Of a stretch of DNA of 64,000 nucleotides, positions 1 through 64,000 are shown one piece after another (the stretch's first letter is position 1; each line of letters begins with the position of its first letter). The notes below the pieces were generated by a model. It saw only the letters and a list, made by a program, of their open reading frames with translations. It did no database searches and was not told the DNA's origin. The DNA is from Anaerolineae bacterium (GTDB taxonomy: Bacteria > Chloroflexota > Anaerolineae > Aggregatilineales > Phototrophicaceae), in contig JALHNB010000013.1 of assembly GCA_022843745.1 (NCBI GenBank), positions 62,001 to 126,000 of the forward strand, given 5' to 3'. The position numbers and the translations under genes are program-made.

Positions 1-296
1 TTGAAAATGTCATCATAGCTGCCCTTGGAAACCGCCTCGACGGTGATCCCAAATGGGTTTTCTGCATTGAATTGGTCAACCGCAGCTTTAACGACTTCTT
101 CACGTGCGCCTGTGTGATTGTGCCACCAGACAACTGTTGTGCCATTCAGGTCAAGACCCTGACCGATGCCTTCGGCGGCAGGCAGTGTGAGATCGAATGT
201 GTTGACGTAGGCATCTTGCGCTTGCACACCAGCCACGCCGAGCATAGCGACCATCACAAATACGAACAGAACTAACTTCGTCAATCGAGATTGCAT
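1..296 (-). CDS. Sugar ABC transporter substrate-binding protein (partial, N-terminus only)
   Basis: The first 98 codons of a gene that runs off the left edge of the window. It starts at an ATG at 296 with a strong GGAGG ribosome site 8 nt upstream (305-309). The protein opens with a typical signal peptide (MQSRLTKLVLFVFVMVAMLG, then a small-residue cleavage region ending in VQAQDA). The mature part contains TTVVWWHNHTGAREEVVKAAV, DQFNAENPFGITVE and KGSYDDIF, the pattern of family 1 extracellular sugar-binding proteins (a strand, a helix, then an NP.I.V strand). It would capture a carbohydrate outside the membrane and deliver it to permeases; the divergent permease pair at 585-3435 is the obvious partner. 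The ligand cannot be told from this fragment. Confidence 0.85.
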   Translation of the reverse strand, partial: MQSRLTKLVLFVFVMVAMLGVAGVQAQDAYVNTFDLTLPAAEGIGQGLDLNGTTVVWWHNHTGAREEVVKAAVDQFNAENPFGITVEAVSKGSYDDIF

Positions 297-584
297 AAAT
301 CTTTCCTCCAGACAAGTAAACGGTAGTTTGAAACACGAGATAAACATACAGACGGATTGTTAAGAACACTTTATGGAAAATAGCACGTTGTTTAAAGCTT
401 TCATTGTATGGAATCCACAGATTCTGTGCAAATCGTCTGCGAGCAAGCTATGATAGATAGAGACACAATTTAACACTGGCTTAATGCCTGCTTGTGATGA
501 TTTTAACCCATTATGGGTAGATATATTGTAAGAATGGATCGCGACGCTGAAACTGATCGGCATCAAATAGAAAAAGGCAGACGG
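297..584. other. Divergent intergenic region of a sugar importer
   Basis: About 290 bases between the binding-protein gene (minus) and the permease pair (plus). It should hold both promoters. It is AT-rich near 300-400 and 460-530. I see no convincing consensus promoter or operator palindrome. The open frames crossing it have no ribosome sites and no recognisable protein. Confidence 0.5.
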
Positions 585-2537
585 ATGACCACCGCCTCAC
601 AGAGCGAATCTCTCGTTAGACCAAAAATCGAAGAGCAACACTTAATCATGGGGCGGCGACGATCCCAATTGAACGAGTCCCTCCTGGGGCTGTTGTTTGT
701 CGCTCCAGTGGCGATCCTGGCCTTCATCTTTCAGCTTTTCCCGGTTGTTTACGGCTTCTACCTGAGTATGCAGGATGGGGTCAATATCCCAGAGGGTTTT
801 GTCGGCCTCAAGCACTTTGTCAGCGCGGTGGGCAGCCTGGCCTATATGATCGCTATTGCCATTTCTGTGGTCTTTGCCATCGGCGGTTACGTACTTTACA
901 GTCGGGCGCTGGCGGCTATGCGTGACAGCGGTGGCAATTTTTACGCCTATCTGCTTCCCGGTTTTATCGCGGGGCCATCCACGCTATTTGCGCTTGGTTT
1001 GGCTTTCAGAGTGGGCATCACTTATGCACTCATTCCGCTGATTCCGCTGGTGATCGCGATTTTAATTTATTGGCAGATCAACTCACAGCGCACGAATCAG
1101 GGCTTAGGCCTATCTAATTTCCTCTATACCATCAATTCGTGGGGATTGGGTGTGTTTACATTCAGTGCGACCCTGCTGCTTCTGTTTACATTCGCGGAAC
1201 TCCATAGCGCGGTGACACCCGTAATGGCGATTGTTTCAGCGGTTATACCTGATAGAGATGTGCAATACCTTTTCCCCTTATTCCCACAAATTCTTGCGTT
1301 GGGCGGCACGGTTGCAGCGCTCGGCGCAATACTGACCATCAATGCGGTTCTCGCACCCCTCGAACGAGATATGCAGCCCCGGAAATTTTTGCGCTTTGGT
1401 CTGCTGCGCGTTTTCCTCGTCGTGGCGATAGTCGGCCTGGTAGTCTATGTCATTGCCGCGCAGGAGTCTTTACGCGCTTCCATCGTCTCGCTTTCCGATG
1501 TCACCCAGGAAGAACTTCGGGCGGTAACACGAGTTCGGATGCCCAACCTGATCGCCGATGTTTCGATGTGGTCGGAGGTCTACACCATGCTGCTGGGTAT
1601 CGGCTTCACGGGTCTGGCCTATTATGCCTGGAGTCGAGCACAGCGCCGTGAAACCCCGATGGGGATGGTCGGCGTGATCCTCATTTCAATTCTGCTCATG
1701 ATTGGCGGTTGGCTGTTTATAGGTGTGCTGCCAGAGGCGGCCTCGAATGGCGACCCGGACTTTTTTGATTCGCTGCTGCGCACGATTACCTATGCGGTAC
1801 TCACCGTACCCGTTCAGCTTACATTGGGCTTAAGCCTGGCCTACCTGTTGTTCCACGAGGTCAAGCGTGGTAAATCCTTCTATCGCCTGATTTACTTTTT
1901 GCCCTATATCGCCCCGACAGTAGCAACCGCAGCCGTTTTTACAATCATTTTCTCTAATCGCGACACCGCCCCAGCCAACCTGTTCCTTCAGGCAGTCGGT
2001 TTACCTGCGCAGCAGTGGCTTCGTAACCCCAACGGCGTGTTTCAGATTTTGGCGGAAATTATCGGTGGGGCGGGGACACAGCTTCCCAGCTTCCTGGTTG
2101 GCCCAAGTTTGCCGCTGTTGACGGCCATCCTGTACACGATATGGGTTTTCAGCGGTTATAACGCCGTCATTTTTATGGCGGGATTGGGAAATATCCCCGC
2201 TGATATTTATGAAGCGGCGCAGGTCGATGGCGCGGGACGATGGGATATTTTCCGCAAAATTGTCTTTCCGATGATCTCGCCGACGACATTTTTCCTGACC
2301 GTGTTGGCGGTTATCGGCACTTTCCGGGCTTTTAATCACATCTGGGTACTGCGAACGGCGGACGCGCGTGGGGCAATGGATACGACCACCGTCTATATCT
2401 ATGAAACGATTCTCACGGCATCTGTTTTGAAAACACGTCCCTATGCAGCTTCTCTGTCGTTTCTGCTTTTTGGCATCATTTTGATCTTAACGGTTATCCA
2501 AAATCGTTTGTCGAGAGATCGGGTATTTTATGGCTAG
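585..2537 (+). CDS. Carbohydrate ABC transporter permease, MalF type, with a large extra membrane region
   Basis: Membrane permease of an ABC sugar importer, 650 aa from the ATG at 585 (AGGCAG-like site upstream); the open frame extends 24 codons further to 513, but that stretch (MGRYIVRMDRDAETD) looks non-coding. The first membrane helix (LLGLLFVAPVAILAFIFQLF) and the C-terminal binding-protein-dependent permease domain (about 400-650) are normal, with the ATPase-contact EAA loop EAAQVDGAGRWDIFRKIVFP. Family members are usually about 300 aa; here several hundred residues with many additional hydrophobic segments lie between helix 1 and the core. It overlaps the next permease by 8 nt, so the two are co-translated. 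Partner of the binding protein at 1-296 and probably of a shared ATPase encoded elsewhere. Confidence 0.88.
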   Translation: MTTASQSESLVRPKIEEQHLIMGRRRSQLNESLLGLLFVAPVAILAFIFQLFPVVYGFYLSMQDGVNIPEGFVGLKHFVSAVGSLAYMIAIAISVVFAIGGYVLYSRALAAMRDSGGNFYAYLLPGFIAGPSTLFALGLAFRVGITYALIPLIPLVIAILIYWQINSQRTNQGLGLSNFLYTINSWGLGVFTFSATLLLLFTFAELHSAVTPVMAIVSAVIPDRDVQYLFPLFPQILALGGTVAALGAILTINAVLAPLERDMQPRKFLRFGLLRVFLVVAIVGLVVYVIAAQESLRASIVSLSDVTQEELRAVTRVRMPNLIADVSMWSEVYTMLLGIGFTGLAYYAWSRAQRRETPMGMVGVILISILLMIGGWLFIGVLPEAASNGDPDFFDSLLRTITYAVLTVPVQLTLGLSLAYLLFHEVKRGKSFYRLIYFLPYIAPTVATAAVFTIIFSNRDTAPANLFLQAVGLPAQQWLRNPNGVFQILAEIIGGAGTQLPSFLVGPSLPLLTAILYTIWVFSGYNAVIFMAGLGNIPADIYEAAQVDGAGRWDIFRKIVFPMISPTTFFLTVLAVIGTFRAFNHIWVLRTADARGAMDTTTVYIYETILTASVLKTRPYAASLSFLLFGIILILTVIQNRLSRDRVFYG

Positions 2538-3435
2538 TCTAATCTCACGTCGCACATCGTCAAGCCCTCGCAGCGGGTTTCGCATTTTCGTTTATGTGAT
2601 CCTATCCTTTGTAGCGATCATCTATATCGCGCCGTTTGTATTCATGCTCGGCAAATCGCTTCAGAACAATTTTGAAGCGAATAATACGCCGTCCGTGATT
2701 CCCAGTGAACCGCAGTTCCAGAACTATGCGGATGTGTTGTTCGGCTCATCGGATTTTGGCATTAACAACCGCTATGTGATCTATTTGCGCAATACGATTT
2801 TGCTGGAAGTCCTCTCGATTACCGGACAGACCTCGATCTGTGTGTTAGGGGCGTATGCCTTTGCGAGGATGAAGTTTCCCGGACGCGACCTGCTTTTTGG
2901 GATGCTTTTGCTGACACTGTTTGTCCCAAGTATCATTTTGCTCGTGCCAAATCTGATCGTCGTGACGCGCATTAGCCAGTTTTTCGAGAGCATTCATCCC
3001 TCGCTCAAGTGGTTAAATAGTTGGCCTGCGTTGGTCATCCCGTTCCTCAGCAATACCTTTAGTATCTTCCTGCTGCGGCAGTTTTTTATGCAAATTCCCA
3101 ATGAGCTGTGGGATGCAGCACAGATTGACGGCGCGAGTCATCTGCGTTTTCTGATGACTGTTGTCGTGCCGATCTCCGGTGCGCCGATTATGACGACCAT
3201 TCTGTTCGCGTTTGTCGGCGTTTGGAGCGCGCTAGAGTGGCCGATTCTGGTTACGTCTGATGAATCATGGCGACCCATTGCGGTGGCCTTGCAACAGTTC
3301 CGTCAGGAAGGCGGCACCAAGGTAAACCTCTTAATGGCGGCCTCGGTGATCGCCATGCTGCCGATTATGCTGCTCTACCTGTTTACGCAGAAGCAGTTCA
3401 CACAGGGTATCACGACCACCGGACTCAAGGGGTAA
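2530..3435 (+). CDS. Carbohydrate ABC transporter permease, MalG type
   Basis: Second permease of the importer, 301 aa, normal length for the family. An N-terminal membrane helix (FVYVILSFVAIIYIAPFVFM), a periplasmic loop and five further helices are visible, with the EAA loop WDAAQIDGASHLRFLMTVVV at about residues 197-216. The ATG at 2530 lies inside the end of the preceding permease gene (8-nt overlap), which indicates translational coupling. No ATP-binding subunit gene follows: the next gene is on the opposite strand and its end is 1 nt away. A shared MsmX/UgpC-type ATPase encoded elsewhere is the usual solution in sugar importers of this type. Confidence 0.92.
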   Translation: MASLISRRTSSSPRSGFRIFVYVILSFVAIIYIAPFVFMLGKSLQNNFEANNTPSVIPSEPQFQNYADVLFGSSDFGINNRYVIYLRNTILLEVLSITGQTSICVLGAYAFARMKFPGRDLLFGMLLLTLFVPSIILLVPNLIVVTRISQFFESIHPSLKWLNSWPALVIPFLSNTFSIFLLRQFFMQIPNELWDAAQIDGASHLRFLMTVVVPISGAPIMTTILFAFVGVWSALEWPILVTSDESWRPIAVALQQFRQEGGTKVNLLMAASVIAMLPIMLLYLFTQKQFTQGITTTGLKG

Positions 3436-3436
3436 T

Positions 3437-4165
3437 CTAGGTCAGGAACTGCCAGCTAGATACCTGCAAATTTAGCCCTTCGATGCACATCGCGGCTTTA
3501 TAACCGTCTCCTGCCGCGAAATCAACCATCGACCAGCGCGAGACCTCATCCGGATTTATGCGATTCGCGAGTAATTTTGGCGCTTCACCCGGAGCGAACG
3601 CCACATCAAAGCTGTCGAGTGGGCACGAAAGCCCTTCGCCGATAGCCTTGATGTACGCTTCTTTGCGAGTCCAGCAGGTGAAAAAAGCGTCAGCCCGCAA
3701 ATTTTGAGGCAACCGTTGGAAAACGGCGACTTCATTCTTCGAAAAATAATGCTCCGCGATCTCGACCCCGCTGAAATCAGGCCGCATGAGTTCGATGTCG
3801 ATGCCAAGCCTGCGACGGCGGGTGATGGCGTACAGCACCAGTTTGCCGGAATGAGAGAGATTGAAATTAAGCGCGTGGTCGCCTATCAGCGATGGTTTGC
3901 CGTGTGCGGTGTATTCGAATCGAAAATCAGCGGGTTTTTGCGACAGATACCTGCTGAGGAGTTCGCGCAGTTGACCACGTGCGGTGATATAGTGATTGCG
4001 ATCTTTTTCGAAGACAAAACGATTTGCCCGGCTGAGTTCGTCCTCAGTCAGGCATTCCCGAAGCTGTTGTAATCGGTTCGACGAAACTTCCAGCGATGCT
4101 CGCCAGACGTGAACCGCGTCATCAGCGAGGATCAGATCATCGGTTGGTGGCGACCAGATTGTCAT
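3437..4165 (-). CDS. 4'-Phosphopantetheinyl transferase, Sfp type
   Basis: 242 aa, the usual length of Sfp/Gsp-type enzymes, which transfer phosphopantetheine from CoA to the serine of carrier domains. Signature motifs are all present: GKPSL (89-93), FNLSHSG (101-107), GIDIE (121-125, Mg-binding D123 and E125) and CWTRKEAYIKAIGEGL (164-179, with W165, K168 and E169). The ATG at 4165 overlaps the stop codon of the polyketide synthase gene (ATGA), so it is the last gene of the biosynthetic operon. Its evident job is to convert the apo carrier domains of the two preceding megasynthases (serines of LGGES and LGGHS) to the holo form. It may also serve other synthases in the cell. Confidence 0.95.
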   Translation of the reverse strand: MTIWSPPTDDLILADDAVHVWRASLEVSSNRLQQLRECLTEDELSRANRFVFEKDRNHYITARGQLRELLSRYLSQKPADFRFEYTAHGKPSLIGDHALNFNLSHSGKLVLYAITRRRRLGIDIELMRPDFSGVEIAEHYFSKNEVAVFQRLPQNLRADAFFTCWTRKEAYIKAIGEGLSCPLDSFDVAFAPGEAPKLLANRINPDEVSRWSMVDFAAGDGYKAAMCIEGLNLQVSSWQFLT

Positions 4166-7100
4166 TTCGTCGCGACCAGCACTTGGCCCTCATGCTCTGC
4201 CCAGGCGCGATCAATGCAGTCACGAAGCTGCTCGGCCAACGCGCGGGCATAGGGTTCTCGTACCATAACCCCATGCTGCCCGACGCAGTGGTGAATTTCG
4301 ATCTCGCCGATTTTGTATTCGTCCCATCCCAGCAGCGGCGCATTATCGAGTGGGTGGCTGCGTTCGGTAGCGCGGAACAGGGTGAGCTTACCCGGATAGT
4401 CCGGCGGTTCGTAGCTGCGATAGGTCACTCCGTAGAGTTCCTCCAGATGGTAGGACAACAGATCGGGCGGCATGATCGAGCCATTTTTAAAGTGTTCCGC
4501 GATGGCTTTACGCTTATCTTCGATTTCTGCCAGTTTGTGCATATATTCGGCGTAGTTTTCGCGATTTTTGATGCGCTGTGCATAGTATCCGACTGGACCG
4601 AGCGTCAGCATTTCGCGCACATGCTTCATGGCGCGATGCGTTTTGGTTTCTTTTGGCGGCGACCACCAACTTCTGAGATTCGGTGGCGACCAGCTATCGA
4701 ACAACCCCAGGAGCGCGACTTGCTGGCCCTGCTCAACAAGATTATGCGCCATCTGATAGGCGACGATACCACCGATGGATGACCCGACTAAGTAATATGG
4801 TCCTTCCGGCTGGAAGTCGCGGATTTCCTTGAGATAGCGATGCGCCATCGCCTCGACGGTTGTGTCGAAATCATAAGTTCCGTCCACACCCTGGGCCTTG
4901 ATGCCATAGAAAGGTTGATCTTTGCCGAGGCGGTCAGCCAGCTCGCGATAAAGTAAAACATAGCCGTTCTGGTCATGGACGCAGAAAAGCGTTGGTCTGT
5001 CGCCTGCGGTCTGGATTCCGACCAATAGGGAACGATGCGAGAGTTTCTTGCGTGTTTTTTTGTTGTCCTTCGCTACGACTGTTTCCTCCACGACCTCGCC
5101 AATTTCCTCCGCGATGATTTCGCCGATCTGGGTCACAGTTGGTGCCTGGAACAACAAATCCATCGGCAGGTTGACGGCAAATATCTTGCGAATCTGTGTG
5201 AACAGGCGCACACCGATCAGCGATTCGCCGCCGAGTTCAAAGAAATCGTCCTGGATGCCAACCGTTTCGATCCCCAAAACTTCCTGCCAGATGGCGACCA
5301 GCTTTTTCTCAATCTCGTTGCGCGGGGCCTCATAATCGCTTTGCATATTCTCTGGTCGCGAGAATTTCATGCCCGATCCGCTGCTTTCCACTTCTGGCTC
5401 GGCATTGAGCTTATCCACGAGCAGGCGCAGGTCGAGTGAAGACGCGATAATCTGTGAACGCGGGTTGCCTGCCAGAATCCGGCTGAAAGCTTCCGCACCT
5501 TCATCCGGTAAAATGCCATCCGTCAGCGCCAATTGGAGCAGGTTTGGCTTACCGTTTTCGGCGGCTTGGCGAGGTGTTGCGGGGCGCTGTGTTGGTTTTA
5601 ACTTCGCGGGGTCAATGCGCCGCATCTTGAAGCCATTGATCTCGACCAGTGTCGTCCCGCTTTCGTCGAGAACGCCGATGTCAATGACAGCGAATTCTTT
5701 GCTCGACTCGACAAGCCGAGCGTAGCTGTAGATTTTTGTCGGCAGGGGCGCGTAGGCGCGGATGCTTTTGTAGGAAAATGGCACGAACATATCTTCAATG
5801 GAGTCATAGTTTTCGACCAGCGGCAGCGCGAAGCCCGTCGCCAAATCCATCAGGGCGGGGTGGAGGGTATAGTCGTGCATGTCGTTGGCAAATTCATCTG
5901 GCAGTTCCAGATAGGCCAGCGCTTCACTATCACCGAAATTCATCTGGCGCAGGACTTTCCAGCGTTCGCCGAATTTGAGATGATTTTCCTGGCGTGTAAA
6001 CTGCTCTTTGGGGCCGAACGTCACGACCTTGTTGTTGAAGCGCTGGCGGAGGGCATCAATATCGTAAACCTGCGGTGTGCCGTTGACATAGCCAACTTTG
6101 CCGCTGACATGCTCTTGCCACTCAGTCTCCGACTCTCCTCTGCTAGTCACGATAAAATTGTAGTCATCGCCGCTTTTGTTTAGGGTGACACGCACACGCC
6201 TGTTTTCATCATCGTTCACTTGCAGCGGAATCATGAACGAAAGATCGCGGATTTCGACAGTTCCTTGCGGCGCGTCTTTTTCGAGCGCAGCCTTCACGAT
6301 TTCCAGATAGCCCGTGCCGGGGATGAGCGCCTGACCCGTTCGCAAGCGGTGTTGATCTAGCACCCATCGCTCGTCTACCCGATAATTCGCCGCATAGACA
6401 ATCTCATCCGGCGTATCGGTGATGATCTCGCCCAGTAGGGGATGTTTCATCGGCTTGCCGGGAACTTCTTCTTCAGGCGCAAGCCCAAGCCGAACTGCCG
6501 TTGCCGCCGCCATGCCGACTTCCTGCCACAAGCCCCAATTGATGGCGATGACCGTGCTGCCCTGCGCGGATTTGCTATCGGCAAAGGCGTTCAGGAAGGC
6601 GTTCGCACCCGTGTAATCGACTTGCCCAGCGGAGGCGATCACCGTGCTGGTGGACGAAAACAGGACGAGGAAATCAAGTTTTGCGTCTTTCAGAAGATCA
6701 TCGAGGATTAGCGTCCCGCGCACTTTTGGCGCGAACACATTCTCAACCTGCTCAAGCGTTTTCAGTTGGATCAGGCCATCATCCAGCACGCCAGCGGCAT
6801 GGATAACGCCGTGAATCGCGCCGAATTGCTGATATGCCTGGTCGATGGCGGCGCGTAGCTGTGCGCGGTCACTGACATCAGCGGCGGCAACGATGACCTC
6901 CGCCCCCAAACTTTCCAGATTTTGCACTTTGCGGATTTGGCGGCTGATTTTGTCGTGCGCGGAGTGCGAATCCAGCCAACTCGACCATTCATCGTGGGCA
7001 GGCAGCCCCGTTCGCCCAACCAGCACGAGCTTGGCGTGCAGAGTGCGAGCGAGATATTCCGCATGGACGAGTCCGATTCCACCCAGACCGCCTGTGATGA

Positions 7101-10100
7101 GATACACGCCACCTTCGCGCATAAGGCTTTTTTCGTTTTGGGATTTTTCCAGCGCGGCGGGTTCAAAATCCTGCACCCAACGCTGATCCTCGCGATAAGC
7201 GGCTATCGTGTTTGTGGGCGCGGCAGATAACTCCACGAAAATCTGCTCGGCCAACGATTCACTTTCGGCTTGCAGACCATATTTGCTCGTCCCGAAAAGC
7301 GCGACATCAATGGATTGCGTGACAATATTCGGGAATTCCTGCGGGATCACTTTGGATGGGCCAATCAGCGTGGCTTTTTCAGGATAGGGCAGGCTTTCGC
7401 CGTTTACCTGCTGCATGCCGTTGGAAATTACCCACATTTGAACCGGATCGGTCACAGCTTCGTCGGCTAACGCTTGCGACAGGAATAACAGGCTGTAGAA
7501 ACCCCCATTTAGGCATTCTTCGAAAAATGTCAGGCGCGACTCAATCGGTTTATCCAGCGTGACCGACCAGAAATGGGCGATATTACGCGGAACGCCGCCA
7601 TTTTGCGCCAGATGTTTGATGAATTCGGTGTAATCGTGGCGCGAACGTGGGTCAATCGCAAAGGCGCTGTCGCCAAGCTGCGCGAATTGGTAGCCGGGAG
7701 TGATGATCGTCACATCCTGTCCGGCGGCTTCCAGTTGATCGGCAACCTGCGTACCCAGGCCGCATTCGTCCACGAATACCATCCAGCCCGATTGCTGTGC
7801 AGGATTTTCGACTTGCTTAGGCCAATCCGATTTTTTCCAGATTGGACGGTAGAACCAATCGGCAATATCGGGTATTTTCGTCAATGCTGCCCGCGCTGGA
7901 GTCGAAACGGTGTTGTAAAGCTGCTTGCCAGGTTCAATCCAGAATCGCTGGTGATCGAAAGCATAGGTGGGCAGCGGCACCCTGTAGCGCTGTTCACGCT
8001 CGTAAAAGGTTGCCCAATCGACGCTGCAACCACTAGCCCACAGCCGCCCCAGCGAGGTCAGCATAAAGCTTAAATCGGCTTCGGTTTCGCGCGGGTGGCG
8101 AAGCGACGGGAAAGTGATTTGCGATGCGGCTTTGTCCGGGTGTTGGCGGGCAAGCGTACTGAGGGTATTACCTGGGCCGACCTCAAGCAGAACCCGCTGC
8201 GGATTCTTCACCAGTTCGCCCACGCCGTCACTGAAGCGCACGGTATTACGAATGTGCTTCACCCAATAGTTGGGATCGACAGCTTCTTCGGTGCGAATCC
8301 AGGTGCCTGTTAAGTTGGAAATATAAGGGATTTCAGGCGCATGGAACTTGATGCCCGAAATACGCTTATGAAACTCGTCCAAAATTGGGTCAAGCAGCGG
8401 TGAGTGCATCGCGACTCGGACTTTTAGACGGCGGAACTCAATCTCATGTTCCGTCAGAGTCTTTTCCAGATTTTCGATGTCCGCCACCGCGCCGGAGAGT
8501 GCGTACAGTGACGGCGTGTTGATGACCGCAATCGAGACATGTCCATTCAGGATTTCTTCGAGGCCATCCGAAACCGGGACACTGAGCATCGCGCCTTCAT
8601 CGGTGGTATCCATCAGTGACGCACGTGCCAGCACCATCAGCAGCATGTCCGTCAGCGACATCACCCCGGCGAGACAGGCCGCCACGTATTCACCCAGGCT
8701 GTGTCCGATCATGGATTCGGGCTTGATGCCCCAGGACATCCACAATCTGGCTTGCGCATATTCAGTGATGACAATTGCAAGTTGCGAGGCTGTCATGCTC
8801 TTTTCGAACGCTTGGGATTTTTCTTCGACCTCGTTCTCATCGCAGAACATCAACGCGCGAAGGTCAAAATCAAGTCTGGATTTGAGAAATGTGAGGCATT
8901 TATCAACCTGCTCCCGATAAACAGGCTCGGATTCGTACAGGCCGCGTCCCATATTCGGATATTGCGCACCGCTGCCGGGGAACATGAATACGACAGGCGG
9001 CGCGTTTTCCGGCGCATTTTGCGAGAAAATCCGCTTGCGATCATTGCTTTCGATAACCGAAACGGCATCTTCGGCGCTCTGGACGACCATAATACGCCGT
9101 TGATTCATCTGGTTGCGGCCTACTTGCAGCGTATAAGCCGTATCCGCCAGATTTTGTTCAGGATGATTTTTCAGATGTTCAGCCAGATTTTTCGCGTTTT
9201 TGTCGAGTGCTGTGGTGGTCTTGGCGGAGAGCATCAGCAGTTGCCAGGGACGTGAGTTGCTCGAAGGGTCAAGAATGGGCGCTTCTTCAAGAATGATGTG
9301 CGCGTTCGTGCCACCAACACCCAATGAACTCACACCCGCGCGTCGTGGAAAGCCTTTGACATTCCAGTCGCGAAGCTGCGAGTTGACGTAAAACGGGCTG
9401 TTCTCAAAGTCGATCATTTTGTTCGGCTTTTCGAAATTCAGGCTTGGCGGAAGCTCCTTATTTTTGAGCGCCTGTACCGTCTTGATGATGCTGGCGACAC
9501 CCGCCGCTGTATCCAGATGACCGATATTCGTCTTGACTGAGCCGATGCCGCAGTAAACTTTTTTCTTCGTGCTGGCGCGGAATGCCTGTGTCAGCGCCGT
9601 GACTTCAATGGGGTCGCCGATATACGTGCCTGTACCGTGAGTCTCGACATAGGTGATTGTGTCCGCCGGGACATCAGCAATCGCCAGCGCTTCGGCAATC
9701 GCGGCTGCCTGACCATCAACACTGGGCGCGAGATAGCTGATTTTGCCCGCGCCATCGTTGTTAATGGCTGACCCGCGAATGACGGCATGGATGGTGTCAC
9801 CGTTGTTGATCGCGTCTTCCAGCCGTTTCAGCACAACCGCGCCGACACCGCTCCCGAAAACGGTTCCCTGCGAACTATCGTCAAAGGCGCGGCAGTGACC
9901 ATCCGGCGAGAGAATTTCGCCAGAGTGATACATATATCCCCGGCGGTGGGGCAGTTCAATCGTCACACCACCCGCCAGCGCCATATCGCATTCCTGATTC
10001 AGCAAACTTTGAGCCGCGATGTGCATGGCGACCAGCGAAGTCGAACAGGCCGTCTGGACATTGACACTTGGGCCTTTGAGATTAAGCAGATACGACACGC

Positions 10101-10605
10101 GCGTCGTCATAAAATCTTTGTCATTGCCGGTATGCCGCACCAGGAAAAAACCCACCGAATTCATGATTTCCGGGTTGGTCATCAGGTTCAGCGGCATATA
10201 GGCGTTCATGCCGGAGCCACCGTAAACACCAATTGCGCCGTCAAAACGGGCGGGGTCATAGCCGGCATGTTCCAGTGCTTCCCAACACGTCTCGATAAAA
10301 TGACGGTGCTGCGGATCCATGATCGACGAATCGCGCGGGCCGAGGCCAAAAAACGCGCCATCGAACATTTCCATATCTTCCAACGCGCCGCCCGCCGGGA
10401 CATAATTGGGGTTGCTCAGGGTAGCATCGTCCACGCCTGCGGTGCGCAACTCGTCATTGGTAAAGCGTGAGATGGATTCCACACCGTTGCGTATATTCTG
10501 CCAGAATTCATCGGGGTTTTTGGCATTCGGGAAACGGCCCGCCATGCCAATGATAGCAATTTCGGAGCCGTTTAATGTCTCAAGAATATCTTTATTGGTC
10601 ATCAT
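4162..10605 (-). CDS. Type I polyketide synthase, single module KS-AT-KR-DH-ACP-TE
   Basis: 2147 aa. Domains: ketosynthase about 14-440 (C187 in ACSTS, H323 in HGTGT, H363 in NIGHLD); acyltransferase about 537-840 (S636 in GHSLGEY, H734 in VAMHS); a structural then catalytic ketoreductase about 917-1370 (TGGLGGIG at 1171-1178, S1318, Y1331, N1335); dehydratase about 1388-1665 (HPLLGEI, H1419, HPALMD with D1587); acyl carrier about 1762-1835 (S1795 in LGGESL); thioesterase about 1860-2135 (S1943 in GSSIGG, H2111). No enoylreductase or methyltransferase. KR preceding DH is the reverse of the canonical order. The AT specificity box VAMH is neither the malonyl (HAFH) nor the methylmalonyl (YASH) consensus. 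The module should add one C2 unit to the upstream NRPS product, reduce and dehydrate it, and release it. ATGs at 10605 and 10602 are both possible starts; AGG at 10608-10610 fits 10602 better. Confidence 0.95.
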   Translation of the reverse strand: MMTNKDILETLNGSEIAIIGMAGRFPNAKNPDEFWQNIRNGVESISRFTNDELRTAGVDDATLSNPNYVPAGGALEDMEMFDGAFFGLGPRDSSIMDPQHRHFIETCWEALEHAGYDPARFDGAIGVYGGSGMNAYMPLNLMTNPEIMNSVGFFLVRHTGNDKDFMTTRVSYLLNLKGPSVNVQTACSTSLVAMHIAAQSLLNQECDMALAGGVTIELPHRRGYMYHSGEILSPDGHCRAFDDSSQGTVFGSGVGAVVLKRLEDAINNGDTIHAVIRGSAINNDGAGKISYLAPSVDGQAAAIAEALAIADVPADTITYVETHGTGTYIGDPIEVTALTQAFRASTKKKVYCGIGSVKTNIGHLDTAAGVASIIKTVQALKNKELPPSLNFEKPNKMIDFENSPFYVNSQLRDWNVKGFPRRAGVSSLGVGGTNAHIILEEAPILDPSSNSRPWQLLMLSAKTTTALDKNAKNLAEHLKNHPEQNLADTAYTLQVGRNQMNQRRIMVVQSAEDAVSVIESNDRKRIFSQNAPENAPPVVFMFPGSGAQYPNMGRGLYESEPVYREQVDKCLTFLKSRLDFDLRALMFCDENEVEEKSQAFEKSMTASQLAIVITEYAQARLWMSWGIKPESMIGHSLGEYVAACLAGVMSLTDMLLMVLARASLMDTTDEGAMLSVPVSDGLEEILNGHVSIAVINTPSLYALSGAVADIENLEKTLTEHEIEFRRLKVRVAMHSPLLDPILDEFHKRISGIKFHAPEIPYISNLTGTWIRTEEAVDPNYWVKHIRNTVRFSDGVGELVKNPQRVLLEVGPGNTLSTLARQHPDKAASQITFPSLRHPRETEADLSFMLTSLGRLWASGCSVDWATFYEREQRYRVPLPTYAFDHQRFWIEPGKQLYNTVSTPARAALTKIPDIADWFYRPIWKKSDWPKQVENPAQQSGWMVFVDECGLGTQVADQLEAAGQDVTIITPGYQFAQLGDSAFAIDPRSRHDYTEFIKHLAQNGGVPRNIAHFWSVTLDKPIESRLTFFEECLNGGFYSLLFLSQALADEAVTDPVQMWVISNGMQQVNGESLPYPEKATLIGPSKVIPQEFPNIVTQSIDVALFGTSKYGLQAESESLAEQIFVELSAAPTNTIAAYREDQRWVQDFEPAALEKSQNEKSLMREGGVYLITGGLGGIGLVHAEYLARTLHAKLVLVGRTGLPAHDEWSSWLDSHSAHDKISRQIRKVQNLESLGAEVIVAAADVSDRAQLRAAIDQAYQQFGAIHGVIHAAGVLDDGLIQLKTLEQVENVFAPKVRGTLILDDLLKDAKLDFLVLFSSTSTVIASAGQVDYTGANAFLNAFADSKSAQGSTVIAINWGLWQEVGMAAATAVRLGLAPEEEVPGKPMKHPLLGEIITDTPDEIVYAANYRVDERWVLDQHRLRTGQALIPGTGYLEIVKAALEKDAPQGTVEIRDLSFMIPLQVNDDENRRVRVTLNKSGDDYNFIVTSRGESETEWQEHVSGKVGYVNGTPQVYDIDALRQRFNNKVVTFGPKEQFTRQENHLKFGERWKVLRQMNFGDSEALAYLELPDEFANDMHDYTLHPALMDLATGFALPLVENYDSIEDMFVPFSYKSIRAYAPLPTKIYSYARLVESSKEFAVIDIGVLDESGTTLVEINGFKMRRIDPAKLKPTQRPATPRQAAENGKPNLLQLALTDGILPDEGAEAFSRILAGNPRSQIIASSLDLRLLVDKLNAEPEVESSGSGMKFSRPENMQSDYEAPRNEIEKKLVAIWQEVLGIETVGIQDDFFELGGESLIGVRLFTQIRKIFAVNLPMDLLFQAPTVTQIGEIIAEEIGEVVEETVVAKDNKKTRKKLSHRSLLVGIQTAGDRPTLFCVHDQNGYVLLYRELADRLGKDQPFYGIKAQGVDGTYDFDTTVEAMAHRYLKEIRDFQPEGPYYLVGSSIGGIVAYQMAHNLVEQGQQVALLGLFDSWSPPNLRSWWSPPKETKTHRAMKHVREMLTLGPVGYYAQRIKNRENYAEYMHKLAEIEDKRKAIAEHFKNGSIMPPDLLSYHLEELYGVTYRSYEPPDYPGKLTLFRATERSHPLDNAPLLGWDEYKIGEIEIHHCVGQHGVMVREPYARALAEQLRDCIDRAWAEHEGQVLVATK

Positions 10606-10748
10606 TACCTAATAATCTGTTGCCTGAATACGCTATAGTCTGATGCTTGAATACACTATAAATCTGATGATCGACTACGTTTTGTAGCGATCATAGTCTA
10701 CACTCCAGTTTTTATTTTACTTGTAATTGTCAAGTTTGCCCGTCGAAT
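10606..10748. repeat. Degenerate tandem repeat and hairpin in the PKS leader
   Basis: The 143 bases between the NRPS and PKS genes contain two clear repeats of about 23-24 bp plus a degenerate third on one side and a truncated one next to the start codon: on the plus strand, units begin with TCTGTTG at 10616, TCTGATG at 10639 and TCTGATG at 10663, each followed by a GAATAC-like and CTATA-like segment. A hairpin covers about 10668-10691 (GATCGACTAC and GTAGCGATC around a GTTTT loop). The repeats run up to the ribosome site of the PKS gene. Function unknown; a leader or protein-binding array is possible. Confidence 0.65.
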
Positions 10749-13700
10749 TTATCGGCGACCAAGACGCTGCTTACGTTTCTCTGCACGGCTCAGGCTCTTT
10801 TGCAGGCGCGAGTCGCCGCCATCATCTTGCTTGCTCAGATGATCGACGAGTGAACGGATTGTCGTGAAGCGGAACAGATCGGTGACGGTCAAATCGCTTT
10901 CAATGACTTGCTTCAATCGACGGTGAGCCTCAACCGTCAGCAGCGAATGTCCGCCCAGGTCGAAGAAATTGTCATTCATGCCGACACTGGAGACGTTCAA
11001 CACTTCGCGCCAGATCGCGGCGATCTTTTCTTCAATATCGCTTTCCGGCGCGATATAAACCGTTTCGCTGGTCAGCGCAGCCTGATCGGGCGCGGGCAGC
11101 ATCTTGCGATCTGTCTTGAGATTGGGTGTCAGCGGGAATTCTTTCATCGAGACGAAGTGCGCCGGGATCATGAATTCTGGCAGGTCGTCTTTCAGATAAT
11201 CGCGCAAATCACTCGTAGTCAGGTTTTGATTCGGATACGGGACGAAATAAGCGACTAATCGTTTGTCGCCGGGTACATCCTCGCGGGCGATGACCACCGA
11301 CTTGTTGATCGCTGGGTGCTTGTCGAGCAATTTTTCGATCTCGCCGAGTTCGATCCGATAGCCGCGAATCTTGACCTGGAAATCGTTGCGTCCCAAAAAC
11401 TCGATATTACCATCTGGTAAATAGCGAGCCAGATCGCCCGTGCGGTACATCCGCGCATTGGGATTATCGCTGAAGGGATTGGCGACGAATCGCTCTGCGG
11501 TCAGCTCCGCGCGGTTGAGATAGCCACGTGCCACGCCGTCTCCGCCGATGAATAATTCGCCTGCCACGCCAACCGGAACAGGTTGCAGGCAGCGGTCTAA
11601 AATAACCATCTGGGTGTTGGCGATAGGCGTACCGATAGGGATCATCCTCTGATCGCTTTCAACCGGGAAAGTCGATGACCAGATACAGGTTTCTGTCGGG
11701 CCATACATATTGATAATTTCGCCCGGTACAAGCTGCCGCAGCTCATCCGCCAGTGACACTGGGAACGCCTCGCCGCCGATCATCAGTTTTTGCAGCGATT
11801 TGAATGCCCCTCGTGTGTCGTCATTGATGAGAAGCATACTCGCCATCGACGGTGTGCATTGCATATGTGTGACGTTGTGGCGGGCGATCTGCGTCGGGAT
11901 AGAGTAATCGTCTCCTGCGCTGCGAAGTTTCTGGTTGGAAAGTTCGCGCAGGCGGTTCAACGGGTCGAGGCTGTTCAAAACCGTTTTTGAATCCACACCG
12001 AAGTCGATCAGGCAGGCGATTTCGTTAATGTTAATCGACTTGAGCTTGTTCACCAGTTCGAGACAGGTTTCCAGTGTGCCGAACAAGCCGCTGGTTTCGA
12101 AATAGCGCTCGAAAGCGAAGTTGAGAACCGCGTCTTTTTCTTCATCAGAGAGTGTCTGGCCTTCAAACATCTGGCGCAAGCTCTTGCCTGTGCTTTCGGC
12201 ACGCTGCTTGAATGCCGGGAATGACCAGGCCGCTTTTTCGGTGAGGTCGAGTGCGTCACGGAGGTAATTTTTCATGGGCTGGCGCACGATCTCGCGTACT
12301 TCGTCGTCGTCATCACCGACAAACGTGTGCAGCATCAGCGTCACATACCCTTTGCCGGGATGTCCCGCCTCGCGCCACGCATTGCGGTAAATTTCCAGCT
12401 TTTCGCCGAGTTCCTGAATATTTTGCCCCAGCAGGTGAGTCAAGATCGGGAAGCCTTTTGTCCCCGCCATCTGGAACGTCTCCGGGTTGCCCGCAATCGT
12501 AATCCATGACGGCAGTTCTGGCTGAATCGGACGCGGCAGGGTGCGCACGTTGACCTCTTTACCGTTCGGGCCGGGGAGGGCAACGGTTTCGCCGCGCCAT
12601 AATTTGCGCACCACTTCGATATTCTGGAACATGATATTTTTGCGATCTGCGAAATTTTCCGGCATCAGTACGAAGTCGTTGGGCTGCCAGCCAGCCGCGA
12701 ACGAAATCCCAACACGGCCTTTCGAAATATTATCGACCAGCGCCCATTCCTCGGTGATGCGAATCGGGTTGTGCAGTGGGATCACGCAGCTTCCGGCACG
12801 GATTTTGATGCGCTCAGTGATCGCGGCAATGGCGGCGCTGGCAACCGATGGGTTGGGATACAAACCGCCGAAAGCATAGAAATGGCGCTCCGGTGTCCAG
12901 ATGGCTTCGAAACCGTGACGATCACCAAATTTCGCGCCTTCCAGCAGCAGTTCATATTTATCGGCAACATTTTCACCTTCGTCGCTGGCGAAGTAGAACA
13001 GGCTAAAGTCAATTTCCTGGTCGCTGTAAGCGTTGTTGATGGCGGCTGCGGACATCGAGCGATCTTCGGCGTACAGCACCACTTTGAAGCCGCGTGTCAG
13101 TGTCCAGAATAGTTCCAGCACTGAAATATCAAACGATAAGCTCGTAACTGCCAGCCAGACACCCGGCGTTGTACCGAGACGTTCGTCCATGCCTGCGAAG
13201 AAATTGACGACATTGCGATGTTCGAGCATCACGCCTTTGGGCTTGCCCGTCGAGCCGGATGTGTAAATCAGATAGCTCATATGGTGGGGTGCGACGTTAA
13301 CCTGCGGATTATCCTTGCTCTCACGGGCGATCATCGGCCAGTCGGTATCAATGCTCACGACCTGTGCATTGTGCTGTGGCAGATCGGCAACCAGCTTTTG
13401 CTGCGTGAGCAGAACCGGAATCCCCGCGTCCTGGACCATGAAGGCGATGCGATCCGCCGGGTAGGAGGGGTCAAGCGGCAAATATGCGCCACCTGCTTTG
13501 TGGATGCCCATCAATCCGACGATCAGATTGAGCGAACGTTCCATGCAGATGCCGACGATGGTATCCGGCCCAACGCCAAGTTTGCGCAAATAATGGGCAA
13601 GCTGGTTGGCGCGTCGGTTGAGTTCGTAGTACGTGATTTCCTGATCTTCGAACACGACTGCCACCGAATCCGGCGTGCGTTCGACCTGCTTTTCGAACAG

Positions 13701-15422
13701 ATGATGGATGCAGGCATGGCGCGGATAATCCATCTGTGTCGCGTTCCACGCTAGCACGATCTGGCGATATTCGTCGTCGGAAAGCAGCGAAATTTCGGCA
13801 GCAGAACGTCCCATGTTAGCGATAATATTCCGCAAATAGCTCGTAAATTGGTGTTGAATGCGTGCGATGGCTTCCGCACTGAGCAGGGGAGTCTGGTAAA
13901 CCCACTGTGCTTGTGTGCCATCCTCCGCGATCAGCAGTGTTAATTCGCTCCCAAGAGCAGGTGTGTAATTTTCAAAATTCGCGACCTGCTCAACGGTGAC
14001 AGCGTATTTCGGCGCACCATGATCGCGCAGTGCTTTCATCTCCGGGTAACGGGCGATCACATCGCGGGCATAACTTTTGTGATTGCGGATATTCGCGATT
14101 TGTTTGAGGAGAGTCTGTACGCCATCCTGACCTGCGTCCAGATTCACACGCAGCGGCACGTAGGCAGCAAAAATATTTTCAAAGCCGTCAATTTCACTTT
14201 GTAAAGCGACATCGCGGAATCCGAGTGTCAACGAACTGCAGTTATTGATACGTGACAGATAATCGCCGAAAACTGCCGTGACGAGATCGGCTGCTGATTG
14301 GCCCCCAACCTGAAGCCCAGATGGGATGTTCATGGCGGCAGTCGCATATTGAGGTTCAGCCGCAGGTTCATAGACGCGATTGGTGTAGGGCGGTTCGGCA
14401 GGCTCGATTCTTGCCAGTTCGCCTAACCAGAAATCTTCATGACGCGCCAGCGATTTATTGATATTGCTCAGGCGCTCAACTGTGTCTGAGTCGAGTTCTT
14501 CGATCTGGTAGCCAACTTGTACGCCTGTTTGCGCGACAAATTGAGCAATTGTGATCGGTTGACCGTCAATCGTGAGCAGTTTGCGTAGGCCAACCTCACT
14601 GCTGGTCGTCGCGATCTTCATAAAATCTGAATTGACTTCGGTAATCACCCCCGGAGAATCGACTGAAGTTGAGCTGAGTATTTCGATCTCTGGCACGAGG
14701 TAAACAGTTTCACCGATCACCAATTTTGGCAGCGCCAACGGATTGGTGTAACGGTCTGGAATGCCAAAGTCCAGCGCGTGTACCAGCGCGGCGATATTTT
14801 CAGCATCCTGATTCCACCAGATAGCAGCAGCGGCGGAAGGGCGTTGGTATCTGCCGTAAAAATTCTTCTTGTTGCCGATCTGTTGAACAGGTGTCAGGGT
14901 GTCGTTGCCGAGTTCTTCCACGAGTTCACGAAATGATTCCTGGGCGACCTCATAATTTTTTGCGTTAATCGTAAACGAAGTTTCATTTTCATCGACTTCA
15001 AACACGACTTGCTTGAGGATTTCACCCGTATCGACTTCAGCTTCCATAACGTGCCAGGTGATGCCATAAGTCGGTTCGCGGTTCATCAACGCCCATGCGG
15101 GTGTGTACAAGCCACCATAACGCGGCAGTGGCCCATCGTGAAAATTAATGGATAATTTGCGCGGCAGTTTTAGAATTTCGCCGGGGATAATCGACAAATT
15201 CGCGACGCTGAATAGGTAATCAAAGGGCTGCTGGCTCAAAATATCAGCCAGATTATCTTTAGGATTAATAACTGCAATATCATGTTGGCCGGCCCAGTCC
15301 TTGATATTTGTGTTGGCCGAGATGATGCCGTTTACTTCATGTCCGGCTTGCAAGAGAATCTCAGCGCATTGAACCAGGAGCGTTCCTTCGCCAATGATAA
15401 AACAGTTGAATTTCTGATTCAT
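10749..15422 (-). CDS. Nonribosomal peptide synthetase loading module: formyltransferase, half condensation, adenylation with embedded luciferase-like monooxygenase, carrier
   Basis: 1557 aa from the ATG at 15422, which has GGAGG 4 nt upstream; the frame extends 15 codons further to 15467. Domains: formyl-tetrahydrofolate-dependent formyltransferase about 1-300 (NFHDGPLPRYGG at 93-104, N93/H95, D131 in VDTGEI); C-terminal half only of a condensation domain about 325-560, lacking HHxxxDG; adenylation part 1 about 570-795 (YTSGSTGKPKG at 720-730, FDIS with D765); flavin-dependent luciferase-like monooxygenase about 804-1150; adenylation part 2 about 1170-1445 (NMYGPTET, YRTGDLARYLPDG, K1436); carrier about 1458-1535 (S1493 in LGGHSLL); basic tail. 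Read by alignment to GrsA, the ten specificity residues are D-I-L-Q-M-G-M-I-W-K, nearly the glycine code D-I-L-Q-L-G-L-I-W-K as I remember it. Infer an N-formylated, possibly oxidised glycyl starter passed to the PKS module. Confidence 0.93.
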   Translation of the reverse strand: MNQKFNCFIIGEGTLLVQCAEILLQAGHEVNGIISANTNIKDWAGQHDIAVINPKDNLADILSQQPFDYLFSVANLSIIPGEILKLPRKLSINFHDGPLPRYGGLYTPAWALMNREPTYGITWHVMEAEVDTGEILKQVVFEVDENETSFTINAKNYEVAQESFRELVEELGNDTLTPVQQIGNKKNFYGRYQRPSAAAAIWWNQDAENIAALVHALDFGIPDRYTNPLALPKLVIGETVYLVPEIEILSSTSVDSPGVITEVNSDFMKIATTSSEVGLRKLLTIDGQPITIAQFVAQTGVQVGYQIEELDSDTVERLSNINKSLARHEDFWLGELARIEPAEPPYTNRVYEPAAEPQYATAAMNIPSGLQVGGQSAADLVTAVFGDYLSRINNCSSLTLGFRDVALQSEIDGFENIFAAYVPLRVNLDAGQDGVQTLLKQIANIRNHKSYARDVIARYPEMKALRDHGAPKYAVTVEQVANFENYTPALGSELTLLIAEDGTQAQWVYQTPLLSAEAIARIQHQFTSYLRNIIANMGRSAAEISLLSDDEYRQIVLAWNATQMDYPRHACIHHLFEKQVERTPDSVAVVFEDQEITYYELNRRANQLAHYLRKLGVGPDTIVGICMERSLNLIVGLMGIHKAGGAYLPLDPSYPADRIAFMVQDAGIPVLLTQQKLVADLPQHNAQVVSIDTDWPMIARESKDNPQVNVAPHHMSYLIYTSGSTGKPKGVMLEHRNVVNFFAGMDERLGTTPGVWLAVTSLSFDISVLELFWTLTRGFKVVLYAEDRSMSAAAINNAYSDQEIDFSLFYFASDEGENVADKYELLLEGAKFGDRHGFEAIWTPERHFYAFGGLYPNPSVASAAIAAITERIKIRAGSCVIPLHNPIRITEEWALVDNISKGRVGISFAAGWQPNDFVLMPENFADRKNIMFQNIEVVRKLWRGETVALPGPNGKEVNVRTLPRPIQPELPSWITIAGNPETFQMAGTKGFPILTHLLGQNIQELGEKLEIYRNAWREAGHPGKGYVTLMLHTFVGDDDDEVREIVRQPMKNYLRDALDLTEKAAWSFPAFKQRAESTGKSLRQMFEGQTLSDEEKDAVLNFAFERYFETSGLFGTLETCLELVNKLKSININEIACLIDFGVDSKTVLNSLDPLNRLRELSNQKLRSAGDDYSIPTQIARHNVTHMQCTPSMASMLLINDDTRGAFKSLQKLMIGGEAFPVSLADELRQLVPGEIINMYGPTETCIWSSTFPVESDQRMIPIGTPIANTQMVILDRCLQPVPVGVAGELFIGGDGVARGYLNRAELTAERFVANPFSDNPNARMYRTGDLARYLPDGNIEFLGRNDFQVKIRGYRIELGEIEKLLDKHPAINKSVVIAREDVPGDKRLVAYFVPYPNQNLTTSDLRDYLKDDLPEFMIPAHFVSMKEFPLTPNLKTDRKMLPAPDQAALTSETVYIAPESDIEEKIAAIWREVLNVSSVGMNDNFFDLGGHSLLTVEAHRRLKQVIESDLTVTDLFRFTTIRSLVDHLSKQDDGGDSRLQKSLSRAEKRKQRLGRR

Positions 15423-15703
15423 GAAACCTCCATAGATCAGACGAGGTAGTTCCAGACCGGGTATCAAAAACAGACGAGGAAGTACGAGAAGAACCGATAA
15501 AAATAATTATAACAGGCGTTGCGCGATTTAGATGTTAATATAGATGGCCTTACCTTACAGGTAGCTAAATCTTCTGAAGAATGTAAATAAAATTTGTAAT
15601 GTCTATGGTTATGAAGAATGAGAAATTGTTAGAAATAGGTTACGAGAACGTGAGAATATCAGGGATGGGTGAAAAGAACGAGCGAATGTTGGAGATCGAT
15701 TAA
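15423..15703. promoter_or_regulatory. Divergent promoter region of the NRPS-PKS cluster, with degenerate repeats at both gene starts
   Basis: About 280 bases separating the NRPS gene (minus) from the hydrolase gene (plus); it must carry the promoter of the biosynthetic operon. CAGACGAGG occurs at 15438-15446 and again at 15471-15479, with the variant CAGACCGGG at 15453-15461, close to the NRPS start. On the other side three units of about 30 bp lie at about 15607-15697 (see separate entry). The middle (15490-15600) is AT-rich. No clear -35/-10 pair could be chosen. Confidence 0.5.
15607..15697 (+). repeat. Three degenerate ~30-bp tandem repeats before the hydrolase start codon
   Basis: Units begin GGTTATGAAGAATGAGAAAT (15607), GGTTACGAGAACGTGAGAAT (15638) and GGGTGAAAAGAACGAGCGAA (15667), each ending in a GTTAGAAAT / ATCAGGGAT / GTTGGAGAT-like segment. 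The last unit supplies the GGAG ribosome site of the gene at 15704. Spacing is 29-31 bp. Confidence 0.6.
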
Positions 15704-16627
15704 ATGAAAATCTCTCGAAAAATAGCAGCTTTGATTACGCTATTCATGGTGCTGGTCGTGGGAATTGGTGCTGTGTTCTATGCAGCGCGTATTGCACGTG
15801 GGCAAGCATTGAGCTGGGTGCATCCGTCCCGTAGCCAGCCGAATGAAACGCCCGATCAGGCAGGTTTGGAGAATTGGGAAGACGTGACATTTGAGTCTAC
15901 AGACGGCTTAAAAATAGCCGCATGGTTTATTCCCGCGCAGACGGACATGAAAGATGGGGCGACGGTGATACTCGTGCATGGCCTGAGCGCAAATCGCGGT
16001 GAAATGCTGAATCGCGGGGCGATTTTGTCGCGTCATGGCTATCATACCCTCCTGATCGACACACGCGCTCATGGAAATAGCGACGGCACAGCGACGACAC
16101 TTGGTGCATTGGAGGTCAATGATGTACGGGGAGCGCTGGCTTATCTGGCTACCCGATCTGAAGTCAACACGGAAAAAATTGGCATCCTGGGACATTCATC
16201 CGGCGGTGCGGCAGCGATTGTTTCAGCAGCGCAACTGCCCGAACTGCGTGTAGTCATATCCGAGAGCGCATATTCCAGTGTTGTGGATATGGCTGTTCCG
16301 GTTGTGACCGCGCTCACAGGCAGGCCTCCATTTCCGTCAACGGGCGTAGTGTTGTGGTTTATGGATCAGGAAACAGTCGCACCCGTAAGCACTGTTAACC
16401 CGGCGGCGGATGTCACAAAACTCGCGTCGCGCCCCATTCTCATTATTCATGGCGAAAAAGATGAATTGCTCGATGTGAGCCACAGCCAGCGTATTTTTGA
16501 TGCCGCCACAGAACCGAAAGATCGCTATCTGGTCGCTGAAGCCGAACACGTCAATATTGTCGAGGCTGATCCCGCCGAATATGAGCGCCGAGTCGTCGCG
16601 TTTTTGGATGAATATCTGGCTGGTTAA
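15704..16627 (+). CDS. Membrane-anchored alpha/beta hydrolase
   Basis: 307 aa. An N-terminal hydrophobic helix (about 8-28, IAALITLFMVLVVGIGAVFY) anchors or exports the protein. The alpha/beta-hydrolase fold follows: VHGLSANRGEML (91-102, oxyanion region), LIDTRAHGNSDG (117-128), the nucleophile elbow GHSSGG with S165, acid D253 in HGEKDELLD and histidine H282 in AEHVNIVE. Probably a lipid- or ester-cleaving enzyme acting at the membrane; the substrate cannot be told. GGAG lies 8 nt before the ATG within a tandem-repeat leader. It is divergent from the NRPS gene, so a role in the same pathway is possible but unproven. Confidence 0.88.
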   Translation: MKISRKIAALITLFMVLVVGIGAVFYAARIARGQALSWVHPSRSQPNETPDQAGLENWEDVTFESTDGLKIAAWFIPAQTDMKDGATVILVHGLSANRGEMLNRGAILSRHGYHTLLIDTRAHGNSDGTATTLGALEVNDVRGALAYLATRSEVNTEKIGILGHSSGGAAAIVSAAQLPELRVVISESAYSSVVDMAVPVVTALTGRPPFPSTGVVLWFMDQETVAPVSTVNPAADVTKLASRPILIIHGEKDELLDVSHSQRIFDAATEPKDRYLVAEAEHVNIVEADPAEYERRVVAFLDEYLAG

Positions 16628-16643
16628 CGAATATTCATGGACT

Positions 16644-16718
16644 GATGCTGGCCGCGCTGTAAATCGACCCTAAAAATCGCTGGGCGGTTTGCGATCTGGG
16701 GCATTTTGGTACAAATGC
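16644..16718 (-). pseudogene. Decayed copy of a methyltransferase gene tail
   Basis: These 75 bases align along their whole length with 17698-17772, the 3' end of the intact methyltransferase gene downstream; for example both carry CAGATCGC.AA.CGCCC and GATTTACAGCGC / TATTTACAGCGC on the minus strand. Two single-base deletions (in the CCCC and CCGA tracts) break the reading frame, so it cannot be functional. It starts directly after the stop codon of the DUF4058 gene. The DUF4058 gene is therefore flanked by two direct copies of the same tail. Confidence 0.7.
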
Positions 16719-16720
16719 TT

Positions 16721-17620
16721 TTAAGCCATCTGTTCCGCTGCTACACGCTGCATCACATCACGGATGCGTAGCTGATCTGTAAGGCTGTAGGATTCGAGGT
16801 TGATCGGAGCAAGATCGTAATCAATACTTGTTCCCCAACGATCTCCCTCAAATGTGCGCTGGTAAACGGCCTCAAAATCGAATAATAAGTTCTCGCTGCC
16901 TGCTAACGGAATAGGGATAGTCGGTAATGACATATCCACGTCGATCCCATGTACACGCGCAGTTTGCTCCGGGTTTTCTTCTTCTCGGCGATCAATCAGG
17001 GTCAGCGTATAAGCATGAGAATCTGGCTCATCTGGATAAGCTGGGACACCGGGCAGCGATGACACCGTTTGGTGCAGATAATCCAATTCGATGAGCGATG
17101 TCCCGCTGGCAAGGGCAACCGCACGGTTATGCAAATAAGCCTTATAACCTGTACCGCCGATTTTATTACTGTCGGACAATAACTCGATTCGTGTAATCGG
17201 TTCACCCATATATCGGATGTCTTCAGGCTTGTAAATTACGATAGACGAAATTGTAATTTCATCTTCCATCAATAGTGCTCGAATCGGGATCAAATGGATA
17301 GTTCCGGCAGATGCTGCTTGTGCCGTTGATACCATCGGTACTTCAGAATCGTCCGAACGAAAAACGCCTACATCCGGTCTAGGGTGTCGTTTGCGTTCGT
17401 CACCCGTATCAATATTTTCCGTCCAGATTTGTAAAGATTGCTCCGCGCGTGCGACATAGTTAATAGGCAGTTGCATGTTCAGGGTTTGGATAATATAGGC
17501 GATATAACTGGCATGAATGCTTGTCCAGATCGTGGGGCTGTTTCTGGGGTTTTGCGCCATGCTGTGCAAATGGGCATTGATTCCGCGATACGGGTTTTTT
17601 TTCAGTCTGCGGTTGGTCAT
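16721..17620 (-). CDS. DUF4058 family protein
   Basis: 299 aa from the ATG at 17620, which has GAAAGG 7 nt upstream; the frame's upstream start at 17635 is a TTG without support. It matches DUF4058 as I know it: an N-terminal NPYRGINAHLHSMAQNP, then QLPINYVARAEQSLQIW, RPDVGVF, ITRIELLSDSNKIGGTGYKAY and TSLIELDYL. The spacing of D in RPDV, E in IELLS with K in SNK, and E-D in SLIELD resembles a PD-(D/E)XK nuclease-type core, but that link is my inference. Function is unknown. The gene lies between the intact methyltransferase gene and a decayed copy of that gene's tail, which suggests insertion or tandem duplication at this spot. Confidence 0.85.
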   Translation of the reverse strand: MTNRRLKKNPYRGINAHLHSMAQNPRNSPTIWTSIHASYIAYIIQTLNMQLPINYVARAEQSLQIWTENIDTGDERKRHPRPDVGVFRSDDSEVPMVSTAQAASAGTIHLIPIRALLMEDEITISSIVIYKPEDIRYMGEPITRIELLSDSNKIGGTGYKAYLHNRAVALASGTSLIELDYLHQTVSSLPGVPAYPDEPDSHAYTLTLIDRREEENPEQTARVHGIDVDMSLPTIPIPLAGSENLLFDFEAVYQRTFEGDRWGTSIDYDLAPINLESYSLTDQLRIRDVMQRVAAEQMA

Positions 17621-17685
17621 CAGCGCACCTTTCAAACCGTCACTGCTTCCAGTTTACATCAAAATGATATGGTATGGGCGCACGC

Positions 17686-18219
17686 TTACGAAGATTTGAT
17701 GCTGACAGCGCTGTAAATAGCTCCCAAAAATCGGCTGGGGCGATTCGCGATCTGGCGCGTTTGGGTAAAGCCATTTTTCCGCGCCAGCGCTTCCCAGGTT
17801 GGATATGAAAGGGGATAGGGTACCCAGGTATTGCCGGAATCTGTGCCATATTCGACCAGTATCAACCGTCCTCCAGGCCGTAAATAGCCGAGAACCATCT
17901 GTAAAACCGGGTCTTTCTGGCGCAAGAAATGCAGCGAATTTGCCATCACGATGCCATTTAGCGGCGGCAGTTTTAGCGGAGCGGTGAAATCGGCATTGAT
18001 ATAGTGAACGGTCACAGCCGGGAAACGAGCTTTCATCGCGCGTTCCTGCTCTTTGAGCGCACCTCGATCTTTATCGACAGAATAAATTTCGGCCTCTGCG
18101 CCAATAATTTCAGCGAGTGCCAGCGTGAACGCACCTCCGCCAGACCCCAAATCCGCCCAGATGCCGCCTGTTTCGGCAATACCGCCTCGCAGCAAATTAA
18201 CGTGATCTTTGTGATCCAT
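17686..18219 (-). CDS. Class I SAM-dependent methyltransferase
   Basis: 177 aa, short for the family. Motif I is WADLGSGGGAFTLAL (21-35); an acidic residue follows in SVDKD (strand 2); motif post-I region has YINADF; GIVMANSLHFL is motif II/III-like, and LRPGGRLILVEYG is the usual strand 5-6 hairpin. It is the ubiquinone/menaquinone-like or small-molecule methyltransferase type; substrate unknown. It begins 8 nt after the last permease gene of the polyamine importer on the same strand, with GAGG 4-5 nt before the ATG, so it may be the last gene of that operon. Its 3' end is duplicated as a broken fragment at 16644-16718. Confidence 0.88.
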   Translation of the reverse strand: MDHKDHVNLLRGGIAETGGIWADLGSGGGAFTLALAEIIGAEAEIYSVDKDRGALKEQERAMKARFPAVTVHYINADFTAPLKLPPLNGIVMANSLHFLRQKDPVLQMVLGYLRPGGRLILVEYGTDSGNTWVPYPLSYPTWEALARKNGFTQTRQIANRPSRFLGAIYSAVSIKSS

Positions 18220-18226
18220 CTGGCCT

Positions 18227-19018
18227 CTATTCGACGGTATCGCGTGTAAAGCGATAGGCGATCAGAATTGGAATGAACGTGGCGGCAATGACGAAGAGGG
18301 CAGCGACATTTGTCACAGGGCGGTCACGAGGCCTCGAAAGCTGGCTGAAAATCCAGATCGGTAGCGTTTGCTGCTGTCCGGCGGTGAACGTTGTCACGAT
18401 AATTTCGTCAAATGAGAGCGCGAAAGCCAGCATCCCGCCTGCGAGAAGGGCTGTCGCGATATTCGGCAGAATAATGTAGCGAAACGTCTGAAACGTCGAA
18501 GCACCCAAGTCCATCGACGCTTCGATTTGCGATTGCGATGTGCGCCGCAGTCGAGCAATGACGTTGTTGTAGACGGTGACGACGCAAAATGTCGCGTGAC
18601 CGATGACAATTGTCCAATAGCCGAAGGTTAGCCCACTCAATCCAATGGCAGAACGCAGCGCGATTCCGGTGACGATACCCGGCAGCGCGATGGGCAGAAT
18701 CACCATCAGCGAAAACGCCTCGCGCCCAAAAAATTTACTGCGATAAATTGCTGCTGCGGTAATCGTGCCAAGAATAAGCGCGATCAATGTCGCGACAACC
18801 GCAATGCGCAGTGATAGACCGAGCGCTTCCCAAAAATCCTGACGATCCAGAATTTCGCCAAACCATTGAGTCGTCAAACCGGGCGGCGGAAAAGTAAACG
18901 AGGCTTCTTCCGTCGTGAAGGCGTACAAAACGACGATTAACAGTGGAAAGTGCAGGAATAACAGCACCATCCCTGTAGCGATTTTTAAGCCGAGTGGTGC
19001 GGTAGTCTCAGAGCGCAT
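18227..19018 (-). CDS. potC: Spermidine/putrescine ABC transporter permease, PotC type
   Basis: 263 aa from the ATG at 19018 (a TTG at 19021 is the alternative). Six membrane helices of the binding-protein-dependent permease fold, beginning [20 protein letters not shown]. The PotC pattern is clear: TTQWFGEIL in the first loop, [17 protein letters not shown], and the ATPase-contact loop [20 protein letters not shown]. It overlaps the stop of the PotB-type gene by 11 nt. It would form the inner-membrane channel with PotB. The polyamine assignment rests on family resemblance plus the aldehyde dehydrogenase in the operon. Confidence 0.9.
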
Positions 19019-19958
19019 CAAAAGCCCCCAGCCTCTTGGCGATTGACAGATAGATGCCCATAATCACAATCGGAACGACGGTGAAAGCTGCCGCCAGTGG
19101 AATGTTCCCCGCCGTGCCTTGCTGTGCGAATACCGCCTGCCCGATAAAAAAGCTGGAATTACCGATCACGCCAGGAATGATATAGTCGCCCAATGTCAGC
19201 GAGAACGTGAAAATCGACCCCGCCACCACACCCGGAAAGGCCAGCGGAAAAATCACTTTGCGAAACGTGTAACCGGGTTTCGCCCCCAGATCGCTGCTGG
19301 CATCGATCAGAGATTTTGGGACGCGCTCTAATGCCGTATTGATGGGCAAAATCATGTAGGGAAGCCAGATGTAGACGAACACCATAAACATGCCCAACAG
19401 CGAAAATGAAAGCGATGATCCGCCGATCACAGGCAGGCCGAGTATGCCTTCAAGCAGCCCATTAAGTCCCAAAAGTTTAAAAAACCAGGTGATAATGCCT
19501 TCCTGCGCCAGGATAATTTTCCATGTATAAACACGCACCAGATAGCTTGACCATAAAGGTAGCAAAACCGCGAGATAGAGCAGCCCTTTGATGCGATACG
19601 AGGCATAACGCGCCATATAGTAGGCGATGGGAAACGCCAGTACCGCGCAGGTGACGGTCACGAATGCCGCCATGACAACGGTTCGCACGACAATATCCAT
19701 ATTGGCTTGCGTGAACAGGCTTTGGTAGGTCGTAAGTGAGAATTCTCGAATGACAACGCCGCTGAAGCCGTCGAGATAAAAGAAGCTCTGGATGAGCAGC
19801 GACGAGAGTGAACCGATATAGACCACGCCCAGCCATAAGAGGGGGAGCGCCAGCATCACCAGCAGGGACAGGTTAGGCCGTTTGAAAAAAAATGTCGAGA
19901 TACGTCGCAAGGTTGACGGGGGTTGTTGACGGGATGCCGGGGCAGGAATCGATGTCAT
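19008..19958 (-). CDS. potB: Spermidine/putrescine ABC transporter permease, PotB type
   Basis: 316 aa from the ATG at 19958, which has GGAG 10 nt upstream and lies 5 nt after the stop codon of the ATPase gene; the frame itself continues upstream to 20006 inside that gene, which I consider less likely. A cytoplasmic, proline-rich N-terminus is followed by helix 1 ([20 protein letters not shown]) and the usual PotB features: [23 protein letters not shown], and the EAA-type loop [20 protein letters not shown]. It pairs with the PotC-type permease in the membrane. Confidence 0.9.
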
Positions 19959-19963
19959 TTCTG

Positions 19964-21001
19964 TTATGCTCCGGCGCTGATTGGGCGATTGCTGCTCGTG
20001 TGCCATACCAGTTTGACACGGCTGCCCCGTGCGTTTACCGCGCTCGTTTCCAGATTTTGTTCCACGACAGTCAAATCCGCGCCGCCCTCAAGCTCAACCA
20101 GATAGCGCGTGTGCATCCCCAGGTAAATCACATCGCGAATTTTACCCTCGGCGGAACACATGCCGTCTGCAAGAGGCGCACCCACATCGACGATACGAAT
20201 TTTTTCGGGGCGAATGGCGAATGTGCCCGGTGAACCAGTCAGGATTTCCGCGATTTTGCCGCTTAAAATATTTGAAGTGCCGACGAATCCTGCGACAAAG
20301 CGCGTTGTGGGGCGTTCGTAAATTTCCGAGGGGGTGCCGATTTGCTCGATTTTGCCCAGGTTAAACACCGCGATTCGGTCACTCATCGTCAGCGCTTCTT
20401 CCTGGTCGTGTGTGACGAACACAAACGTGATGCCGATTCGCTGTTGAATCGACTTGAGTTCGATCTGCATTTCCTGGCGCAGTTTCAAATCCAGCGCCCC
20501 TAACGGTTCGTCAAGCAGCAGCACACGCGGGTGATTAATCAATGCGCGGGCGAGGGCGACACGTTGGCGTTGACCACCGGAAAGCTGCGAAGGTTTACGA
20601 TTCGCCATTCCCGGCAGGCGCACCAAGTCGAGCATATCCTGGACTCGCGTTTCGCGCTCGGCTTTTGGCACATTTTTGACCATCAACCCGTAGCCGATGT
20701 TCTGTCCAACATTCATATGTGGGAACAGCGCGTAATCCTGAAAAACCGTATTCACGTCGCGGTCATAAGGTGGCACGCCGCTGACTTCGACCCCATGAAG
20801 CTGGATGCTGCCCGATGTTGGCTGCTCAAAGCCAGCGATCAGGCGCAGACAGGTCGTCTTGCCTGAACCAGACGGCCCCAGCAGTGAGAAAAATTCGCCA
20901 TCAAAAAGCTCAAGATTGACATGGTCAACGGCTTTCACATCGCCAAAAAATCGGCATACCTCACTGAGTTTCACGGCGACAGTTCGCGTGGTGCTAGTCA
21001 T
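19964..21001 (-). CDS. potA: Spermidine/putrescine ABC transporter ATP-binding protein, PotA type
   Basis: 345 aa, the normal length of PotA/CysA-type ATPases. Walker A GPSGSGKTT (41-49), signature LSGGQRQRVALARAL (about 139-153), Walker B RVLLLDEPLGALD, and the switch histidine in VFVTHDQEE are intact. The C-terminal TOBE-type region (about 240-330) has IRPEKIRIV and VIYLGMHTRYLVEL, typical of PotA. Its ATG overlaps the stop of the aldehyde dehydrogenase gene (ATGA). It energises the PotB/PotC channel. Confidence 0.95.
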   Translation of the reverse strand: MTSTTRTVAVKLSEVCRFFGDVKAVDHVNLELFDGEFFSLLGPSGSGKTTCLRLIAGFEQPTSGSIQLHGVEVSGVPPYDRDVNTVFQDYALFPHMNVGQNIGYGLMVKNVPKAERETRVQDMLDLVRLPGMANRKPSQLSGGQRQRVALARALINHPRVLLLDEPLGALDLKLRQEMQIELKSIQQRIGITFVFVTHDQEEALTMSDRIAVFNLGKIEQIGTPSEIYERPTTRFVAGFVGTSNILSGKIAEILTGSPGTFAIRPEKIRIVDVGAPLADGMCSAEGKIRDVIYLGMHTRYLVELEGGADLTVVEQNLETSAVNARGSRVKLVWHTSSNRPISAGA

Positions 21002-22440
21002 GTATTTTTCACCATCACGTGCTTGGTGATTTTGTATTCGGCGACTGCTTCGGCGGAGAGGTCTTTGCCAAAGCCGGACTGCTTGAATCCGCCGTGCGGT
21101 GTCTCAGATGCCAGCGGGATGTGGTCGTTAATCCAGACCGTGCCAAATTCCAGCGCTGCGGATAAACGCATGGCGCGGCCAATATCTTTCGTCCACAGCG
21201 AGGCCGCCAGCCCATACAGCACATCATTGCCATAACGCAGCGCTTCTTCTTCGGCTTTAAAGGTGTTGATCGTCAACACTGGGCCGAAAACTTCGCTCTG
21301 TATGATCTCGGCTTTCTGGTCAGCATCAGTAATCACGGTTGGCTCAAAATAATAACCATTCGCGTAGTCAGAAGGAATGTTGCCTCCGGTGAGGATCGTT
21401 GCCCCGCGGGAACGTGCGCGATCAACAAAGCCCTTGACGCGCTCCCGTTGCGTATTCGAAATCAACGGCCCCATCTGCACGCCATCTTCAAATGGCAGGC
21501 CGATTTTGACCGCACGCATCGCTTCGACAATCGCCTCAATAGCCCTATTCGCCTGACTCTGCTCGACGTAAACGCGGGTTGCCGCCGTGCAGTCCTGCCC
21601 GGTATTAAAGGTGGATGCTAAAGTTGCCGCCGCCGCCGCCGCATCAATATCCGCATCGTCAAAAACGATCACAGGCGCTTTGCCGCCAAGTTCGAGGTGA
21701 ACGCGCTTGAGCGTATCCGCTGCCGTTTTCATAATTTTCTTGCCCGTGCCTGTCGATCCCGTCAGGCTGACCATGCGCACCAGCGGATGCTCAACCAGTG
21801 CTTGCCCGGTTTCGTTGCCGCCGGAAATGACATTGACAACGCCGTCAGGAATCCCGGCTTCTTTGATGAGTTCACCAAGCATGAGTGTGGTGATCGGGGT
21901 GGTCGGCGCGGGCTTTAAAACCACCGTGCAGCCAGCCGCCAGGGCAGGGCCGAGTTTCCAGATTCCCATCATCAGCGGATAATTCCAGGGCGCGATCTGA
22001 CCAACAACGCCGACAGGCTCGCGACGATAAATCGAAGTAAAGCCTTTAGCATATTCACCCGATGAATTGCCATGCGTATCCCGCGCGGCAGCCGCGAAAA
22101 AGCGAATATTATCAATCGCGAAGGGCAAATCTGCTCCCAGGCTGACCATTGAGTAGGGCTTGCCTGTATTTTCGGACTCGGCCTGCGCAAAGTCCTCCAT
22201 TCGCGCTTGTAGCAAATCGGCCAGCCGCCAGAGTGCCAGTGAACGCTCTCCTGGTGTCAGTTTTGACCAACGTCCATCGTAAAATGCCGTGTGTGCGGCC
22301 TGGACTGCGCGGTCAACATCGGCGCGGCTGGCATCAATGGCTTCGGCTATTTTCTCGCCTGTCGCCGGATTCTCGATGATGGTGATTCCGCCGCCCTGTG
22401 TATCTTCCCACTGACCGTTGATCCATAATTTGTAATTCAT
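20998..22440 (-). CDS. Aldehyde dehydrogenase, gamma-aminobutyraldehyde/betaine-aldehyde type
   Basis: 480 aa from the ATG at 22440 (AGGGAA 5 nt upstream; TTG at 22479 is the frame's end). NAD(P)-dependent ALDH: IAPWNYPLMMGIWKLGPALA, GSTGTGKKIM (cofactor binding), ELGGKAP with the general base E250, and GQDCTA with the catalytic C284. The run GQDCTAATRVYVE resembles PatD-type 4-aminobutyraldehyde dehydrogenases. Placed between the binding-protein and ATPase genes of a polyamine importer, it probably oxidises the aldehyde formed from imported putrescine, giving GABA. No aminotransferase or oxidase for the first step lies in the operon. Betaine aldehyde dehydrogenase activity is the main alternative. 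Confidence 0.92.
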   Translation of the reverse strand: MNYKLWINGQWEDTQGGGITIIENPATGEKIAEAIDASRADVDRAVQAAHTAFYDGRWSKLTPGERSLALWRLADLLQARMEDFAQAESENTGKPYSMVSLGADLPFAIDNIRFFAAAARDTHGNSSGEYAKGFTSIYRREPVGVVGQIAPWNYPLMMGIWKLGPALAAGCTVVLKPAPTTPITTLMLGELIKEAGIPDGVVNVISGGNETGQALVEHPLVRMVSLTGSTGTGKKIMKTAADTLKRVHLELGGKAPVIVFDDADIDAAAAAATLASTFNTGQDCTAATRVYVEQSQANRAIEAIVEAMRAVKIGLPFEDGVQMGPLISNTQRERVKGFVDRARSRGATILTGGNIPSDYANGYYFEPTVITDADQKAEIIQSEVFGPVLTINTFKAEEEALRYGNDVLYGLAASLWTKDIGRAMRLSAALEFGTVWINDHIPLASETPHGGFKQSGFGKDLSAEAVAEYKITKHVMVKNT

Positions 22441-22585
22441 ACCTGTTCCCTCAGAAAATGGTCTTTGCTGTGATGACAACCCGCCGGGTTGCTCCTACAA
22501 TACAAAATTATTTGACAATTTATGCGAAAGTGGGCAGGTCTCAGACCTGCCCCTACAAAATTATCAAGGCGTTTGGTTGTGTTCT
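22441..22585. repeat. Two short palindromic repeats between binding-protein and dehydrogenase genes
   Basis: AACCC-GCC-GGGTT at 22478-22490 followed by GCTCCTACA, and a 10-bp stem GGGCAGGTCT / AGACCTGCCC at 22532-22552 followed by CCTACA. Both end in the CCTACA-type flank shared by other palindromes in this window. Position directly after the binding-protein gene suits a transcript-stabilising or attenuating structure. Confidence 0.6.
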
Positions 22586-23752
22586 TTACCGTCCGCCGAT
22601 TACCGCAATATAACTCGTGAGCCACTCGTAATAGGGGACACAGACATCACCGCGATCATCACCGCAGTTGGCAACAGGCGTGCGCCAGAAACTGATTTTC
22701 TCGAAATTATCGAGGCCGTTGGTTGAGCAGCCACCTTCACCGAGGAGTTCGTTGCCTTCACAGGCAGCTAGGACAGATGGCACCGAGCCGAACCACGCCG
22801 CCAGATCACCCTGGAGTTTGGTGTTTAACGAGTGTTCCAGCCACATATATGCACAGTTGGGATGCTGGGAATTCACGTGCATCATAGTTGTATCCGCCCA
22901 GCCAGTCGCGCCTTCAACCGGGATCGTGCTGCCAATCGGATGTGATTCGGCTTGCAGCAGATTGACCTGGAAAGGCCATGAACCAGACGCGACGATACCA
23001 TCATTTACGAAGTCGTCAATCTGAATAAAGGCATCGTGCCAGTAACGGGCGACCAGTGTACGCTGTTGGCGCAGCAGGTCGAGCGCGGCATTAAACTGAT
23101 CGCGATCCAACGCATAGGGATCGGTAATGCCCAGATCAGGATTGTGATATTTAAGGTAGAGTGCTGCATCAGCAATGTGGATTGGGCCATCGTAAGCCTG
23201 AACACGCCCTGCGTTCGATGCGCCATCTGAGAGTGTTTGTTCCTCGAAAACGACGCTCCAGCTTTCCGGTGCTTCCGGGAAAACGTCGGTGTTATACATC
23301 AACACGTTCGAACCCCATTGATAGGGTACGCCATAATGAACACCGTCAACCGTGTGCCAGGGTGCATTTTGCAGGCGCTCGTCAACCGTACTCCAGCTTG
23401 GGATCAGATCAATGTTGATCGGCTGAACGCGGCCACCCGCGATCAACCGCAGGCTTGCATCGCCGGAAGCGGTCACGAGGTCGAAACTGCCTTCATTCAT
23501 AAGCGCGACCATTTCGTCGGAAGTTGCCGCAACTTTATTGGTGACTGCGCAGCCAGTAGCGGCTTCAAAATCCGTCACCCAGTCAAAATTCTCGTCCGTT
23601 TCACCGCGTTCGATATAGCCAGCCCATGAGACGATGGAGACTTCGCCTTCCCCTTCACCGACGGCTGTCATCATGCCTTCCTGTGCTGCTGTGATGGAAA
23701 CCGCACCTAAAAGCAAACACAACATAAAAAATACTGAAAGTTTTTTCGTCAT
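22586..23752 (-). CDS. potD: Spermidine/putrescine ABC transporter substrate-binding protein, PotD type
   Basis: 388 aa from the ATG at 23752 (AGGA 7 nt upstream); the open frame extends to 23878 but that part has no protein character. Signal peptide MTKKLSVFFMLCLLLGAVSI then TAAQEG. The mature domain begins VSIVSWAGYIERG, with DFEAATGCAVTNKV and SGDASLRLIAGG, the PotD/PotF-type pattern in which the first strand and a Trp/Tyr pair shape the amine pocket. First gene of the operon binding protein - dehydrogenase - ATPase - two permeases - methyltransferase. A repeat hairpin follows it, which would allow it to be made in excess over the permeases. Confidence 0.9.
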   Translation of the reverse strand: MTKKLSVFFMLCLLLGAVSITAAQEGMMTAVGEGEGEVSIVSWAGYIERGETDENFDWVTDFEAATGCAVTNKVAATSDEMVALMNEGSFDLVTASGDASLRLIAGGRVQPINIDLIPSWSTVDERLQNAPWHTVDGVHYGVPYQWGSNVLMYNTDVFPEAPESWSVVFEEQTLSDGASNAGRVQAYDGPIHIADAALYLKYHNPDLGITDPYALDRDQFNAALDLLRQQRTLVARYWHDAFIQIDDFVNDGIVASGSWPFQVNLLQAESHPIGSTIPVEGATGWADTTMMHVNSQHPNCAYMWLEHSLNTKLQGDLAAWFGSVPSVLAACEGNELLGEGGCSTNGLDNFEKISFWRTPVANCGDDRGDVCVPYYEWLTSYIAVIGGR

Positions 23753-23810
23753 TTGTCGATCCTTTTTTTGAGTGAGCCATTTGATTGGAAACGGCACAAT
23801 TGGAACAAAT

Positions 23811-23816
23811 ATTATA
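23811..23816 (-). promoter_or_regulatory. Candidate -10 box of the polyamine importer operon
   Basis: A perfect TATAAT on the minus strand about 60 nt before the ATG at 23752, inside the 169-bp divergent region shared with the branching enzyme gene. No good -35 hexamer was found at 16-18 nt, so this is only a candidate. Confidence 0.3.
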
Positions 23817-23921
23817 ACCTTCTGTAATGCAAAAATGCACATTTTCGACGCGGCTTTTTTTGCATATTTGATAAGCAACGAGCAAAATACGACTCAACTT
23901 AAAAAGAATAGGTGTTTTATC

Positions 23922-26150
23922 ATGGCTCCAGATATTCATTCCGATGCAATCGCAGCCATTTTGTACGGCGCTCACGGTGCGCCTTTTGAGGTGCTTGGCC
24001 CTCATCCAGCCGAGGATGGAACAATCTCCATTCGCGCCTTTCGTCCAACGGCCCAGGCGATGTGGGTCGTTGACCAGACCACAGGCGAACGCACCGCGAT
24101 GAATCGACTGCATGATGAGGGATTTTTTGAGGTGACGATTCCGGGCGAATGGCCGGGTCTGCAATATCGCTACGAAATGACCACGCGTGATGGTCAGCAG
24201 GAGATATTCGCTGATCCCTATGCTTTTCCACCGCTGCTCACGGATTACGACTTGTATTTGTTTGGCGAGGGGCGTTTTCTCAACAGCTATGAAAAATTTG
24301 GCGCACACCTGCGAGAAACGGATGGTGTCAAAGGAGTTAACTTCGTCGTATGGGCACCCAATGCGCACCGAGTCAGCATCATCGGCAATTTCAACGCATG
24401 GGATGCGCGGCTTCATCCGATGCGTCGCCATGACCCGATTGGCGTATGGGAGTTATTTATCCCCGGTTTGGGCGAGGGCGAGGTTTATCGTTATGATGTC
24501 GTCTCGCGTTTTGATGCCTATCACGCTGAAAAAACCGACCCCTACGGATTTTTCGCCGAGCTTCGCCCTGCCAATGCGTCTATTGTCGTCAATATTGAAG
24601 GCTATGATTGGGGTGACGACGACTGGATGACCAAACGTGCTGAAACCAAACCTCTGAATCAGCCAATGTTGATTTATGAAGTTCATTTGGGATCATGGCG
24701 ATTTAATGAGCAAGGTAAATGGCTGACCTACCGCGAGTTGGCCGATGTTTTGGTCGCATACGTCAAAAATATGAATTACACCCATGTCGAATTGATGCCT
24801 GTGAGCGAACATCCGCTGGATGCCTCGTGGGGCTATCAGGTCACAGGTTATTATGCGCCGACCAGTCGTTTTGGCCCGCCCGCCGATTTTATGTTTCTGG
24901 TGGACACTTTCCATCAAAACGGTATTGGTGTGCTTCTGGATTGGGTGCCAGCGCACTTCCCGAAAGACGGTCATGGCCTGAGCTACTTCGACGGTACGCA
25001 TCTCTATGAACATGCCGACCCCCGCAAAGGTGAACAACCTGATTGGGGAACTTATATTTTCAATTATGGCCTCAACGAGGTCCGAAATTTCCTGTTGTCC
25101 AACGCGCTGTTCTGGCTGAAGGAGTATCACCTGGATGGCCTGCGCGTGGATGCTGTATCGTCCATGCTGCTGCTTGATTTTTCCCGCAAGGCCGGACAAT
25201 GGGTTGCCAACAAGTACGGTAGCAACGAAAATCTGGAAGCCATCGCCTTTTTGAAAGAGATGAACACGCTCATTCACGGCGAATGTCCCGGCGCGGTGAC
25301 GATTGCCGAAGAATCGACTTCCTGGCCGATGGTGTCGCGCCCGACCTATATCGGCGGCCTGGGATTCACTTTTAAATGGGACATGGGCTGGATGCACGAC
25401 ACACTCGATTATATGAAGCTCGACCCCGTAATGCGTCGCTTCCATCATAACAAAATGACATTTTCGATGATGTATGCCTTCAACGAAAATTTCGTGCTGG
25501 CGCTTTCGCATGACGAAGTGGTGCATCTGAAGGGTTCGCTAATGACCAGGATGTCCGGCGATTGGTGGAAAAAATTTGCTTCGCTCCGCCTCTTGTTTGG
25601 TTATCAATATACGCATCCCGGTAAGAAGCTGAATTTCATGGGGCAGGAATTTGGTCAATGGCAGGAATGGAGCGAGGAGCGCAGCCTGGATTGGTATCTG
25701 CTTGATTTGCCGACACATTCCAGTGTTCAAGCCTGGACACGCGATCTGAATACTTTTTATCGCGCACAACCCGCATTATATGAGCGCGATTTTGACTGGA
25801 AGGGTTTTCAATGGATTGATGCCAACGATGCTGATCAGAGTGTGTTCACCTACCTTCGATTCGCCGAAGACCCTTCCGATTTTCTGGTAATTGCCTGTAA
25901 CTTTACGCCTGTTGTCCGCTACGACTACACCGTCGGCGTGCCGGAAGCAGGCCGTTATCTTGAGGTGATGAACAGTGACTCCTCGCTTTATGGTGGCAGT
26001 AATGTCGGTAATGCGGGTAGTGTCCAATCAGAAGCGATACCTTCACATCAATACCAACACCGCTTGCGGCTGACGTTGCCGCCCTTGGCGATTGTTATTT
26101 TAAAATTAGAAACGCCCGTGAAAGTGCAGATTGATGAAAAACCGGAGTAA
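23922..26150 (+). CDS. glgB: 1,4-alpha-glucan branching enzyme
   Basis: 742 aa, typical for GlgB, from the ATG at 23922 with AGGTG 7 nt upstream; the frame's extra 50 codons upstream are not protein-like. An N-terminal carbohydrate-binding module ([23 protein letters not shown]), a second one ([20 protein letters not shown]), then the GH13 barrel: [39 protein letters not shown] with nucleophile D410, [11 protein letters not shown] with acid/base E463, and [10 protein letters not shown] with D531. It makes alpha-1,6 branches in glycogen. No glgA, glgC or glgP is nearby, so the gene stands apart from a glycogen operon here. Confidence 0.96.
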
Positions 26151-26200
26151 AATAGGCTATATTGACGTGAAATAACAACGAGTATAAAGAGTATAAAACG

Positions 26201-26503
26201 ATGGCGACAAACCCAGCACCCGAAACAGACGATGTTTTCGAAATGGAAGAGCCGCGTCCGATTGGGCTGGACACCAGTTACGGCTTCTGGCTGACCACCG
26301 AGGAAGAGTGGGTCGTGCAGTGTACAGAAGAAATGAGTTGTGTCACAGCCATTCTTGAAGTGGAAGAGGGGCGTTTCCTGGTCGAAATTGGCGATGACCA
26401 TGACCCCGACGAGGCCTGGCACTGGATTCGCACCCTGCTTGAGGAAGAACGCCGCCCGGATAATCCCGACATCTGGGAAGAAGCGATGCGTTGGATTCTG
26501 TAG
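26201..26503 (+). CDS. Small acidic protein of unknown function
   Basis: 100 aa, rich in Glu, Asp and Trp (EEEWVVQCTEEMSCVTAILE, then DDHDPDEAWHWIRTLLEEE). I do not recognise a family. The composition and reading frame look like a real, compact cytosolic protein with strands followed by a helix, and it lies 50 nt after glgB on the same strand, ending 4 nt before the convergent regulator gene. The ribosome site is poor (TATAAAACG before the ATG). It may be co-transcribed with glgB. Confidence 0.65.
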   Translation: MATNPAPETDDVFEMEEPRPIGLDTSYGFWLTTEEEWVVQCTEEMSCVTAILEVEEGRFLVEIGDDHDPDEAWHWIRTLLEEERRPDNPDIWEEAMRWIL

Positions 26504-26507
26504 GGTT

Positions 26508-27209
26508 CTAACTGACCAGCCGATAGCCAATGCCAGGGACGGTCAAAATTAACGTCGGTTGGCTGGGGTCAATCTCGACCTTTTCGCGCAGTCGCCGGAT
26601 ATGGACATTCACCGTGCGCTCGCTTTCGACTTCAGCATCGTAACCCCAGACCGCCTCTAAAAGCTGTTCGCGGGTAAGCGCTTGTCCGGCATGACGTGCC
26701 AGATGGATGAGCAGGCGAAATTCTGTTGGCGTTAAATTCAAGACCTGATCGCCACGTGCGACCTGCCCACGACTTCGGTCAATGACTAGTTCACCCGCAT
26801 ACAGCAGATCAGCGCCTGTGTTCGAAAATTCGCCATAGGCTCGACGAAGCTGCGCCCGCACCCGCGAAAGCAGTTCGCGCAGGCCATAGGGCTTGGTGAC
26901 ATAATCATCCGCGCCCATTTCCAACCCCAGCACCTTATCCATTTCGTCTTTTTGCACGGTCAGCATAATGATGGGTTGACGCACGCCGCCTTGCCGCATC
27001 TGGCGACAAAAATCGAAGCCAGAGCCATCTGGCAGGCGCACATCGAGGATAATCAGGTGCGGCGCATGGTCACGGGCAAAAACAACACCCTGTACACCTG
27101 AATTTTTCCAGGTGACGAGATAACCATCGCGTTCCAATCCGTCTTGCAGGCTGCGGGCGACAGCGAGATCATCTTCAATGAGCAGAATATGGGTTGTTGA
27201 ATTCATCAT
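26508..27209 (-). CDS. OmpR/PhoB-type response regulator (orphan)
   Basis: 233 aa from the ATG at 27209 (27206 is equally possible); the frame's longer N-terminus to 27344 is not protein-like and overlaps the divergent gene. Receiver domain: ILLIEDDLAVARSL with the acidic pair, phospho-acceptor D at about residue 55 in IILDVRLPDGSG, T in IIMLTVQ and K in YVTKPYGLREL. DNA-binding winged helix at about 140-233: LTPTEFRLLIHLARHAGQAL, ESERTVNVHIRRLREKVE, GIGYRLVS. No histidine kinase gene is adjacent. It is divergent from the gamma-glutamyltransferase gene with only 83 bp between, so it may control that promoter. Confidence 0.93.
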   Translation of the reverse strand: MMNSTTHILLIEDDLAVARSLQDGLERDGYLVTWKNSGVQGVVFARDHAPHLIILDVRLPDGSGFDFCRQMRQGGVRQPIIMLTVQKDEMDKVLGLEMGADDYVTKPYGLRELLSRVRAQLRRAYGEFSNTGADLLYAGELVIDRSRGQVARGDQVLNLTPTEFRLLIHLARHAGQALTREQLLEAVWGYDAEVESERTVNVHIRRLREKVEIDPSQPTLILTVPGIGYRLVS

Positions 27210-27256
27210 TTTTTCTCGAAACGGCATTACAAAAAGTATAGCGTGTTTTTTGCTGT

Positions 27257-27262
27257 TATAAT
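27257..27262 (+). promoter_or_regulatory. Candidate -10 box for the gamma-glutamyltransferase gene
   Basis: TATAAT lies 31 nt before the ATG at 27293, in the short divergent region between regulator and enzyme genes. The -35 position is not consensus-like, which would fit an activator-dependent promoter. GGAGA precedes the ATG by 8 nt. Confidence 0.35.
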
Positions 27263-27292
27263 CTTGATACGCTTCCATCGGAGAACATTCAC

Positions 27293-28912
27293 ATGAAAAC
27301 GATGTCTTTTGATTTTGAGTCGCGCCGTTCGATGGTCGTTGCACGGCGCGGTATGGTCGCGGCAGAAAACCCGTTAGCGTCGCAGGCCGGACTCCAGATT
27401 TTGCGCCAGGGCGGGAATGCGGCGGATGCGGCTATCGCTGCTGCTGCGGTCATGAACGTCACCGCTCCGGCTTATACAGGCATCGGCGGCGATTGTTTCG
27501 CGCTCTATTATGACGCGAAGACACGCCAGGTTACAGCGCTGAACGGCAGCGGACGCGCTCCCGCCGCGCTCAAGTCAGCCGATTTGCGCGCGAAGGGACT
27601 TGCGGAAATTCCGGCTCACAGTGCGGATGCCATTACCGTCCCCGGTACCGTGATGGGTTGGCACGACCTGCTTAAAAAACATGGTCGCATGACTCTCGCG
27701 GATGTGCTTGTCGATGCCATTCACTACGCGGATGATGGCAGCCCCGTAACGCCTGTTTTCGGCGCGGGCTATATGGCAAGCGAAAAATTTCTCCAGGGAA
27801 GCCCCAATACCGAAGACTATCTCCCCAACGGTGTTGCCCCACGTGTCGGGCAGGTTGTCCGTTTGCCAGGATTAGCGAAAACATTACGCGCGATTGCTGA
27901 GGGCGGGCCAGAGGCTTTTTACACGGGCGCTGTCGCCGATGCCATTGTCTCTACGATTCAAGGTTTGGGCGGGGTGATGACGCAGGATGATCTTAAGGCG
28001 CACTATTCCACCTGGGACACGCCGATTCTGACTAATTATCATGGTGCTACCGTCTACGAATGCCCCCCCAATGGACAGGGTTTGGCGGCACTGCTGGCAA
28101 TGAATATCGCCGGAGTTTTTGATTTGCGAGGCTTGTCCTGGGATTCACCGGAGCGCATTCATATTATGGTCGAGGCGATGCGGCTGGCTTTTGCAGATGC
28201 GCGTCAATATATCGCTGATATGGGCGTTACGCATGTCCCGGTGGATGGGCTTTTAAGCCAGAGCTATGCTAACCAACGCGCTTCCCTCATATCACGAGAA
28301 AAAGCGATGCTGCCGCCGTCCTATGGTGCGCCATTTGGTGGGTCAAATACCACATATCTCAGCGTGGTGGATGGCGAGGGGAATGCCTGCTCATTTATCA
28401 ACAGCCTGTATATGGGCTTTGGTACAGGAATCGTCGCTAAAGGCACAGGCATATTTTTGCAAAATCGCGGCGCATGTTTCACACTTGAGTCGGGACACCC
28501 CAACGAGTTGGCAGGTGGGAAGCGCCCTTATCACACCATTATCCCCGGCATGGCGCTGCGCAATGGCGAATTGTGGTCGAGCTTCGGTGTGATGGGTGGT
28601 TTCATGCAGCCACAGGGACATTTTCAGGTCATGAGCGCGATGCTCGACGACGAATTGAACCCGCAGGATGCGCTGGATCGCCCGCGCTGGTGTCTGGAAG
28701 ATGGCACAGGCGGCAGCGTTTTGGCGCTCGAAGATGGCTTACCGCTTAAAACGATGGCGCGGCTGGCGGAACTCGGCCACACGGTTCGCCCTGTGACAGG
28801 TCGAGGGCGCGGTTTGTTCGGCAGCGGTCAGATCATCAATCGTGATCCTTTTACGGGTGTGTTGTTCGGCGGCACTGACCCGCGCAAAGATGGCACGGTA
28901 GCGGCATATTGA
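27293..28912 (+). CDS. ggt: Gamma-glutamyltransferase
   Basis: 539 aa, single chain expected to cleave itself into large and small subunits. It hydrolyses or transfers the gamma-glutamyl group of glutathione and related amides. Recognisable blocks: GMVAAENPLASQAGLQIL, GGNAADAAIAAAAVMNV, TGIGGDCFALYYD, ALNGSGRAP with the substrate-binding R88, and SNTTYLSVVDGEGNA with the self-processing nucleophile T353. The small subunit has GTGIFLQNRG and GGKRPYHTIIPG. There is no signal peptide, unlike E. coli Ggt, so it is either cytosolic or one of the cephalosporin-acylase-like members. Divergent from an orphan response regulator. Confidence 0.93.
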   Translation: MKTMSFDFESRRSMVVARRGMVAAENPLASQAGLQILRQGGNAADAAIAAAAVMNVTAPAYTGIGGDCFALYYDAKTRQVTALNGSGRAPAALKSADLRAKGLAEIPAHSADAITVPGTVMGWHDLLKKHGRMTLADVLVDAIHYADDGSPVTPVFGAGYMASEKFLQGSPNTEDYLPNGVAPRVGQVVRLPGLAKTLRAIAEGGPEAFYTGAVADAIVSTIQGLGGVMTQDDLKAHYSTWDTPILTNYHGATVYECPPNGQGLAALLAMNIAGVFDLRGLSWDSPERIHIMVEAMRLAFADARQYIADMGVTHVPVDGLLSQSYANQRASLISREKAMLPPSYGAPFGGSNTTYLSVVDGEGNACSFINSLYMGFGTGIVAKGTGIFLQNRGACFTLESGHPNELAGGKRPYHTIIPGMALRNGELWSSFGVMGGFMQPQGHFQVMSAMLDDELNPQDALDRPRWCLEDGTGGSVLALEDGLPLKTMARLAELGHTVRPVTGRGRGLFGSGQIINRDPFTGVLFGGTDPRKDGTVAAY

Positions 28913-28936
28913 GTTTAACTAGCTAGGGCATTATTT

Positions 28937-30553
28937 ATGAAGCTACCTCAGTTTCATCCTACACATGGATATGATGACACCGCCTATGCGAATTTGAGAT
29001 CAGTGTTTAGGAATTGGATAATTGCGAAACCAGATAGTGTATTAGGCCATATTGAGTACGGGTTGGATTGGCTTATTCAACCCATTAATGAAGACCTAAA
29101 TGTAACAGGCGCAATGTTCGGAGTTCAGAGTAAAACTGTAGATAGGGAAATCAAAGGCGATCATATAGCTTTATCTCTTGAGGTGAGAACTATCAACTAT
29201 CTACTTGGAATACCTCTGCCAGTTATGCTACATGTTTGTCACCGAGGTACAAATATAGGGTACTGGATTTGGCTTAAAGAATGGGAAATTAAGAATCCTA
29301 ATTCGAACTGGAAACAAAATGAAACTGTCACTGTTCACATCCCAATTGCCAGCCAGCTCAACGATAAAACTATAAAAGACATCCAGGCTTATGTCGATCA
29401 GCATCAAAGTAAAAGTAATTTGCTGGAAATGACAGAGCTTCTTTCTGAGAATGATCCCGATTTCCGAGTCATATACTCATCTGATGGAATGCATACTATT
29501 GTTCCCAAACACAACCAAACCCGGTTAGTAAAAATCCTACCCAGCGATGCAGAAGCAGCAGAGAGATTGCAGGAAGGGTGGGAAACTGGAAAGGAAGTAA
29601 ATTTCAATGGCTCGCTTGATTTTGGAGGACTGTTAGGCACATTTCTTCAAGATATTGTTGGTGACCATGGTCAAATTACACTAAGACCAAGCATCATAAG
29701 CGAAGATCAATTCTTTCAAATAGAGTTTCTTGATGAGGTTGAAAACAAAGCTAAGTTTAATGTGAGAATGAAGTATATCCAACAAGGAGAGAAGGTAGTA
29801 TCCATAAAAGGTGAATTAGTGAAGGAATTAATCACTGTGACATTTACCTTTGATAGCCGCTTTCATCATATCGGAATTAATTTCAATATTGAGCTAAGCG
29901 ATGACCCTATTCAAGCATTGGATCAAAGTAATTTCCTAAATATTATTAAGAAAATCAAGAAAATAACTTTGATAAACCTTGAGGATATTAATCGACCTAT
30001 CATTTTAGATGGAGATAAAAGCCCATTAGAGTTTTCTTCTTTTATTGAGGATACACAAGTACATCTGATAGAAGCTCTTGCTACAATTAAGTCAAAATTA
30101 CGAACGCCCATCGTCGTGCCAGATAAATACAATAATCGAATGTTAGATATAGCTGAAGCAATTGTAGAAGGCCTAAATACAGGTATATCGTCGCGAATGT
30201 TAGGTTTTATTTATAACGGCCAACCTGCTAAAGTAAAAATTTGGATTCAAGCACCAACCGACGCGCTTGAATTGATAAGACGATCTGATGGAATGATTAA
30301 ATTAGGCGTGAATGGCCCTGCCGATATAGAGTTTCTAGGACAAACACTCGTATTAGGAACTACACAGTGTGTATTCTATTCTAAGAAATTTCTCAATCGC
30401 CATGAAGTAATTAGCAAACTAGAACAGGCTGATTCTAAAAAAGGGGTTGAGATCGAATTTGAGTTTGAGGTGGATATGCAACAATCTCATGTAAAGTTTT
30501 TGGAGTGGCCTCACGATACCGATGAGAATATCAAAATAAATATGGATCAATAA
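28937..30553 (+). CDS. AT-rich gene: DUF4365-like nuclease domain plus long unknown region
   Basis: 538 aa. Residues about 20-130 resemble DUF4365 and the PD-(D/E)XK nuclease core: HIEYGLDWLIQPI (E40, D44), a short turn, GAMFGVQSK (Q64, K66), then PLPVMLHVCHRGTNIGYWIW. The remaining ~400 residues, with alternating strands and DQSNFLNIIKKIKKITLINL, match nothing I know. Base composition and codon use are much more AT-rich than in neighbouring genes, with AAT, AAA, ATA and TTA codons common, which suggests recent transfer. Its stop overlaps the start of the ferredoxin gene (TAATG). DUF4365 proteins often occur near defence genes, so a nuclease-type defence or toxin role is conceivable, but unproven. 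Confidence 0.7.
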   Translation: MKLPQFHPTHGYDDTAYANLRSVFRNWIIAKPDSVLGHIEYGLDWLIQPINEDLNVTGAMFGVQSKTVDREIKGDHIALSLEVRTINYLLGIPLPVMLHVCHRGTNIGYWIWLKEWEIKNPNSNWKQNETVTVHIPIASQLNDKTIKDIQAYVDQHQSKSNLLEMTELLSENDPDFRVIYSSDGMHTIVPKHNQTRLVKILPSDAEAAERLQEGWETGKEVNFNGSLDFGGLLGTFLQDIVGDHGQITLRPSIISEDQFFQIEFLDEVENKAKFNVRMKYIQQGEKVVSIKGELVKELITVTFTFDSRFHHIGINFNIELSDDPIQALDQSNFLNIIKKIKKITLINLEDINRPIILDGDKSPLEFSSFIEDTQVHLIEALATIKSKLRTPIVVPDKYNNRMLDIAEAIVEGLNTGISSRMLGFIYNGQPAKVKIWIQAPTDALELIRRSDGMIKLGVNGPADIEFLGQTLVLGTTQCVFYSKKFLNRHEVISKLEQADSKKGVEIEFEFEVDMQQSHVKFLEWPHDTDENIKINMDQ

Positions 30554-30852
30554 TGAACAACTCTGCGACTCCACCCAAACGCACGCGCGTGGTTATCTGC
30601 CTCGGTCAGTATTGCAATAGTGACCGCCGCGCCGCCCGCTTTTATAAGCGCCTCAAAGAGCGCGTCGAGGAGATTAACGGCGAACAATATCCGCCGCCGA
30701 TCAAGCTCGAAACCGCGAACTGCATGAGCATGTGCGGGATTGGCCCCAATATGATGCTCTATCCTCAGGCGATGTTGTTTAATGATCTCGATGATGCCGC
30801 CCTGGAGCAAATGATCGACAAATATCTGGATAAGCTCAAATCCCCAGAATGA
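30553..30852 (+). CDS. Thioredoxin-like [2Fe-2S] ferredoxin
   Basis: 99 aa. A thioredoxin-fold ferredoxin of the Shethna/NuoE-like type: C16 and C21 in VICLGQYCN, C57 and C61 in ETANCMSMCGIGPNMMLYP, which bind one 2Fe-2S cluster. Charged linker helices (RFYKRLKERVEEING) and a C-terminal LEQMIDKYLDKL complete the fold. It probably carries electrons for an unidentified enzyme. Its start codon overlaps the stop of the AT-rich gene, but its base composition is like the rest of the window, so the upstream gene looks inserted next to it rather than acquired together. Confidence 0.85.
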   Translation: MNNSATPPKRTRVVICLGQYCNSDRRAARFYKRLKERVEEINGEQYPPPIKLETANCMSMCGIGPNMMLYPQAMLFNDLDDAALEQMIDKYLDKLKSPE

Positions 30853-31076
30853 CCACATTGTGACTGCTTCATAACCGCCAGCGTGACCTCGAAACAGTAA
30901 ACTGCTCTCTCGTCCAGCAGGATTGTTAAGCTTCCGGCTCTTCGCAAGGGAATGTGCTAATATCAACATTTCGTGCGCTTTTTCGTGATTGCTCGAAAAT
31001 GCGATAGAATGTTGTCGGATATTCCTAACATTTCTGCCAAACATATTGGATTTTGTTTCTAATCTTGAGGAGAACT

Positions 31077-32417
31077 ATGAAAATGAAACAGAAGGCTCTT
31101 TTTATATTATTGACGGTATTTGTATTGTCGCTGTTGGCGATACCATTGACTGCTCAGGACGCGGTTGAACTGCGTATCACCTGGTATAACGATGGTAATG
31201 AAGGCGAAGTCCTGCGCGATTTGCTGGATCGTTATCAGGCCGATAATCCAGGTATCACCGTTGTCGTCGATACCATTCCCTACGCAGACCTCGACACGAC
31301 CCTCCAGCCCCAGGTCGAAACGGGCAATGGGCCGGATATGGCGCGTGTGACCGATGTCGCTCGCTACAAACCCTATTATCTGGATATGCGCCCGTATATG
31401 AGCGATGCGGATGCCTGGGAAGCCAACTGGCCGTCGGCGATCATCGACTGGATGCAGAAAGATGCTGAGGATACCGGACTTTACGGCTTCATGACCAACG
31501 CCACCGTAACCGGGCCGTTCATTAACCGGACGCTGTTCGAACAGGCTGGCGTTGCTGTCCCCAGTGACGAAAAAGCAGAAGTTTCATGGGAAGAATGGGT
31601 TGCCGCAGCCACACAGGTTGCCGAAGCTGTGAGTTCGCCCGATAACACTGTTTATGCGGTTTCCATTGATCGCTCAGGCCATCGTGTCTGGGGGCCAGCT
31701 TTGAGCAACGGCGCGACCTTTGCCCAATTCGATGAAAACGGTAACGCTGTAACCGATGATAACGGCAACGTCGTTTATACAGTGGACAGCCCCGGCTTCC
31801 GCGAAACCGCGCAGATGATCGTCGATTGGCACACCGAAGGCATCACCCCGGCTGAAGTTTGGGTGGGTGCGGGTGGCAGCTATGCCTCCGGGCGCGATAT
31901 TTTCGTCAACGGTCAACTCGTGCTGTTCATGTCGGGCAGTTGGCAGGTCGGCGCATTCGCGACCAATATCGGCGATGCGTTTGATTGGGAAGCCATTCCG
32001 AACCCCTGCGGCGCTGGTGGTTGCACGGGTATGCCCGGCGGCGCAGCTTTGATGGCCTTCAGCGAGACTGAACACCCTGAAGAAGTTACCGCATTGATGG
32101 AATACCTGAGCAGCGATGAAATCCTGACCGAATTTGCCTCACGCACACTGTTTCCGAACTACGATGTGCGTTTGAGCGAACACGGTGTCGATTTCCAGAC
32201 GGATCTCCCGGCTGCGAAGAACTCACTCGATACATTTGCTGCCGAAATTCCGCATATTTCTGCCGAAGCCTGGGTGCTGCAAACCGCTAAGAACAGCTTC
32301 GCCTTGAACACAGGTATCCGTGAGCGTCTCACACAGGTCATTACGGGTGAACTGACTCTTGACGAGGCAATTATCCGCATTCAGGAAGAAGTTGATGAGG
32401 CCAGCGCGGCTTCGTAA
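31077..32417 (+). CDS. Sugar ABC transporter substrate-binding protein
   Basis: 446 aa from the ATG at 31077 with GAGGAG 4 nt upstream (the frame's earlier TTG at 31053 is not needed). Signal peptide MKMKQKALFILLTVFVLSLL followed by AIPLTAQDA. Mature domain: LRITWYNDGNEGEVLRDLLD, NPGITVVVDTIPYADLD, GNGPDMARV, and later GQLVLFMSGSWQVGAF, typical of family 1 (MalE/UgpB-like) carbohydrate-binding proteins. First gene of an importer with the two permeases at 32511 and 33544. A 13-bp stem hairpin follows it. The sugar is unknown; the downstream genes suggest an oligosaccharide or glycoside. Confidence 0.93.
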   Translation: MKMKQKALFILLTVFVLSLLAIPLTAQDAVELRITWYNDGNEGEVLRDLLDRYQADNPGITVVVDTIPYADLDTTLQPQVETGNGPDMARVTDVARYKPYYLDMRPYMSDADAWEANWPSAIIDWMQKDAEDTGLYGFMTNATVTGPFINRTLFEQAGVAVPSDEKAEVSWEEWVAAATQVAEAVSSPDNTVYAVSIDRSGHRVWGPALSNGATFAQFDENGNAVTDDNGNVVYTVDSPGFRETAQMIVDWHTEGITPAEVWVGAGGSYASGRDIFVNGQLVLFMSGSWQVGAFATNIGDAFDWEAIPNPCGAGGCTGMPGGAALMAFSETEHPEEVTALMEYLSSDEILTEFASRTLFPNYDVRLSEHGVDFQTDLPAAKNSLDTFAAEIPHISAEAWVLQTAKNSFALNTGIRERLTQVITGELTLDEAIIRIQEEVDEASAAS

Positions 32418-32440
32418 GTCATAAAATTTCGATGTTTCTT

Positions 32441-32470
32441 GTATAGGGCGCACAATCGTGCGCCCTATAC
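32441..32470 (+). terminator. Hairpin between binding-protein and permease genes (attenuator-like)
   Basis: A perfect 13-bp stem, GTATAGGGCGCAC paired with GTGCGCCCTATAC around a 4-nt loop, followed by a short AT-rich tail without a solid T run. In this position it would cut transcript elongation or protect the upstream message, giving more binding protein than permease. It also belongs to the window's family of short palindromic repeats. Confidence 0.6.
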
Positions 32471-32510
32471 CAAATTTTTAAATAGAACATTATTTATCTG
32501 AATTACGCCA

Positions 32511-33533
32511 ATGGACACAACCGAAGGAAATATCATCGCTCGTAAACCCGGCACTTCGCCGATCAGTTTAATAACCCGCGCCGTTTCCTGGTTTCTGGGG
32601 CTAGGCGATTATATTTTCGCGCCGATCCAGAAGCGGGTTGGTCATGTACGCATGGCCTATGTTTTTGTGCTGCCCAACTTATTGATTTTCGGCATTTTTA
32701 TTTTATTCCCCATGCTTCTGAATTTTTACTACGGCTTTACCAGTGGCGAATCGATTTTGCCGGAAAATCGAACGTTTGTTGGTACTGAGAACTTAGAAAA
32801 GCTGCTCCAGTGTGACAATTATCTCGATCCGAACACCTGCGATGAAGACCTGTTCTGGCGCGGAGTGAGTAACACCGGGTTGTACGTCGTATCGGAAGTC
32901 ACGCTCCTTGTTATCTTCGCCTTGACAACGGCGCTGGCGCTTAACAGTAATGTCGCGGGGCGGGCGTTTTTTCGAAGTGTATTTTTCTACCCCGTTTTAT
33001 TGTCGCCTGTAGTCGTGGCGCTCATCTGGAAATGGCTGTTGCAGCAGGATGGTCTGCTGAATGCGTTTATCGTGAGCATGGGCGGTGAACGTGCGCCGTT
33101 TTTGCTCGATGGTGGATGGTCGCAGTTCTGGGTTATTATCGTCGGTGTTTGGGCGCAGATGGGTTTTTACACGCTGATTCTGCTGGCAGGGTTACAGTCG
33201 ATCCCCGCAGATTTGTACGAGGCTTCGTCCATTGATGGGGCAAACGCTTTCAGAACATTTCGCTCGATCACGCTGCCGCTGCTGATGCCAACGATGTTTG
33301 TGGTGCTGGTGCTGTCACTGATTCGCGCGGTGCAGGTTTTCGATCACGTCTACGTGCTGACGAATGGTGGGCCGGGTACGGCTACTCTGTTTATTGTTCA
33401 ATATATTTACCGCACCGCCTTCAGCAATCGCAATTTTGGGCTGGCGGCGGCGGCTTCGCTCCTATTAGCACTGGTGCTGCTCCTGCTAACTGTTGCGCAG
33501 CTACGTCTGGGTCGCCGCGTAGACGCGACATAA
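32511..33533 (+). CDS. Carbohydrate ABC transporter permease, MalF type
   Basis: 340 aa. About 50 cytoplasmic residues precede helix 1 (MAYVFVLPNLLIFGIFILFP), then a periplasmic loop with FVGTENLEKLL and two cysteines (C in LLQCDNY and in PNTCDED) that may form a disulphide. The permease core has NTGLYVVSEVTLLVIFAL and the EAA loop EASSIDGANAFRTFRSITLP. PGTATLFIVQYIYRTAF is typical of UgpA-like members. There is no clear ribosome site before the ATG at 32511. It forms the channel with the next gene's product. Confidence 0.93.
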   Translation: MDTTEGNIIARKPGTSPISLITRAVSWFLGLGDYIFAPIQKRVGHVRMAYVFVLPNLLIFGIFILFPMLLNFYYGFTSGESILPENRTFVGTENLEKLLQCDNYLDPNTCDEDLFWRGVSNTGLYVVSEVTLLVIFALTTALALNSNVAGRAFFRSVFFYPVLLSPVVVALIWKWLLQQDGLLNAFIVSMGGERAPFLLDGGWSQFWVIIVGVWAQMGFYTLILLAGLQSIPADLYEASSIDGANAFRTFRSITLPLLMPTMFVVLVLSLIRAVQVFDHVYVLTNGGPGTATLFIVQYIYRTAFSNRNFGLAAAASLLLALVLLLLTVAQLRLGRRVDAT

Positions 33534-33543
33534 GGAAAATGAC

Positions 33544-34620
33544 TTGAGCCAAAGTACGTTATCCGCTGATAATGCCGTCCAGTTTTTGACACGCCGGCAG
33601 GGGAAAAAACGGCTGTCAACGGCTGATATTCTGACGTATGTCTATTTGATCGTTGGCACACTCGTGATGTTTGGGCCGGTAGCGTGGCTGGTCGTCTCAT
33701 CGTTTAAGCCGGAGCGCGGCCTGATTGAATTCCCGCCGACTTTATTGCCTTATTGGCAGCAAACAGTCCAACCGGAAGGCTACGACAAGCCGCTTGATTT
33801 GTATGACGTGACTCTGGAAGATGGCACAACGCGGCGTTTAGCGCAGGTCTCGCGTGTCGGCATCATGGCACGGATGATTGACCCGCAAAATCCCTCGGCA
33901 GAACCGATTCAGGTCAATATCAACCAGCGCCAGCCTGTCCGCTACGTCAATTTCAGCCTGGAAAATTACACGGGCGCGATTCAGCAGTTTCCATTTTTGA
34001 CCTATCTTGGCAACAGCATCATCGTCACAATTGCCGCTACTGTGGTAACGCTGCTGGTCAACAGCATGGCGGCGTTTGGCCTCAGCAAATATCGTTTTCG
34101 TGGCCGTGATGCTATCTTTTTGCTGATTCTCAGCACACTCATGGTGCCTGTATCGGTGGTTTTGATCCCGGCATTTCTAGTGATTAACGAAGTCGGCTGG
34201 GTGAATAACCTGATTGGTGTGATTATCCCCGGCGCGGCTACCCCGACAGGCGTTTTCCTGCTGCGACAATACATGCTGACGATCCCCGACGAATTGATCG
34301 AATCGGCGCGAATCGACGGCGCGACGGAATGGCGAATTTATTGGCAGGTCATTCTGCCGCTGGCGAGTCCCGCGCTGGCGACGCTGGCGATTTTTTCGGT
34401 CATGTGGCGCTGGAACGATTTCCTCTGGCCGCTGATCGTCCTCAACCGCAGCGAACTGTTTACGCTGCAAGTCGGTCTGAACGCTTTCCAGGGCGATCTT
34501 AATACGCAATGGCATTACATCCTCGCCATGACGGTGCTGACCCTGCTGCCCATCACCATCGTGTTTGCCATTTTGCAGCGCTACATCACGACAGGTATTG
34601 CGACTACGGGCATGAAGTAA
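33544..34620 (+). CDS. Carbohydrate ABC transporter permease, MalG type, with a long periplasmic loop
   Basis: 358 aa starting at TTG 33544, with AAGGA 7 nt upstream; an ATG at 33539 is closed at once by a stop in its frame. Helix 1 is YVYLIVGTLVMFGPVAWLVV; the usual short loop after it is expanded to about 100 residues (VTLEDGTTRRLAQVSRVGI and onwards) before SLENYTGAIQQFPFLTYLGN. The EAA loop is ESARIDGATEWRIYWQVILP. About 60-80 residues longer than most MalG-type permeases. No ATPase gene follows, so the importer probably shares one. Confidence 0.92.
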   Translation: MSQSTLSADNAVQFLTRRQGKKRLSTADILTYVYLIVGTLVMFGPVAWLVVSSFKPERGLIEFPPTLLPYWQQTVQPEGYDKPLDLYDVTLEDGTTRRLAQVSRVGIMARMIDPQNPSAEPIQVNINQRQPVRYVNFSLENYTGAIQQFPFLTYLGNSIIVTIAATVVTLLVNSMAAFGLSKYRFRGRDAIFLLILSTLMVPVSVVLIPAFLVINEVGWVNNLIGVIIPGAATPTGVFLLRQYMLTIPDELIESARIDGATEWRIYWQVILPLASPALATLAIFSVMWRWNDFLWPLIVLNRSELFTLQVGLNAFQGDLNTQWHYILAMTVLTLLPITIVFAILQRYITTGIATTGMK

Positions 34621-34635
34621 CGCGGTATTTTTTTA

Positions 34636-34827
34636 ACACAAGGGCGCAAAGAACGCAGAGAAACGCAAAGGATTTCTCATTTTTTGCACTGTTGGCGTGT
34701 GATAAATCGCTTTCTGGGCTAGAACACCGTTCAAATTTTCGTATACTTGTCATATTAGTAAGTTGAGCGCAATAGAATTTTTAAAATTATCTTTGCGTCC
34801 TCTGTGTCCTCTGCGCCTTTGCGTTGA
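34636..34827. repeat. Intergenic element with inverted GCAAAG/CTTTGC-rich arms
   Basis: The left arm 34637-34671 (CACAAGGGCGCAAAGAACGC then AGAGAAACGCAAAGG) and the right arm 34791-34826 (CTTTGCGTCCTCTGTGTCCT then CTGCGCCTTTGCGTTG) are imperfect reverse complements, each built of a 7-9-nt CGCAGAG-like unit. About 120 bases lie between them without a gene. A similar single arm occurs at 57047-57080. Looks like a small non-coding repeat element. Confidence 0.5.
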
Positions 34828-34844
34828 GTATTTAGGAATTTTGA

Positions 34845-35801
34845 ATGCAGCCCAATCTCGTTGTCCATGCCGATTGGGGGTCAGATGCGAGAAAGCGCTG
34901 GATGACCCGCGCGATTTTGCGTTCCGATGGCACATATCACGCCCATGTTCCCGAACTCGTGGGTGAACCTGGAAAATTAATCGCGAAATTGCGTCAGGAT
35001 TCCGGTAGTCGCGGCTGTGCTTTCATCGGCTTCGATTTCCCGATAGGCTTACCGCTGAGATATGCCTGGCGTGCGGGTGTCGGCGATTTTCTGACATTTT
35101 TGCGCGGCTTGGGGCAGGGCGATTGGGCGGATTTTTACCGAGTCGCTGAAATTGCGGAAGATATTGGCGTGTGGCGGCCATTTTATCCGGCACGACCCGG
35201 CGGCACGAGTCAGGCGCATCTGCTCGATGGACTCGGACTCGAAAAAGCGTATTTGCTGCGGCGATGTGACCGCGCTCAAAATGGACGTAAAGCTGCCGCA
35301 CCACTTTTTTGGACAATGGGCGCACAGCAGGCAGGCAAAGCGGCGATCATCGGCTGGCGCGATGTGCTTGCCCCGGCAGTACGGACGAGAACTGTTTCGA
35401 TCTGGCCGTTTTCCGGCGCGTTATTCGACCTTTTTCAGCCGGGTCGTGTCGTCGCCGCCGAAACGTATCCTGCCGAATGTTATCGCCATTTGGGAATCAA
35501 CCTCACGGCGAAAGGCATTGATGGGCGTTCCGGCAAGCGTTCACAATTCTCGCGGCAGTCCAATGGCGATTTACTGGTGAAGTGGGCAGCGGATGCGAAA
35601 ATCAAGCTGGACGATGCGCTAAAATCACAAATTGTCGATGGATTCGGCGCGACCCGCGATAGTGAAGATCGCTTTGATGCGGTCATCGGCCTGTTCGGGA
35701 TGCTCAACGTCGTCTTAAAGCGCCGTCCACCCGGTGACCCCACCGACGAAAATATTCGCAAAATCGAAGGTTGGATTTTGGGGCAGATTCAGGAGAATTA
35801 A
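34845..35801 (+). CDS. DUF429-like predicted RNase H-fold protein
   Basis: 318 aa. The layout HADWGSDARKRWM (start of an RNase H-like fold, D at residue 10), GFDFPIGLPLRYAW, VVAAETYPAECYRHLGI and DSEDRFDAVIGLFGML fits the DUF429 group of predicted RNase H-fold nucleases, with acidic residues in the places expected for metal binding. No experimentally known role for this subgroup comes to mind. AGGAA precedes the ATG by 6 nt. It ends 1 nt before the TTG start of the aldolase gene, so the two are probably co-transcribed. Confidence 0.75.
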   Translation: MQPNLVVHADWGSDARKRWMTRAILRSDGTYHAHVPELVGEPGKLIAKLRQDSGSRGCAFIGFDFPIGLPLRYAWRAGVGDFLTFLRGLGQGDWADFYRVAEIAEDIGVWRPFYPARPGGTSQAHLLDGLGLEKAYLLRRCDRAQNGRKAAAPLFWTMGAQQAGKAAIIGWRDVLAPAVRTRTVSIWPFSGALFDLFQPGRVVAAETYPAECYRHLGINLTAKGIDGRSGKRSQFSRQSNGDLLVKWAADAKIKLDDALKSQIVDGFGATRDSEDRFDAVIGLFGMLNVVLKRRPPGDPTDENIRKIEGWILGQIQEN

Positions 35802-35802
35802 T

Positions 35803-36852
35803 TTGGCAGTCGAATACACTACCGTCGATTATCGGTTTGACCTCGAAGCATTTTTTCCGCTGCGCGTTTTCGAGCGGATCACCGATATTCGCGTGAATCA
35901 GCCGGAAGTCATCGACCAGCAGGCCGCAACTCGTAAACGCCGTGAGCGATTAACACACGACGGCAAGCTGACAATCCTCGCTGCCGATCACCCCGCGCGT
36001 GGCGTGACCAATATCGGCAAGGACGCGACGATTATGGGCAACCGCCACGAATATTTGGGGCGAATTTTGCGCGTACTGATGACGACCACGTTCGACGGTT
36101 TTATGAGTACGCCGGACATGATCGACGAACTGCTGATTCTCGACTATATGGTGCAGCAGAATGGCGGGCCATCATTTCTCGATAACAAAGTGCTGATCGG
36201 CTGTATGCAGCGCGGCGGCGTGATCAATGTTGAGGGTGAAATTGAAGATCGCTTCACGGCGTACACGGCGGACTCGATTGCGCGTTTCCGGCTGGATGGT
36301 GGCAAAATGCTCCTGCGTTTCGTGCCGGAGGATGAGCGCACCCTGGTGACGATGGATTACTGCGCGAAGGCGATCACCGATCTGAACCGTTATAATCTGT
36401 CATCATTTGTCGAGCCGATGCGCATGATCCGAGCCGATGGCAAATGGTCGATGAAAAATAACGCTGATGATTTGATTCGATTGGCAGGAATCGCATCCGG
36501 TTTGGGCGATTCGTCGCGCAATATGTGGCTCAAGCTGCCCTATAGCGCCGATTATGGTCGTGTGGCGCTGGCGACGACCATGCCAATTATTTTGCTGGGT
36601 GGGCCGTCCAACGAAGACCCACGCTCGACATTTGAAGATTTCGCAACGGGTATCGCAAGCGGCAGCAATGTGCGCGGCGCGATGGTCGGGCGCAACATTA
36701 GCTTCCCCGGCACGGATGATCCGGCGGCGGTGGCGCAGGCGTTAGATGATATTGTTCGCAAGGGCATCTCGGCTGACGAGGCGCTGGAAGCCACAATGGT
36801 GTATCGTGATAAGCATATGGACGCTCTGACTCAATATATAGCGAGAACTTGA
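35803..36852 (+). CDS. DeoC/FbaB-type (Cgl0159-like) class I aldolase family protein
   Basis: 349 aa from TTG 35803 with AGGAG 7 nt upstream; the frame's longer start at 35734 lies inside the preceding gene. A TIM-barrel protein: KLTILAADHPARGV (first strand with the conserved ADHPARG), STPDMIDELLILDYM, VLIGCMQRGGV, and WLKLPYSADYGRV, where the lysine sits at the usual Schiff-base position of DhnA/DeoC-type aldolases; IILLGGPSNEDP is the phosphate-side strand. Related proteins occur in inositol and sugar-acid clusters. Probably cleaves a keto-sugar phosphate; the substrate is not known. It overlaps the next gene (TGATG). Confidence 0.82.
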   Translation: MAVEYTTVDYRFDLEAFFPLRVFERITDIRVNQPEVIDQQAATRKRRERLTHDGKLTILAADHPARGVTNIGKDATIMGNRHEYLGRILRVLMTTTFDGFMSTPDMIDELLILDYMVQQNGGPSFLDNKVLIGCMQRGGVINVEGEIEDRFTAYTADSIARFRLDGGKMLLRFVPEDERTLVTMDYCAKAITDLNRYNLSSFVEPMRMIRADGKWSMKNNADDLIRLAGIASGLGDSSRNMWLKLPYSADYGRVALATTMPIILLGGPSNEDPRSTFEDFATGIASGSNVRGAMVGRNISFPGTDDPAAVAQALDDIVRKGISADEALEATMVYRDKHMDALTQYIART

Positions 36853-38267
36853 TGATGGTAAAACCTCCTAAAATCGTAGTAATCGGCGCAGGCAGCGCGA
36901 TTTTTGGCCTCGGCGGGCTGGCGACGATGATGCAGTCGCCCAAGCTGCGCGGCGCAAAATTAGCGTTGGTCGATCTGGACGAAAAATCGCTGCGCACCAT
37001 GACCTCACTGGCGCGGATCATGAACGATACCTGGGATGCAGGGATCGAAATTTCATCGTCCACAGATCGCCGTGATGTGCTTCCCGGTGCGGATTTCGTG
37101 ATTGTGTCGATACAGGTCGGCCCGCGCGAAACGGTCTGGGAAATGGACTGGAAAATCCCGCTGCGACATGGCGTTCGCCAGCCGTATGCCGAAAATGGCG
37201 GCCCCGGTGCGCTGGCGCATACCGCCCGCAACCTGCCTGTGATCCTCGACATCGCTCACGACATGGAAGAATTATGCCCAAATGCGTGGTATTTCAACCT
37301 GACGAATCCGCTGATTCGCCTGACATGGGCAGTGCGCCGCTACACCAAGATCAAAAAAGTGCTGGGTTTGTGCCATCAGCTTCTGTGGGGCTACGCGATG
37401 GCCGGGACAATCCTGGCGGATCGCTGGGACATCGAAGTCCCCGATGGCTTTCACGTTCATACCGATGCCGACAATATGCCGCGCTTTATCCCGGTGGCGC
37501 GTGCTGCTCTCCAACATCTCGATATTAAGGCCGCCGGAATCAACCATTTTTCGTGGGTCTACGACATCCGCGATAAAGAAACGGGCGAAGATCTGTACCC
37601 GCTGCTGTGTGAACGCTGGCTGAAAAGTTTCCGCAAGGATTTTGAGCCGCTTTCGCGCGAGATGTTCCAGATTTTCGGGATGATGCCGACGGCGGGCGAC
37701 AGCCATATGTGCGAATTTTTGCCGGTTGTCCACGACCAGATTACGAAACCCTGGGAAAAATACGATCTCAAATTGCAGAGTTGGGATGGCAACCGCCGCC
37801 GCCGCGCCCACCGCAAAGCGATTGCCGAGGCGATTGTGTCAGGCGAAATGCCTGTAGATGAACTTCGAGATGTGTGGCGACATAACATGCTGGATGAGGG
37901 TATCCCGGAACTGATCGGCGCGATTGTCCACAACGACAATTATTATCACCAGCAGTTGAATATTCCCAACGAGGGTTTGCTGATTCCGAATCTGCCGCAG
38001 GACGCGATTATCGAAGTGCCGGGGATTGTCTCCGGCATGGGTTTGCAGGGCTTGACCTTCCCGCCGCTGCCAGAAGGGATCGCCGAGCTTTGCCGCCGCG
38101 AATTGGCGCTCAGTTCGCTGACGATTGACGCGGTAGCGCAGGGAGATCGTAATTTGGCGTTGCAAGCACTTTTGCTTGACCCGATGGTGACGGACATCGA
38201 CACTGCCCGCCGCATCCTTGATGATTTCATCGTTGAGTTTGAGGAATATCTGCCGCAGTTCACGTAA
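36852..38267 (+). CDS. Glycoside hydrolase family 4 (NAD-dependent alpha-glycosidase/glucuronidase type)
   Basis: 471 aa from the ATG at 36852. GH4 enzymes use NAD and a divalent metal for a redox-elimination hydrolysis. Visible: the nucleotide-binding start IVVIGAGSAIFGLGG, LVDLDEKSLRTM (ribose-binding acidic residue), PYAENGGPGALAHTARNLPV, WYFNLTNPLIRLTWAV, the metal ligands in VLGLCHQL (Cys) and AGINHFSWVYDI (His). It is co-translated with the aldolase. Diverged from the second GH4 enzyme at 48268, which is MelA-like; specificity cannot be read from the sequence. Confidence 0.9.
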   Translation: MMVKPPKIVVIGAGSAIFGLGGLATMMQSPKLRGAKLALVDLDEKSLRTMTSLARIMNDTWDAGIEISSSTDRRDVLPGADFVIVSIQVGPRETVWEMDWKIPLRHGVRQPYAENGGPGALAHTARNLPVILDIAHDMEELCPNAWYFNLTNPLIRLTWAVRRYTKIKKVLGLCHQLLWGYAMAGTILADRWDIEVPDGFHVHTDADNMPRFIPVARAALQHLDIKAAGINHFSWVYDIRDKETGEDLYPLLCERWLKSFRKDFEPLSREMFQIFGMMPTAGDSHMCEFLPVVHDQITKPWEKYDLKLQSWDGNRRRRAHRKAIAEAIVSGEMPVDELRDVWRHNMLDEGIPELIGAIVHNDNYYHQQLNIPNEGLLIPNLPQDAIIEVPGIVSGMGLQGLTFPPLPEGIAELCRRELALSSLTIDAVAQGDRNLALQALLLDPMVTDIDTARRILDDFIVEFEEYLPQFT

Positions 38268-38343
38268 GCCTACAGAACTGACTGAGCCTACCGGGAACGC
38301 TCAAATGACGCTATGATTGCGGCACGACGAGAGAGATCAAAAA

Positions 38344-39546
38344 ATGACGTTAACACAACAATTCATCGACCAGACGGATCGACAGGGCGCGAATAATTAC
38401 CACCCGCTGCCGATTGTCACGGAAACGGCGGAAGGCTGCTGGATCACTGACGTTGAGGGCAGGCGCTATCTGGATATGTTGAGCGCATATTCGGCGGTTA
38501 GTCATGGTCATCGCCACCCGCGCATTATCGCTGCCGCACACAAGCAGCTTGATCGTCTCACGTTGACCTCACGCGCGTTTTACAATGACGAACTTGCGTA
38601 TCTCAGCGAAGAATTGACGGCGCTGTGCGGCATGGACAAGTCCCTGCTCATGAACTCCGGCGCGGAAGGTGTCGATACTGCTGTCAAGGTCGCACGAAAA
38701 TGGGGCTACCGCGTCAAAAATGTCCCGCGCTACGAGGCCGAAATTATCGTCTGCCAGGGCAATTTTCATGGGCGCACGACAACCGTCATCAGCTTTTCGA
38801 CAGAAGAACACTATAAGCATGACTTTGGCCCGCTGACTCCCGGCTTCCGTTTTGTGCCTTATGGTGATGCGGCAGCGCTCGAAGCAGCGATTACGCCCAA
38901 CACCATCGGCTTTCTCGTGGAGCCGATTCAGGGCGAGGGCGGCGTGATCGTTCCACCGGATGGCTATCTCAAACAAGTACGGGAAATTTGTGATCGCCAC
39001 AATGTTTTGCTGATGCTCGATGAGATTCAGGTCGGCCTGGGACGCACGGGCAAAATGTTCGCCTACCAACACGAAAATATTCAGCCGGATTTGCTCATCC
39101 TGGGCAAGGCGCTTGGTGGGGGAGTCTATCCGGTATCAGCGGTGCTTTCGAAAGCGCCTATTCTCGGTCTGCTGACCCCCGGTGAACATGGCAGCACCTT
39201 TGGTGGTAATCCACTGGCGTGTGCGATTGCCCGCGAGGCTCTATGTGTGTTGCAAGACGAAAATCTGCCCCAACGCGCGGCTGAAATGGGCGAATATCTG
39301 ATGGACGGCTTACGTGCCATCGACAGCCCATTGGTTCAGGAAGTGCGCGGCAAAGGGCTGCTGGTCGGCGTTCAGCTTAGGCCGGGACTGGGCGGGGCGC
39401 GTCCGTACTGCGAAAAGCTGATGGATGAAGGCGTTCTTTGCAAAGAGACTCATGAAGATGTGATTCGTTTCGCGCCGCCGCTGACAATCAACCGCGAAGA
39501 AATCGACTGGGCGCTGGAGCGCGTAGCAAAAGTGCTGAAGGTGTGA
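38344..39546 (+). CDS. rocD: Ornithine--oxo-acid aminotransferase
   Basis: 400 aa from the ATG at 38344 (GAGAG upstream). PLP-dependent class III aminotransferase making glutamate-semialdehyde from ornithine. Block pattern of OAT: NNYHPLPIVTETAEGCWITD, DMLSAYSAVSHGHRHP, LTLTSRAFYND (diagnostic), MNSGAEGVDTAVKVARKWGY, GNFHGRTTTVISFSTE, LLMLDEIQVGLGRTGKM with D226, and ILGKALGGGVYPVSAV with the PLP lysine K255. It follows the GH4 gene by about 75 nt. Together with the saccharopine enzyme downstream it suggests amino-acid degradation. Confidence 0.93.
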   Translation: MTLTQQFIDQTDRQGANNYHPLPIVTETAEGCWITDVEGRRYLDMLSAYSAVSHGHRHPRIIAAAHKQLDRLTLTSRAFYNDELAYLSEELTALCGMDKSLLMNSGAEGVDTAVKVARKWGYRVKNVPRYEAEIIVCQGNFHGRTTTVISFSTEEHYKHDFGPLTPGFRFVPYGDAAALEAAITPNTIGFLVEPIQGEGGVIVPPDGYLKQVREICDRHNVLLMLDEIQVGLGRTGKMFAYQHENIQPDLLILGKALGGGVYPVSAVLSKAPILGLLTPGEHGSTFGGNPLACAIAREALCVLQDENLPQRAAEMGEYLMDGLRAIDSPLVQEVRGKGLLVGVQLRPGLGGARPYCEKLMDEGVLCKETHEDVIRFAPPLTINREEIDWALERVAKVLKV

Positions 39547-39746
39547 TTTTGTAAGTGAAAAGTTCAAAGTGCTGAGTAAAAATTCTAAAACTCAGTCCGA
39601 ATTTTAAGGTAATGACCTAAGTTAAACCTTGACGAGGCATACCTCGTCCCTACGGATTCTCATTTCGGGGACAATCGCTAGGTCTAAAACTCAGCACTTT
39701 AAACTCAGCACTCGGAACTAAAAATTCTCAATACTGGAGGAAGACT
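39547..39746. repeat. Intergenic inverted repeats before lysyl-tRNA synthetase
   Basis: AAAGTGCTGAGT at 39566-39577 is repeated inverted as ACTCAGCACTTT at 39689-39700, with an extra ACTCAGCACT copy at 39703-39712. Between them is a 7-bp stem GACGAGG / CCTCGTC at 39631-39648 followed by CCTACGG, the flank seen in other palindromes of the window. The region looks like nested repeat elements; no gene. Confidence 0.6.
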
Positions 39747-42068
39747 GTGCAATACTGGGCTGACCAGATGATCGCTGAACTGGACGCAGCGGAAATTAAC
39801 ATTAACGATTCGAAAACCCTCTCCGGTGCGGCGCATGTGGGTTCACTGCGCGGCCCGGTGATTCACGATATTTTGTACCGCGCGGCGGTGGATGCGGGTC
39901 GGCCAGTCAAATTTACCTATGGCAGCGACGATTACGACGCTTTTGATGCCGTACCGCCGATGCTGTCGCGTGATCTGTATGAGCAGTATCTCGGCAAGCC
40001 ACTGGTCGTCGTGCCTGCGCCGGATGGTACGGATCGCAGTTATGCCGATTATTTTGCCGATGAATTTTTAGGCGTGATGAAAATGCTCGGTGTCACGCCG
40101 CAGACCTATCGCATGAGCGAGATGTACCGTTCCGGCAGAATGAACGAAGTCATTAAGATTGTTCTCGAAAATGCGCCGCTGATTCGCGAGATTTATTTTG
40201 AGGCCAGCGGTTCAGTGCGCGACGACAGTTGGATGCCATTTACGCCGATTTGCGAGAACTGCGGCAAAATCGCGACGACCCGTGTCTATAAATTCGACGG
40301 CGAAAAAGTCCATTATCGCTGCGAGCCGGACGCGATGAATTATACACGCGGCTGTGGTCATGAAGGTGCGGTCAGCCCCTACGATGGCAACGGCAAGCTC
40401 CCCTGGAAGCTGGAATGGGCGACACGTTGGCAGGTTCTCAATGTCAATGTCGAAGGCGCAGGTATGGATCATTCTGTTGATGGCGGTTCTCGCGATGTCG
40501 CCGAGGCCATTTGCCGCCGTGTGTTGAAGCGTGAACCCCCGGCGAATGTGCCTTACGAATTTTTCCTGCTTGAAGGCGGCAAGATGAGTTCGTCCAAAGG
40601 CATCGGCTTCAGCGCGCGTGAGGTGTCTGAAGTGCTGCCGCCGGAACTGCTGCGCTTTATTCTGGTGCGCACTCGCCCGCGCACGGCGATCAATTTCAAG
40701 CTGGCTGACAACGCGATCCCGCGTCTGTTTGATGAGTACGATACGGCTGCGGAGAATTATTTCAAAGAGACTGAGGACGAGGAAGCACTCTGGACGAAGC
40801 GCCTGTTTGAGTTGGCGCAGATTTCTCACGGTGTGAAGCTCGAACCCCGCTATACGCCGCGATTCCTGCATGTGGTCACAGTTTCGCAGATTCCGGGCAT
40901 TGATACCCGCCGCCATTTTGAAGCGCATAAGGGTTCTCCGCTTACACCCGAAGAAATGACCGAAGTTCAGCGGCGCATTGATTTCGCCAAACTCTGGCTG
41001 GAACGGTTCGCGCCGGAGGATGCCCGGATCGAAGTGCAGCCAAATCTGCCTGCCGCCGCCCGCAAATTAGCGGATGACCAGCGCATATTTTTAGCGCAGT
41101 TGATTGACTGGTTCCGCGCCAACGAAGGGGCTAACGGTGAACAGATTCACAAAGGTATCTACGACATCGCCACTGGTTTGGGCATGAAACCGGGCAAAGC
41201 GTTTCAGGTGATTTATCTCACCTTTCTGGGGCGTACCAGCGGCCCACGCGCAGGCGATCTATTGGCGGTGCTTGAGCGCGATTTCGTCATGAAGCGGCTT
41301 CAGCAGGCCGAGACGATTCAATATCTCGAAGCTGCTTCGTTCCGCGTGGTCGAGAAACGCCAGGATGCCGTTTACCGCGATGCGCTGAAAATTCACGGCG
41401 ATGTATTTGAGAAATTTCCCGAACTACGAATCGGTATTGCGCTGATTAAAGGCGTTCGCGCGGCGGAAACGCACCCTGAACTCGAAATGCTTAAGTCCAA
41501 AATCGGCGCGGAATTGGCCGAAAAATATGCCAGTGTCAATCTTGGCTCATTGGAGCGCATCAAAGCCTATCGTGAAATTTATCGCGCCTTTGGTGTCGAT
41601 CCCGGCTCACGCAATCCAAGCGCCGAAGCACTGCTGCGGCGGGTGATCCGCAACAAAGCGCTCCCGACCATCAACACCATTGTCGATGCCTATAACCTCG
41701 CTTCTGCCGAGTCGATGATTCCGATGGCGGCCTACGACGCTTCCCATCTGAGCCTTCCAGTTGAACTGCGGTTCGCGAAGGCAAGTGAAGTTCTCGTGCC
41801 GATTGGCGGTGGAGATGCGCTGCCCATTCAGCCGAACGAACTGGTCTATGCTGACCAGAAACAGGTGATCTGCCTCGACTTCAATTATCGCGATGCCGAT
41901 GCGACCAAGATCACACTGGATACCACCGATGTGCTGCTGCTGGTCGATGGCTGTGGCGTTACGTCGGTAGACACGGTGCAGGATATGCTCGACCTGGCTG
42001 TGAGCCGCGTAGTTCGCTTCTCCGGTGGCGCGTTGGAATATTCGGCGCTGATCTATCGCGACATCTAA
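39747..42068 (+). CDS. lysS: Class I lysyl-tRNA synthetase fused to a C-terminal B3/B4 domain
   Basis: 773 aa from GTG 39747 (GGAGG 6 nt upstream). Residues 1 to about 522 are a complete class I (archaeal-type) LysRS: GAAHVGSLRG (27-36, HIGH equivalent), GSDDYDAFD, a zinc-finger-like insertion with C169, C172, C192, C203 and H205, and GGKMSSSKG (277-285, KMSKS equivalent). Class I LysRS is normally about 500-530 aa. Residues about 545-773 form an extra domain, with KFPELRIGIALIKGV, NTIVDAYNLASAESMIPMAA, LSLPVELRFAKASE and VVRFSGGALEYSALIY, matching stand-alone B3/B4 (PheT-like tRNA-binding or editing) proteins. The fusion suggests lysyl-tRNA proofreading or added tRNA binding. Confidence 0.9.
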   Translation: MQYWADQMIAELDAAEININDSKTLSGAAHVGSLRGPVIHDILYRAAVDAGRPVKFTYGSDDYDAFDAVPPMLSRDLYEQYLGKPLVVVPAPDGTDRSYADYFADEFLGVMKMLGVTPQTYRMSEMYRSGRMNEVIKIVLENAPLIREIYFEASGSVRDDSWMPFTPICENCGKIATTRVYKFDGEKVHYRCEPDAMNYTRGCGHEGAVSPYDGNGKLPWKLEWATRWQVLNVNVEGAGMDHSVDGGSRDVAEAICRRVLKREPPANVPYEFFLLEGGKMSSSKGIGFSAREVSEVLPPELLRFILVRTRPRTAINFKLADNAIPRLFDEYDTAAENYFKETEDEEALWTKRLFELAQISHGVKLEPRYTPRFLHVVTVSQIPGIDTRRHFEAHKGSPLTPEEMTEVQRRIDFAKLWLERFAPEDARIEVQPNLPAAARKLADDQRIFLAQLIDWFRANEGANGEQIHKGIYDIATGLGMKPGKAFQVIYLTFLGRTSGPRAGDLLAVLERDFVMKRLQQAETIQYLEAASFRVVEKRQDAVYRDALKIHGDVFEKFPELRIGIALIKGVRAAETHPELEMLKSKIGAELAEKYASVNLGSLERIKAYREIYRAFGVDPGSRNPSAEALLRRVIRNKALPTINTIVDAYNLASAESMIPMAAYDASHLSLPVELRFAKASEVLVPIGGGDALPIQPNELVYADQKQVICLDFNYRDADATKITLDTTDVLLLVDGCGVTSVDTVQDMLDLAVSRVVRFSGGALEYSALIYRDI

Positions 42069-42098
42069 AGGTCGGACGACACCAGTCCATGCTATGAT

Positions 42099-42130
42099 CG
42101 TAAGAGGCGGCCTCACCAGCCGCCCTTACG
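42099..42130. repeat. Short palindromic repeat
   Basis: CGTAAG and CTTACG outer arms, GGCGGC and GCCGCC inner arms around a CTCACCA loop, with one bulged A. It lies between the LysRS and saccharopine dehydrogenase genes and belongs to the window's palindrome family. Confidence 0.65.
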
Positions 42131-42149
42131 TTCTTGAGAGACATTACGA

Positions 42150-44750
42150 ATGGCATTGAATCGCATCGGTATCCGCAAAGAGGACGAGCAGAAAAAATTT
42201 GAACGCCGCGCACCGCTGACCCCAGCGGATATTCGCGAACTTCTCCGAGAATTTCCTGATGCCTCGTTTGTAGTCGAATCCTCCCAGAACTGTGTCTATA
42301 AACGCGCGTTCACTGATGACGAATACGCGCAGGCTGGCGCGACCATTGGCGCATTGGATGACGCAGAGGTCATTCTGGGCATCAAAGAAGTGCCGATCCA
42401 CGATATTCTGCCCAACCGCGTCTACGTGAACTTCTCCCATACTTACAAGGGTCAATCGTATAACATGGCGATGCTGCGCAAGTTCAAAAACCTGAACTGC
42501 ACGCTGATTGATTACGAATTGATTGTTGAAAATATCGACGACTACGTGCTTGACCAGCATCGCCGTGAGGTCTTTTTCGGACATTACGCGGGCTACGCGG
42601 GCGCGATCAACAGTTTATGGGCATTGGGGCAGCGCTTAAAGCACGAAGGCATCGCCAACCCGTTCGAGACGATCAGGCAGTCGGTTGATTATCAAGCCAG
42701 TGGAAAAATTGGCGAATTTGCCGCAGCAATGCAAGCCATTGACCAACTGAGCGCCCAAATTCACGCAGATGGGTTGCCGGATTCGTTGTCACCGGTTGTA
42801 TTGGGTATCACGGGCGGCGGGAATGCTGCCAGCGCGGTCAAACAGGTTTTTGAGCATTTGCCGATTGTCGAGATTGTGCCCGAAGATTTGCTCGATTTTC
42901 ATCCGCCCGATGCGAAACATCATATTTATCTCGTTCAGTTCCGGCGCGAACACCGCGAACATGCCATTTTTGAGCAATACATGCGTCATGTGACGCTGCT
43001 GGTCAACTGCATCAAGTGGAAAAACCATCACGAACGATTGGTCACACGCCAATTTTTGAAAGACCTCTACAGTGCCGAACAGCCCCGGCTGCGCGTCATC
43101 GGTGATGTAAGCTGTGACCCCAACGGTTCGATTGAGATTACCCACGCGACTTATCCCGACGCGCCAACTTACGTCTATGAGCCGGAAAAAGACGATTTGA
43201 TGCAGCCCTGGAATCATCATCAATTTCATACAACTGCACGTTTTGGATTCGCGGGTCATGGGCCAGTCGTGATGGCCGTCGTCAATTTGCCAGCCGAATT
43301 CCCGCGCGATTCGTCAACCGCTTTTAGTGGGATGCTGAAAAAATTTATCCCCGATTTACTGCAAGCCGATTTTAGCCGCCCATTGGAGACACTTAATATG
43401 TCACGCCAGTTGAAACGCGCCGTCATTTTGCATCAGGGCGATCTCGCGCCGGATTTTGCCTATCTATCCGAAAAATTGGCCGGGCGGATTCTGCTCCTGG
43501 GCGCAGGCTTGATGAGTCCGGCGGTCATTTCGTACCTGATCGCGCACGGTTATCATGTCACCGTTGCCGATGCCAATCTTGAGCAGGCCGAGATGCGCGT
43601 GAAAAATTACCCACCGGAGCGGGTACGGGCGATTCAGCTTGCTGTGAGCTTGGAAAGCCGCGAACAGTTGATTGAAGAATTGAAACTAGTGGATGTGGCG
43701 ATCAGCCTTTTACCCGCGTCACTTCACGCAACAGCAGCGGAATTGTGTATCGAGACACGGACACACTTGGTGACAGCTTCGTACACGAGCCAGGATATGC
43801 GGAAGCTGGACGAACGCACCAAAGCCGCCGGGGTGATTCTGCTCAACGAAGTGGGCCTCGACCCCGGCCTCGATCATATGTCGGCACTGAGAGCTATCGG
43901 CCAGATTCACGCGGCTGGCGGAAAGATTTCGCGTTTCACATCCTACTGCGGCGGCCTGCCACATGCCGATTCTGCCAATAACCCGCTGCGTTTTAAGGCA
44001 TCCTGGAGTCCGGCGGGCATCATATCCGCCGCTAATCGCCCCGCGCGTTTCAAGCAGGATGGCGCGATTCACACGGTTGAGCCGCGCCAACTCTTTAACG
44101 ACCCGCTGATTTTCCATTTTGACGATGTGCCGTTCGATCTCGAAGCCTATCCCAATGGTGATTCTGAGGCTTATATTCAGCTATACGGCTTAACCGAAGC
44201 GGATACTTTTATTCGGGGGACTCTGCGTTATGCAGGGTGGTGTCATGTGTTTTCAGATTTGCACGATTTAGGCTGGTTTTCAAGTCGTTCTGCCGCCGAG
44301 ATATCACGCACGACAGCCGAATCGTCGCAAATGCACACCGATGTAAAAACGGTTTGTGACTGGATGGGGCTAGATCGGGTTGAAAATGCAGAAATATCGG
44401 CTTATGACTATCTGCTTTCGCGTTTCCAGTCTCAGCCCGATCTCGCCTATGCTTCTGGTGAACGTGACCTGATCGTCATGCGCCATACATTTGACGTGGG
44501 ATATCCTCAACAAAAATTCGAGCGCATCACCTCATCATTGGTCGCTATCGGCGAATCAAACGGGCTGTCAGCCATGTCCAGCACGGTTGGCCTGACCTCA
44601 GCCATCTGCGCCCGTCTGATCGCTGAAAAGCGGTACGCCCACCCTGGCGTTCAGATTCCATTCACGCCAGATTTATACATCCCTGTATTGGACGAGATGG
44701 CTGAATTAGGGTTCACATTTCAGGAATCAACCGAAAATGTCGAAGCTTAA
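42150..44750 (+). CDS. Bifunctional lysine-ketoglutarate reductase / saccharopine dehydrogenase
   Basis: 866 aa, close to the animal and plant AASS/LKR-SDH enzymes and much longer than single-function saccharopine dehydrogenases (about 400 aa). N-terminal alanine-dehydrogenase/PNT-like half (about 1-410): IGIRKEDEQKKFERRAPLTP, VILGIKEVPIHD, YVNFSHTYKGQSYNMAML, GHYAGYAGAINSLWALG, ITGGGNAASAVKQ. C-terminal half (about 445-866): RILLLGAGLMSPAVISYLIA, ISLLPASLHATAAELCI, EVGLDPGLDHMSAL, FTSYCGGLPHADSANNPLRF, SSTVGLTSAICARLI. It would convert lysine plus 2-oxoglutarate via saccharopine to aminoadipate semialdehyde plus glutamate. Such two-domain enzymes are uncommon in bacteria. It follows LysRS by 81 nt. 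Confidence 0.9.
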   Translation: MALNRIGIRKEDEQKKFERRAPLTPADIRELLREFPDASFVVESSQNCVYKRAFTDDEYAQAGATIGALDDAEVILGIKEVPIHDILPNRVYVNFSHTYKGQSYNMAMLRKFKNLNCTLIDYELIVENIDDYVLDQHRREVFFGHYAGYAGAINSLWALGQRLKHEGIANPFETIRQSVDYQASGKIGEFAAAMQAIDQLSAQIHADGLPDSLSPVVLGITGGGNAASAVKQVFEHLPIVEIVPEDLLDFHPPDAKHHIYLVQFRREHREHAIFEQYMRHVTLLVNCIKWKNHHERLVTRQFLKDLYSAEQPRLRVIGDVSCDPNGSIEITHATYPDAPTYVYEPEKDDLMQPWNHHQFHTTARFGFAGHGPVVMAVVNLPAEFPRDSSTAFSGMLKKFIPDLLQADFSRPLETLNMSRQLKRAVILHQGDLAPDFAYLSEKLAGRILLLGAGLMSPAVISYLIAHGYHVTVADANLEQAEMRVKNYPPERVRAIQLAVSLESREQLIEELKLVDVAISLLPASLHATAAELCIETRTHLVTASYTSQDMRKLDERTKAAGVILLNEVGLDPGLDHMSALRAIGQIHAAGGKISRFTSYCGGLPHADSANNPLRFKASWSPAGIISAANRPARFKQDGAIHTVEPRQLFNDPLIFHFDDVPFDLEAYPNGDSEAYIQLYGLTEADTFIRGTLRYAGWCHVFSDLHDLGWFSSRSAAEISRTTAESSQMHTDVKTVCDWMGLDRVENAEISAYDYLLSRFQSQPDLAYASGERDLIVMRHTFDVGYPQQKFERITSSLVAIGESNGLSAMSSTVGLTSAICARLIAEKRYAHPGVQIPFTPDLYIPVLDEMAELGFTFQESTENVEA

Positions 44751-44833
44751 AATTTTTGCAGGATATGCTGTGCGTCTTGCTGGCAAGCTGAAGATAGGCT
44801 GTATGTCTTACAGACAAACAGGAGATGGGTTGA

Positions 44834-44858
44834 TAGAGGCGCACATCATGCGCCTCTA
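44834..44858. terminator. Convergent-gene hairpin (palindromic repeat)
   Basis: A perfect 10-bp stem TAGAGGCGCA / TGCGCCTCTA around CATCA, in the gap between two convergent genes. It could end transcription from both sides, although T runs are weak. Same flank type as other palindromes here. Confidence 0.5.
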
Positions 44859-44906
44859 CGAATGATTTTGTAATTGCCGATTTATTTGCGAGTCAGGTCA
44901 AGAAAT

Positions 44907-45644
44907 CTACTTGATATTCCTGGCTGCCAGTGCCGCACCCACGATCCCCGCATCGTTCAAGAGTTGCGCTGGAACGATCATCGTTTGTGTATGCAGGTAG
45001 GGGGAGAATTTGTCAAAATTTTTGCTCACCCCACCGCCGAGGATGAACAAATCCGGCGACAGCAAAAACTCGACATGCTTCAAATAAGCATCGATACGTT
45101 CGCCCCATTTTTTCCAGCTTAAATCTTTATCTTTGCGCACCTTATCAGATGTCCATTTTTCAGCTTCGCGACCATCAAATTCCAGATGGCCGAGTTCGCT
45201 GTTTGCCAGTAGTGCGCCATTCACGAAAACAGCGCTGCCAATGCCAGTTCCCAGCGTTAAGATAATGACGACACCTTTGTGACCTTTTCCGGCACCAAAT
45301 TCCATTTCGGCCATACCAGCGGCATCAGCATCGTTGAGGAGTATCAACGGACAACCTGTTTTCTTGCGCAGCAGTTTTTCGGCCTGAGTGCCGATCCACG
45401 ATTGATCGACATTGGCGGCGCTCAGGGTGACACCGTTTTTGATGATGGCTGGGAAGGTGCAGCCAATTAACCCTGTCCAGTCAAAGTGTCGAGCCAGTTC
45501 CGCCACGACGTTACCCACCGCGTCGGGTGTTGATGGTTGGGGCGTATCAATGCGATGACGCTCGGCTACCATGATGCCTTTATCCACGTCAACAGGTGCG
45601 CCCTTGATGCCCGAACCGCCAATATCAATGCCTAGAATTTCCAT
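44907..45644 (-). CDS. ppgK: Polyphosphate glucokinase (ROK family)
   Basis: 245 aa. Phosphorylates glucose, using polyphosphate (and often ATP). ROK-type start [41 protein letters not shown] with the catalytic Asp in [20 protein letters not shown], and the PpgK-specific stretch [20 protein letters not shown] in place of the usual ROK zinc motif. AAGGGGA lies 6 nt before the ATG. It would feed glucose released by the glycosidases into glycolysis. Alone on its strand between catabolic genes. Confidence 0.93.
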
Positions 45645-45921
45645 GTTTTTATCCCCTTGTTTGCGGGTAAACCCATGTTGAATCTTATCTCAAATTATGC
45701 TGGAGTACGAGTTAAAAGCTGCAAAAATTTCAACCGTGTGTTCCTGAGCGATGAAGGTGATTTATGTTTTGCCCTTGAAGTAAATTTTCGCTGATCCGCT
45801 GGCAGGCGAATAATTACGCATCAGACCGAAAACCTCGCAATTCAAATCTGACAACTTATCTTCATTTGCGTTAAACTAGGAGTAGTTTGGCGAAAATTTA
45901 TTTTTAAGGACTGTTCAAAAA

Positions 45922-47583
45922 ATGTATACAATTGGTATCGACTTCGGGACGGAGTCTGGGCGAGCCGTTCTGGTAGATGTGCGCGATGGTCGCGAAGTTG
46001 CTACGGCGGTGCATTCCTATGCGAATGGGGTGATTGACCAACATCTGCCAGGGAGTTCGCGCTCCCTCCCTCCTGATTGGGCGCTTCAAGACCCAATGGA
46101 TTACATCGAAGTTTTTAAGCACACGATTCCGGCGGTTTTGCGGCAGAGTGGGGTGAAGCCAGAGGAAGTCGTCGGCATCGCCACCGATTTCACCGCCTGC
46201 ACGATGCTACCGGTTAAAAGAGATGGTACGCCACTTTCGGTGCTGCCCGAATGGAGCAATAATCCCCATGCTTGGATCAAATTGTGGAAGCATCACGCCG
46301 CACAACCGCAGGCCGACCAGATCAACGAGACGGCACGGCGCATGGGTGAAAGTTGGCTGCAAAATTACGGCGGCAAAATTTCGTCTGAGTGGTTTTTCAG
46401 CAAGGCGTTACAAATTCTGAAGGAAGCGCCCGATGTTTATGCCGCTGCTGACAGGCTGATCGAAGCGGCTGATTGGGTGATCTGGCAGTTGACCGGAGTC
46501 GAATCGCGCAATGCCTGCACCGCTGGCTACAAAGCGATGGTGCAGAATGGTAACTTCCCGTCGCGCGAATATTTTGCCGCGCTTGACCCGCGTTTTGCGG
46601 ATGTCGTGGATACCAAAATGAGCCGCGAATTTGCAACGCTTGGCGCGAATGTCGGTGGGTTGACGGAGCAGGCCGCGCAGTGGACAGGTTTGCGCCCCGG
46701 AACAGCCGTCGCCGTCGCTAATGTGGATGCGCATGTCGCAGTTCCCGCCGTAAAAGTTACCAAACCCGGCACGATGGTCATGATTATGGGGACATCGACC
46801 TGTCACATGATTATCGACAGCGATCAACAAACCGTCGAGGGTATGTGCGGCGTCGTGCGCGATGGCATCATCCCCGGCTATTACGGCTATGAGGCTGGAC
46901 AAAGTGGCGTGGGCGATATTTTTGCGTGGTTCGTGAACAACGCTGTGCCACCAGAATATCATGAGGCTGCACAAGCGGCGGGTATGGATTTGCACCAGTA
47001 TCTTGAAACCGAAGCCGCCAAGCAAAAACCCGGTGAGCATGGCTTGATCGCACTCGATTGGTGGAATGGTAATCGCTCGACGCTGGTCGATGCAGATCTC
47101 ACCGGGCTGCTGGTTGGCGCGACGTTGGCGACTCGTGCTCCGGAAATTTATCGCGCTTTGATCGAATCGACAGCTTACGGCACACGCACGATTATCGAAT
47201 CATTTGAAGGACGCGGCATTCCGGTCAATGAACTGGTCGCGGCGGGCGGCCTGCCGGAGAAAAATAAGCTGCTCGTCCAGATTTATGCCGATGTGACTGG
47301 CAAGCCGATGAAGCTGGCGGGGTCGGGGCAATCACCCGCGCTCGGTTCGGCGATGCACGCCGCCGTTGCCGCCGGGGTTTATCCCGATATTCACGCCGCA
47401 GCCGAAAAGATGGGCAAAATCAAGGACGAAGTGGTGCATCCGATTGCCGAGAATAAGGCCATCTATGACCAGCTTTATGCGGATTACAAAACTTTGTATG
47501 ATTATTTCGGGCGTGGACAAAACGACGTGATGAAGCGCCTGAAGAAAATTCGACGCGAGGCGCGAGGAGGGATCGAAGGTTGA
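45922..47583 (+). CDS. araB: Ribulokinase (FGGY family)
   Basis: 553 aa, close to E. coli AraB (566). ATP-dependent phosphorylation of L-ribulose (possibly other ketopentoses). AraB features: TIGIDFGTESGRAVLVDV, GVIDQHLPG, PDWALQDPMDYIE, GIATDFTACTMLPV, EWSNNPHAWIKLWKHHAA, MVMIMGTSTCHMI, GYEAGQSGVGDIFAWF and VAAGGLPEKNKLLVQIYADV. AAGGA precedes the ATG by 11 nt. It is translationally coupled to the epimerase gene (stop and start overlap by 4 nt). No araA or araR lies beside it; the isomerase-like gene at 50850 is the likely partner. Confidence 0.93.
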   Translation: MYTIGIDFGTESGRAVLVDVRDGREVATAVHSYANGVIDQHLPGSSRSLPPDWALQDPMDYIEVFKHTIPAVLRQSGVKPEEVVGIATDFTACTMLPVKRDGTPLSVLPEWSNNPHAWIKLWKHHAAQPQADQINETARRMGESWLQNYGGKISSEWFFSKALQILKEAPDVYAAADRLIEAADWVIWQLTGVESRNACTAGYKAMVQNGNFPSREYFAALDPRFADVVDTKMSREFATLGANVGGLTEQAAQWTGLRPGTAVAVANVDAHVAVPAVKVTKPGTMVMIMGTSTCHMIIDSDQQTVEGMCGVVRDGIIPGYYGYEAGQSGVGDIFAWFVNNAVPPEYHEAAQAAGMDLHQYLETEAAKQKPGEHGLIALDWWNGNRSTLVDADLTGLLVGATLATRAPEIYRALIESTAYGTRTIIESFEGRGIPVNELVAAGGLPEKNKLLVQIYADVTGKPMKLAGSGQSPALGSAMHAAVAAGVYPDIHAAAEKMGKIKDEVVHPIAENKAIYDQLYADYKTLYDYFGRGQNDVMKRLKKIRREARGGIEG

Positions 47584-48230
47584 AATTAGCTAAATTGCGG
47601 GCTGAAGTCTGCGCATTGCACACCGAGTTACCGAACAATCACCTCGTCGCCTGGACAAGCGGTAATGTGAGCGCACGTGACCCCGAATCCGGTCTCGTGG
47701 TGATTAAGCCCAGCGGCATCAAATTCCGTGACCTCACGCCGGAAAATATGGTGATTGTGGATGTTGACGGTAAAATTGTTGAAGGTGATTATAAAGCGTC
47801 ATCCGATACCGCTTCACACTGCTATATCTATCGCCAGCGCCCTGATGTCAACGGAATCGTGCATACCCATTCGCGTTATGCGACGGCCTTTGCCACGCTG
47901 GGACGCGAAATCCCGTGTGTGACGACGGCGATGGCTGACGAATTTGGCGGGTCGATTCCCTGTGGCGGATTCGCGCTCATTGGTGGAGAGGAGATCGGCC
48001 AGCAGGTCGTCAAAGCGCTGGAAGGCTCACACAGCCCGGCCTGTATTTTGCAGAGTCACGGCGTTTTCGCCACAGGCGCGACGGCAGAAAAAGCAGTACA
48101 GGCGGCGGTCATGACCGAAGACAACGCGGCCATTGTCTGGACGGCGCTGCAAATCGGCACTCCTTTGACGATTTCTGATGAGGACATCGCCAAATTGCAT
48201 CACCGTTACACGCATGTATACGGACAATAA
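47580..48230 (+). CDS. araD: L-ribulose-5-phosphate 4-epimerase
   Basis: 216 aa (E. coli AraD 231) from TTG 47580 with AGGAGG 9 nt upstream, overlapping the kinase stop codon. Class II aldolase/epimerase fold: TSGNVSARD, IKPSGIKF, SSDTASH with D76, and HTHS with zinc ligands H95 and H97, the same numbers as in E. coli AraD, then the third ligand in LQSHGVFATG. Converts L-ribulose 5-phosphate to D-xylulose 5-phosphate. The C-terminus is slightly short, but the final YTHVYGQ matches the usual AraD tail. Confidence 0.92.
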   Translation: MKLAKLRAEVCALHTELPNNHLVAWTSGNVSARDPESGLVVIKPSGIKFRDLTPENMVIVDVDGKIVEGDYKASSDTASHCYIYRQRPDVNGIVHTHSRYATAFATLGREIPCVTTAMADEFGGSIPCGGFALIGGEEIGQQVVKALEGSHSPACILQSHGVFATGATAEKAVQAAVMTEDNAAIVWTALQIGTPLTISDEDIAKLHHRYTHVYGQ

Positions 48231-48267
48231 ACTAGAACATCTGAATTTTTAAGGAGAGAAAATCGTT

Positions 48268-49830
48268 ATGCCAATAAAAATTGCAATGATCGGGGCGGGG
48301 TCAATCGGCTTTACCCGACGTTTGATGCAGGATATTCTGGCGGTGCCGGAACTGCAAGACACGACCTTCGTGTTTATGGATATATCCCAGGAAAACCTGG
48401 ATATGGTCTCACAGCTTTGCGAACGCGACATCAAATTCAACAATTTGCCTGCAAAAGTGGTCGGTACGACCAGCCAGCGTGAGGCAATCGAAGGTGCGGA
48501 TTACGTGATTTCCACGATCCGGCAGGGTGGGCTGGAAGCATTCGCGACAGATATCGACATTCCGCTGAAATATGGCATCGACCAATGTGTCGGCGATACC
48601 ATCTGCGCAGGCGGCATCATGTATGCCCAACGCACCATCCCCGTACTGCTGAATATCTGCAAGGATATTCGCGAAGTCGGCGCGTCGGATGCACTGTTTT
48701 TGAATTACTCGAATCCGATGGCGATGAACACCTGGGCCTGCAACAAATACGGCGGTGTCCAGACGATAGGCCTGTGTCACGGTGTCCAGGGCGCACACTG
48801 GCAGATCGTAAACTGCATCGAACATTGGGCGAAGGCCGAAGGATTAATCGGCGAGGACGAAAAACTGCACCGCCGCGATGTCGATGTGATCGCAGCAGGC
48901 ATCAATCACCAGACGTGGTTTGTGAAAGTCCACTGGCGCGGCATGGACATGATCCCGCGTTTGCTCGAATTGTTCGAAAATCATCCCAAATACCCGGAAA
49001 CTGAAAAAGTGCGTATCGACGTGCTGCGGCGCTTCGGCTACTACAGCACCGAATCGAACGGTCATTTGAGTGAATACCTGCCCTGGTATCGGAAGCGCGT
49101 GGACGAAATCAACCAATGGATCGACCTCTCAAGCTGGATTAACGGCGAAACGGGCGGCTACCTGCGCGTTTGTACCGAAGGTCGCAACTGGTTTGAGACG
49201 GATTTCCCTAACTGGATGAAGGAAGAACCGCCCACAATCTCGCCGGATCGTCGCAGCGAAGAACATGGTTCGTATATCATCGAATCGCTGGAAACCGGGC
49301 GCACCTATCGCGGGCATTTCAATATCCCCAACCAGAATCACATCACGAATCTGCCCAATGGCTGTATCATCGAAATCCCCGGCTATGTGGACAAAAATGG
49401 CATCAATATGCCTGTGGTTGGTGATCTGCCGATGGCGTGTGCGGCGACTTGCTCTGCCAGCGTCCGCGTTCAGGAAATGGGTATGGAGGCGGCAGTACAT
49501 GGCGATGTGACCCTGCTCAAACAATCCATGCTGCATGATCCGCTGGTCGGCGCGGTCTGCAACCCCGAAGAAGTCTGGCAGATGACCGACGAAATGCTGG
49601 TCGCGCAGGCCAAATGGCTGCCCAATTACGCGCATGAAACCTCCGCTGCACAACAGCGCCTCAATAACGCCGTTATCAACGGTACGCGCGTCAAATTGAC
49701 CGAAACCAAAGGTGCGGCGCGGTTGCAAATCAAGTCCGTCGAAGAGATGGCGAAGAACAAAGCTGAATCGCGTGCCAGCGCTGCTGCCGCCGATAAAGGC
49801 AAAATGACAAAAGAACCCGAAGCACATTAG
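48268..49830 (+). CDS. Glycoside hydrolase family 4, MelA-like (alpha-galactosidase type)
   Basis: 520 aa (MelA is about 450) from the ATG at 48268 with GGAGAG upstream. GH4 motifs: IAMIGAGSIGFTRRLMQDIL, FVFMDISQENLD, DYVISTIRQGGLEAF, CVGDTICAGGIMYAQRTIPV, LNYSNPMAMNTWAC, metal ligands in IGLCHGVQG (Cys) and AGINHQTWFVKV (His). The central part has GYYSTESNGHLSEYLPWYRK, as in MelA. The C-terminal ~35 residues (AKNKAESRASAAAADKGKMT) are charged, low-complexity and absent in most relatives. NAD- and metal-dependent hydrolysis of alpha-galactosides is likely; glucuronides or glucosides cannot be excluded. Confidence 0.91.
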   Translation: MPIKIAMIGAGSIGFTRRLMQDILAVPELQDTTFVFMDISQENLDMVSQLCERDIKFNNLPAKVVGTTSQREAIEGADYVISTIRQGGLEAFATDIDIPLKYGIDQCVGDTICAGGIMYAQRTIPVLLNICKDIREVGASDALFLNYSNPMAMNTWACNKYGGVQTIGLCHGVQGAHWQIVNCIEHWAKAEGLIGEDEKLHRRDVDVIAAGINHQTWFVKVHWRGMDMIPRLLELFENHPKYPETEKVRIDVLRRFGYYSTESNGHLSEYLPWYRKRVDEINQWIDLSSWINGETGGYLRVCTEGRNWFETDFPNWMKEEPPTISPDRRSEEHGSYIIESLETGRTYRGHFNIPNQNHITNLPNGCIIEIPGYVDKNGINMPVVGDLPMACAATCSASVRVQEMGMEAAVHGDVTLLKQSMLHDPLVGAVCNPEEVWQMTDEMLVAQAKWLPNYAHETSAAQQRLNNAVINGTRVKLTETKGAARLQIKSVEEMAKNKAESRASAAAADKGKMTKEPEAH

Positions 49831-49841
49831 AGATTTGTCGC

Positions 49842-49869
49842 GTAGGGGCGCAGCGCGCTGCGCCCCTAC
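49842..49869. repeat. Short palindromic repeat
   Basis: Perfect 13-bp stem GTAGGGGCGCAGC / GCTGCGCCCCTAC around GC, between the GH4 and aldolase genes. It is the clearest copy of the palindrome family with GTAGGGGC / GCCCCTAC ends. Confidence 0.75.
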
Positions 49870-49884
49870 AAATAGGATATATGT

Positions 49885-50775
49885 ATGTCTCATTTTCACG
49901 GTATCTGGCCCGCGCTGGTCACGCCATTTACGGACGATAACACAGTCAATGTCCCGGTTTTGCGGGCGTTAGTCGATGATCTGATCGCCAAAAAAGTCGA
50001 TGGTTTTTACGTGTGTGGCTCGACGGGCGAAGGCGTTCTAATGTCCGTCGCCGAGCGCAAATTGGTCGTGGAAACGGTACTGTCGCAAGCCAATGGTCGT
50101 GTGCCAGTTATTGCGCATATCGGCGCGATGGCGCTGGTGGATGCGCGTGACCTGGCGTGGCACGCTTGCGATCATGGCGCGGCGGGCGTGAGCAGCATTC
50201 TTTTACCACAATATAGCGGCATTGACAGCCTGTATGCCTATTTTGAAAATCTCGCGGCGGCTGTACCTGATTTGCCTGTCCTGGCTTATATGCTGAACAG
50301 CAGCTACAACAACGTCGATTTGATGTGCCGTTTGATGCAAATCCCGAATCTGATGGGCGCGAAATACACCGGGCCGGATGTCTACGAATTTGGAGAGGTC
50401 GTCCGGCTGCGCGACGAAAACTGGACAATGCTTTCCGGCATGGATGAAGTCTGTTTATACGCCGCGATGCAGGGCGCTCACGGCAACATCGGCTCGACGC
50501 TGAATTTTATGCCGGGTGTCTATCGCGCTATTCACGAATCTGTGCGCAGTGGAAATCTGGCGGAAGGGCAGTCGCTTCAGATACGCGCGAATCGTGTGAC
50601 GACGGTCATGATTAATGCCGGATTTATGGGCGCGATCAAACAGGTCGTGCTGCCCATGCTCGGCTTCGACTGTGGCCTGCCGCGTTTGCCGCATTCGCCA
50701 CTTGCACCCGAAAAACTTGCAGCTTTACGAGATGAACTCGAAGCCGCTGGTTTTGCAGAACTGGCAGCGATGTAA
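49885..50775 (+). CDS. DapA/NanA-family class I aldolase
   Basis: 296 aa TIM-barrel aldolase or dehydratase. WPALVTPFTDDNTVN, YVCGSTGEG (43-51, substrate carboxylate binding), LAYMLNSS with catalytic Y135, and MGAKYTGPDVYE with Schiff-base lysine K160. The last two blocks and GSTGEG resemble N-acetylneuraminate lyase more than dihydrodipicolinate synthase. It acts on a 2-keto acid sugar or its precursor. Placed among glycosidase and pentose genes, it is more likely catabolic (sialic acid or sugar-acid breakdown) than for lysine synthesis. Confidence 0.88.
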   Translation: MSHFHGIWPALVTPFTDDNTVNVPVLRALVDDLIAKKVDGFYVCGSTGEGVLMSVAERKLVVETVLSQANGRVPVIAHIGAMALVDARDLAWHACDHGAAGVSSILLPQYSGIDSLYAYFENLAAAVPDLPVLAYMLNSSYNNVDLMCRLMQIPNLMGAKYTGPDVYEFGEVVRLRDENWTMLSGMDEVCLYAAMQGAHGNIGSTLNFMPGVYRAIHESVRSGNLAEGQSLQIRANRVTTVMINAGFMGAIKQVVLPMLGFDCGLPRLPHSPLAPEKLAALRDELEAAGFAELAAM

Positions 50776-50849
50776 ACATTTGTAGCTGCATAGCTCAAGT
50801 TTGCCCATTTTGGATATTCAAAATTTTTGTTGAAACTAGGAGAAAAACA

Positions 50850-52307
50850 ATGGCTTTAGCACAACCTCAACGAATCCCCGCATCCTCATTGAATCAACGC
50901 CCGGTCACACTGGCGGTGATTGTGGGCAATCGCGGTTTTTTCCCGCATCATCTGGCACTCAAGGGGCGCAATACAATCCTCGAAATTCTGGAAAAAGCAG
51001 GCATCAAAGCCATCATCACGCCAGAAAACGACACCAACGTCGGCGCGATTGAATCGCTGAATGAAGCGCGGCTGTGTGGTGAATTGTTCCGCCAGCACCG
51101 CGACGAAATCGACGGCGTTCTGGTAACGCTCCCAAACTTTGGCGACGAACGTGCGATTGCCAATACGCTGCGTTTTGCTGACCTCGACGTGCCGGTGCTG
51201 ATCCACGCTTTCCCCGACGATGCGACCCGCATGGACATCAAGAATCGCCGTGACAGCTTTTGCGGCAAGATGAGCGCCTGCAATAATCTGCGCCAGTACA
51301 ACATCAAATATTCGCTGACCAGCAACCATACAATGGATCCGACCACTCCCGAATTCATGGCTGATTTGAAGCAGTTCGCTGCCGTGTGCCGTGTCGTGCG
51401 TGGTCTGCGAACCGCGCGTTTGGGCATGATGGGCGCACGTCCGAAAGAATTCAAGACCGTGCGTTTCAGCGAAAAACTGCTCGACCACGCCGGGATCACT
51501 GTCGAAACGCTCGATCTCTCGGAAGTGTTTGGTCAGATTGATCGCCTGGAGGACGATAACGAGATTGTCGTCAGCAAATTGAACGACATCAAGAATTACG
51601 CGCGTACCGCCAGTGTGCCGCAGCTTTCGCTCAACCGCATGGCGAAATTCGGTGTCGTGCTGGATCGCTGGATGGATGAGAATCAGCTTGACGCGACGGC
51701 GATTCAATGCTGGACTTCGATGGAAGAATATTTCGGTGTTGTCCCCTGCACGCTGATGAGCATGAGCAGTAATAAGCTGAATCCCTCGGCCTGCGAAACC
51801 GATATTGTCGGTGCGCTGGCGATGCTGGGGCTGCAATTGGCATCCGGCAAGCCGTCAGCACTGGTCGATTGGAACAACAACTACGGTGAAGACCCGGATA
51901 AAGCCGTTGTTTTCCATTGCTCAAACCTGCCCAAAGACGTGTTCATTGACGACATTCCCGTCATGGATTTTCAGGAAATCATCGCTGGTACTGTCGGACG
52001 CGAAAACACCTACGGCACGATCTATGGTCGTGTGAAAGAAAGTCCTTTCACCTATCTGCGTATTTCCACCGACGATTTTTCGGGCAAAATGACAGCCTAT
52101 GTGGGCGAAGGTGAATTCACAAACGACCCGATTGACACATTCGGTGGCTATGGTGTGGTGCAGGTGCCGCGCTTCCAGGAATTGCTGGCCTATATCTGCG
52201 ACAACGGATTTGAGCATCATGTTTCGATCAACCAGGCACGAGTCGGCGGCGCACTCAACGAAGCGATGTCGAAATACCTGGGTTGGTCAGTTTATCAACA
52301 TAAATAG
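50850..52307 (+). CDS. L-fucose/L-arabinose isomerase-family protein
   Basis: 485 aa. The three-domain fucose/arabinose isomerase fold: TLAVIVGNRGFFP, EIDGVLVTLPNFGDE, DLDVPVLIHAFPDD, RLGMMGARPKEFKTVRF, DATAIQCWTSMEEYFGVVPC with the metal-binding Glu, GKPSALVDWNNNYGEDPD with the metal-binding Asp, and NGFEHHVSINQARVGGAL with the metal-binding His. It is not a canonical AraA or FucI. Next to kinase and epimerase genes it could supply the missing aldose-ketose isomerisation of an L-arabinose-like route. GGAG (AGGAGAAAAACA) precedes the ATG. Confidence 0.88.
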   Translation: MALAQPQRIPASSLNQRPVTLAVIVGNRGFFPHHLALKGRNTILEILEKAGIKAIITPENDTNVGAIESLNEARLCGELFRQHRDEIDGVLVTLPNFGDERAIANTLRFADLDVPVLIHAFPDDATRMDIKNRRDSFCGKMSACNNLRQYNIKYSLTSNHTMDPTTPEFMADLKQFAAVCRVVRGLRTARLGMMGARPKEFKTVRFSEKLLDHAGITVETLDLSEVFGQIDRLEDDNEIVVSKLNDIKNYARTASVPQLSLNRMAKFGVVLDRWMDENQLDATAIQCWTSMEEYFGVVPCTLMSMSSNKLNPSACETDIVGALAMLGLQLASGKPSALVDWNNNYGEDPDKAVVFHCSNLPKDVFIDDIPVMDFQEIIAGTVGRENTYGTIYGRVKESPFTYLRISTDDFSGKMTAYVGEGEFTNDPIDTFGGYGVVQVPRFQELLAYICDNGFEHHVSINQARVGGALNEAMSKYLGWSVYQHK

Positions 52308-52372
52308 CTGTTAGCCTCAGCGGTCAGCCGTCAGCTTTATGTGATTTGATTTTTGAAGTTGGTAAATCGCAT

Positions 52373-52394
52373 GGGGCATGATATATCATGCCCC
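52373..52394. repeat. Short palindromic repeat
   Basis: A perfect 22-nt palindrome, GGGGCATGATA / TATCATGCCCC, followed by TACGAAA, between the isomerase and mannosidase genes. Member of the palindrome family; could also act as a weak terminator. Confidence 0.7.
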
Positions 52395-52489
52395 TACGAA
52401 AACCGTTACCACATTCATTGGCCGATTTGCTTTGGCTGCCTCGCTGAAATACTGACAAGCTCATTGCTTATCTTGAAGGAGACTCACTT

Positions 52490-55400
52490 TTGATTCACAA
52501 AGTTCGCTGGACTGCCCAGAAAATCGGCCAACGCATCGCTCTCATCGAGCCGTTGGTCTATCGCAAACGTCATCCGCTGCCGTCATTTCACTTTGCGACT
52601 CTGCCTGACCCGATGGATTCACCACCGATTGCGCCCGATGTGGATGACAGCGCATGGCAGGTCATCGAGCCAGGTACCTATTGGTCGTGGGTAAACGTCA
52701 ATTTTGTATTGCGGACGAGCTTCCAGGTGCCGTCAGAGTGGGAAGCAGATCGTGCCGTCGCGCTCTATTTACCGTTAGGCGAACTCGGCGGATTCAGCCA
52801 CCCCGAATCGCTGGCCTACATCGACGGTATATCTTATGCCGCTGCGGATCGTCATCACCAGGAAATTCAACTGGCTGACCAATGGCGCGATGGTCAACCC
52901 CACGCGCTGGCACTGCACGGCTGGACAGGTGTCGCCCCCGATTCGCGTCAGCAGCAAATTCGCCAATGTGAAGTCGTCCAGATCGACCAGCCCACGCGCG
53001 ATTTCCTTGCAACCGCGCGAATCGCGTTGGGGATCGCCAAAGTTCTGGACGAAAATGAACCCGCCAAAGGTCACTTATTGACCGCGCTGGATGATGCCTT
53101 CAAAATTCTCGATACGCGCGAACCATTTGGTGATGCGTTTTATGAGAGTGTTCCCGCTGCGCATGAAGCGCTCAAAAATGGCATCGCCAAAGCTGGCCCG
53201 GCGATGGATGTGTCGATTACCGCATCCGGTCATGCGCACATTGATGTGGCGTGGCTGTGGACATTGGGGCAGACCCGCCGCAAAGCCGGACGCACATTCC
53301 ACACGGTTCTGCGCCTGATGGAACAATTCCCGGATTATCATTTTTCACAGAGCCAACCGCAGCTTTACGATTACGTCCGCCAGGACTATCCCGAATTGCT
53401 TGAGGCGATCAAAGAGCGCGTTGCTGAAGGACGTTGGGAGCCGATTGGCGGCATGTGGATCGAAGCCGATTGCAACCTCAGCGGCGCAGAATCATTGGCG
53501 CGGCAATTTTTGCTTGGGCGTACATTTTTCCGCAAGCTTTTCGGCGAAGGTGTCGAATCGCCCGTGCTGTGGCTGCCGGACGTGTTCGGTTACGCCTGGG
53601 CGCTGCCGCAGTTGATTAAACAGGCTGGACTGGAATATTTCTTCACCATCAAGATTGGCTGGAGTCAATATAACCGCCTGCCGTATGACAGCTTCTGGTG
53701 GCAGGGTGTGGATGGCACGCGCGTACTGACTCACTTCAGCACGACCAAAGAGCCGAGCAGCCCATACGCCGCGACCTACAACGCGATGGCGAATGCCGAA
53801 GAAACGATAGGTACCTGGATTAACTTCCAGCAAAAAGAGACGCAGCAGGACTTGCTAATGGCCTTCGGATATGGTGATGGCGGCGGCGGTCCGACCCGCG
53901 AAATGCTGGAAAATATCCGCGAGATGGCGAATTTCCCGGCCACGCCAAGAATGCAGCAGCGCGATGTGGGTGATTTCTTCAAAGATATGGAAGAAAAATA
54001 CGGCGACGATCTGCCTACCTGGAATGGCGAACTCTATCTCGAATTCCATCGCGGGACTTACACCACGCAGAGCCGCAATAAACGTGCCAATCGTAAAGCC
54101 GAATTTTTGCTACACGATGCCGAATTTGCCGCGACACTCGCCAGCCTGCTTGATCCGACTTATGAATACCCAGCAGAGATGATTAACAAAGCCTGGGAAC
54201 TCATCTGCCTGAATCAATTCCACGACATCATCCCTGGTAGCAGTATTCACGATGTTTATATTGAGTCGCAGCAGCAGTACGCTGAAATCACGGCGATGGG
54301 TACGACAGTGCGCGACTGTGCGCTGCTGCCGATTGCCGCCAAACTCGGCGCGGATTTGCTCATCGTGAACCCAACCTCATTCACGCGGCGCGACCTGGCT
54401 TTCTGGCAGGGCAAAGTTAGTGCATCGAAAATTTTGCGCCGTCCTGACGGAACGCCCGTCCTGACACAATCGACCAGCCAGGGAACGTGGATCGCGATTG
54501 GCGACATTGCGCCTCTCAGCGTGACACCGCTGACGATGGCTGATGACAGCGCGACGATGCCGGAAACCGGACTGATCGTGACACCGACGCTGCTGGAAAA
54601 CGACTATGTTCGCGTTGAACTGAACGACGCTGGCGACATCACGCGCATTTATGACAAAGCCAACGAGCGCGAAGTTTTGAGTGGAATCGCCAACCAGTTC
54701 CAGGCGTTTGAAGATCGCCCCATGAATTGGGATGCCTGGGATGTCGATATTTTCTATGACGACAAAATGTGGTTGAGCGATCCCGCCTCACAGGTTAAAG
54801 TGGTCGAGGCTGGCCCGCTGAGGGCGACGCTGGAAATTCACCGCCGTGTGCTGCACAGCGATTATGTACAGCGCATTTCGCTGGCCTATAACAGCCCACA
54901 GCTTGATTTCGACACGAGCATAGACTGGCGCGAACGCCATATCCTGCTGAAAGTGGCTTTCCCGGTAGAAATTCTCTCGCCTGTCGCGACCTACGACATC
55001 CAGTGGGGCAACGTCCAGCGCCCGACGCACCATAACACCAGTTGGGACTGGGCGCGTTTTGAGACCTGCGCACAAAAATGGGTTGACCTTAGCGAAGGCG
55101 ATTACGGTGTCAGCCTGTTGAACGACTGTAAATACGGCCATGATATTCACGGCAAGGTGATGCGAATCAGCCTGCTGCGCGCACCGACCATGCCCGATCC
55201 TGAGGCCGACCAGGGTGAACATCGTTTTGCCTACAGCCTCCTGCCTCATACAGGCGGTTGGGATGTGTCTACGATGGCAGCAGCTTATGGGCTGAATGAT
55301 GCGTTGATTGTCTGGGAGGGTGGTCATTCAGCGAGTGACCCGCAGCCGATTGCGTCCGGCCTCATCACAGCCGATCACACAAATATTGTTATCGAGACGA

Positions 55401-55618
55401 TTAAACGCGCTGAAGACGGAAACGGCATCATTGTGCGTCTCTACGAGAGCCAGCGTCGGCGTGGTAATGTGAAATTGACGACCAGCTTTGGCCTCAAAAG
55501 CGCCTCGCGGACGAACCTGCTTGAAGACGATCAGGAAGCCGTTGCGGTTGATGGTAACAGCATTGATTTGTACATCAAGCCGTATGAAATCGTGACGCTC
55601 CGCCTCGTCCCCGCGTAA
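52490..55618 (+). CDS. Alpha-mannosidase, glycoside hydrolase family 38
   Basis: 1042 aa from TTG 52490, with AAGGAGA upstream. Residues about 240-520 are the GH38 catalytic domain: SGHAHIDVAWLWTLGQTRRK (zinc ligands H and D near 249-251), FSQSQPQLYDYVRQDYPELL, GRWEPIGGMWIEADCNLSG, LWLPDVFGYAWALPQL with the nucleophile Asp near 364, and LMAFGYGDGGGGPT. A middle helical domain (NQFHDIIPGSSIHDVY) and C-terminal beta-sandwich domains complete the bacterial MngB/Ams1-like layout. No signal peptide, so cytoplasmic: it would trim imported mannosides. Last gene of the glycan-catabolic series. Confidence 0.94.
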   Translation: MIHKVRWTAQKIGQRIALIEPLVYRKRHPLPSFHFATLPDPMDSPPIAPDVDDSAWQVIEPGTYWSWVNVNFVLRTSFQVPSEWEADRAVALYLPLGELGGFSHPESLAYIDGISYAAADRHHQEIQLADQWRDGQPHALALHGWTGVAPDSRQQQIRQCEVVQIDQPTRDFLATARIALGIAKVLDENEPAKGHLLTALDDAFKILDTREPFGDAFYESVPAAHEALKNGIAKAGPAMDVSITASGHAHIDVAWLWTLGQTRRKAGRTFHTVLRLMEQFPDYHFSQSQPQLYDYVRQDYPELLEAIKERVAEGRWEPIGGMWIEADCNLSGAESLARQFLLGRTFFRKLFGEGVESPVLWLPDVFGYAWALPQLIKQAGLEYFFTIKIGWSQYNRLPYDSFWWQGVDGTRVLTHFSTTKEPSSPYAATYNAMANAEETIGTWINFQQKETQQDLLMAFGYGDGGGGPTREMLENIREMANFPATPRMQQRDVGDFFKDMEEKYGDDLPTWNGELYLEFHRGTYTTQSRNKRANRKAEFLLHDAEFAATLASLLDPTYEYPAEMINKAWELICLNQFHDIIPGSSIHDVYIESQQQYAEITAMGTTVRDCALLPIAAKLGADLLIVNPTSFTRRDLAFWQGKVSASKILRRPDGTPVLTQSTSQGTWIAIGDIAPLSVTPLTMADDSATMPETGLIVTPTLLENDYVRVELNDAGDITRIYDKANEREVLSGIANQFQAFEDRPMNWDAWDVDIFYDDKMWLSDPASQVKVVEAGPLRATLEIHRRVLHSDYVQRISLAYNSPQLDFDTSIDWRERHILLKVAFPVEILSPVATYDIQWGNVQRPTHHNTSWDWARFETCAQKWVDLSEGDYGVSLLNDCKYGHDIHGKVMRISLLRAPTMPDPEADQGEHRFAYSLLPHTGGWDVSTMAAAYGLNDALIVWEGGHSASDPQPIASGLITADHTNIVIETIKRAEDGNGIIVRLYESQRRRGNVKLTTSFGLKSASRTNLLEDDQEAVAVDGNSIDLYIKPYEIVTLRLVPA

Positions 55619-55627
55619 TATCAAAAT

Positions 55628-55672
55628 CGACATTTGTAGGAGCGACTCGGTGAGTCGCCCCTACAAATGTCG
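55628..55672. repeat. Long palindromic repeat after the mannosidase gene
   Basis: CGACATTTGTAGG-A-GCGACTC paired with GAGTCGC-C-CCTACAAATGTCG around GGT: a 20-bp stem plus one A/C mismatch, the longest of the family here. It may terminate transcription of the mannosidase gene, ten bases after its stop codon. Confidence 0.75.
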
Positions 55673-55739
55673 TATCCTCAAAAATTGCGAATCCTGAACA
55701 GATGAGCTAAAATTTCCTTCTGACCAATCGGAGGAAAAT

Positions 55740-56945
55740 ATGCCGCAAATATCACTTTCTGCCGCACGAGCATTGATGCTCGATGCGCAGGGATTACTAC
55801 AACCACGCTCCAAAGCCGCCAAAAAAGCTGACGTTCTAGAATCGATTCGCCTGATGGGGCTGCTGCAAATCGACACTATCAGCGTTGTCAACCGCAGCCC
55901 CTACCTCGTTCTGTGGAGTCGACTCGGCGATTACAATATGAAATGGCTGGATGAACTGCTGGCTGAAGGCAACCTGTTCGAATATTGGTCACACGCGGCC
56001 TGCTTTTTGCCGATTGAAGATTATCCGATGTATCGTCGCCTTATGCTGGACGGTCAAAAAGGATGGACAAGCGCAAAAAAGTGGCTGGAAGAACATGCCG
56101 CAGTGGTCGAGCAGGTGATGTCGCGGGTACACGAACGCGGCCCGGTGCGCTCCTCCGATTTTGAGCGTACCGATGGTCAAAAAGGCGCGTGGTGGAATTG
56201 GAAAGAGGAAAAGTTAGCGCTCGAAGCCCTGTTTAATACTGGCGATTTGATGATTTCCAAGCGTCATAATTTCCAGCGGCTTTATGATCTGCGCCAACGT
56301 GTCCTGCCCACATGGGAGGATGCTCACGCACCTTCTTATGAGGAAGTCCGGCGAACGATGACATTAAAAGCCGTCAAAGCGCTCGGTATTGCCACCGCGC
56401 TGTGGATTGCGGAATATTTCTATATGCCGAAACAGGGTATCAAGCCCTATATGGAAAAACTGGCTGACGAAGGTGCGCTGATTCGTGTTGAGGTGGAAGG
56501 GCAGGTTGAGCCGTTTTATATCCATCCGGATTCTCAAAAGAGCCTCAAAAAAGCCGAATCTTTAAAGCCGTCGCTGACTGCTTTGCTCTCGCCGTTCGAT
56601 CCGCTAACTTCAGATCGTAAACGCGCTTTAGATTTGTTCAATTTCGACTACCGAATCGAATGTTACACGCCTGCACCCAAGCGGCGCTACGGCTATTTCA
56701 CGCTGCCGATTTTGTGGCGTGGACAGCTTATCGGGCGGCTTGACCCGAAAGCGCATCGCAAAGACAAAGTTTTTGAGATCAAAGCGCTGCATCTTGAACC
56801 CGGTGTGGTTGTGACCGACGAAATGATCGCTGATCTCGCGAAGATGCTCCAGGACTGCGCGTCCTGGCATCAAACGCCGGAGGTCATCGTGCGGGTGAGC
56901 GACCCGCCGGAGGTTGTGGAACGGCTGACGAAGGCATTGGCGTAA
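55740..56945 (+). CDS. YcaQ/AlkX-type winged-helix DNA glycosylase
   Basis: 401 aa. HTH_42/YcaQ family, DNA glycosylases that remove bulky alkyl adducts and open interstrand cross-links. The N-terminal helices ARALMLDAQGLL and ADVLESIRLMGLLQIDTISV carry the QxD catalytic motif (Q43, D45), followed by NRSPYLVLWSRLGDY, FEYWSHAACFLPIEDYP, HERGPVRSSDFE and LLSPFDPLTSDRKRALDLF, then RYGYFTLPILWRGQLIGRLD. All are hallmark blocks. GGAGG lies 5 nt before the ATG. It would be cytoplasmic; a link to resistance against a DNA-alkylating product is tempting but unsupported. Confidence 0.9.
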   Translation: MPQISLSAARALMLDAQGLLQPRSKAAKKADVLESIRLMGLLQIDTISVVNRSPYLVLWSRLGDYNMKWLDELLAEGNLFEYWSHAACFLPIEDYPMYRRLMLDGQKGWTSAKKWLEEHAAVVEQVMSRVHERGPVRSSDFERTDGQKGAWWNWKEEKLALEALFNTGDLMISKRHNFQRLYDLRQRVLPTWEDAHAPSYEEVRRTMTLKAVKALGIATALWIAEYFYMPKQGIKPYMEKLADEGALIRVEVEGQVEPFYIHPDSQKSLKKAESLKPSLTALLSPFDPLTSDRKRALDLFNFDYRIECYTPAPKRRYGYFTLPILWRGQLIGRLDPKAHRKDKVFEIKALHLEPGVVVTDEMIADLAKMLQDCASWHQTPEVIVRVSDPPEVVERLTKALA

Positions 56946-56971
56946 ATTAGTAGATAAAAACGGGCTATTGA

Positions 56972-57080
56972 GCGCACAGTGACCGAAGAAAATCCCTGCG
57001 GATGTGCGCCCCTATGATGATGCGCTTTTGTGGAAAAATTATCGAAATTCCTCTGTGTTCTCTGTGACTCTGTGGTTCAA
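56972..57080. repeat. Intergenic repeats between convergent genes
   Basis: A 7-bp stem GCGCACA / TGTGCGC (56972-56978 and 57003-57009) is followed by CCCCTAT, and at 57047-57080 a run of CTCTGTG-like units (CCTCTGTGTTCTCTGTGACT) resembles the arms of the element at 34636-34827. No gene in this gap. Confidence 0.5.
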
Positions 57081-57088
57081 AATCGCCT

Positions 57089-58540
57089 TTATTGCCCGAT
57101 ATTCCAGGGAGAACGCGACCTGCCCAACGGCGGCAAAATGATAATCGTTTTCGCTAACCCTTTTAGCTGTGCAACCGAAGCGGACTCGGCAGGTAGCACC
57201 GCATAAATGTGCAGATTTTGCTCGGCGGTACGGCTTGCGAGATCGGGATGCGGAATACCTGTGTAACCGTCGGTGAGAATCAGCGCTCGACGCAGATGAG
57301 GCTTGGCCTCCAGTGCATGAATGAGAACGCAGTTAATATCCGTGCCACCGCTGGTGTGCAGACGGGCTTTCCGCAGTTCTTCTAACGGCATATATTCCAC
57401 GTAAGTCGAAAACTGAAACACATCAGCCTGCCCACTGTTGACGTAAGGCAAAATCAGGCTCAATAAATGTGGAATGAGATGAATCATCGAGCCAGAAACG
57501 TCCAGATAGACATGCGCCTTGCTGGGTGTTTCATGGACACGCGCTCGCACCAACCCCGGTTGACTCCACAATAAGCCCTGTACACCCAAAGATTTACGCG
57601 CCGAAACCATGCGATCACGCGCATTCGGCACAACGCCCATACCGCCGATTCCCGGCACGAGCGAACGCATCTGGCGAAGATAGCGTCCTTCCTGCGGCCC
57701 CAGGCAGCGGCGCAGCGTTCTGGCGAAGGCTCGGCGGGCTTCCTCGCTCGACGTACCAATTTTGCTGTACCAATCGGATGGTGGGCCGCCCGTGCCTCTG
57801 CCAATCATAATCGGGAATTTCGGCCATTTACCCACCAGACTTTTCATCGCGTCGGTGAACAGAGGATTTGCGACGGCCTGGCCTTCGCGCTCGGCATCCT
57901 CATGATCGCCTAAAAGCACTGGCTGAACGTAGACGACCATTTCCTGGCCCATGCCTGCCTGACGCAGCAAGTCGAGAATTTCTTCATATAGCGGATCAGC
58001 GCTCACATTTCGATTACCTTGAGGATAGAGGCGCTCCATAATTTCGCGTGTTCCCGGCGGCCCCATCTCCTCAGTGGGGTATTCTGGATTTTCCGGCCAA
58101 CCCACTGGAGGTCGCAGCAGCAGCGACGGGAACGAATCGGCGGAATTAATGGCATCAAAAAATCCCCGATATTCCGGTGCGCTGAATTGTCGGGATAACC
58201 CGGCATTGATGATCGCGTCGAAGGCGATATTGTGAATTTCCGTCACGCGGGGATAGAGCCGGGTGTGCGCGAGTATGATATGCCAGATTTCGTGCATCAC
58301 CAGCAGGAATAAATGCTCATCGCGCTTGCAAAACTGCGCCACAAAATCAGGATTAATCAGCATACGTGGGCGCTGCAAGCACTCTACTGCTGCCGTGCGG
58401 ATTTCGCGACTGGCTTTGACTCCTGCCAGACGGCAAAGTGTTTCCATTTCAAATGTGGCGGCGGGCAGGCAGCCGACCAACCGCGCGATAAGTTTTTGAC
58501 CGTCGTCGTTGCGGTTGATGTTCATGCGGGCCTGGTTCAT
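57089..58540 (-). CDS. DUF2201-like metallopeptidase domain plus VWA domain protein
   Basis: 483 aa. N-terminal half (about 50-130) is the putative metallopeptidase: LLVMHEIWHIILAHTRLY with HExxH (H83, E84, H87) and H92, then IHNIAFDAIINAGL as third-ligand region. C-terminal half (about 340-470) is a VWA-like domain: VYLDVSGSM (MIDAS D347, S349, S351), TSGGTDINCVL (MIDAS Thr) and ALILTDGYTG (Asp). This pairing is the DUF2201 plus VWA-like type that accompanies MoxR ATPases. It overlaps the preceding gene by ATGA. It is probably the effector or adaptor that the ATPase remodels or that delivers it to a target; whether it still cleaves peptides is unknown. Confidence 0.85.
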   Translation of the reverse strand: MNQARMNINRNDDGQKLIARLVGCLPAATFEMETLCRLAGVKASREIRTAAVECLQRPRMLINPDFVAQFCKRDEHLFLLVMHEIWHIILAHTRLYPRVTEIHNIAFDAIINAGLSRQFSAPEYRGFFDAINSADSFPSLLLRPPVGWPENPEYPTEEMGPPGTREIMERLYPQGNRNVSADPLYEEILDLLRQAGMGQEMVVYVQPVLLGDHEDAEREGQAVANPLFTDAMKSLVGKWPKFPIMIGRGTGGPPSDWYSKIGTSSEEARRAFARTLRRCLGPQEGRYLRQMRSLVPGIGGMGVVPNARDRMVSARKSLGVQGLLWSQPGLVRARVHETPSKAHVYLDVSGSMIHLIPHLLSLILPYVNSGQADVFQFSTYVEYMPLEELRKARLHTSGGTDINCVLIHALEAKPHLRRALILTDGYTGIPHPDLASRTAEQNLHIYAVLPAESASVAQLKGLAKTIIILPPLGRSRSPWNIGQ

Positions 58541-59235
58541 TCCTCAATATCCTCATCTGGCTTGGCTTCTTCAGGGATCAGTTCCTCAAAATAGCCACTG
58601 CTTTGAACAAGTTTGACCAGGCGCACATCGTCAGTAATCAGTGCGCGTTCGAGATAGGCCTGCTCAAGCGCTAAAGGTGCGCGTGGTTGCAGGAGATTCG
58701 TTCGCGAACGCCCCAGAACATTCAGAACCAGTAGGGGATCAAGCGCCCGCAGGCATAGGGGTTTCACATTCGCGATCTTCGCATGTGTCTGAATAACCTG
58801 CCGGCTATCCTGGACCCAGGGCGAAACCAGAATCGCGCCTTTGAGATCATAGCTTGCCCAGGTTGTCTCAAGGCTGGCGACTAAGGTGTTCATCGCGTCC
58901 TTGTTTTTCTCAATCGAGTGAATAATAGCTTCATAGGTGCCAGTGTTTTCAGCCAGATCACTGCCGAGAATACGCTGTAATGAGCCGCCAAGTCCTTCCA
59001 ACGAAAAGCGAACAACCGTCATGTTATATGGCAGAATCTCCCATGTGGTACGTGCTGGCCCAAAACGTGATGCCAGAGTTGAGCCGGGTGTGTAGGGCGG
59101 GCGGGGTGGCGGTGTCGGGCGTGTGGGCGGTGCTGACAATCCGCCAGGGCGACTAGCGCCGGGTAATGTCCCCGGAGGCCGCGAACCGGATTGAGTACCA
59201 AAAGGACTGGAAGGCGTATTCGGTTTTTGAGTCAT
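58537..59235 (-). CDS. Proline-rich protein of unknown function within the MoxR/VWA operon
   Basis: 232 aa from the ATG at 59235, which overlaps the ATPase stop (TAATG); the frame extends to 59316 inside that gene. The first ~60 residues are a disordered Pro/Gly/Ser/Thr/Arg tract (PPTRPTPPPRPPYTPGS). The rest is folded: TTWEILPYNMTVVRFSLEGL, LGSDLAENTGTYEAIIHSIE, ASLETTWASYDLKGAILVSP, then a helical DPLLVLNVLGRSRTN and an acidic tail (PEEAKPDEDIEE). I know no family for it. Overlap with both neighbours shows that it belongs to the same complex or pathway; the layout suggests an adaptor between ATPase and VWA protein. Confidence 0.85.
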   Translation of the reverse strand: MTQKPNTPSSPFGTQSGSRPPGTLPGASRPGGLSAPPTRPTPPPRPPYTPGSTLASRFGPARTTWEILPYNMTVVRFSLEGLGGSLQRILGSDLAENTGTYEAIIHSIEKNKDAMNTLVASLETTWASYDLKGAILVSPWVQDSRQVIQTHAKIANVKPLCLRALDPLLVLNVLGRSRTNLLQPRAPLALEQAYLERALITDDVRLVKLVQSSGYFEELIPEEAKPDEDIEE

Positions 59236-60686
59236 TATTGCGCATCCTTGATTCCAAATTGATTGAGATCGGTACGGAAGCGTTTGAGCGCGTCTTCCCA
59301 ATTTTCGTTCAGCCAAAAATCGGGATAGCCGCTGAGGATGTAATTGCGTTCCAGGCGGATGCGCATATTCGGTTTATCATCCAGCGTGTTGAGCCAGGTA
59401 TTAATCTCTTGCCATGCTTCCTGACCGGGGCCAGCCTGAATAGCTACTGACATGACGCGCGGTTCCAGTACACGGCCTGCGAACTGTGCTAACGGCTCCC
59501 ATGCGGCAGATGTCAGGTTGCGGCGCTCACGGAAAGAGAGAAAAATCGCCGTTGCCAATCCCACCCGACGCGCATCCGATGTTTCGTTGCCGAGTGCCTG
59601 GGTGATAAGTTGCGAAATTTTTGCATCATCAATATTCAATTGGTCAGCTAGGATAACGCGCTGTATAAGGTCAGGCTCACCAAAGACCTGTCGGAGTTCG
59701 TCATCGTCGTCGAGGACGGAAATTTCCCACGCCTGTTTATGAGTCGCGACGACTGTCGCCAATGAGGGTGGGACTTCAGCGGCATTTTCTGGAAGGCAGT
59801 ACGTCAGCGCGATTTCGGCGCTGTATTCCAGGTCAGCATCCTCACCTTCGAGTACCAACCGCGCCGCGTGAACCGCGACAATCGAACGGGCTAACATGCG
59901 CGCTCGACGTGGACTTTGTGGCAGCTTGGCCTGTTCGAGCAGATCGACTACATAAATGACATAATCGCCTAACCAGGATTCCATCTCGGCCTCAAGTGAG
60001 GGGATGAGCTTTGCGCAGCGCTCGACATACTCCATCAGCGGATAATCCGCCAGCACGGTTGCGAGGTCTTCGTCCGAAAGGCCGCCCGCGTCTTTCCATG
60101 CGATCAGGCTGCGCCGATCTTGTTTGCTAAGGTTATTCCAGTTAGGAACAGACACGACAAATGGAAAACGATCCGCCAGCGCTGGGTCTAATGGCTCAGA
60201 GCCGACATAGTATTTCCCAGAGGTGCCATTGGTATCATCTGGGGCGGGTGGATTCATTGCTGCCCATCGATAGCGCAGCTTATCGAGAAAGATGCCGCTG
60301 ACCCGCTTTTCATGGACAATTGGAAAGAGCTTATTTTGCAGATCGGATCGGCAGCGCGAGATTTCGTCAAAAAAGACAAATTCTGCATCCCAGATCGAGC
60401 CGGGTGTCGCTACAAAGCGCAGCTTTTCGCCTGCTTCGTCTGGCAACGGGATACCTACCAGATCATCATAATTAATGAGTGAGGCGTTGTAGTGACGCAT
60501 GGACATTGCGAGCGCGGCGGAGATGCGCTCGACGAGGAGCGATTTGGCAGTGCCGTGCGGGCCAACCAGCAGCAGAGGCGCTTCGGTGGCGAGTGCGGCG
60601 AGAATGATTGGATCGAGATGTCCCCATCCCTGAATACCCAGTGTTTTGACAATATCGAAATGAACAGCTTGCTTCTGGTCAACCAT
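59235..60686 (-). CDS. MoxR-type AAA+ ATPase
   Basis: 483 aa. Walker A LVGPHGTAKS (about 40-49), Walker B FVFFDEISRCRSDLQNK with D107 and E108, sensor 1 in RYRWAAMNPPAPDD, and arginine-finger region LDPALADRFPFVVSVP with R173. This is the MoxR/RavA branch, which typically works with VWA-domain proteins as a chaperone. The C-terminal ~200 residues are a helical domain ending FWLNENWEDALKRFRTDL, longer than in plain MoxR. First gene of the three-gene operon. A TATAAT on the minus strand lies 40 nt upstream of the ATG. Confidence 0.93.
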   Translation of the reverse strand: MVDQKQAVHFDIVKTLGIQGWGHLDPIILAALATEAPLLLVGPHGTAKSLLVERISAALAMSMRHYNASLINYDDLVGIPLPDEAGEKLRFVATPGSIWDAEFVFFDEISRCRSDLQNKLFPIVHEKRVSGIFLDKLRYRWAAMNPPAPDDTNGTSGKYYVGSEPLDPALADRFPFVVSVPNWNNLSKQDRRSLIAWKDAGGLSDEDLATVLADYPLMEYVERCAKLIPSLEAEMESWLGDYVIYVVDLLEQAKLPQSPRRARMLARSIVAVHAARLVLEGEDADLEYSAEIALTYCLPENAAEVPPSLATVVATHKQAWEISVLDDDDELRQVFGEPDLIQRVILADQLNIDDAKISQLITQALGNETSDARRVGLATAIFLSFRERRNLTSAAWEPLAQFAGRVLEPRVMSVAIQAGPGQEAWQEINTWLNTLDDKPNMRIRLERNYILSGYPDFWLNENWEDALKRFRTDLNQFGIKDAQ

Positions 60687-60976
60687 AGTTCTTTATCCTA
60701 TGTCTAGTTGCTGCTGTCGTAACTTATTATAGCGCACCAATAGCCCGATTCATGTGTAACTGTACATATATCTTATGGAAATTGTTCGGGAATTGTAAAT
60801 GCGCACTCGGTACTAGCATCTTTTCATACGGTCAACATCCATCCCAAATGTTAATGAGTTGTTATGAAGGTTAGCATCGGTCAGTCTATATGTAAGCCCC
60901 CATATAAGCGGGGTTCTCCCGAACAAATGAGCCTTTAACTTGGAATTCCTCGTCAGGCTGGTTATGATGATGAATG
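60687..60976. promoter_or_regulatory. Divergent promoter region between the MoxR operon and the ligase fusion
   Basis: Gene-free and AT-rich. TATAAT on the minus strand at 60726-60731 is a candidate -10 box of the MoxR operon, with no convincing -35. A short CCCC...GGGG hairpin around 60897-60915 is weak. Together with the tandem array that follows it makes a 424-bp gap before the next gene. Confidence 0.4.
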
Positions 60977-61107
60977 AATATTGTTCAGATCATCACTAGA
61001 AGACGGATAAATATTGTTCAGATCATCGCTAGAAGACAGATAAATATTGTCAGGTCATCATTGAAGATGAAATAAATATTGTTCAGGTCGTCATAGAAAA
61101 AGCTTAT
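60977..61107 (+). repeat. Four tandem repeats with a 33-bp period upstream of a start codon
   Basis: Copies of AATATTGTTCAGATCATC followed by a CTAGAAGAC-like segment start at 60977, 61010, 61043 and 61075. The first two are almost identical; the third lacks one T, and the fourth degenerates into TCATAGAAAAAGC just before the ATG at 61111. There are no unique spacers, so it is not a CRISPR. It occupies the whole leader, including the place where a ribosome site should be. Confidence 0.8.
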
Positions 61108-61110
61108 TTG

Positions 61111-63597
61111 ATGAAGAAAAAATTACGTGGCATCAAGCGCGATTTTATCCAGCTAGATTTCAGCCTCTACCGGGTCGATGTGCCTATTCGCGGCCTGCCG
61201 GATGCCTCCTTGAGTGTCATCGACCTCTGGCCGGAAGCGGTTGATCGAACCATCGTGTTCGTGCATGGTTATGCGGGATGTGCTGAAACGTGGGAATATC
61301 AGATCAATCATTTCGCCAATAAATACCGGGTTGTCGTGCCAGATTTGCGCGGGCATGGGCAAAGCGATGCTCCCTATACGAAATACACCATGTCCGAGAT
61401 GGTCGAAGATTTGCAATCCATCGTTGACACGCTTAAATTGCCCGAAAAATTCATCCTGGTCGGTCACTCGTTCGGCGGCGCGATCTGCGTAGAATATGCC
61501 AACGCCCACCCCGAGCGTCTGGAACGTCTGGTTTTGATCGCGACAGCGGGTGAATATCCGCTTCCGAAAATCATGAATTGGGTGTTTCGAATTCCGACGG
61601 CTTTTTTTCGCCCATTCTGGCCGTATCGCCCGCGTTGGAACGCCGAAATCCACGTCATGAAGCGGATGATGATGAACAATCTGCAAAAATGGCAGGGTTG
61701 GTCACTGCTGCGCAATATCACGATGCCCTCATTGGTGATTACCGGTGAGCGTGACAACTATTTTCCGCGTTATGTATTTGATGATGTCGGCAAGATGGTA
61801 CCGAACGCCGAGTTATATGATGTGGGTTCCGCCAAGCATAAAGTCCAATTGGAACGACATGAGGCCGTGAACCGCGCTATTGAACGCTTCGTAGGTGACG
61901 GGCAGGGCAGCTCATGGCGCATGAAAAGTGTTCATCTCACAAATCCCCGCCCCTGGTTGGCGAGTTATAGCAAAGAGACTCCGCAGACGATTCCCATTCC
62001 GCGACAACCGCTATATAAATTTCTCGAAAGCGCGGCGGATAATCTGCCGAAGCGAACCGCTGTGATTTTCTACGGCAGCGAATTGAGCTATCAGCAGTTG
62101 AACGAGCAGAGCAACCAATTTGCTCACGCCTTGAAAAATTTAGGCATTCAACAGGGCGAACGGGTGATGCTGGTGTTGCCCAACACGCCGCAGATGGTGA
62201 TCGCCTATTACGGTGTATTGAAAATCGGCGCTGTCGTCGTGCTGCCTAACCCGGATGCCGATGCCGCCGGAATTATCGGGCAGATTCGGAATACGGAGGC
62301 GAAAGCCGTCGTCATGCTGCGCCCCTATGTTGAATTGGCGCACACTGTCCGCGCTCATACCTCAGTCGAAACAATCATTTTTGCCGATATTGCAAATGTC
62401 GTCTCGCCTGCTATCCATAAGCGGCTTACGGGAAAAGACGTTGCCAGCGCCGACGATTCTGAAAAATCAGGCCGCCTTATGCCGGATTTGATGCGCGATC
62501 AGCCTGTCACTCCGCCGGGTGTGGATGTTTCCAGCCGCGATCTGGCGGCGATTGTCTTTACCAGCGGCACAACCGACGAGCCAAAAGGTGTTTGCCTGAC
62601 TCACGCGAATCTGGTCGCCAACGCGCTCCAAACTCGGCACTGGATTCCCGATTTACTTTATGGGCAGGAAACTTTCCTCTCGGTGCTGCCGTTCATGCAC
62701 AGCTACGGCATGACAGGCGCGATGAACGTGCCAATTGCGATGGCCGCAACCATTGTCCTGCTGCCGGTGTTTGAGTTGCAACAGGTGTTGGAGCATATCA
62801 AAAAATATAAGCCAACCGTGTTTCCCGGCGTTCCTTCGATTTATAACGCCATCAACAATGCGCCGGATGTGCGCTCCTATGGGCTGGCGACGATCAAAGC
62901 CTGTATTAGCGGGGCAGCGCCTTTGCCTGTTGAAGTTCAGGAAAAATTCGAGAAATTGACGCGCGGACGGCTGGTCGAGGGCTATGGTTTGACCGAAAGT
63001 TCACCCGTGACTCACGCGAATCCGCTGTATGGTGTGCGCAAAGTCGGCTCAATCGGCGTTCCGCTGCCGAATACCGATGCCAAAATTGTCGATCTGGCGA
63101 CGGGCGAAGATATGCCCATCGGACAAATTGGCGAACTGTTGGTGCGCGGGCCGCAGGTGATGCAGGGCTACTGGGGACAGACTAATTCGGATGAAATGGA
63201 ATCCGTGTTGAAAGATGGATGGTTGTATACGGGCGATGTGGCGGTCATGGATGACGATGGCTATTTTCAGATCATCAGCCGCAAGCGTGACACGATCATG
63301 GCCGGGAATTACAGCGTTTACCCGCGTGACATCGAAGAAGTGTTGTACGAAAACAGCAAAGTGATGGAAGTCGCCGTTGTTGGCATTGCCACTGCGGAAA
63401 GCGGTCAAAAGGTCAAGGCGTTTGTCGTGCCGCGTCCAGGGACAACGCTTTCGAAAGAAGAGCTGCTCGATCTCTGCCGCCGCCGTCTGGAAGCCTATGC
63501 CGTACCCTGGGACATCGAATTTCGCGAGAGCTTGCCTAAGTCATTTGTTGGCAAAGTGTTGCGCCGCCTGCTGATCGAGGAGCCAAAGCCGGAATAG
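61111..63597 (+). CDS. Alpha/beta hydrolase fused to an acyl-CoA ligase (AMP-forming)
   Basis: 828 aa from the ATG at 61111 (a TTG precedes it). Residues about 35-265 are an alpha/beta hydrolase: IVFVHGYAGCAETW, VVVPDLRGHGQSD, VGHSFGGA with S120, D215 in TGERDNYFP and H243 in SAKHKVQ. Residues about 295-828 are a FadD-type AMP-dependent synthetase: FTSGTTDEPKGV (about 484-494), PFMHSYGMTGAMNVP, VEGYGLTESSPVTHA, DGWLYTGDVAVMDDDGYFQI, the FACS-type motif ending YPRDIEEVLYE, and the terminal lysine in FVGKVLRRLL. One chain could release a fatty acid from an ester and activate it as CoA thioester. No usual ribosome site; a tandem array fills the leader. A patatin gene follows. Confidence 0.92.
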   Translation: MKKKLRGIKRDFIQLDFSLYRVDVPIRGLPDASLSVIDLWPEAVDRTIVFVHGYAGCAETWEYQINHFANKYRVVVPDLRGHGQSDAPYTKYTMSEMVEDLQSIVDTLKLPEKFILVGHSFGGAICVEYANAHPERLERLVLIATAGEYPLPKIMNWVFRIPTAFFRPFWPYRPRWNAEIHVMKRMMMNNLQKWQGWSLLRNITMPSLVITGERDNYFPRYVFDDVGKMVPNAELYDVGSAKHKVQLERHEAVNRAIERFVGDGQGSSWRMKSVHLTNPRPWLASYSKETPQTIPIPRQPLYKFLESAADNLPKRTAVIFYGSELSYQQLNEQSNQFAHALKNLGIQQGERVMLVLPNTPQMVIAYYGVLKIGAVVVLPNPDADAAGIIGQIRNTEAKAVVMLRPYVELAHTVRAHTSVETIIFADIANVVSPAIHKRLTGKDVASADDSEKSGRLMPDLMRDQPVTPPGVDVSSRDLAAIVFTSGTTDEPKGVCLTHANLVANALQTRHWIPDLLYGQETFLSVLPFMHSYGMTGAMNVPIAMAATIVLLPVFELQQVLEHIKKYKPTVFPGVPSIYNAINNAPDVRSYGLATIKACISGAAPLPVEVQEKFEKLTRGRLVEGYGLTESSPVTHANPLYGVRKVGSIGVPLPNTDAKIVDLATGEDMPIGQIGELLVRGPQVMQGYWGQTNSDEMESVLKDGWLYTGDVAVMDDDGYFQIISRKRDTIMAGNYSVYPRDIEEVLYENSKVMEVAVVGIATAESGQKVKAFVVPRPGTTLSKEELLDLCRRRLEAYAVPWDIEFRESLPKSFVGKVLRRLLIEEPKPE

Positions 63598-63609
63598 GGT
63601 GTAATTATT

Positions 63610-63633
63610 GTAGGGATGATCCGGCGGGTCGCC
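63610..63633. repeat. Degenerate palindromic repeat
   Basis: GTAGGGATGATCC-GGC-GGGTCGCC: a decayed member of the GTAGGGGC palindrome family between the ligase and patatin genes. Confidence 0.45.
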
Positions 63634-63672
63634 AACTGTTGTATATCTTGACAGATTGAAGGAGATCGAAGA

Positions 63673-64000
63673 ATGCCACCTAAAATTGGCCTTGTATTAG
63701 GCGGTGGGGGAAGTCGAGGTGTTGCTCATATCGGCGTGCTGCAAGTCCTCGTCCGCGAACAAATACCGATAGACCTCATTATTGGGACGAGCATGGGCGC
63801 GATTGTTGGCGCGTTGTTCGCGTTCGGCATCTCCCCGGCAGATCTCGAAGGTTACTTCTCGAAGTGGCAGGGCAACACGCTTTTTAGCATGAATTTGTTC
63901 AGTGCCCGCGCCCGACAGCGCGTGGTTGAGGAACAGCTTGAAACCGTCCTGAAGGGCAAAACCTTTGCCGATCTCAAAATTCCGACGGCGGTGATGGCTG
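63673..64000 (+). CDS. Patatin-like phospholipase (partial, N-terminus only)
   Basis: The first 109 codons; the gene runs off the right edge. Start ATG 63673 with GGAG about 8 nt upstream. [20 protein letters not shown] contains the oxyanion-hole GGGGSRG (10-16), and [17 protein letters not shown] contains the nucleophile S40 in GTSMG, so it is a bacterial RssA/YlbK-type patatin. The partner Asp of the dyad lies beyond the window. It would release fatty acids from lipids, matching the hydrolase/ligase fusion directly upstream (75 nt apart). Confidence 0.92.

Follow-up and report, generated by a model that had tools for sequence, protein, structure and literature searches.

Three neighbouring, collinear genes on the minus strand of the window (the whole 64,000-nucleotide stretch of an Anaerolineae genome analysed here) encode a compact NRPS–PKS line, consisting of a formylating NRPS loading module, a single PKS module and an Sfp-type phosphopantetheinyl transferase (PPTase). 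The line is proposed to make one small acid, 4-formamido-but-2-enoate, most likely carrying a 4-hydroxyl group; the probability that the mechanism as a whole is as proposed is put at about one-half. The same synthases recur in other bacteria, and in many carriers of the line a surface polysaccharide may bear the acyl group.

Organization and integrity of the locus

The three genes are intact, and their coordinates, which were checked, are given with those of the domains in Table 1. Genes were called by a simple longest-frame rule and domains were annotated with Pfam and NCBIfam profiles. The first-pass annotation described a formylating loading module, one PKS module ending in a TE and a PPTase, all in one direction; this is borne out by the profile matches and by the active sites. 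The overlap that it reported between the PKS and PPTase genes amounts to 4 bp. It also raised the possibility that assembly error had broken a synthase gene. Broken or chimeric genes are ruled out for the window copy, which is without internal stops, has a start in agreement with its homologues and has collinear relatives. The NRPS gene starts at an ATG with GGAGG upstream, and a scan of the region upstream of this gene found no promoter or terminator. The domain string is far beyond chance, as the NRPS has full-length collinear homologues at approximately 41–50 % identity. The eight flanking genes tested encode ABC transporters, a hydrolase, a DUF4058 protein, a methyltransferase, an aldehyde dehydrogenase and a solute-binding protein.

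Table 1. Genes and NRPS domains of the line in the window
Feature	Residues	Position	Strand	Details
NRPS loading module, FT-C'-A(LLM inserted)-T		10749..15422	-	1557 aa; domain calls
Formyltransferase (FT) domain	1-300	14523..15422	-	N93-x-H95 and D131 present; predicted Fmt/ArnA-like fold
Degenerate C-lobe-like linker	325-560	13743..14450	-	Without HHxxxDG
Adenylation (A) domain, in two halves	565-1445	11088..13730	-	Glycine code DILQMGMIWK
MupA/Atu3671-family FMN luciferase-like monooxygenase (LLM) in A domain	806-1159	11946..13007	-	TIGR04020
Peptidyl carrier (T)	1465-1529	10836..11030	-	Pfam
Type I PKS module, KS-AT-KR-DH-ACP-TE		4162..10605	-	2147 aa; domain calls
Sfp/HetI-type PPTase		3437..4165	-	242 aa; Pfam/NCBIfam

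Domains of the NRPS loading module

Residue counts were taken from 31 regions, which gave 30 NRPS rows (L014 was lost to an overlapping frame). In the window NRPS, residues 57–163 match Formyl_trans_N and residues 199–297 match Formyl_trans_C, the latter weakly (Pfam; 21.7 bits, cut-off 21.1). The predicted fold matches Fmt/ArnA (E about 1e-23) and spans the full Fmt/ArnA-like fold. The catalytic residues of Fmt are N-x-H and D; the Asn and the Asp are present in 30/30 rows and the His in 29/30. The single exception, G703, has an FT without the His, and this counts against the formamido-acid reading. As in formylating modules of the LgrA kind, the FT domain, with N-x-H and D, is fused N-terminally to an A-T module. 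By bit score it is not closest to the LgrA F domain (29.4), since the sugar and tRNA formyltransferases WbkC (60.1), QdtF (55.4) and Fmt (52.8) score higher. On this sequence evidence, the FT domain is likely to work like the LgrA F domain but to have been recruited separately.

The segment previously called a half C domain (approximately residues 325–560) is C-lobe-like, but it has no Pfam match and no HHxxxDG. It weakly matches the C-A junction of microcystin synthetase (E 0.032), and would be at best a non-catalytic remnant.

The AMP-binding match is split (residues 576–794 and approximately 1178–1377; Pfam), with the LLM in between. The code, which we take to be one for glycine, agrees with the glycine-like substrate suggested by the first-pass annotation, and the pattern DILQxG(M/L)(I/V)W is kept in all 30 NRPS rows and in three of three further loci, one of which (L089) is another Ruegeria. 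The LLM insert matches TIGR04020 at 501 bits (cut-off 244), and its best PDB match is PuwE (6ket; E 1.8e-117). The motif WTPERHF is present in 30/30 rows, and the monooxygenase is amongst the most conserved parts of the line. The earlier remark that the product was 'possibly oxidised further' understated a domain so highly conserved inside a glycine A domain. This placement is that of the myxothiazol MOx kind; the terminal cleave-and-release arrangement of that kind is absent, as the NRPS module stands at the start of the line and lacks a TE.

PKS module and PPTase

In the PKS, the KR (residues 1166–1362) precedes the DH (1388–1668), followed by the ACP (1768–1829) and the TE (1872–1995; Pfam/NCBIfam). 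The DH thus lies after the KR, and the canonical KS-AT-DH-KR-ACP order is not found, a point absent from the first-pass annotation. This order could allow iterative use, so that 'one C2 unit' is presumptive; the earlier outline of formyl-glycine plus one C2 unit, reduced and dehydrated, is plausible.

Comparison of PKSs used 26 rows, leaving out G361, L012 and L018 (contig ends; L018 also ends before the A-domain lysine), L055 (two overlapping frames) and G790 (a different line). The KS Cys, ACP Ser, KR Tyr/Asn, DH His/Asp and TE Ser/Asp/His are present in 26/26. The AT was judged by its GHSxGE motif, in which one of the 26 rows differs at the first Gly. In the window the AT motifs are GHSLGE and VAMH, and HAFH is absent; this is not the textbook malonyl motif and counts against the formamido-C4-acid reading. 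The KR has the motif LDD, characteristic of B-type KRs. PDB 8xju and 8xjz rank near the top amongst the solved PKSs matched by the window PKS.

No other Sfp-type PPTase was found in the 7.96-Mb window genome, and so this one need not be dedicated to the NRPS–PKS line. Its earlier description as the line's own carrier-activating enzyme is to be qualified accordingly.

Distribution of the line and association with polysaccharide genes

The line is no one-off, and its uniqueness is rejected: both synthases recur, their active sites conserved, in Rhodobacterales and Hyphomicrobiales and in another genome of the Chloroflexota, and one gammaproteobacterium carries the NRPS together with the beginning of the PKS. 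Cultured bacteria with the line include Ruegeria conchae M340 and Aminobacter sp. MSH1, neither of them a known pathogen. Loci within the Rhodobacteraceae are non-independent. In Paracoccus and Deinococcus, the FT is a stand-alone gene beside C'-A(LLM)-T, indicating that FT and LLM are paired even when unfused. No matching TE was seen in the Deinococcus PKS. L057 and G790 are longer versions, and in L057 an additional A-carrier-TE part is fused to KS-AT-KR-DH-ACP, which counts against a TE-released C4 acid being universal.

None of 60 sampled family and order relatives of the window genome carries the line at E 1e-100, which makes loss or transfer likely. In a tree of the A-LLM-T region, the root of which is unsure, the window groups with Chloroflexota G289 and a Gemmatimonadaceae fragment (96/93); G790 and L088 are long-branched, and the window is amongst the rows with an odd letter make-up. 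The NRPS of G289 is 58–63 % identical to that of the window over the common part. The trio is solitary in the window's Chloroflexota genome, for which contamination is listed as 4.04 %. The scan of genome contigs for copies of the line used six exact 8-residue patterns, which miss distant copies.

Of 34 loci, 28 have members of two or more of ten polysaccharide-gene families within 12 kb, as scored with profiles for which 31 of these loci had served as the training set; the out-of-sample matches number nine in L087, one in L088 and four in L089. The first-pass annotation was made without sight of these genes around most relatives. Within 12 kb of the window trio, none of the ten families is found. 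Scoring covers only loci with an NRPS/PKS core, and control row cWIN40_64 was left out accordingly. None of 22 other NRPS loci has two or more of the families; outside NRPS/PKS genes these loci amount to just 100.7 kb, and a second control was therefore added, in which 20 stretches at hand-chosen positions, totalling 400 kb across four of the same genomes, also gave none. The profile labels 'kinase' and 'Wzy' are our own, the tested representatives having no Pfam match over the cut-off, and 'GT2c' is a provisional label. In G289 all matches are to general glycosyltransferases. In most Rhodobacteraceae a glycosyltransferase gene lies between the two synthases, and a gene that is SGNH-like by predicted fold adjoins the trio in 14 of 31 regions. 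An SGNH profile search of the window genome gave no match.

Proposed pathway and alternatives

From its code, the A domain would load glycine onto the NRPS carrier. The FT domain, which has the predicted fold and the N/H/D residues for this and a presumed substrate, would formylate the glycine amino group using 10-formyl-THF. The LLM, with FMNH2 from a reductase encoded elsewhere, could then hydroxylate C-alpha, by analogy with MupA and the MOx domains of the myxothiazol type. MupA is reported to hydroxylate the position alpha to an ACP thioester (PMC10952193), and an LLM within a glycine A domain to do so at C-alpha (PMC11342130). The N-formyl group may keep the resulting N-acyl hemiaminal from nitrogen loss. 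The PKS would add one malonyl unit, the KR and DH would give a trans-2-enoyl chain, and the TE would release or transfer this as 4-formamido-but-2-enoate, most likely with a 4-hydroxyl group. The adjacent PPTase would prime both carriers, and in the window genome the product may be secreted or used elsewhere.

More tentatively, and less likely than not, the line could be dedicated to the non-sugar decoration of surface polysaccharides, converting formylated, C-alpha-hydroxylated glycine to a formamido-butenoyl group. The TE and a membrane-anchored SGNH acyltransferase would pass this group to an exported glycan in Alphaproteobacteria, and other means would serve in the gammaproteobacterium, Deinococcota and some Chloroflexota. 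The formyl would act as a protecting group letting the LLM oxidise glycine without nitrogen loss, and the window would hold a detached copy with its acceptor elsewhere. The usual view of assembly lines is that they produce free metabolites; decoration of a glycan, if true, would link NRPS/PKS enzymology with cell-surface chemistry. The line is small, and its glycine code and almost every active site persist across distant bacteria. Two synthases and one PPTase are few enough for reconstitution in vitro, and for asking what purpose is served by combining formylation with a monooxygenase on glycine.

Under a myxothiazol-like logic, C-alpha hydroxylation by the LLM would instead break the N-C bond, leaving a glyoxylyl-carrier (and formamide), and the PKS would yield a 4-oxo-butenoate-type product. 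According to the portion of PMC11342130 cited, hydroxylation by an LLM in a glycine A domain does cleave this bond in the myxothiazol and melithiazol lines, which counts against a nitrogen-retaining product; there, however, a terminating TE releases the oxidised glycine, whereas in the window the module is the first of the line, carries an FT and precedes a PKS with KR and DH. A conserved FT would, in addition, serve no purpose if the nitrogen were then lost. N-Acyl-hydroxyglycine is fairly stable, as in peptide amidation, which again argues for retention, and the glyoxylyl route is considered unlikely.

It is still less probable that the PKS acts iteratively, building a longer (polyene) chain from a formyl-glycine starter. 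The KR-DH order resembles that of iterative enediyne and PUFA-type synthases, but the fusion in L057 fits a single pass. There is also a slim chance that the FT formylates an amino sugar, not carrier-bound glycine, with the NRPS–PKS supplying an unformylated acyl group for the same polysaccharide. This would suit an FT sequence nearer sugar N-formyltransferases than LgrA and the position of most relatives amongst polysaccharide genes; most copies, however, have the FT fused to the loading module, and the window flanks contain no polysaccharide-family gene. Cyclization of the starter to an oxazole, as in oxazolomycin- and conglobatin-type lines, in which an FT-glycine starter likewise precedes a PKS, is very improbable, as a KR and a DH that look active would leave no ketone for it and the eight flanking genes tested include no cyclodehydratase candidate.

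Comparison with described systems

The MOx of myxothiazol-type A domains presumably belongs to the same LLM family as the window insert, and FbnE of fabrubactin is assumed to be an Atu3671 or TIGR04020 member. In the cited part of PMC11342130, myxothiazol, melithiazol and some corallorazine-like clusters likewise have a monooxygenase inserted inside a glycine-activating A domain. FbnE is also a flavin-dependent monooxygenase but, unlike the window insert, belongs to a siderophore line, in which the excerpt cited proposes alpha-hydroxycarboxylate formation (PMC12971057). MupA of mupirocin, the namesake of TIGR04020, alpha-hydroxylates a carrier-bound thioester; unlike the insert, it is described in the section cited as acting in trans on a beta-keto polyketide (PMC10952193). 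PuwE of puwainaphycin (PDB 6ket), the closest solved LLM domain, sits between the PKS and NRPS modules, together with an aminotransferase, and, in the part of PMC4219810 cited, is thought to tailor the polyketide chain.

Linear gramicidin synthetase LgrA (PDB 6mfz and others) shares with the window an N-terminal FT on an NRPS loading module. The window FT differs from that of LgrA in being nearer sugar/tRNA formyltransferases, with a full Fmt/ArnA-like fold. The window module also has a C-lobe-like remnant between FT and A, an LLM insert, and glycine instead of valine, the amino acid used by the LgrA loading module.

The Agrobacterium vitis necrosis PKS/NRPS was considered as the same line and dropped, as it presumably has an aminotransferase and its literature listing consists of side mentions. 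No characterised cluster with the same domain string, or description of one, was found in searches of the PMC literature. Phaeobacter inhibens Inhi_1972/1974, whose cited descriptions give no domains, is no more than a candidate for the same locus, and so are the 'unknown' T1PKS and NRPS-like clusters of Tritonibacter mobilis AK171.

Organization of the NRPS–PKS locus

The trio lies on a contig, C13, of a 7.96 Mb genome (listed completeness 98.6 %, contamination 4.0 %), and the gene coordinates and domain calls confirm that these genes form an assembly line, as the first-pass annotation had it. The start of the NRPS is supported by a GGAGG motif and by homologues. In the domain search, this protein consists of a formyltransferase (FT), a degenerate C-lobe-like stretch (C′), an adenylation (A) domain split by a luciferase-like monooxygenase (LLM; NCBIfam TIGR04020) and a carrier (T). 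The PKS has the order KS, AT, KR, DH, ACP, TE, with KR preceding DH.

Genes of the assembly line in the window
Gene	Position	Strand
NRPS	15422-10749	minus
PKS	10605-4162	minus
Sfp-type PPTase	4165-3437	minus

None of the eight neighbouring genes tested is unusual; their products are ABC-transporter permeases, an alpha/beta hydrolase, a DUF4058 protein, a methyltransferase, an aldehyde dehydrogenase and a solute-binding protein. The PPTase gene and a sugar-ABC permease gene are convergent and one base apart (window 3435-3437).

Conservation of active sites and the putative product

Alignments of 30 NRPS and 26 PKS sequences, drawn from 31 regions including the window, reveal extensive conservation. 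The FT catalytic Asn and Asp are present in 30/30 NRPSs and the His in 29/30. The predicted model of NRPS residues 1–560 (pLDDT 86) matches the formyltransferases Fmt and ArnA (E about 1e-23), with no separate match to its C-lobe part among the best 50 structural matches listed. In sequence, the window FT resembles formyltransferases acting on sugars and tRNA more than it does LgrA. The pocket residues of the A domain, DILQMGMIWK in the window, are kept as DILQxG(M/L)(I/V)W in all 30 NRPSs, which we take to be a glycine code; the LLM motif WTPERHF is equally conserved (30/30). All 26 PKSs retain the KS Cys, the KR Tyr and Asn, the DH His and Asp, the ACP Ser and the TE Ser, Asp and His. The AT motif does not point to a particular extender unit; the KR carries LDD and is predicted to be B-type.

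Glycine would be loaded and then N-formylated, the formyl-glycine probably hydroxylated at Cα, and the chain extended once, reduced, dehydrated and released by the TE. MOx domains within glycine A domains are reported to carry out Cα hydroxylation, after which the product falls apart (PMC11342130); MupA hydroxylates alpha to a carrier thioester and requires a flavin reductase (PMC10952193); a role in tailoring a polyketide is proposed for the PuwE monooxygenase (PMC4219810); and FbnE is a proposed former of alpha-hydroxycarboxylates (PMC12971057). By analogy with such enzymes, the LLM step is probably Cα hydroxylation, and we infer that the formyl group stabilizes hydroxyglycine. The chemistry first suggested for the line, formyl-glycine with one C2 extension, reduction and dehydration, is a fair guess consistent with the domains, the glycine code and the KR and DH sites; the formamido-butenoate-like product itself stays a prediction.

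Distribution and variants of the line

The line is one of a broader group, and not unique: counterparts occur in Rhodobacteraceae loci, on plasmids and in a second Chloroflexota genome, G289. A scan for sequence patterns, with each species represented by one genome, gave 39 loci, 16 of which (L009–L022, L024 and L025) encode an FT–A–LLM–T NRPS; nearly all have a PKS or part of one alongside, and most are from Rhodobacteraceae. Plasmid records extend the NRPS matches to Ruegeria, Methylobacterium, Aminobacter, Shinella, Rhizobium and Neorhizobium, among others, with at least 80 % of the NRPS covered in 12 of 76 matching records. NRPSs on Mycetohabitans, Bradyrhizobium and Rhizobium plasmids (hits H29–H40) match mainly from the FT to the first half of the A domain. 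The PKS of Rhizobium sp. BG6 (L055:11168-17685) lies in two overlapping frames, the result of a frameshift or sequencing error; that of R. grahamii is in one piece.

With the search centres counted in, matches at E 1e-250 occur in 7 of 385 sampled Alphaproteobacteria and 2 of 369 Gammaproteobacteria. One of the latter, G361, has the NRPS and the start of a PKS at a contig end, and the other, G790, has a longer, different line. Five of 301 Chloroflexota match at E 1e-180: two (the window and G289) have this type of line, two (G184 and G082) have large NRPS–PKS frames and one (G293) is a fragment. Among 60 relatives sampled at family and order level, none has the line at E 1e-100. In G184, an open frame of 8369 aa (L049; G184:C2:944509-947541) has a match to the A(LLM)–T portion of the NRPS.

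In Paracoccus (L087) and Deinococcus (L088), the FT is a gene of its own beside C′–A(LLM)–T and the PKS, and both share the glycine code of the window-type NRPS; in the domain comparison at the Deinococcus locus, C′ gave no score and the PKS had no matching TE. In G289, too, the FT stands in a frame of its own, either because the gene is split or through a frameshift in the assembly. Longer versions are found in Aliiroseovarius (L057:18001-31740) and the C5 region of G790 (L080/L081), where PKS and further NRPS modules accompany the FT–A(LLM)–T gene. A Planktothrix agardhii plasmid PKS (L086:14986-22518) has the same KS–AT–KR–DH–carrier–TE order; it neighbours NRPS and phytanoyl-CoA dioxygenase genes, and no FT or LLM match was found in that stretch.

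Association with polysaccharide genes

The surprising part is a polysaccharide link, which is a property of the relatives and is absent beside the window copy. The PKS and NRPS genes of most Rhodobacteraceae loci enclose a gene for a family-2 glycosyltransferase, with genes of the Wzz, Wzx, WecG, sugar-transferase and polymerase types around them. Ten profiles covering glycosyltransferases, assembly and export, six of them assembly families, were searched within 12 kb. Of 34 loci, 28 had at least two of the ten families and 27 at least one of the six. The profiles were trained on 31 of these loci; out of sample, L087, L088 and L089 gave nine, one and four matches, respectively. Seven of the ten family labels have a Pfam basis, the exceptions being 'Wzy' (under its cut-off), 'kinase' (no Pfam match) and 'GT2c'.

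There were no matches to the ten profiles within 12 kb in the window, G703 and L057, and a single one each in G790, L018 (a 6.9-kb contig) and L088, the Deinococcus locus, whose record nonetheless places the pair among capsule and polysaccharide genes. All six matches in G289 are glycosyltransferases. Control searches gave no matches, either in 22 other NRPS loci, which offer only 100.7 kb outside NRPS/PKS genes, or in 20 stretches (400 kb) from four of the same genomes. Searches confined to the open PMC library turned up no description of either the domain string or the link to polysaccharide genes.

A candidate SGNH-like partner

A protein of group c4 (about 300–360 aa) or c26 lies beside the trio in 14 of 31 regions, and GHS and D-x-x-H are invariant in ten aligned proteins of those 14. 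This group has no Pfam match at cut-off (best DUF4886, E 0.011). In the modelled protein, a long N-terminal helix covers a hydrophobic stretch; its predicted fold is nearest to the SGNH hydrolase 4s1p (E 3.2e-5, TM 0.40/0.64; the sole match under E 0.001), followed by several other esterases. Both acyltransferases and esterases of polysaccharides occur among SGNH proteins; the candidate partner could therefore add or remove the acyl group. The window genome gave no match to the SGNH-like profile, in a search run without a positive control, and has six sugar transferases elsewhere. A large protein of family c4 (about 550–850 aa; L079:2671-5229 and relatives) in Rhodobacteraceae polysaccharide clusters has no Pfam match; the L079 copy carries an SGNH-like motif, GHSLF, close to its start.

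A second NRPS in the window genome

An NRPS with several A domains (G000:C2:330460-338246) lies at the end of contig C2 (length 338250), and is probably cut off by the assembly. No Sfp-type enzyme other than the window PPTase was found in the genome, where the one further ACPS-family match is in a 123-aa frame; the window enzyme therefore probably serves the contig C2 NRPS too, which may be dependent on it.
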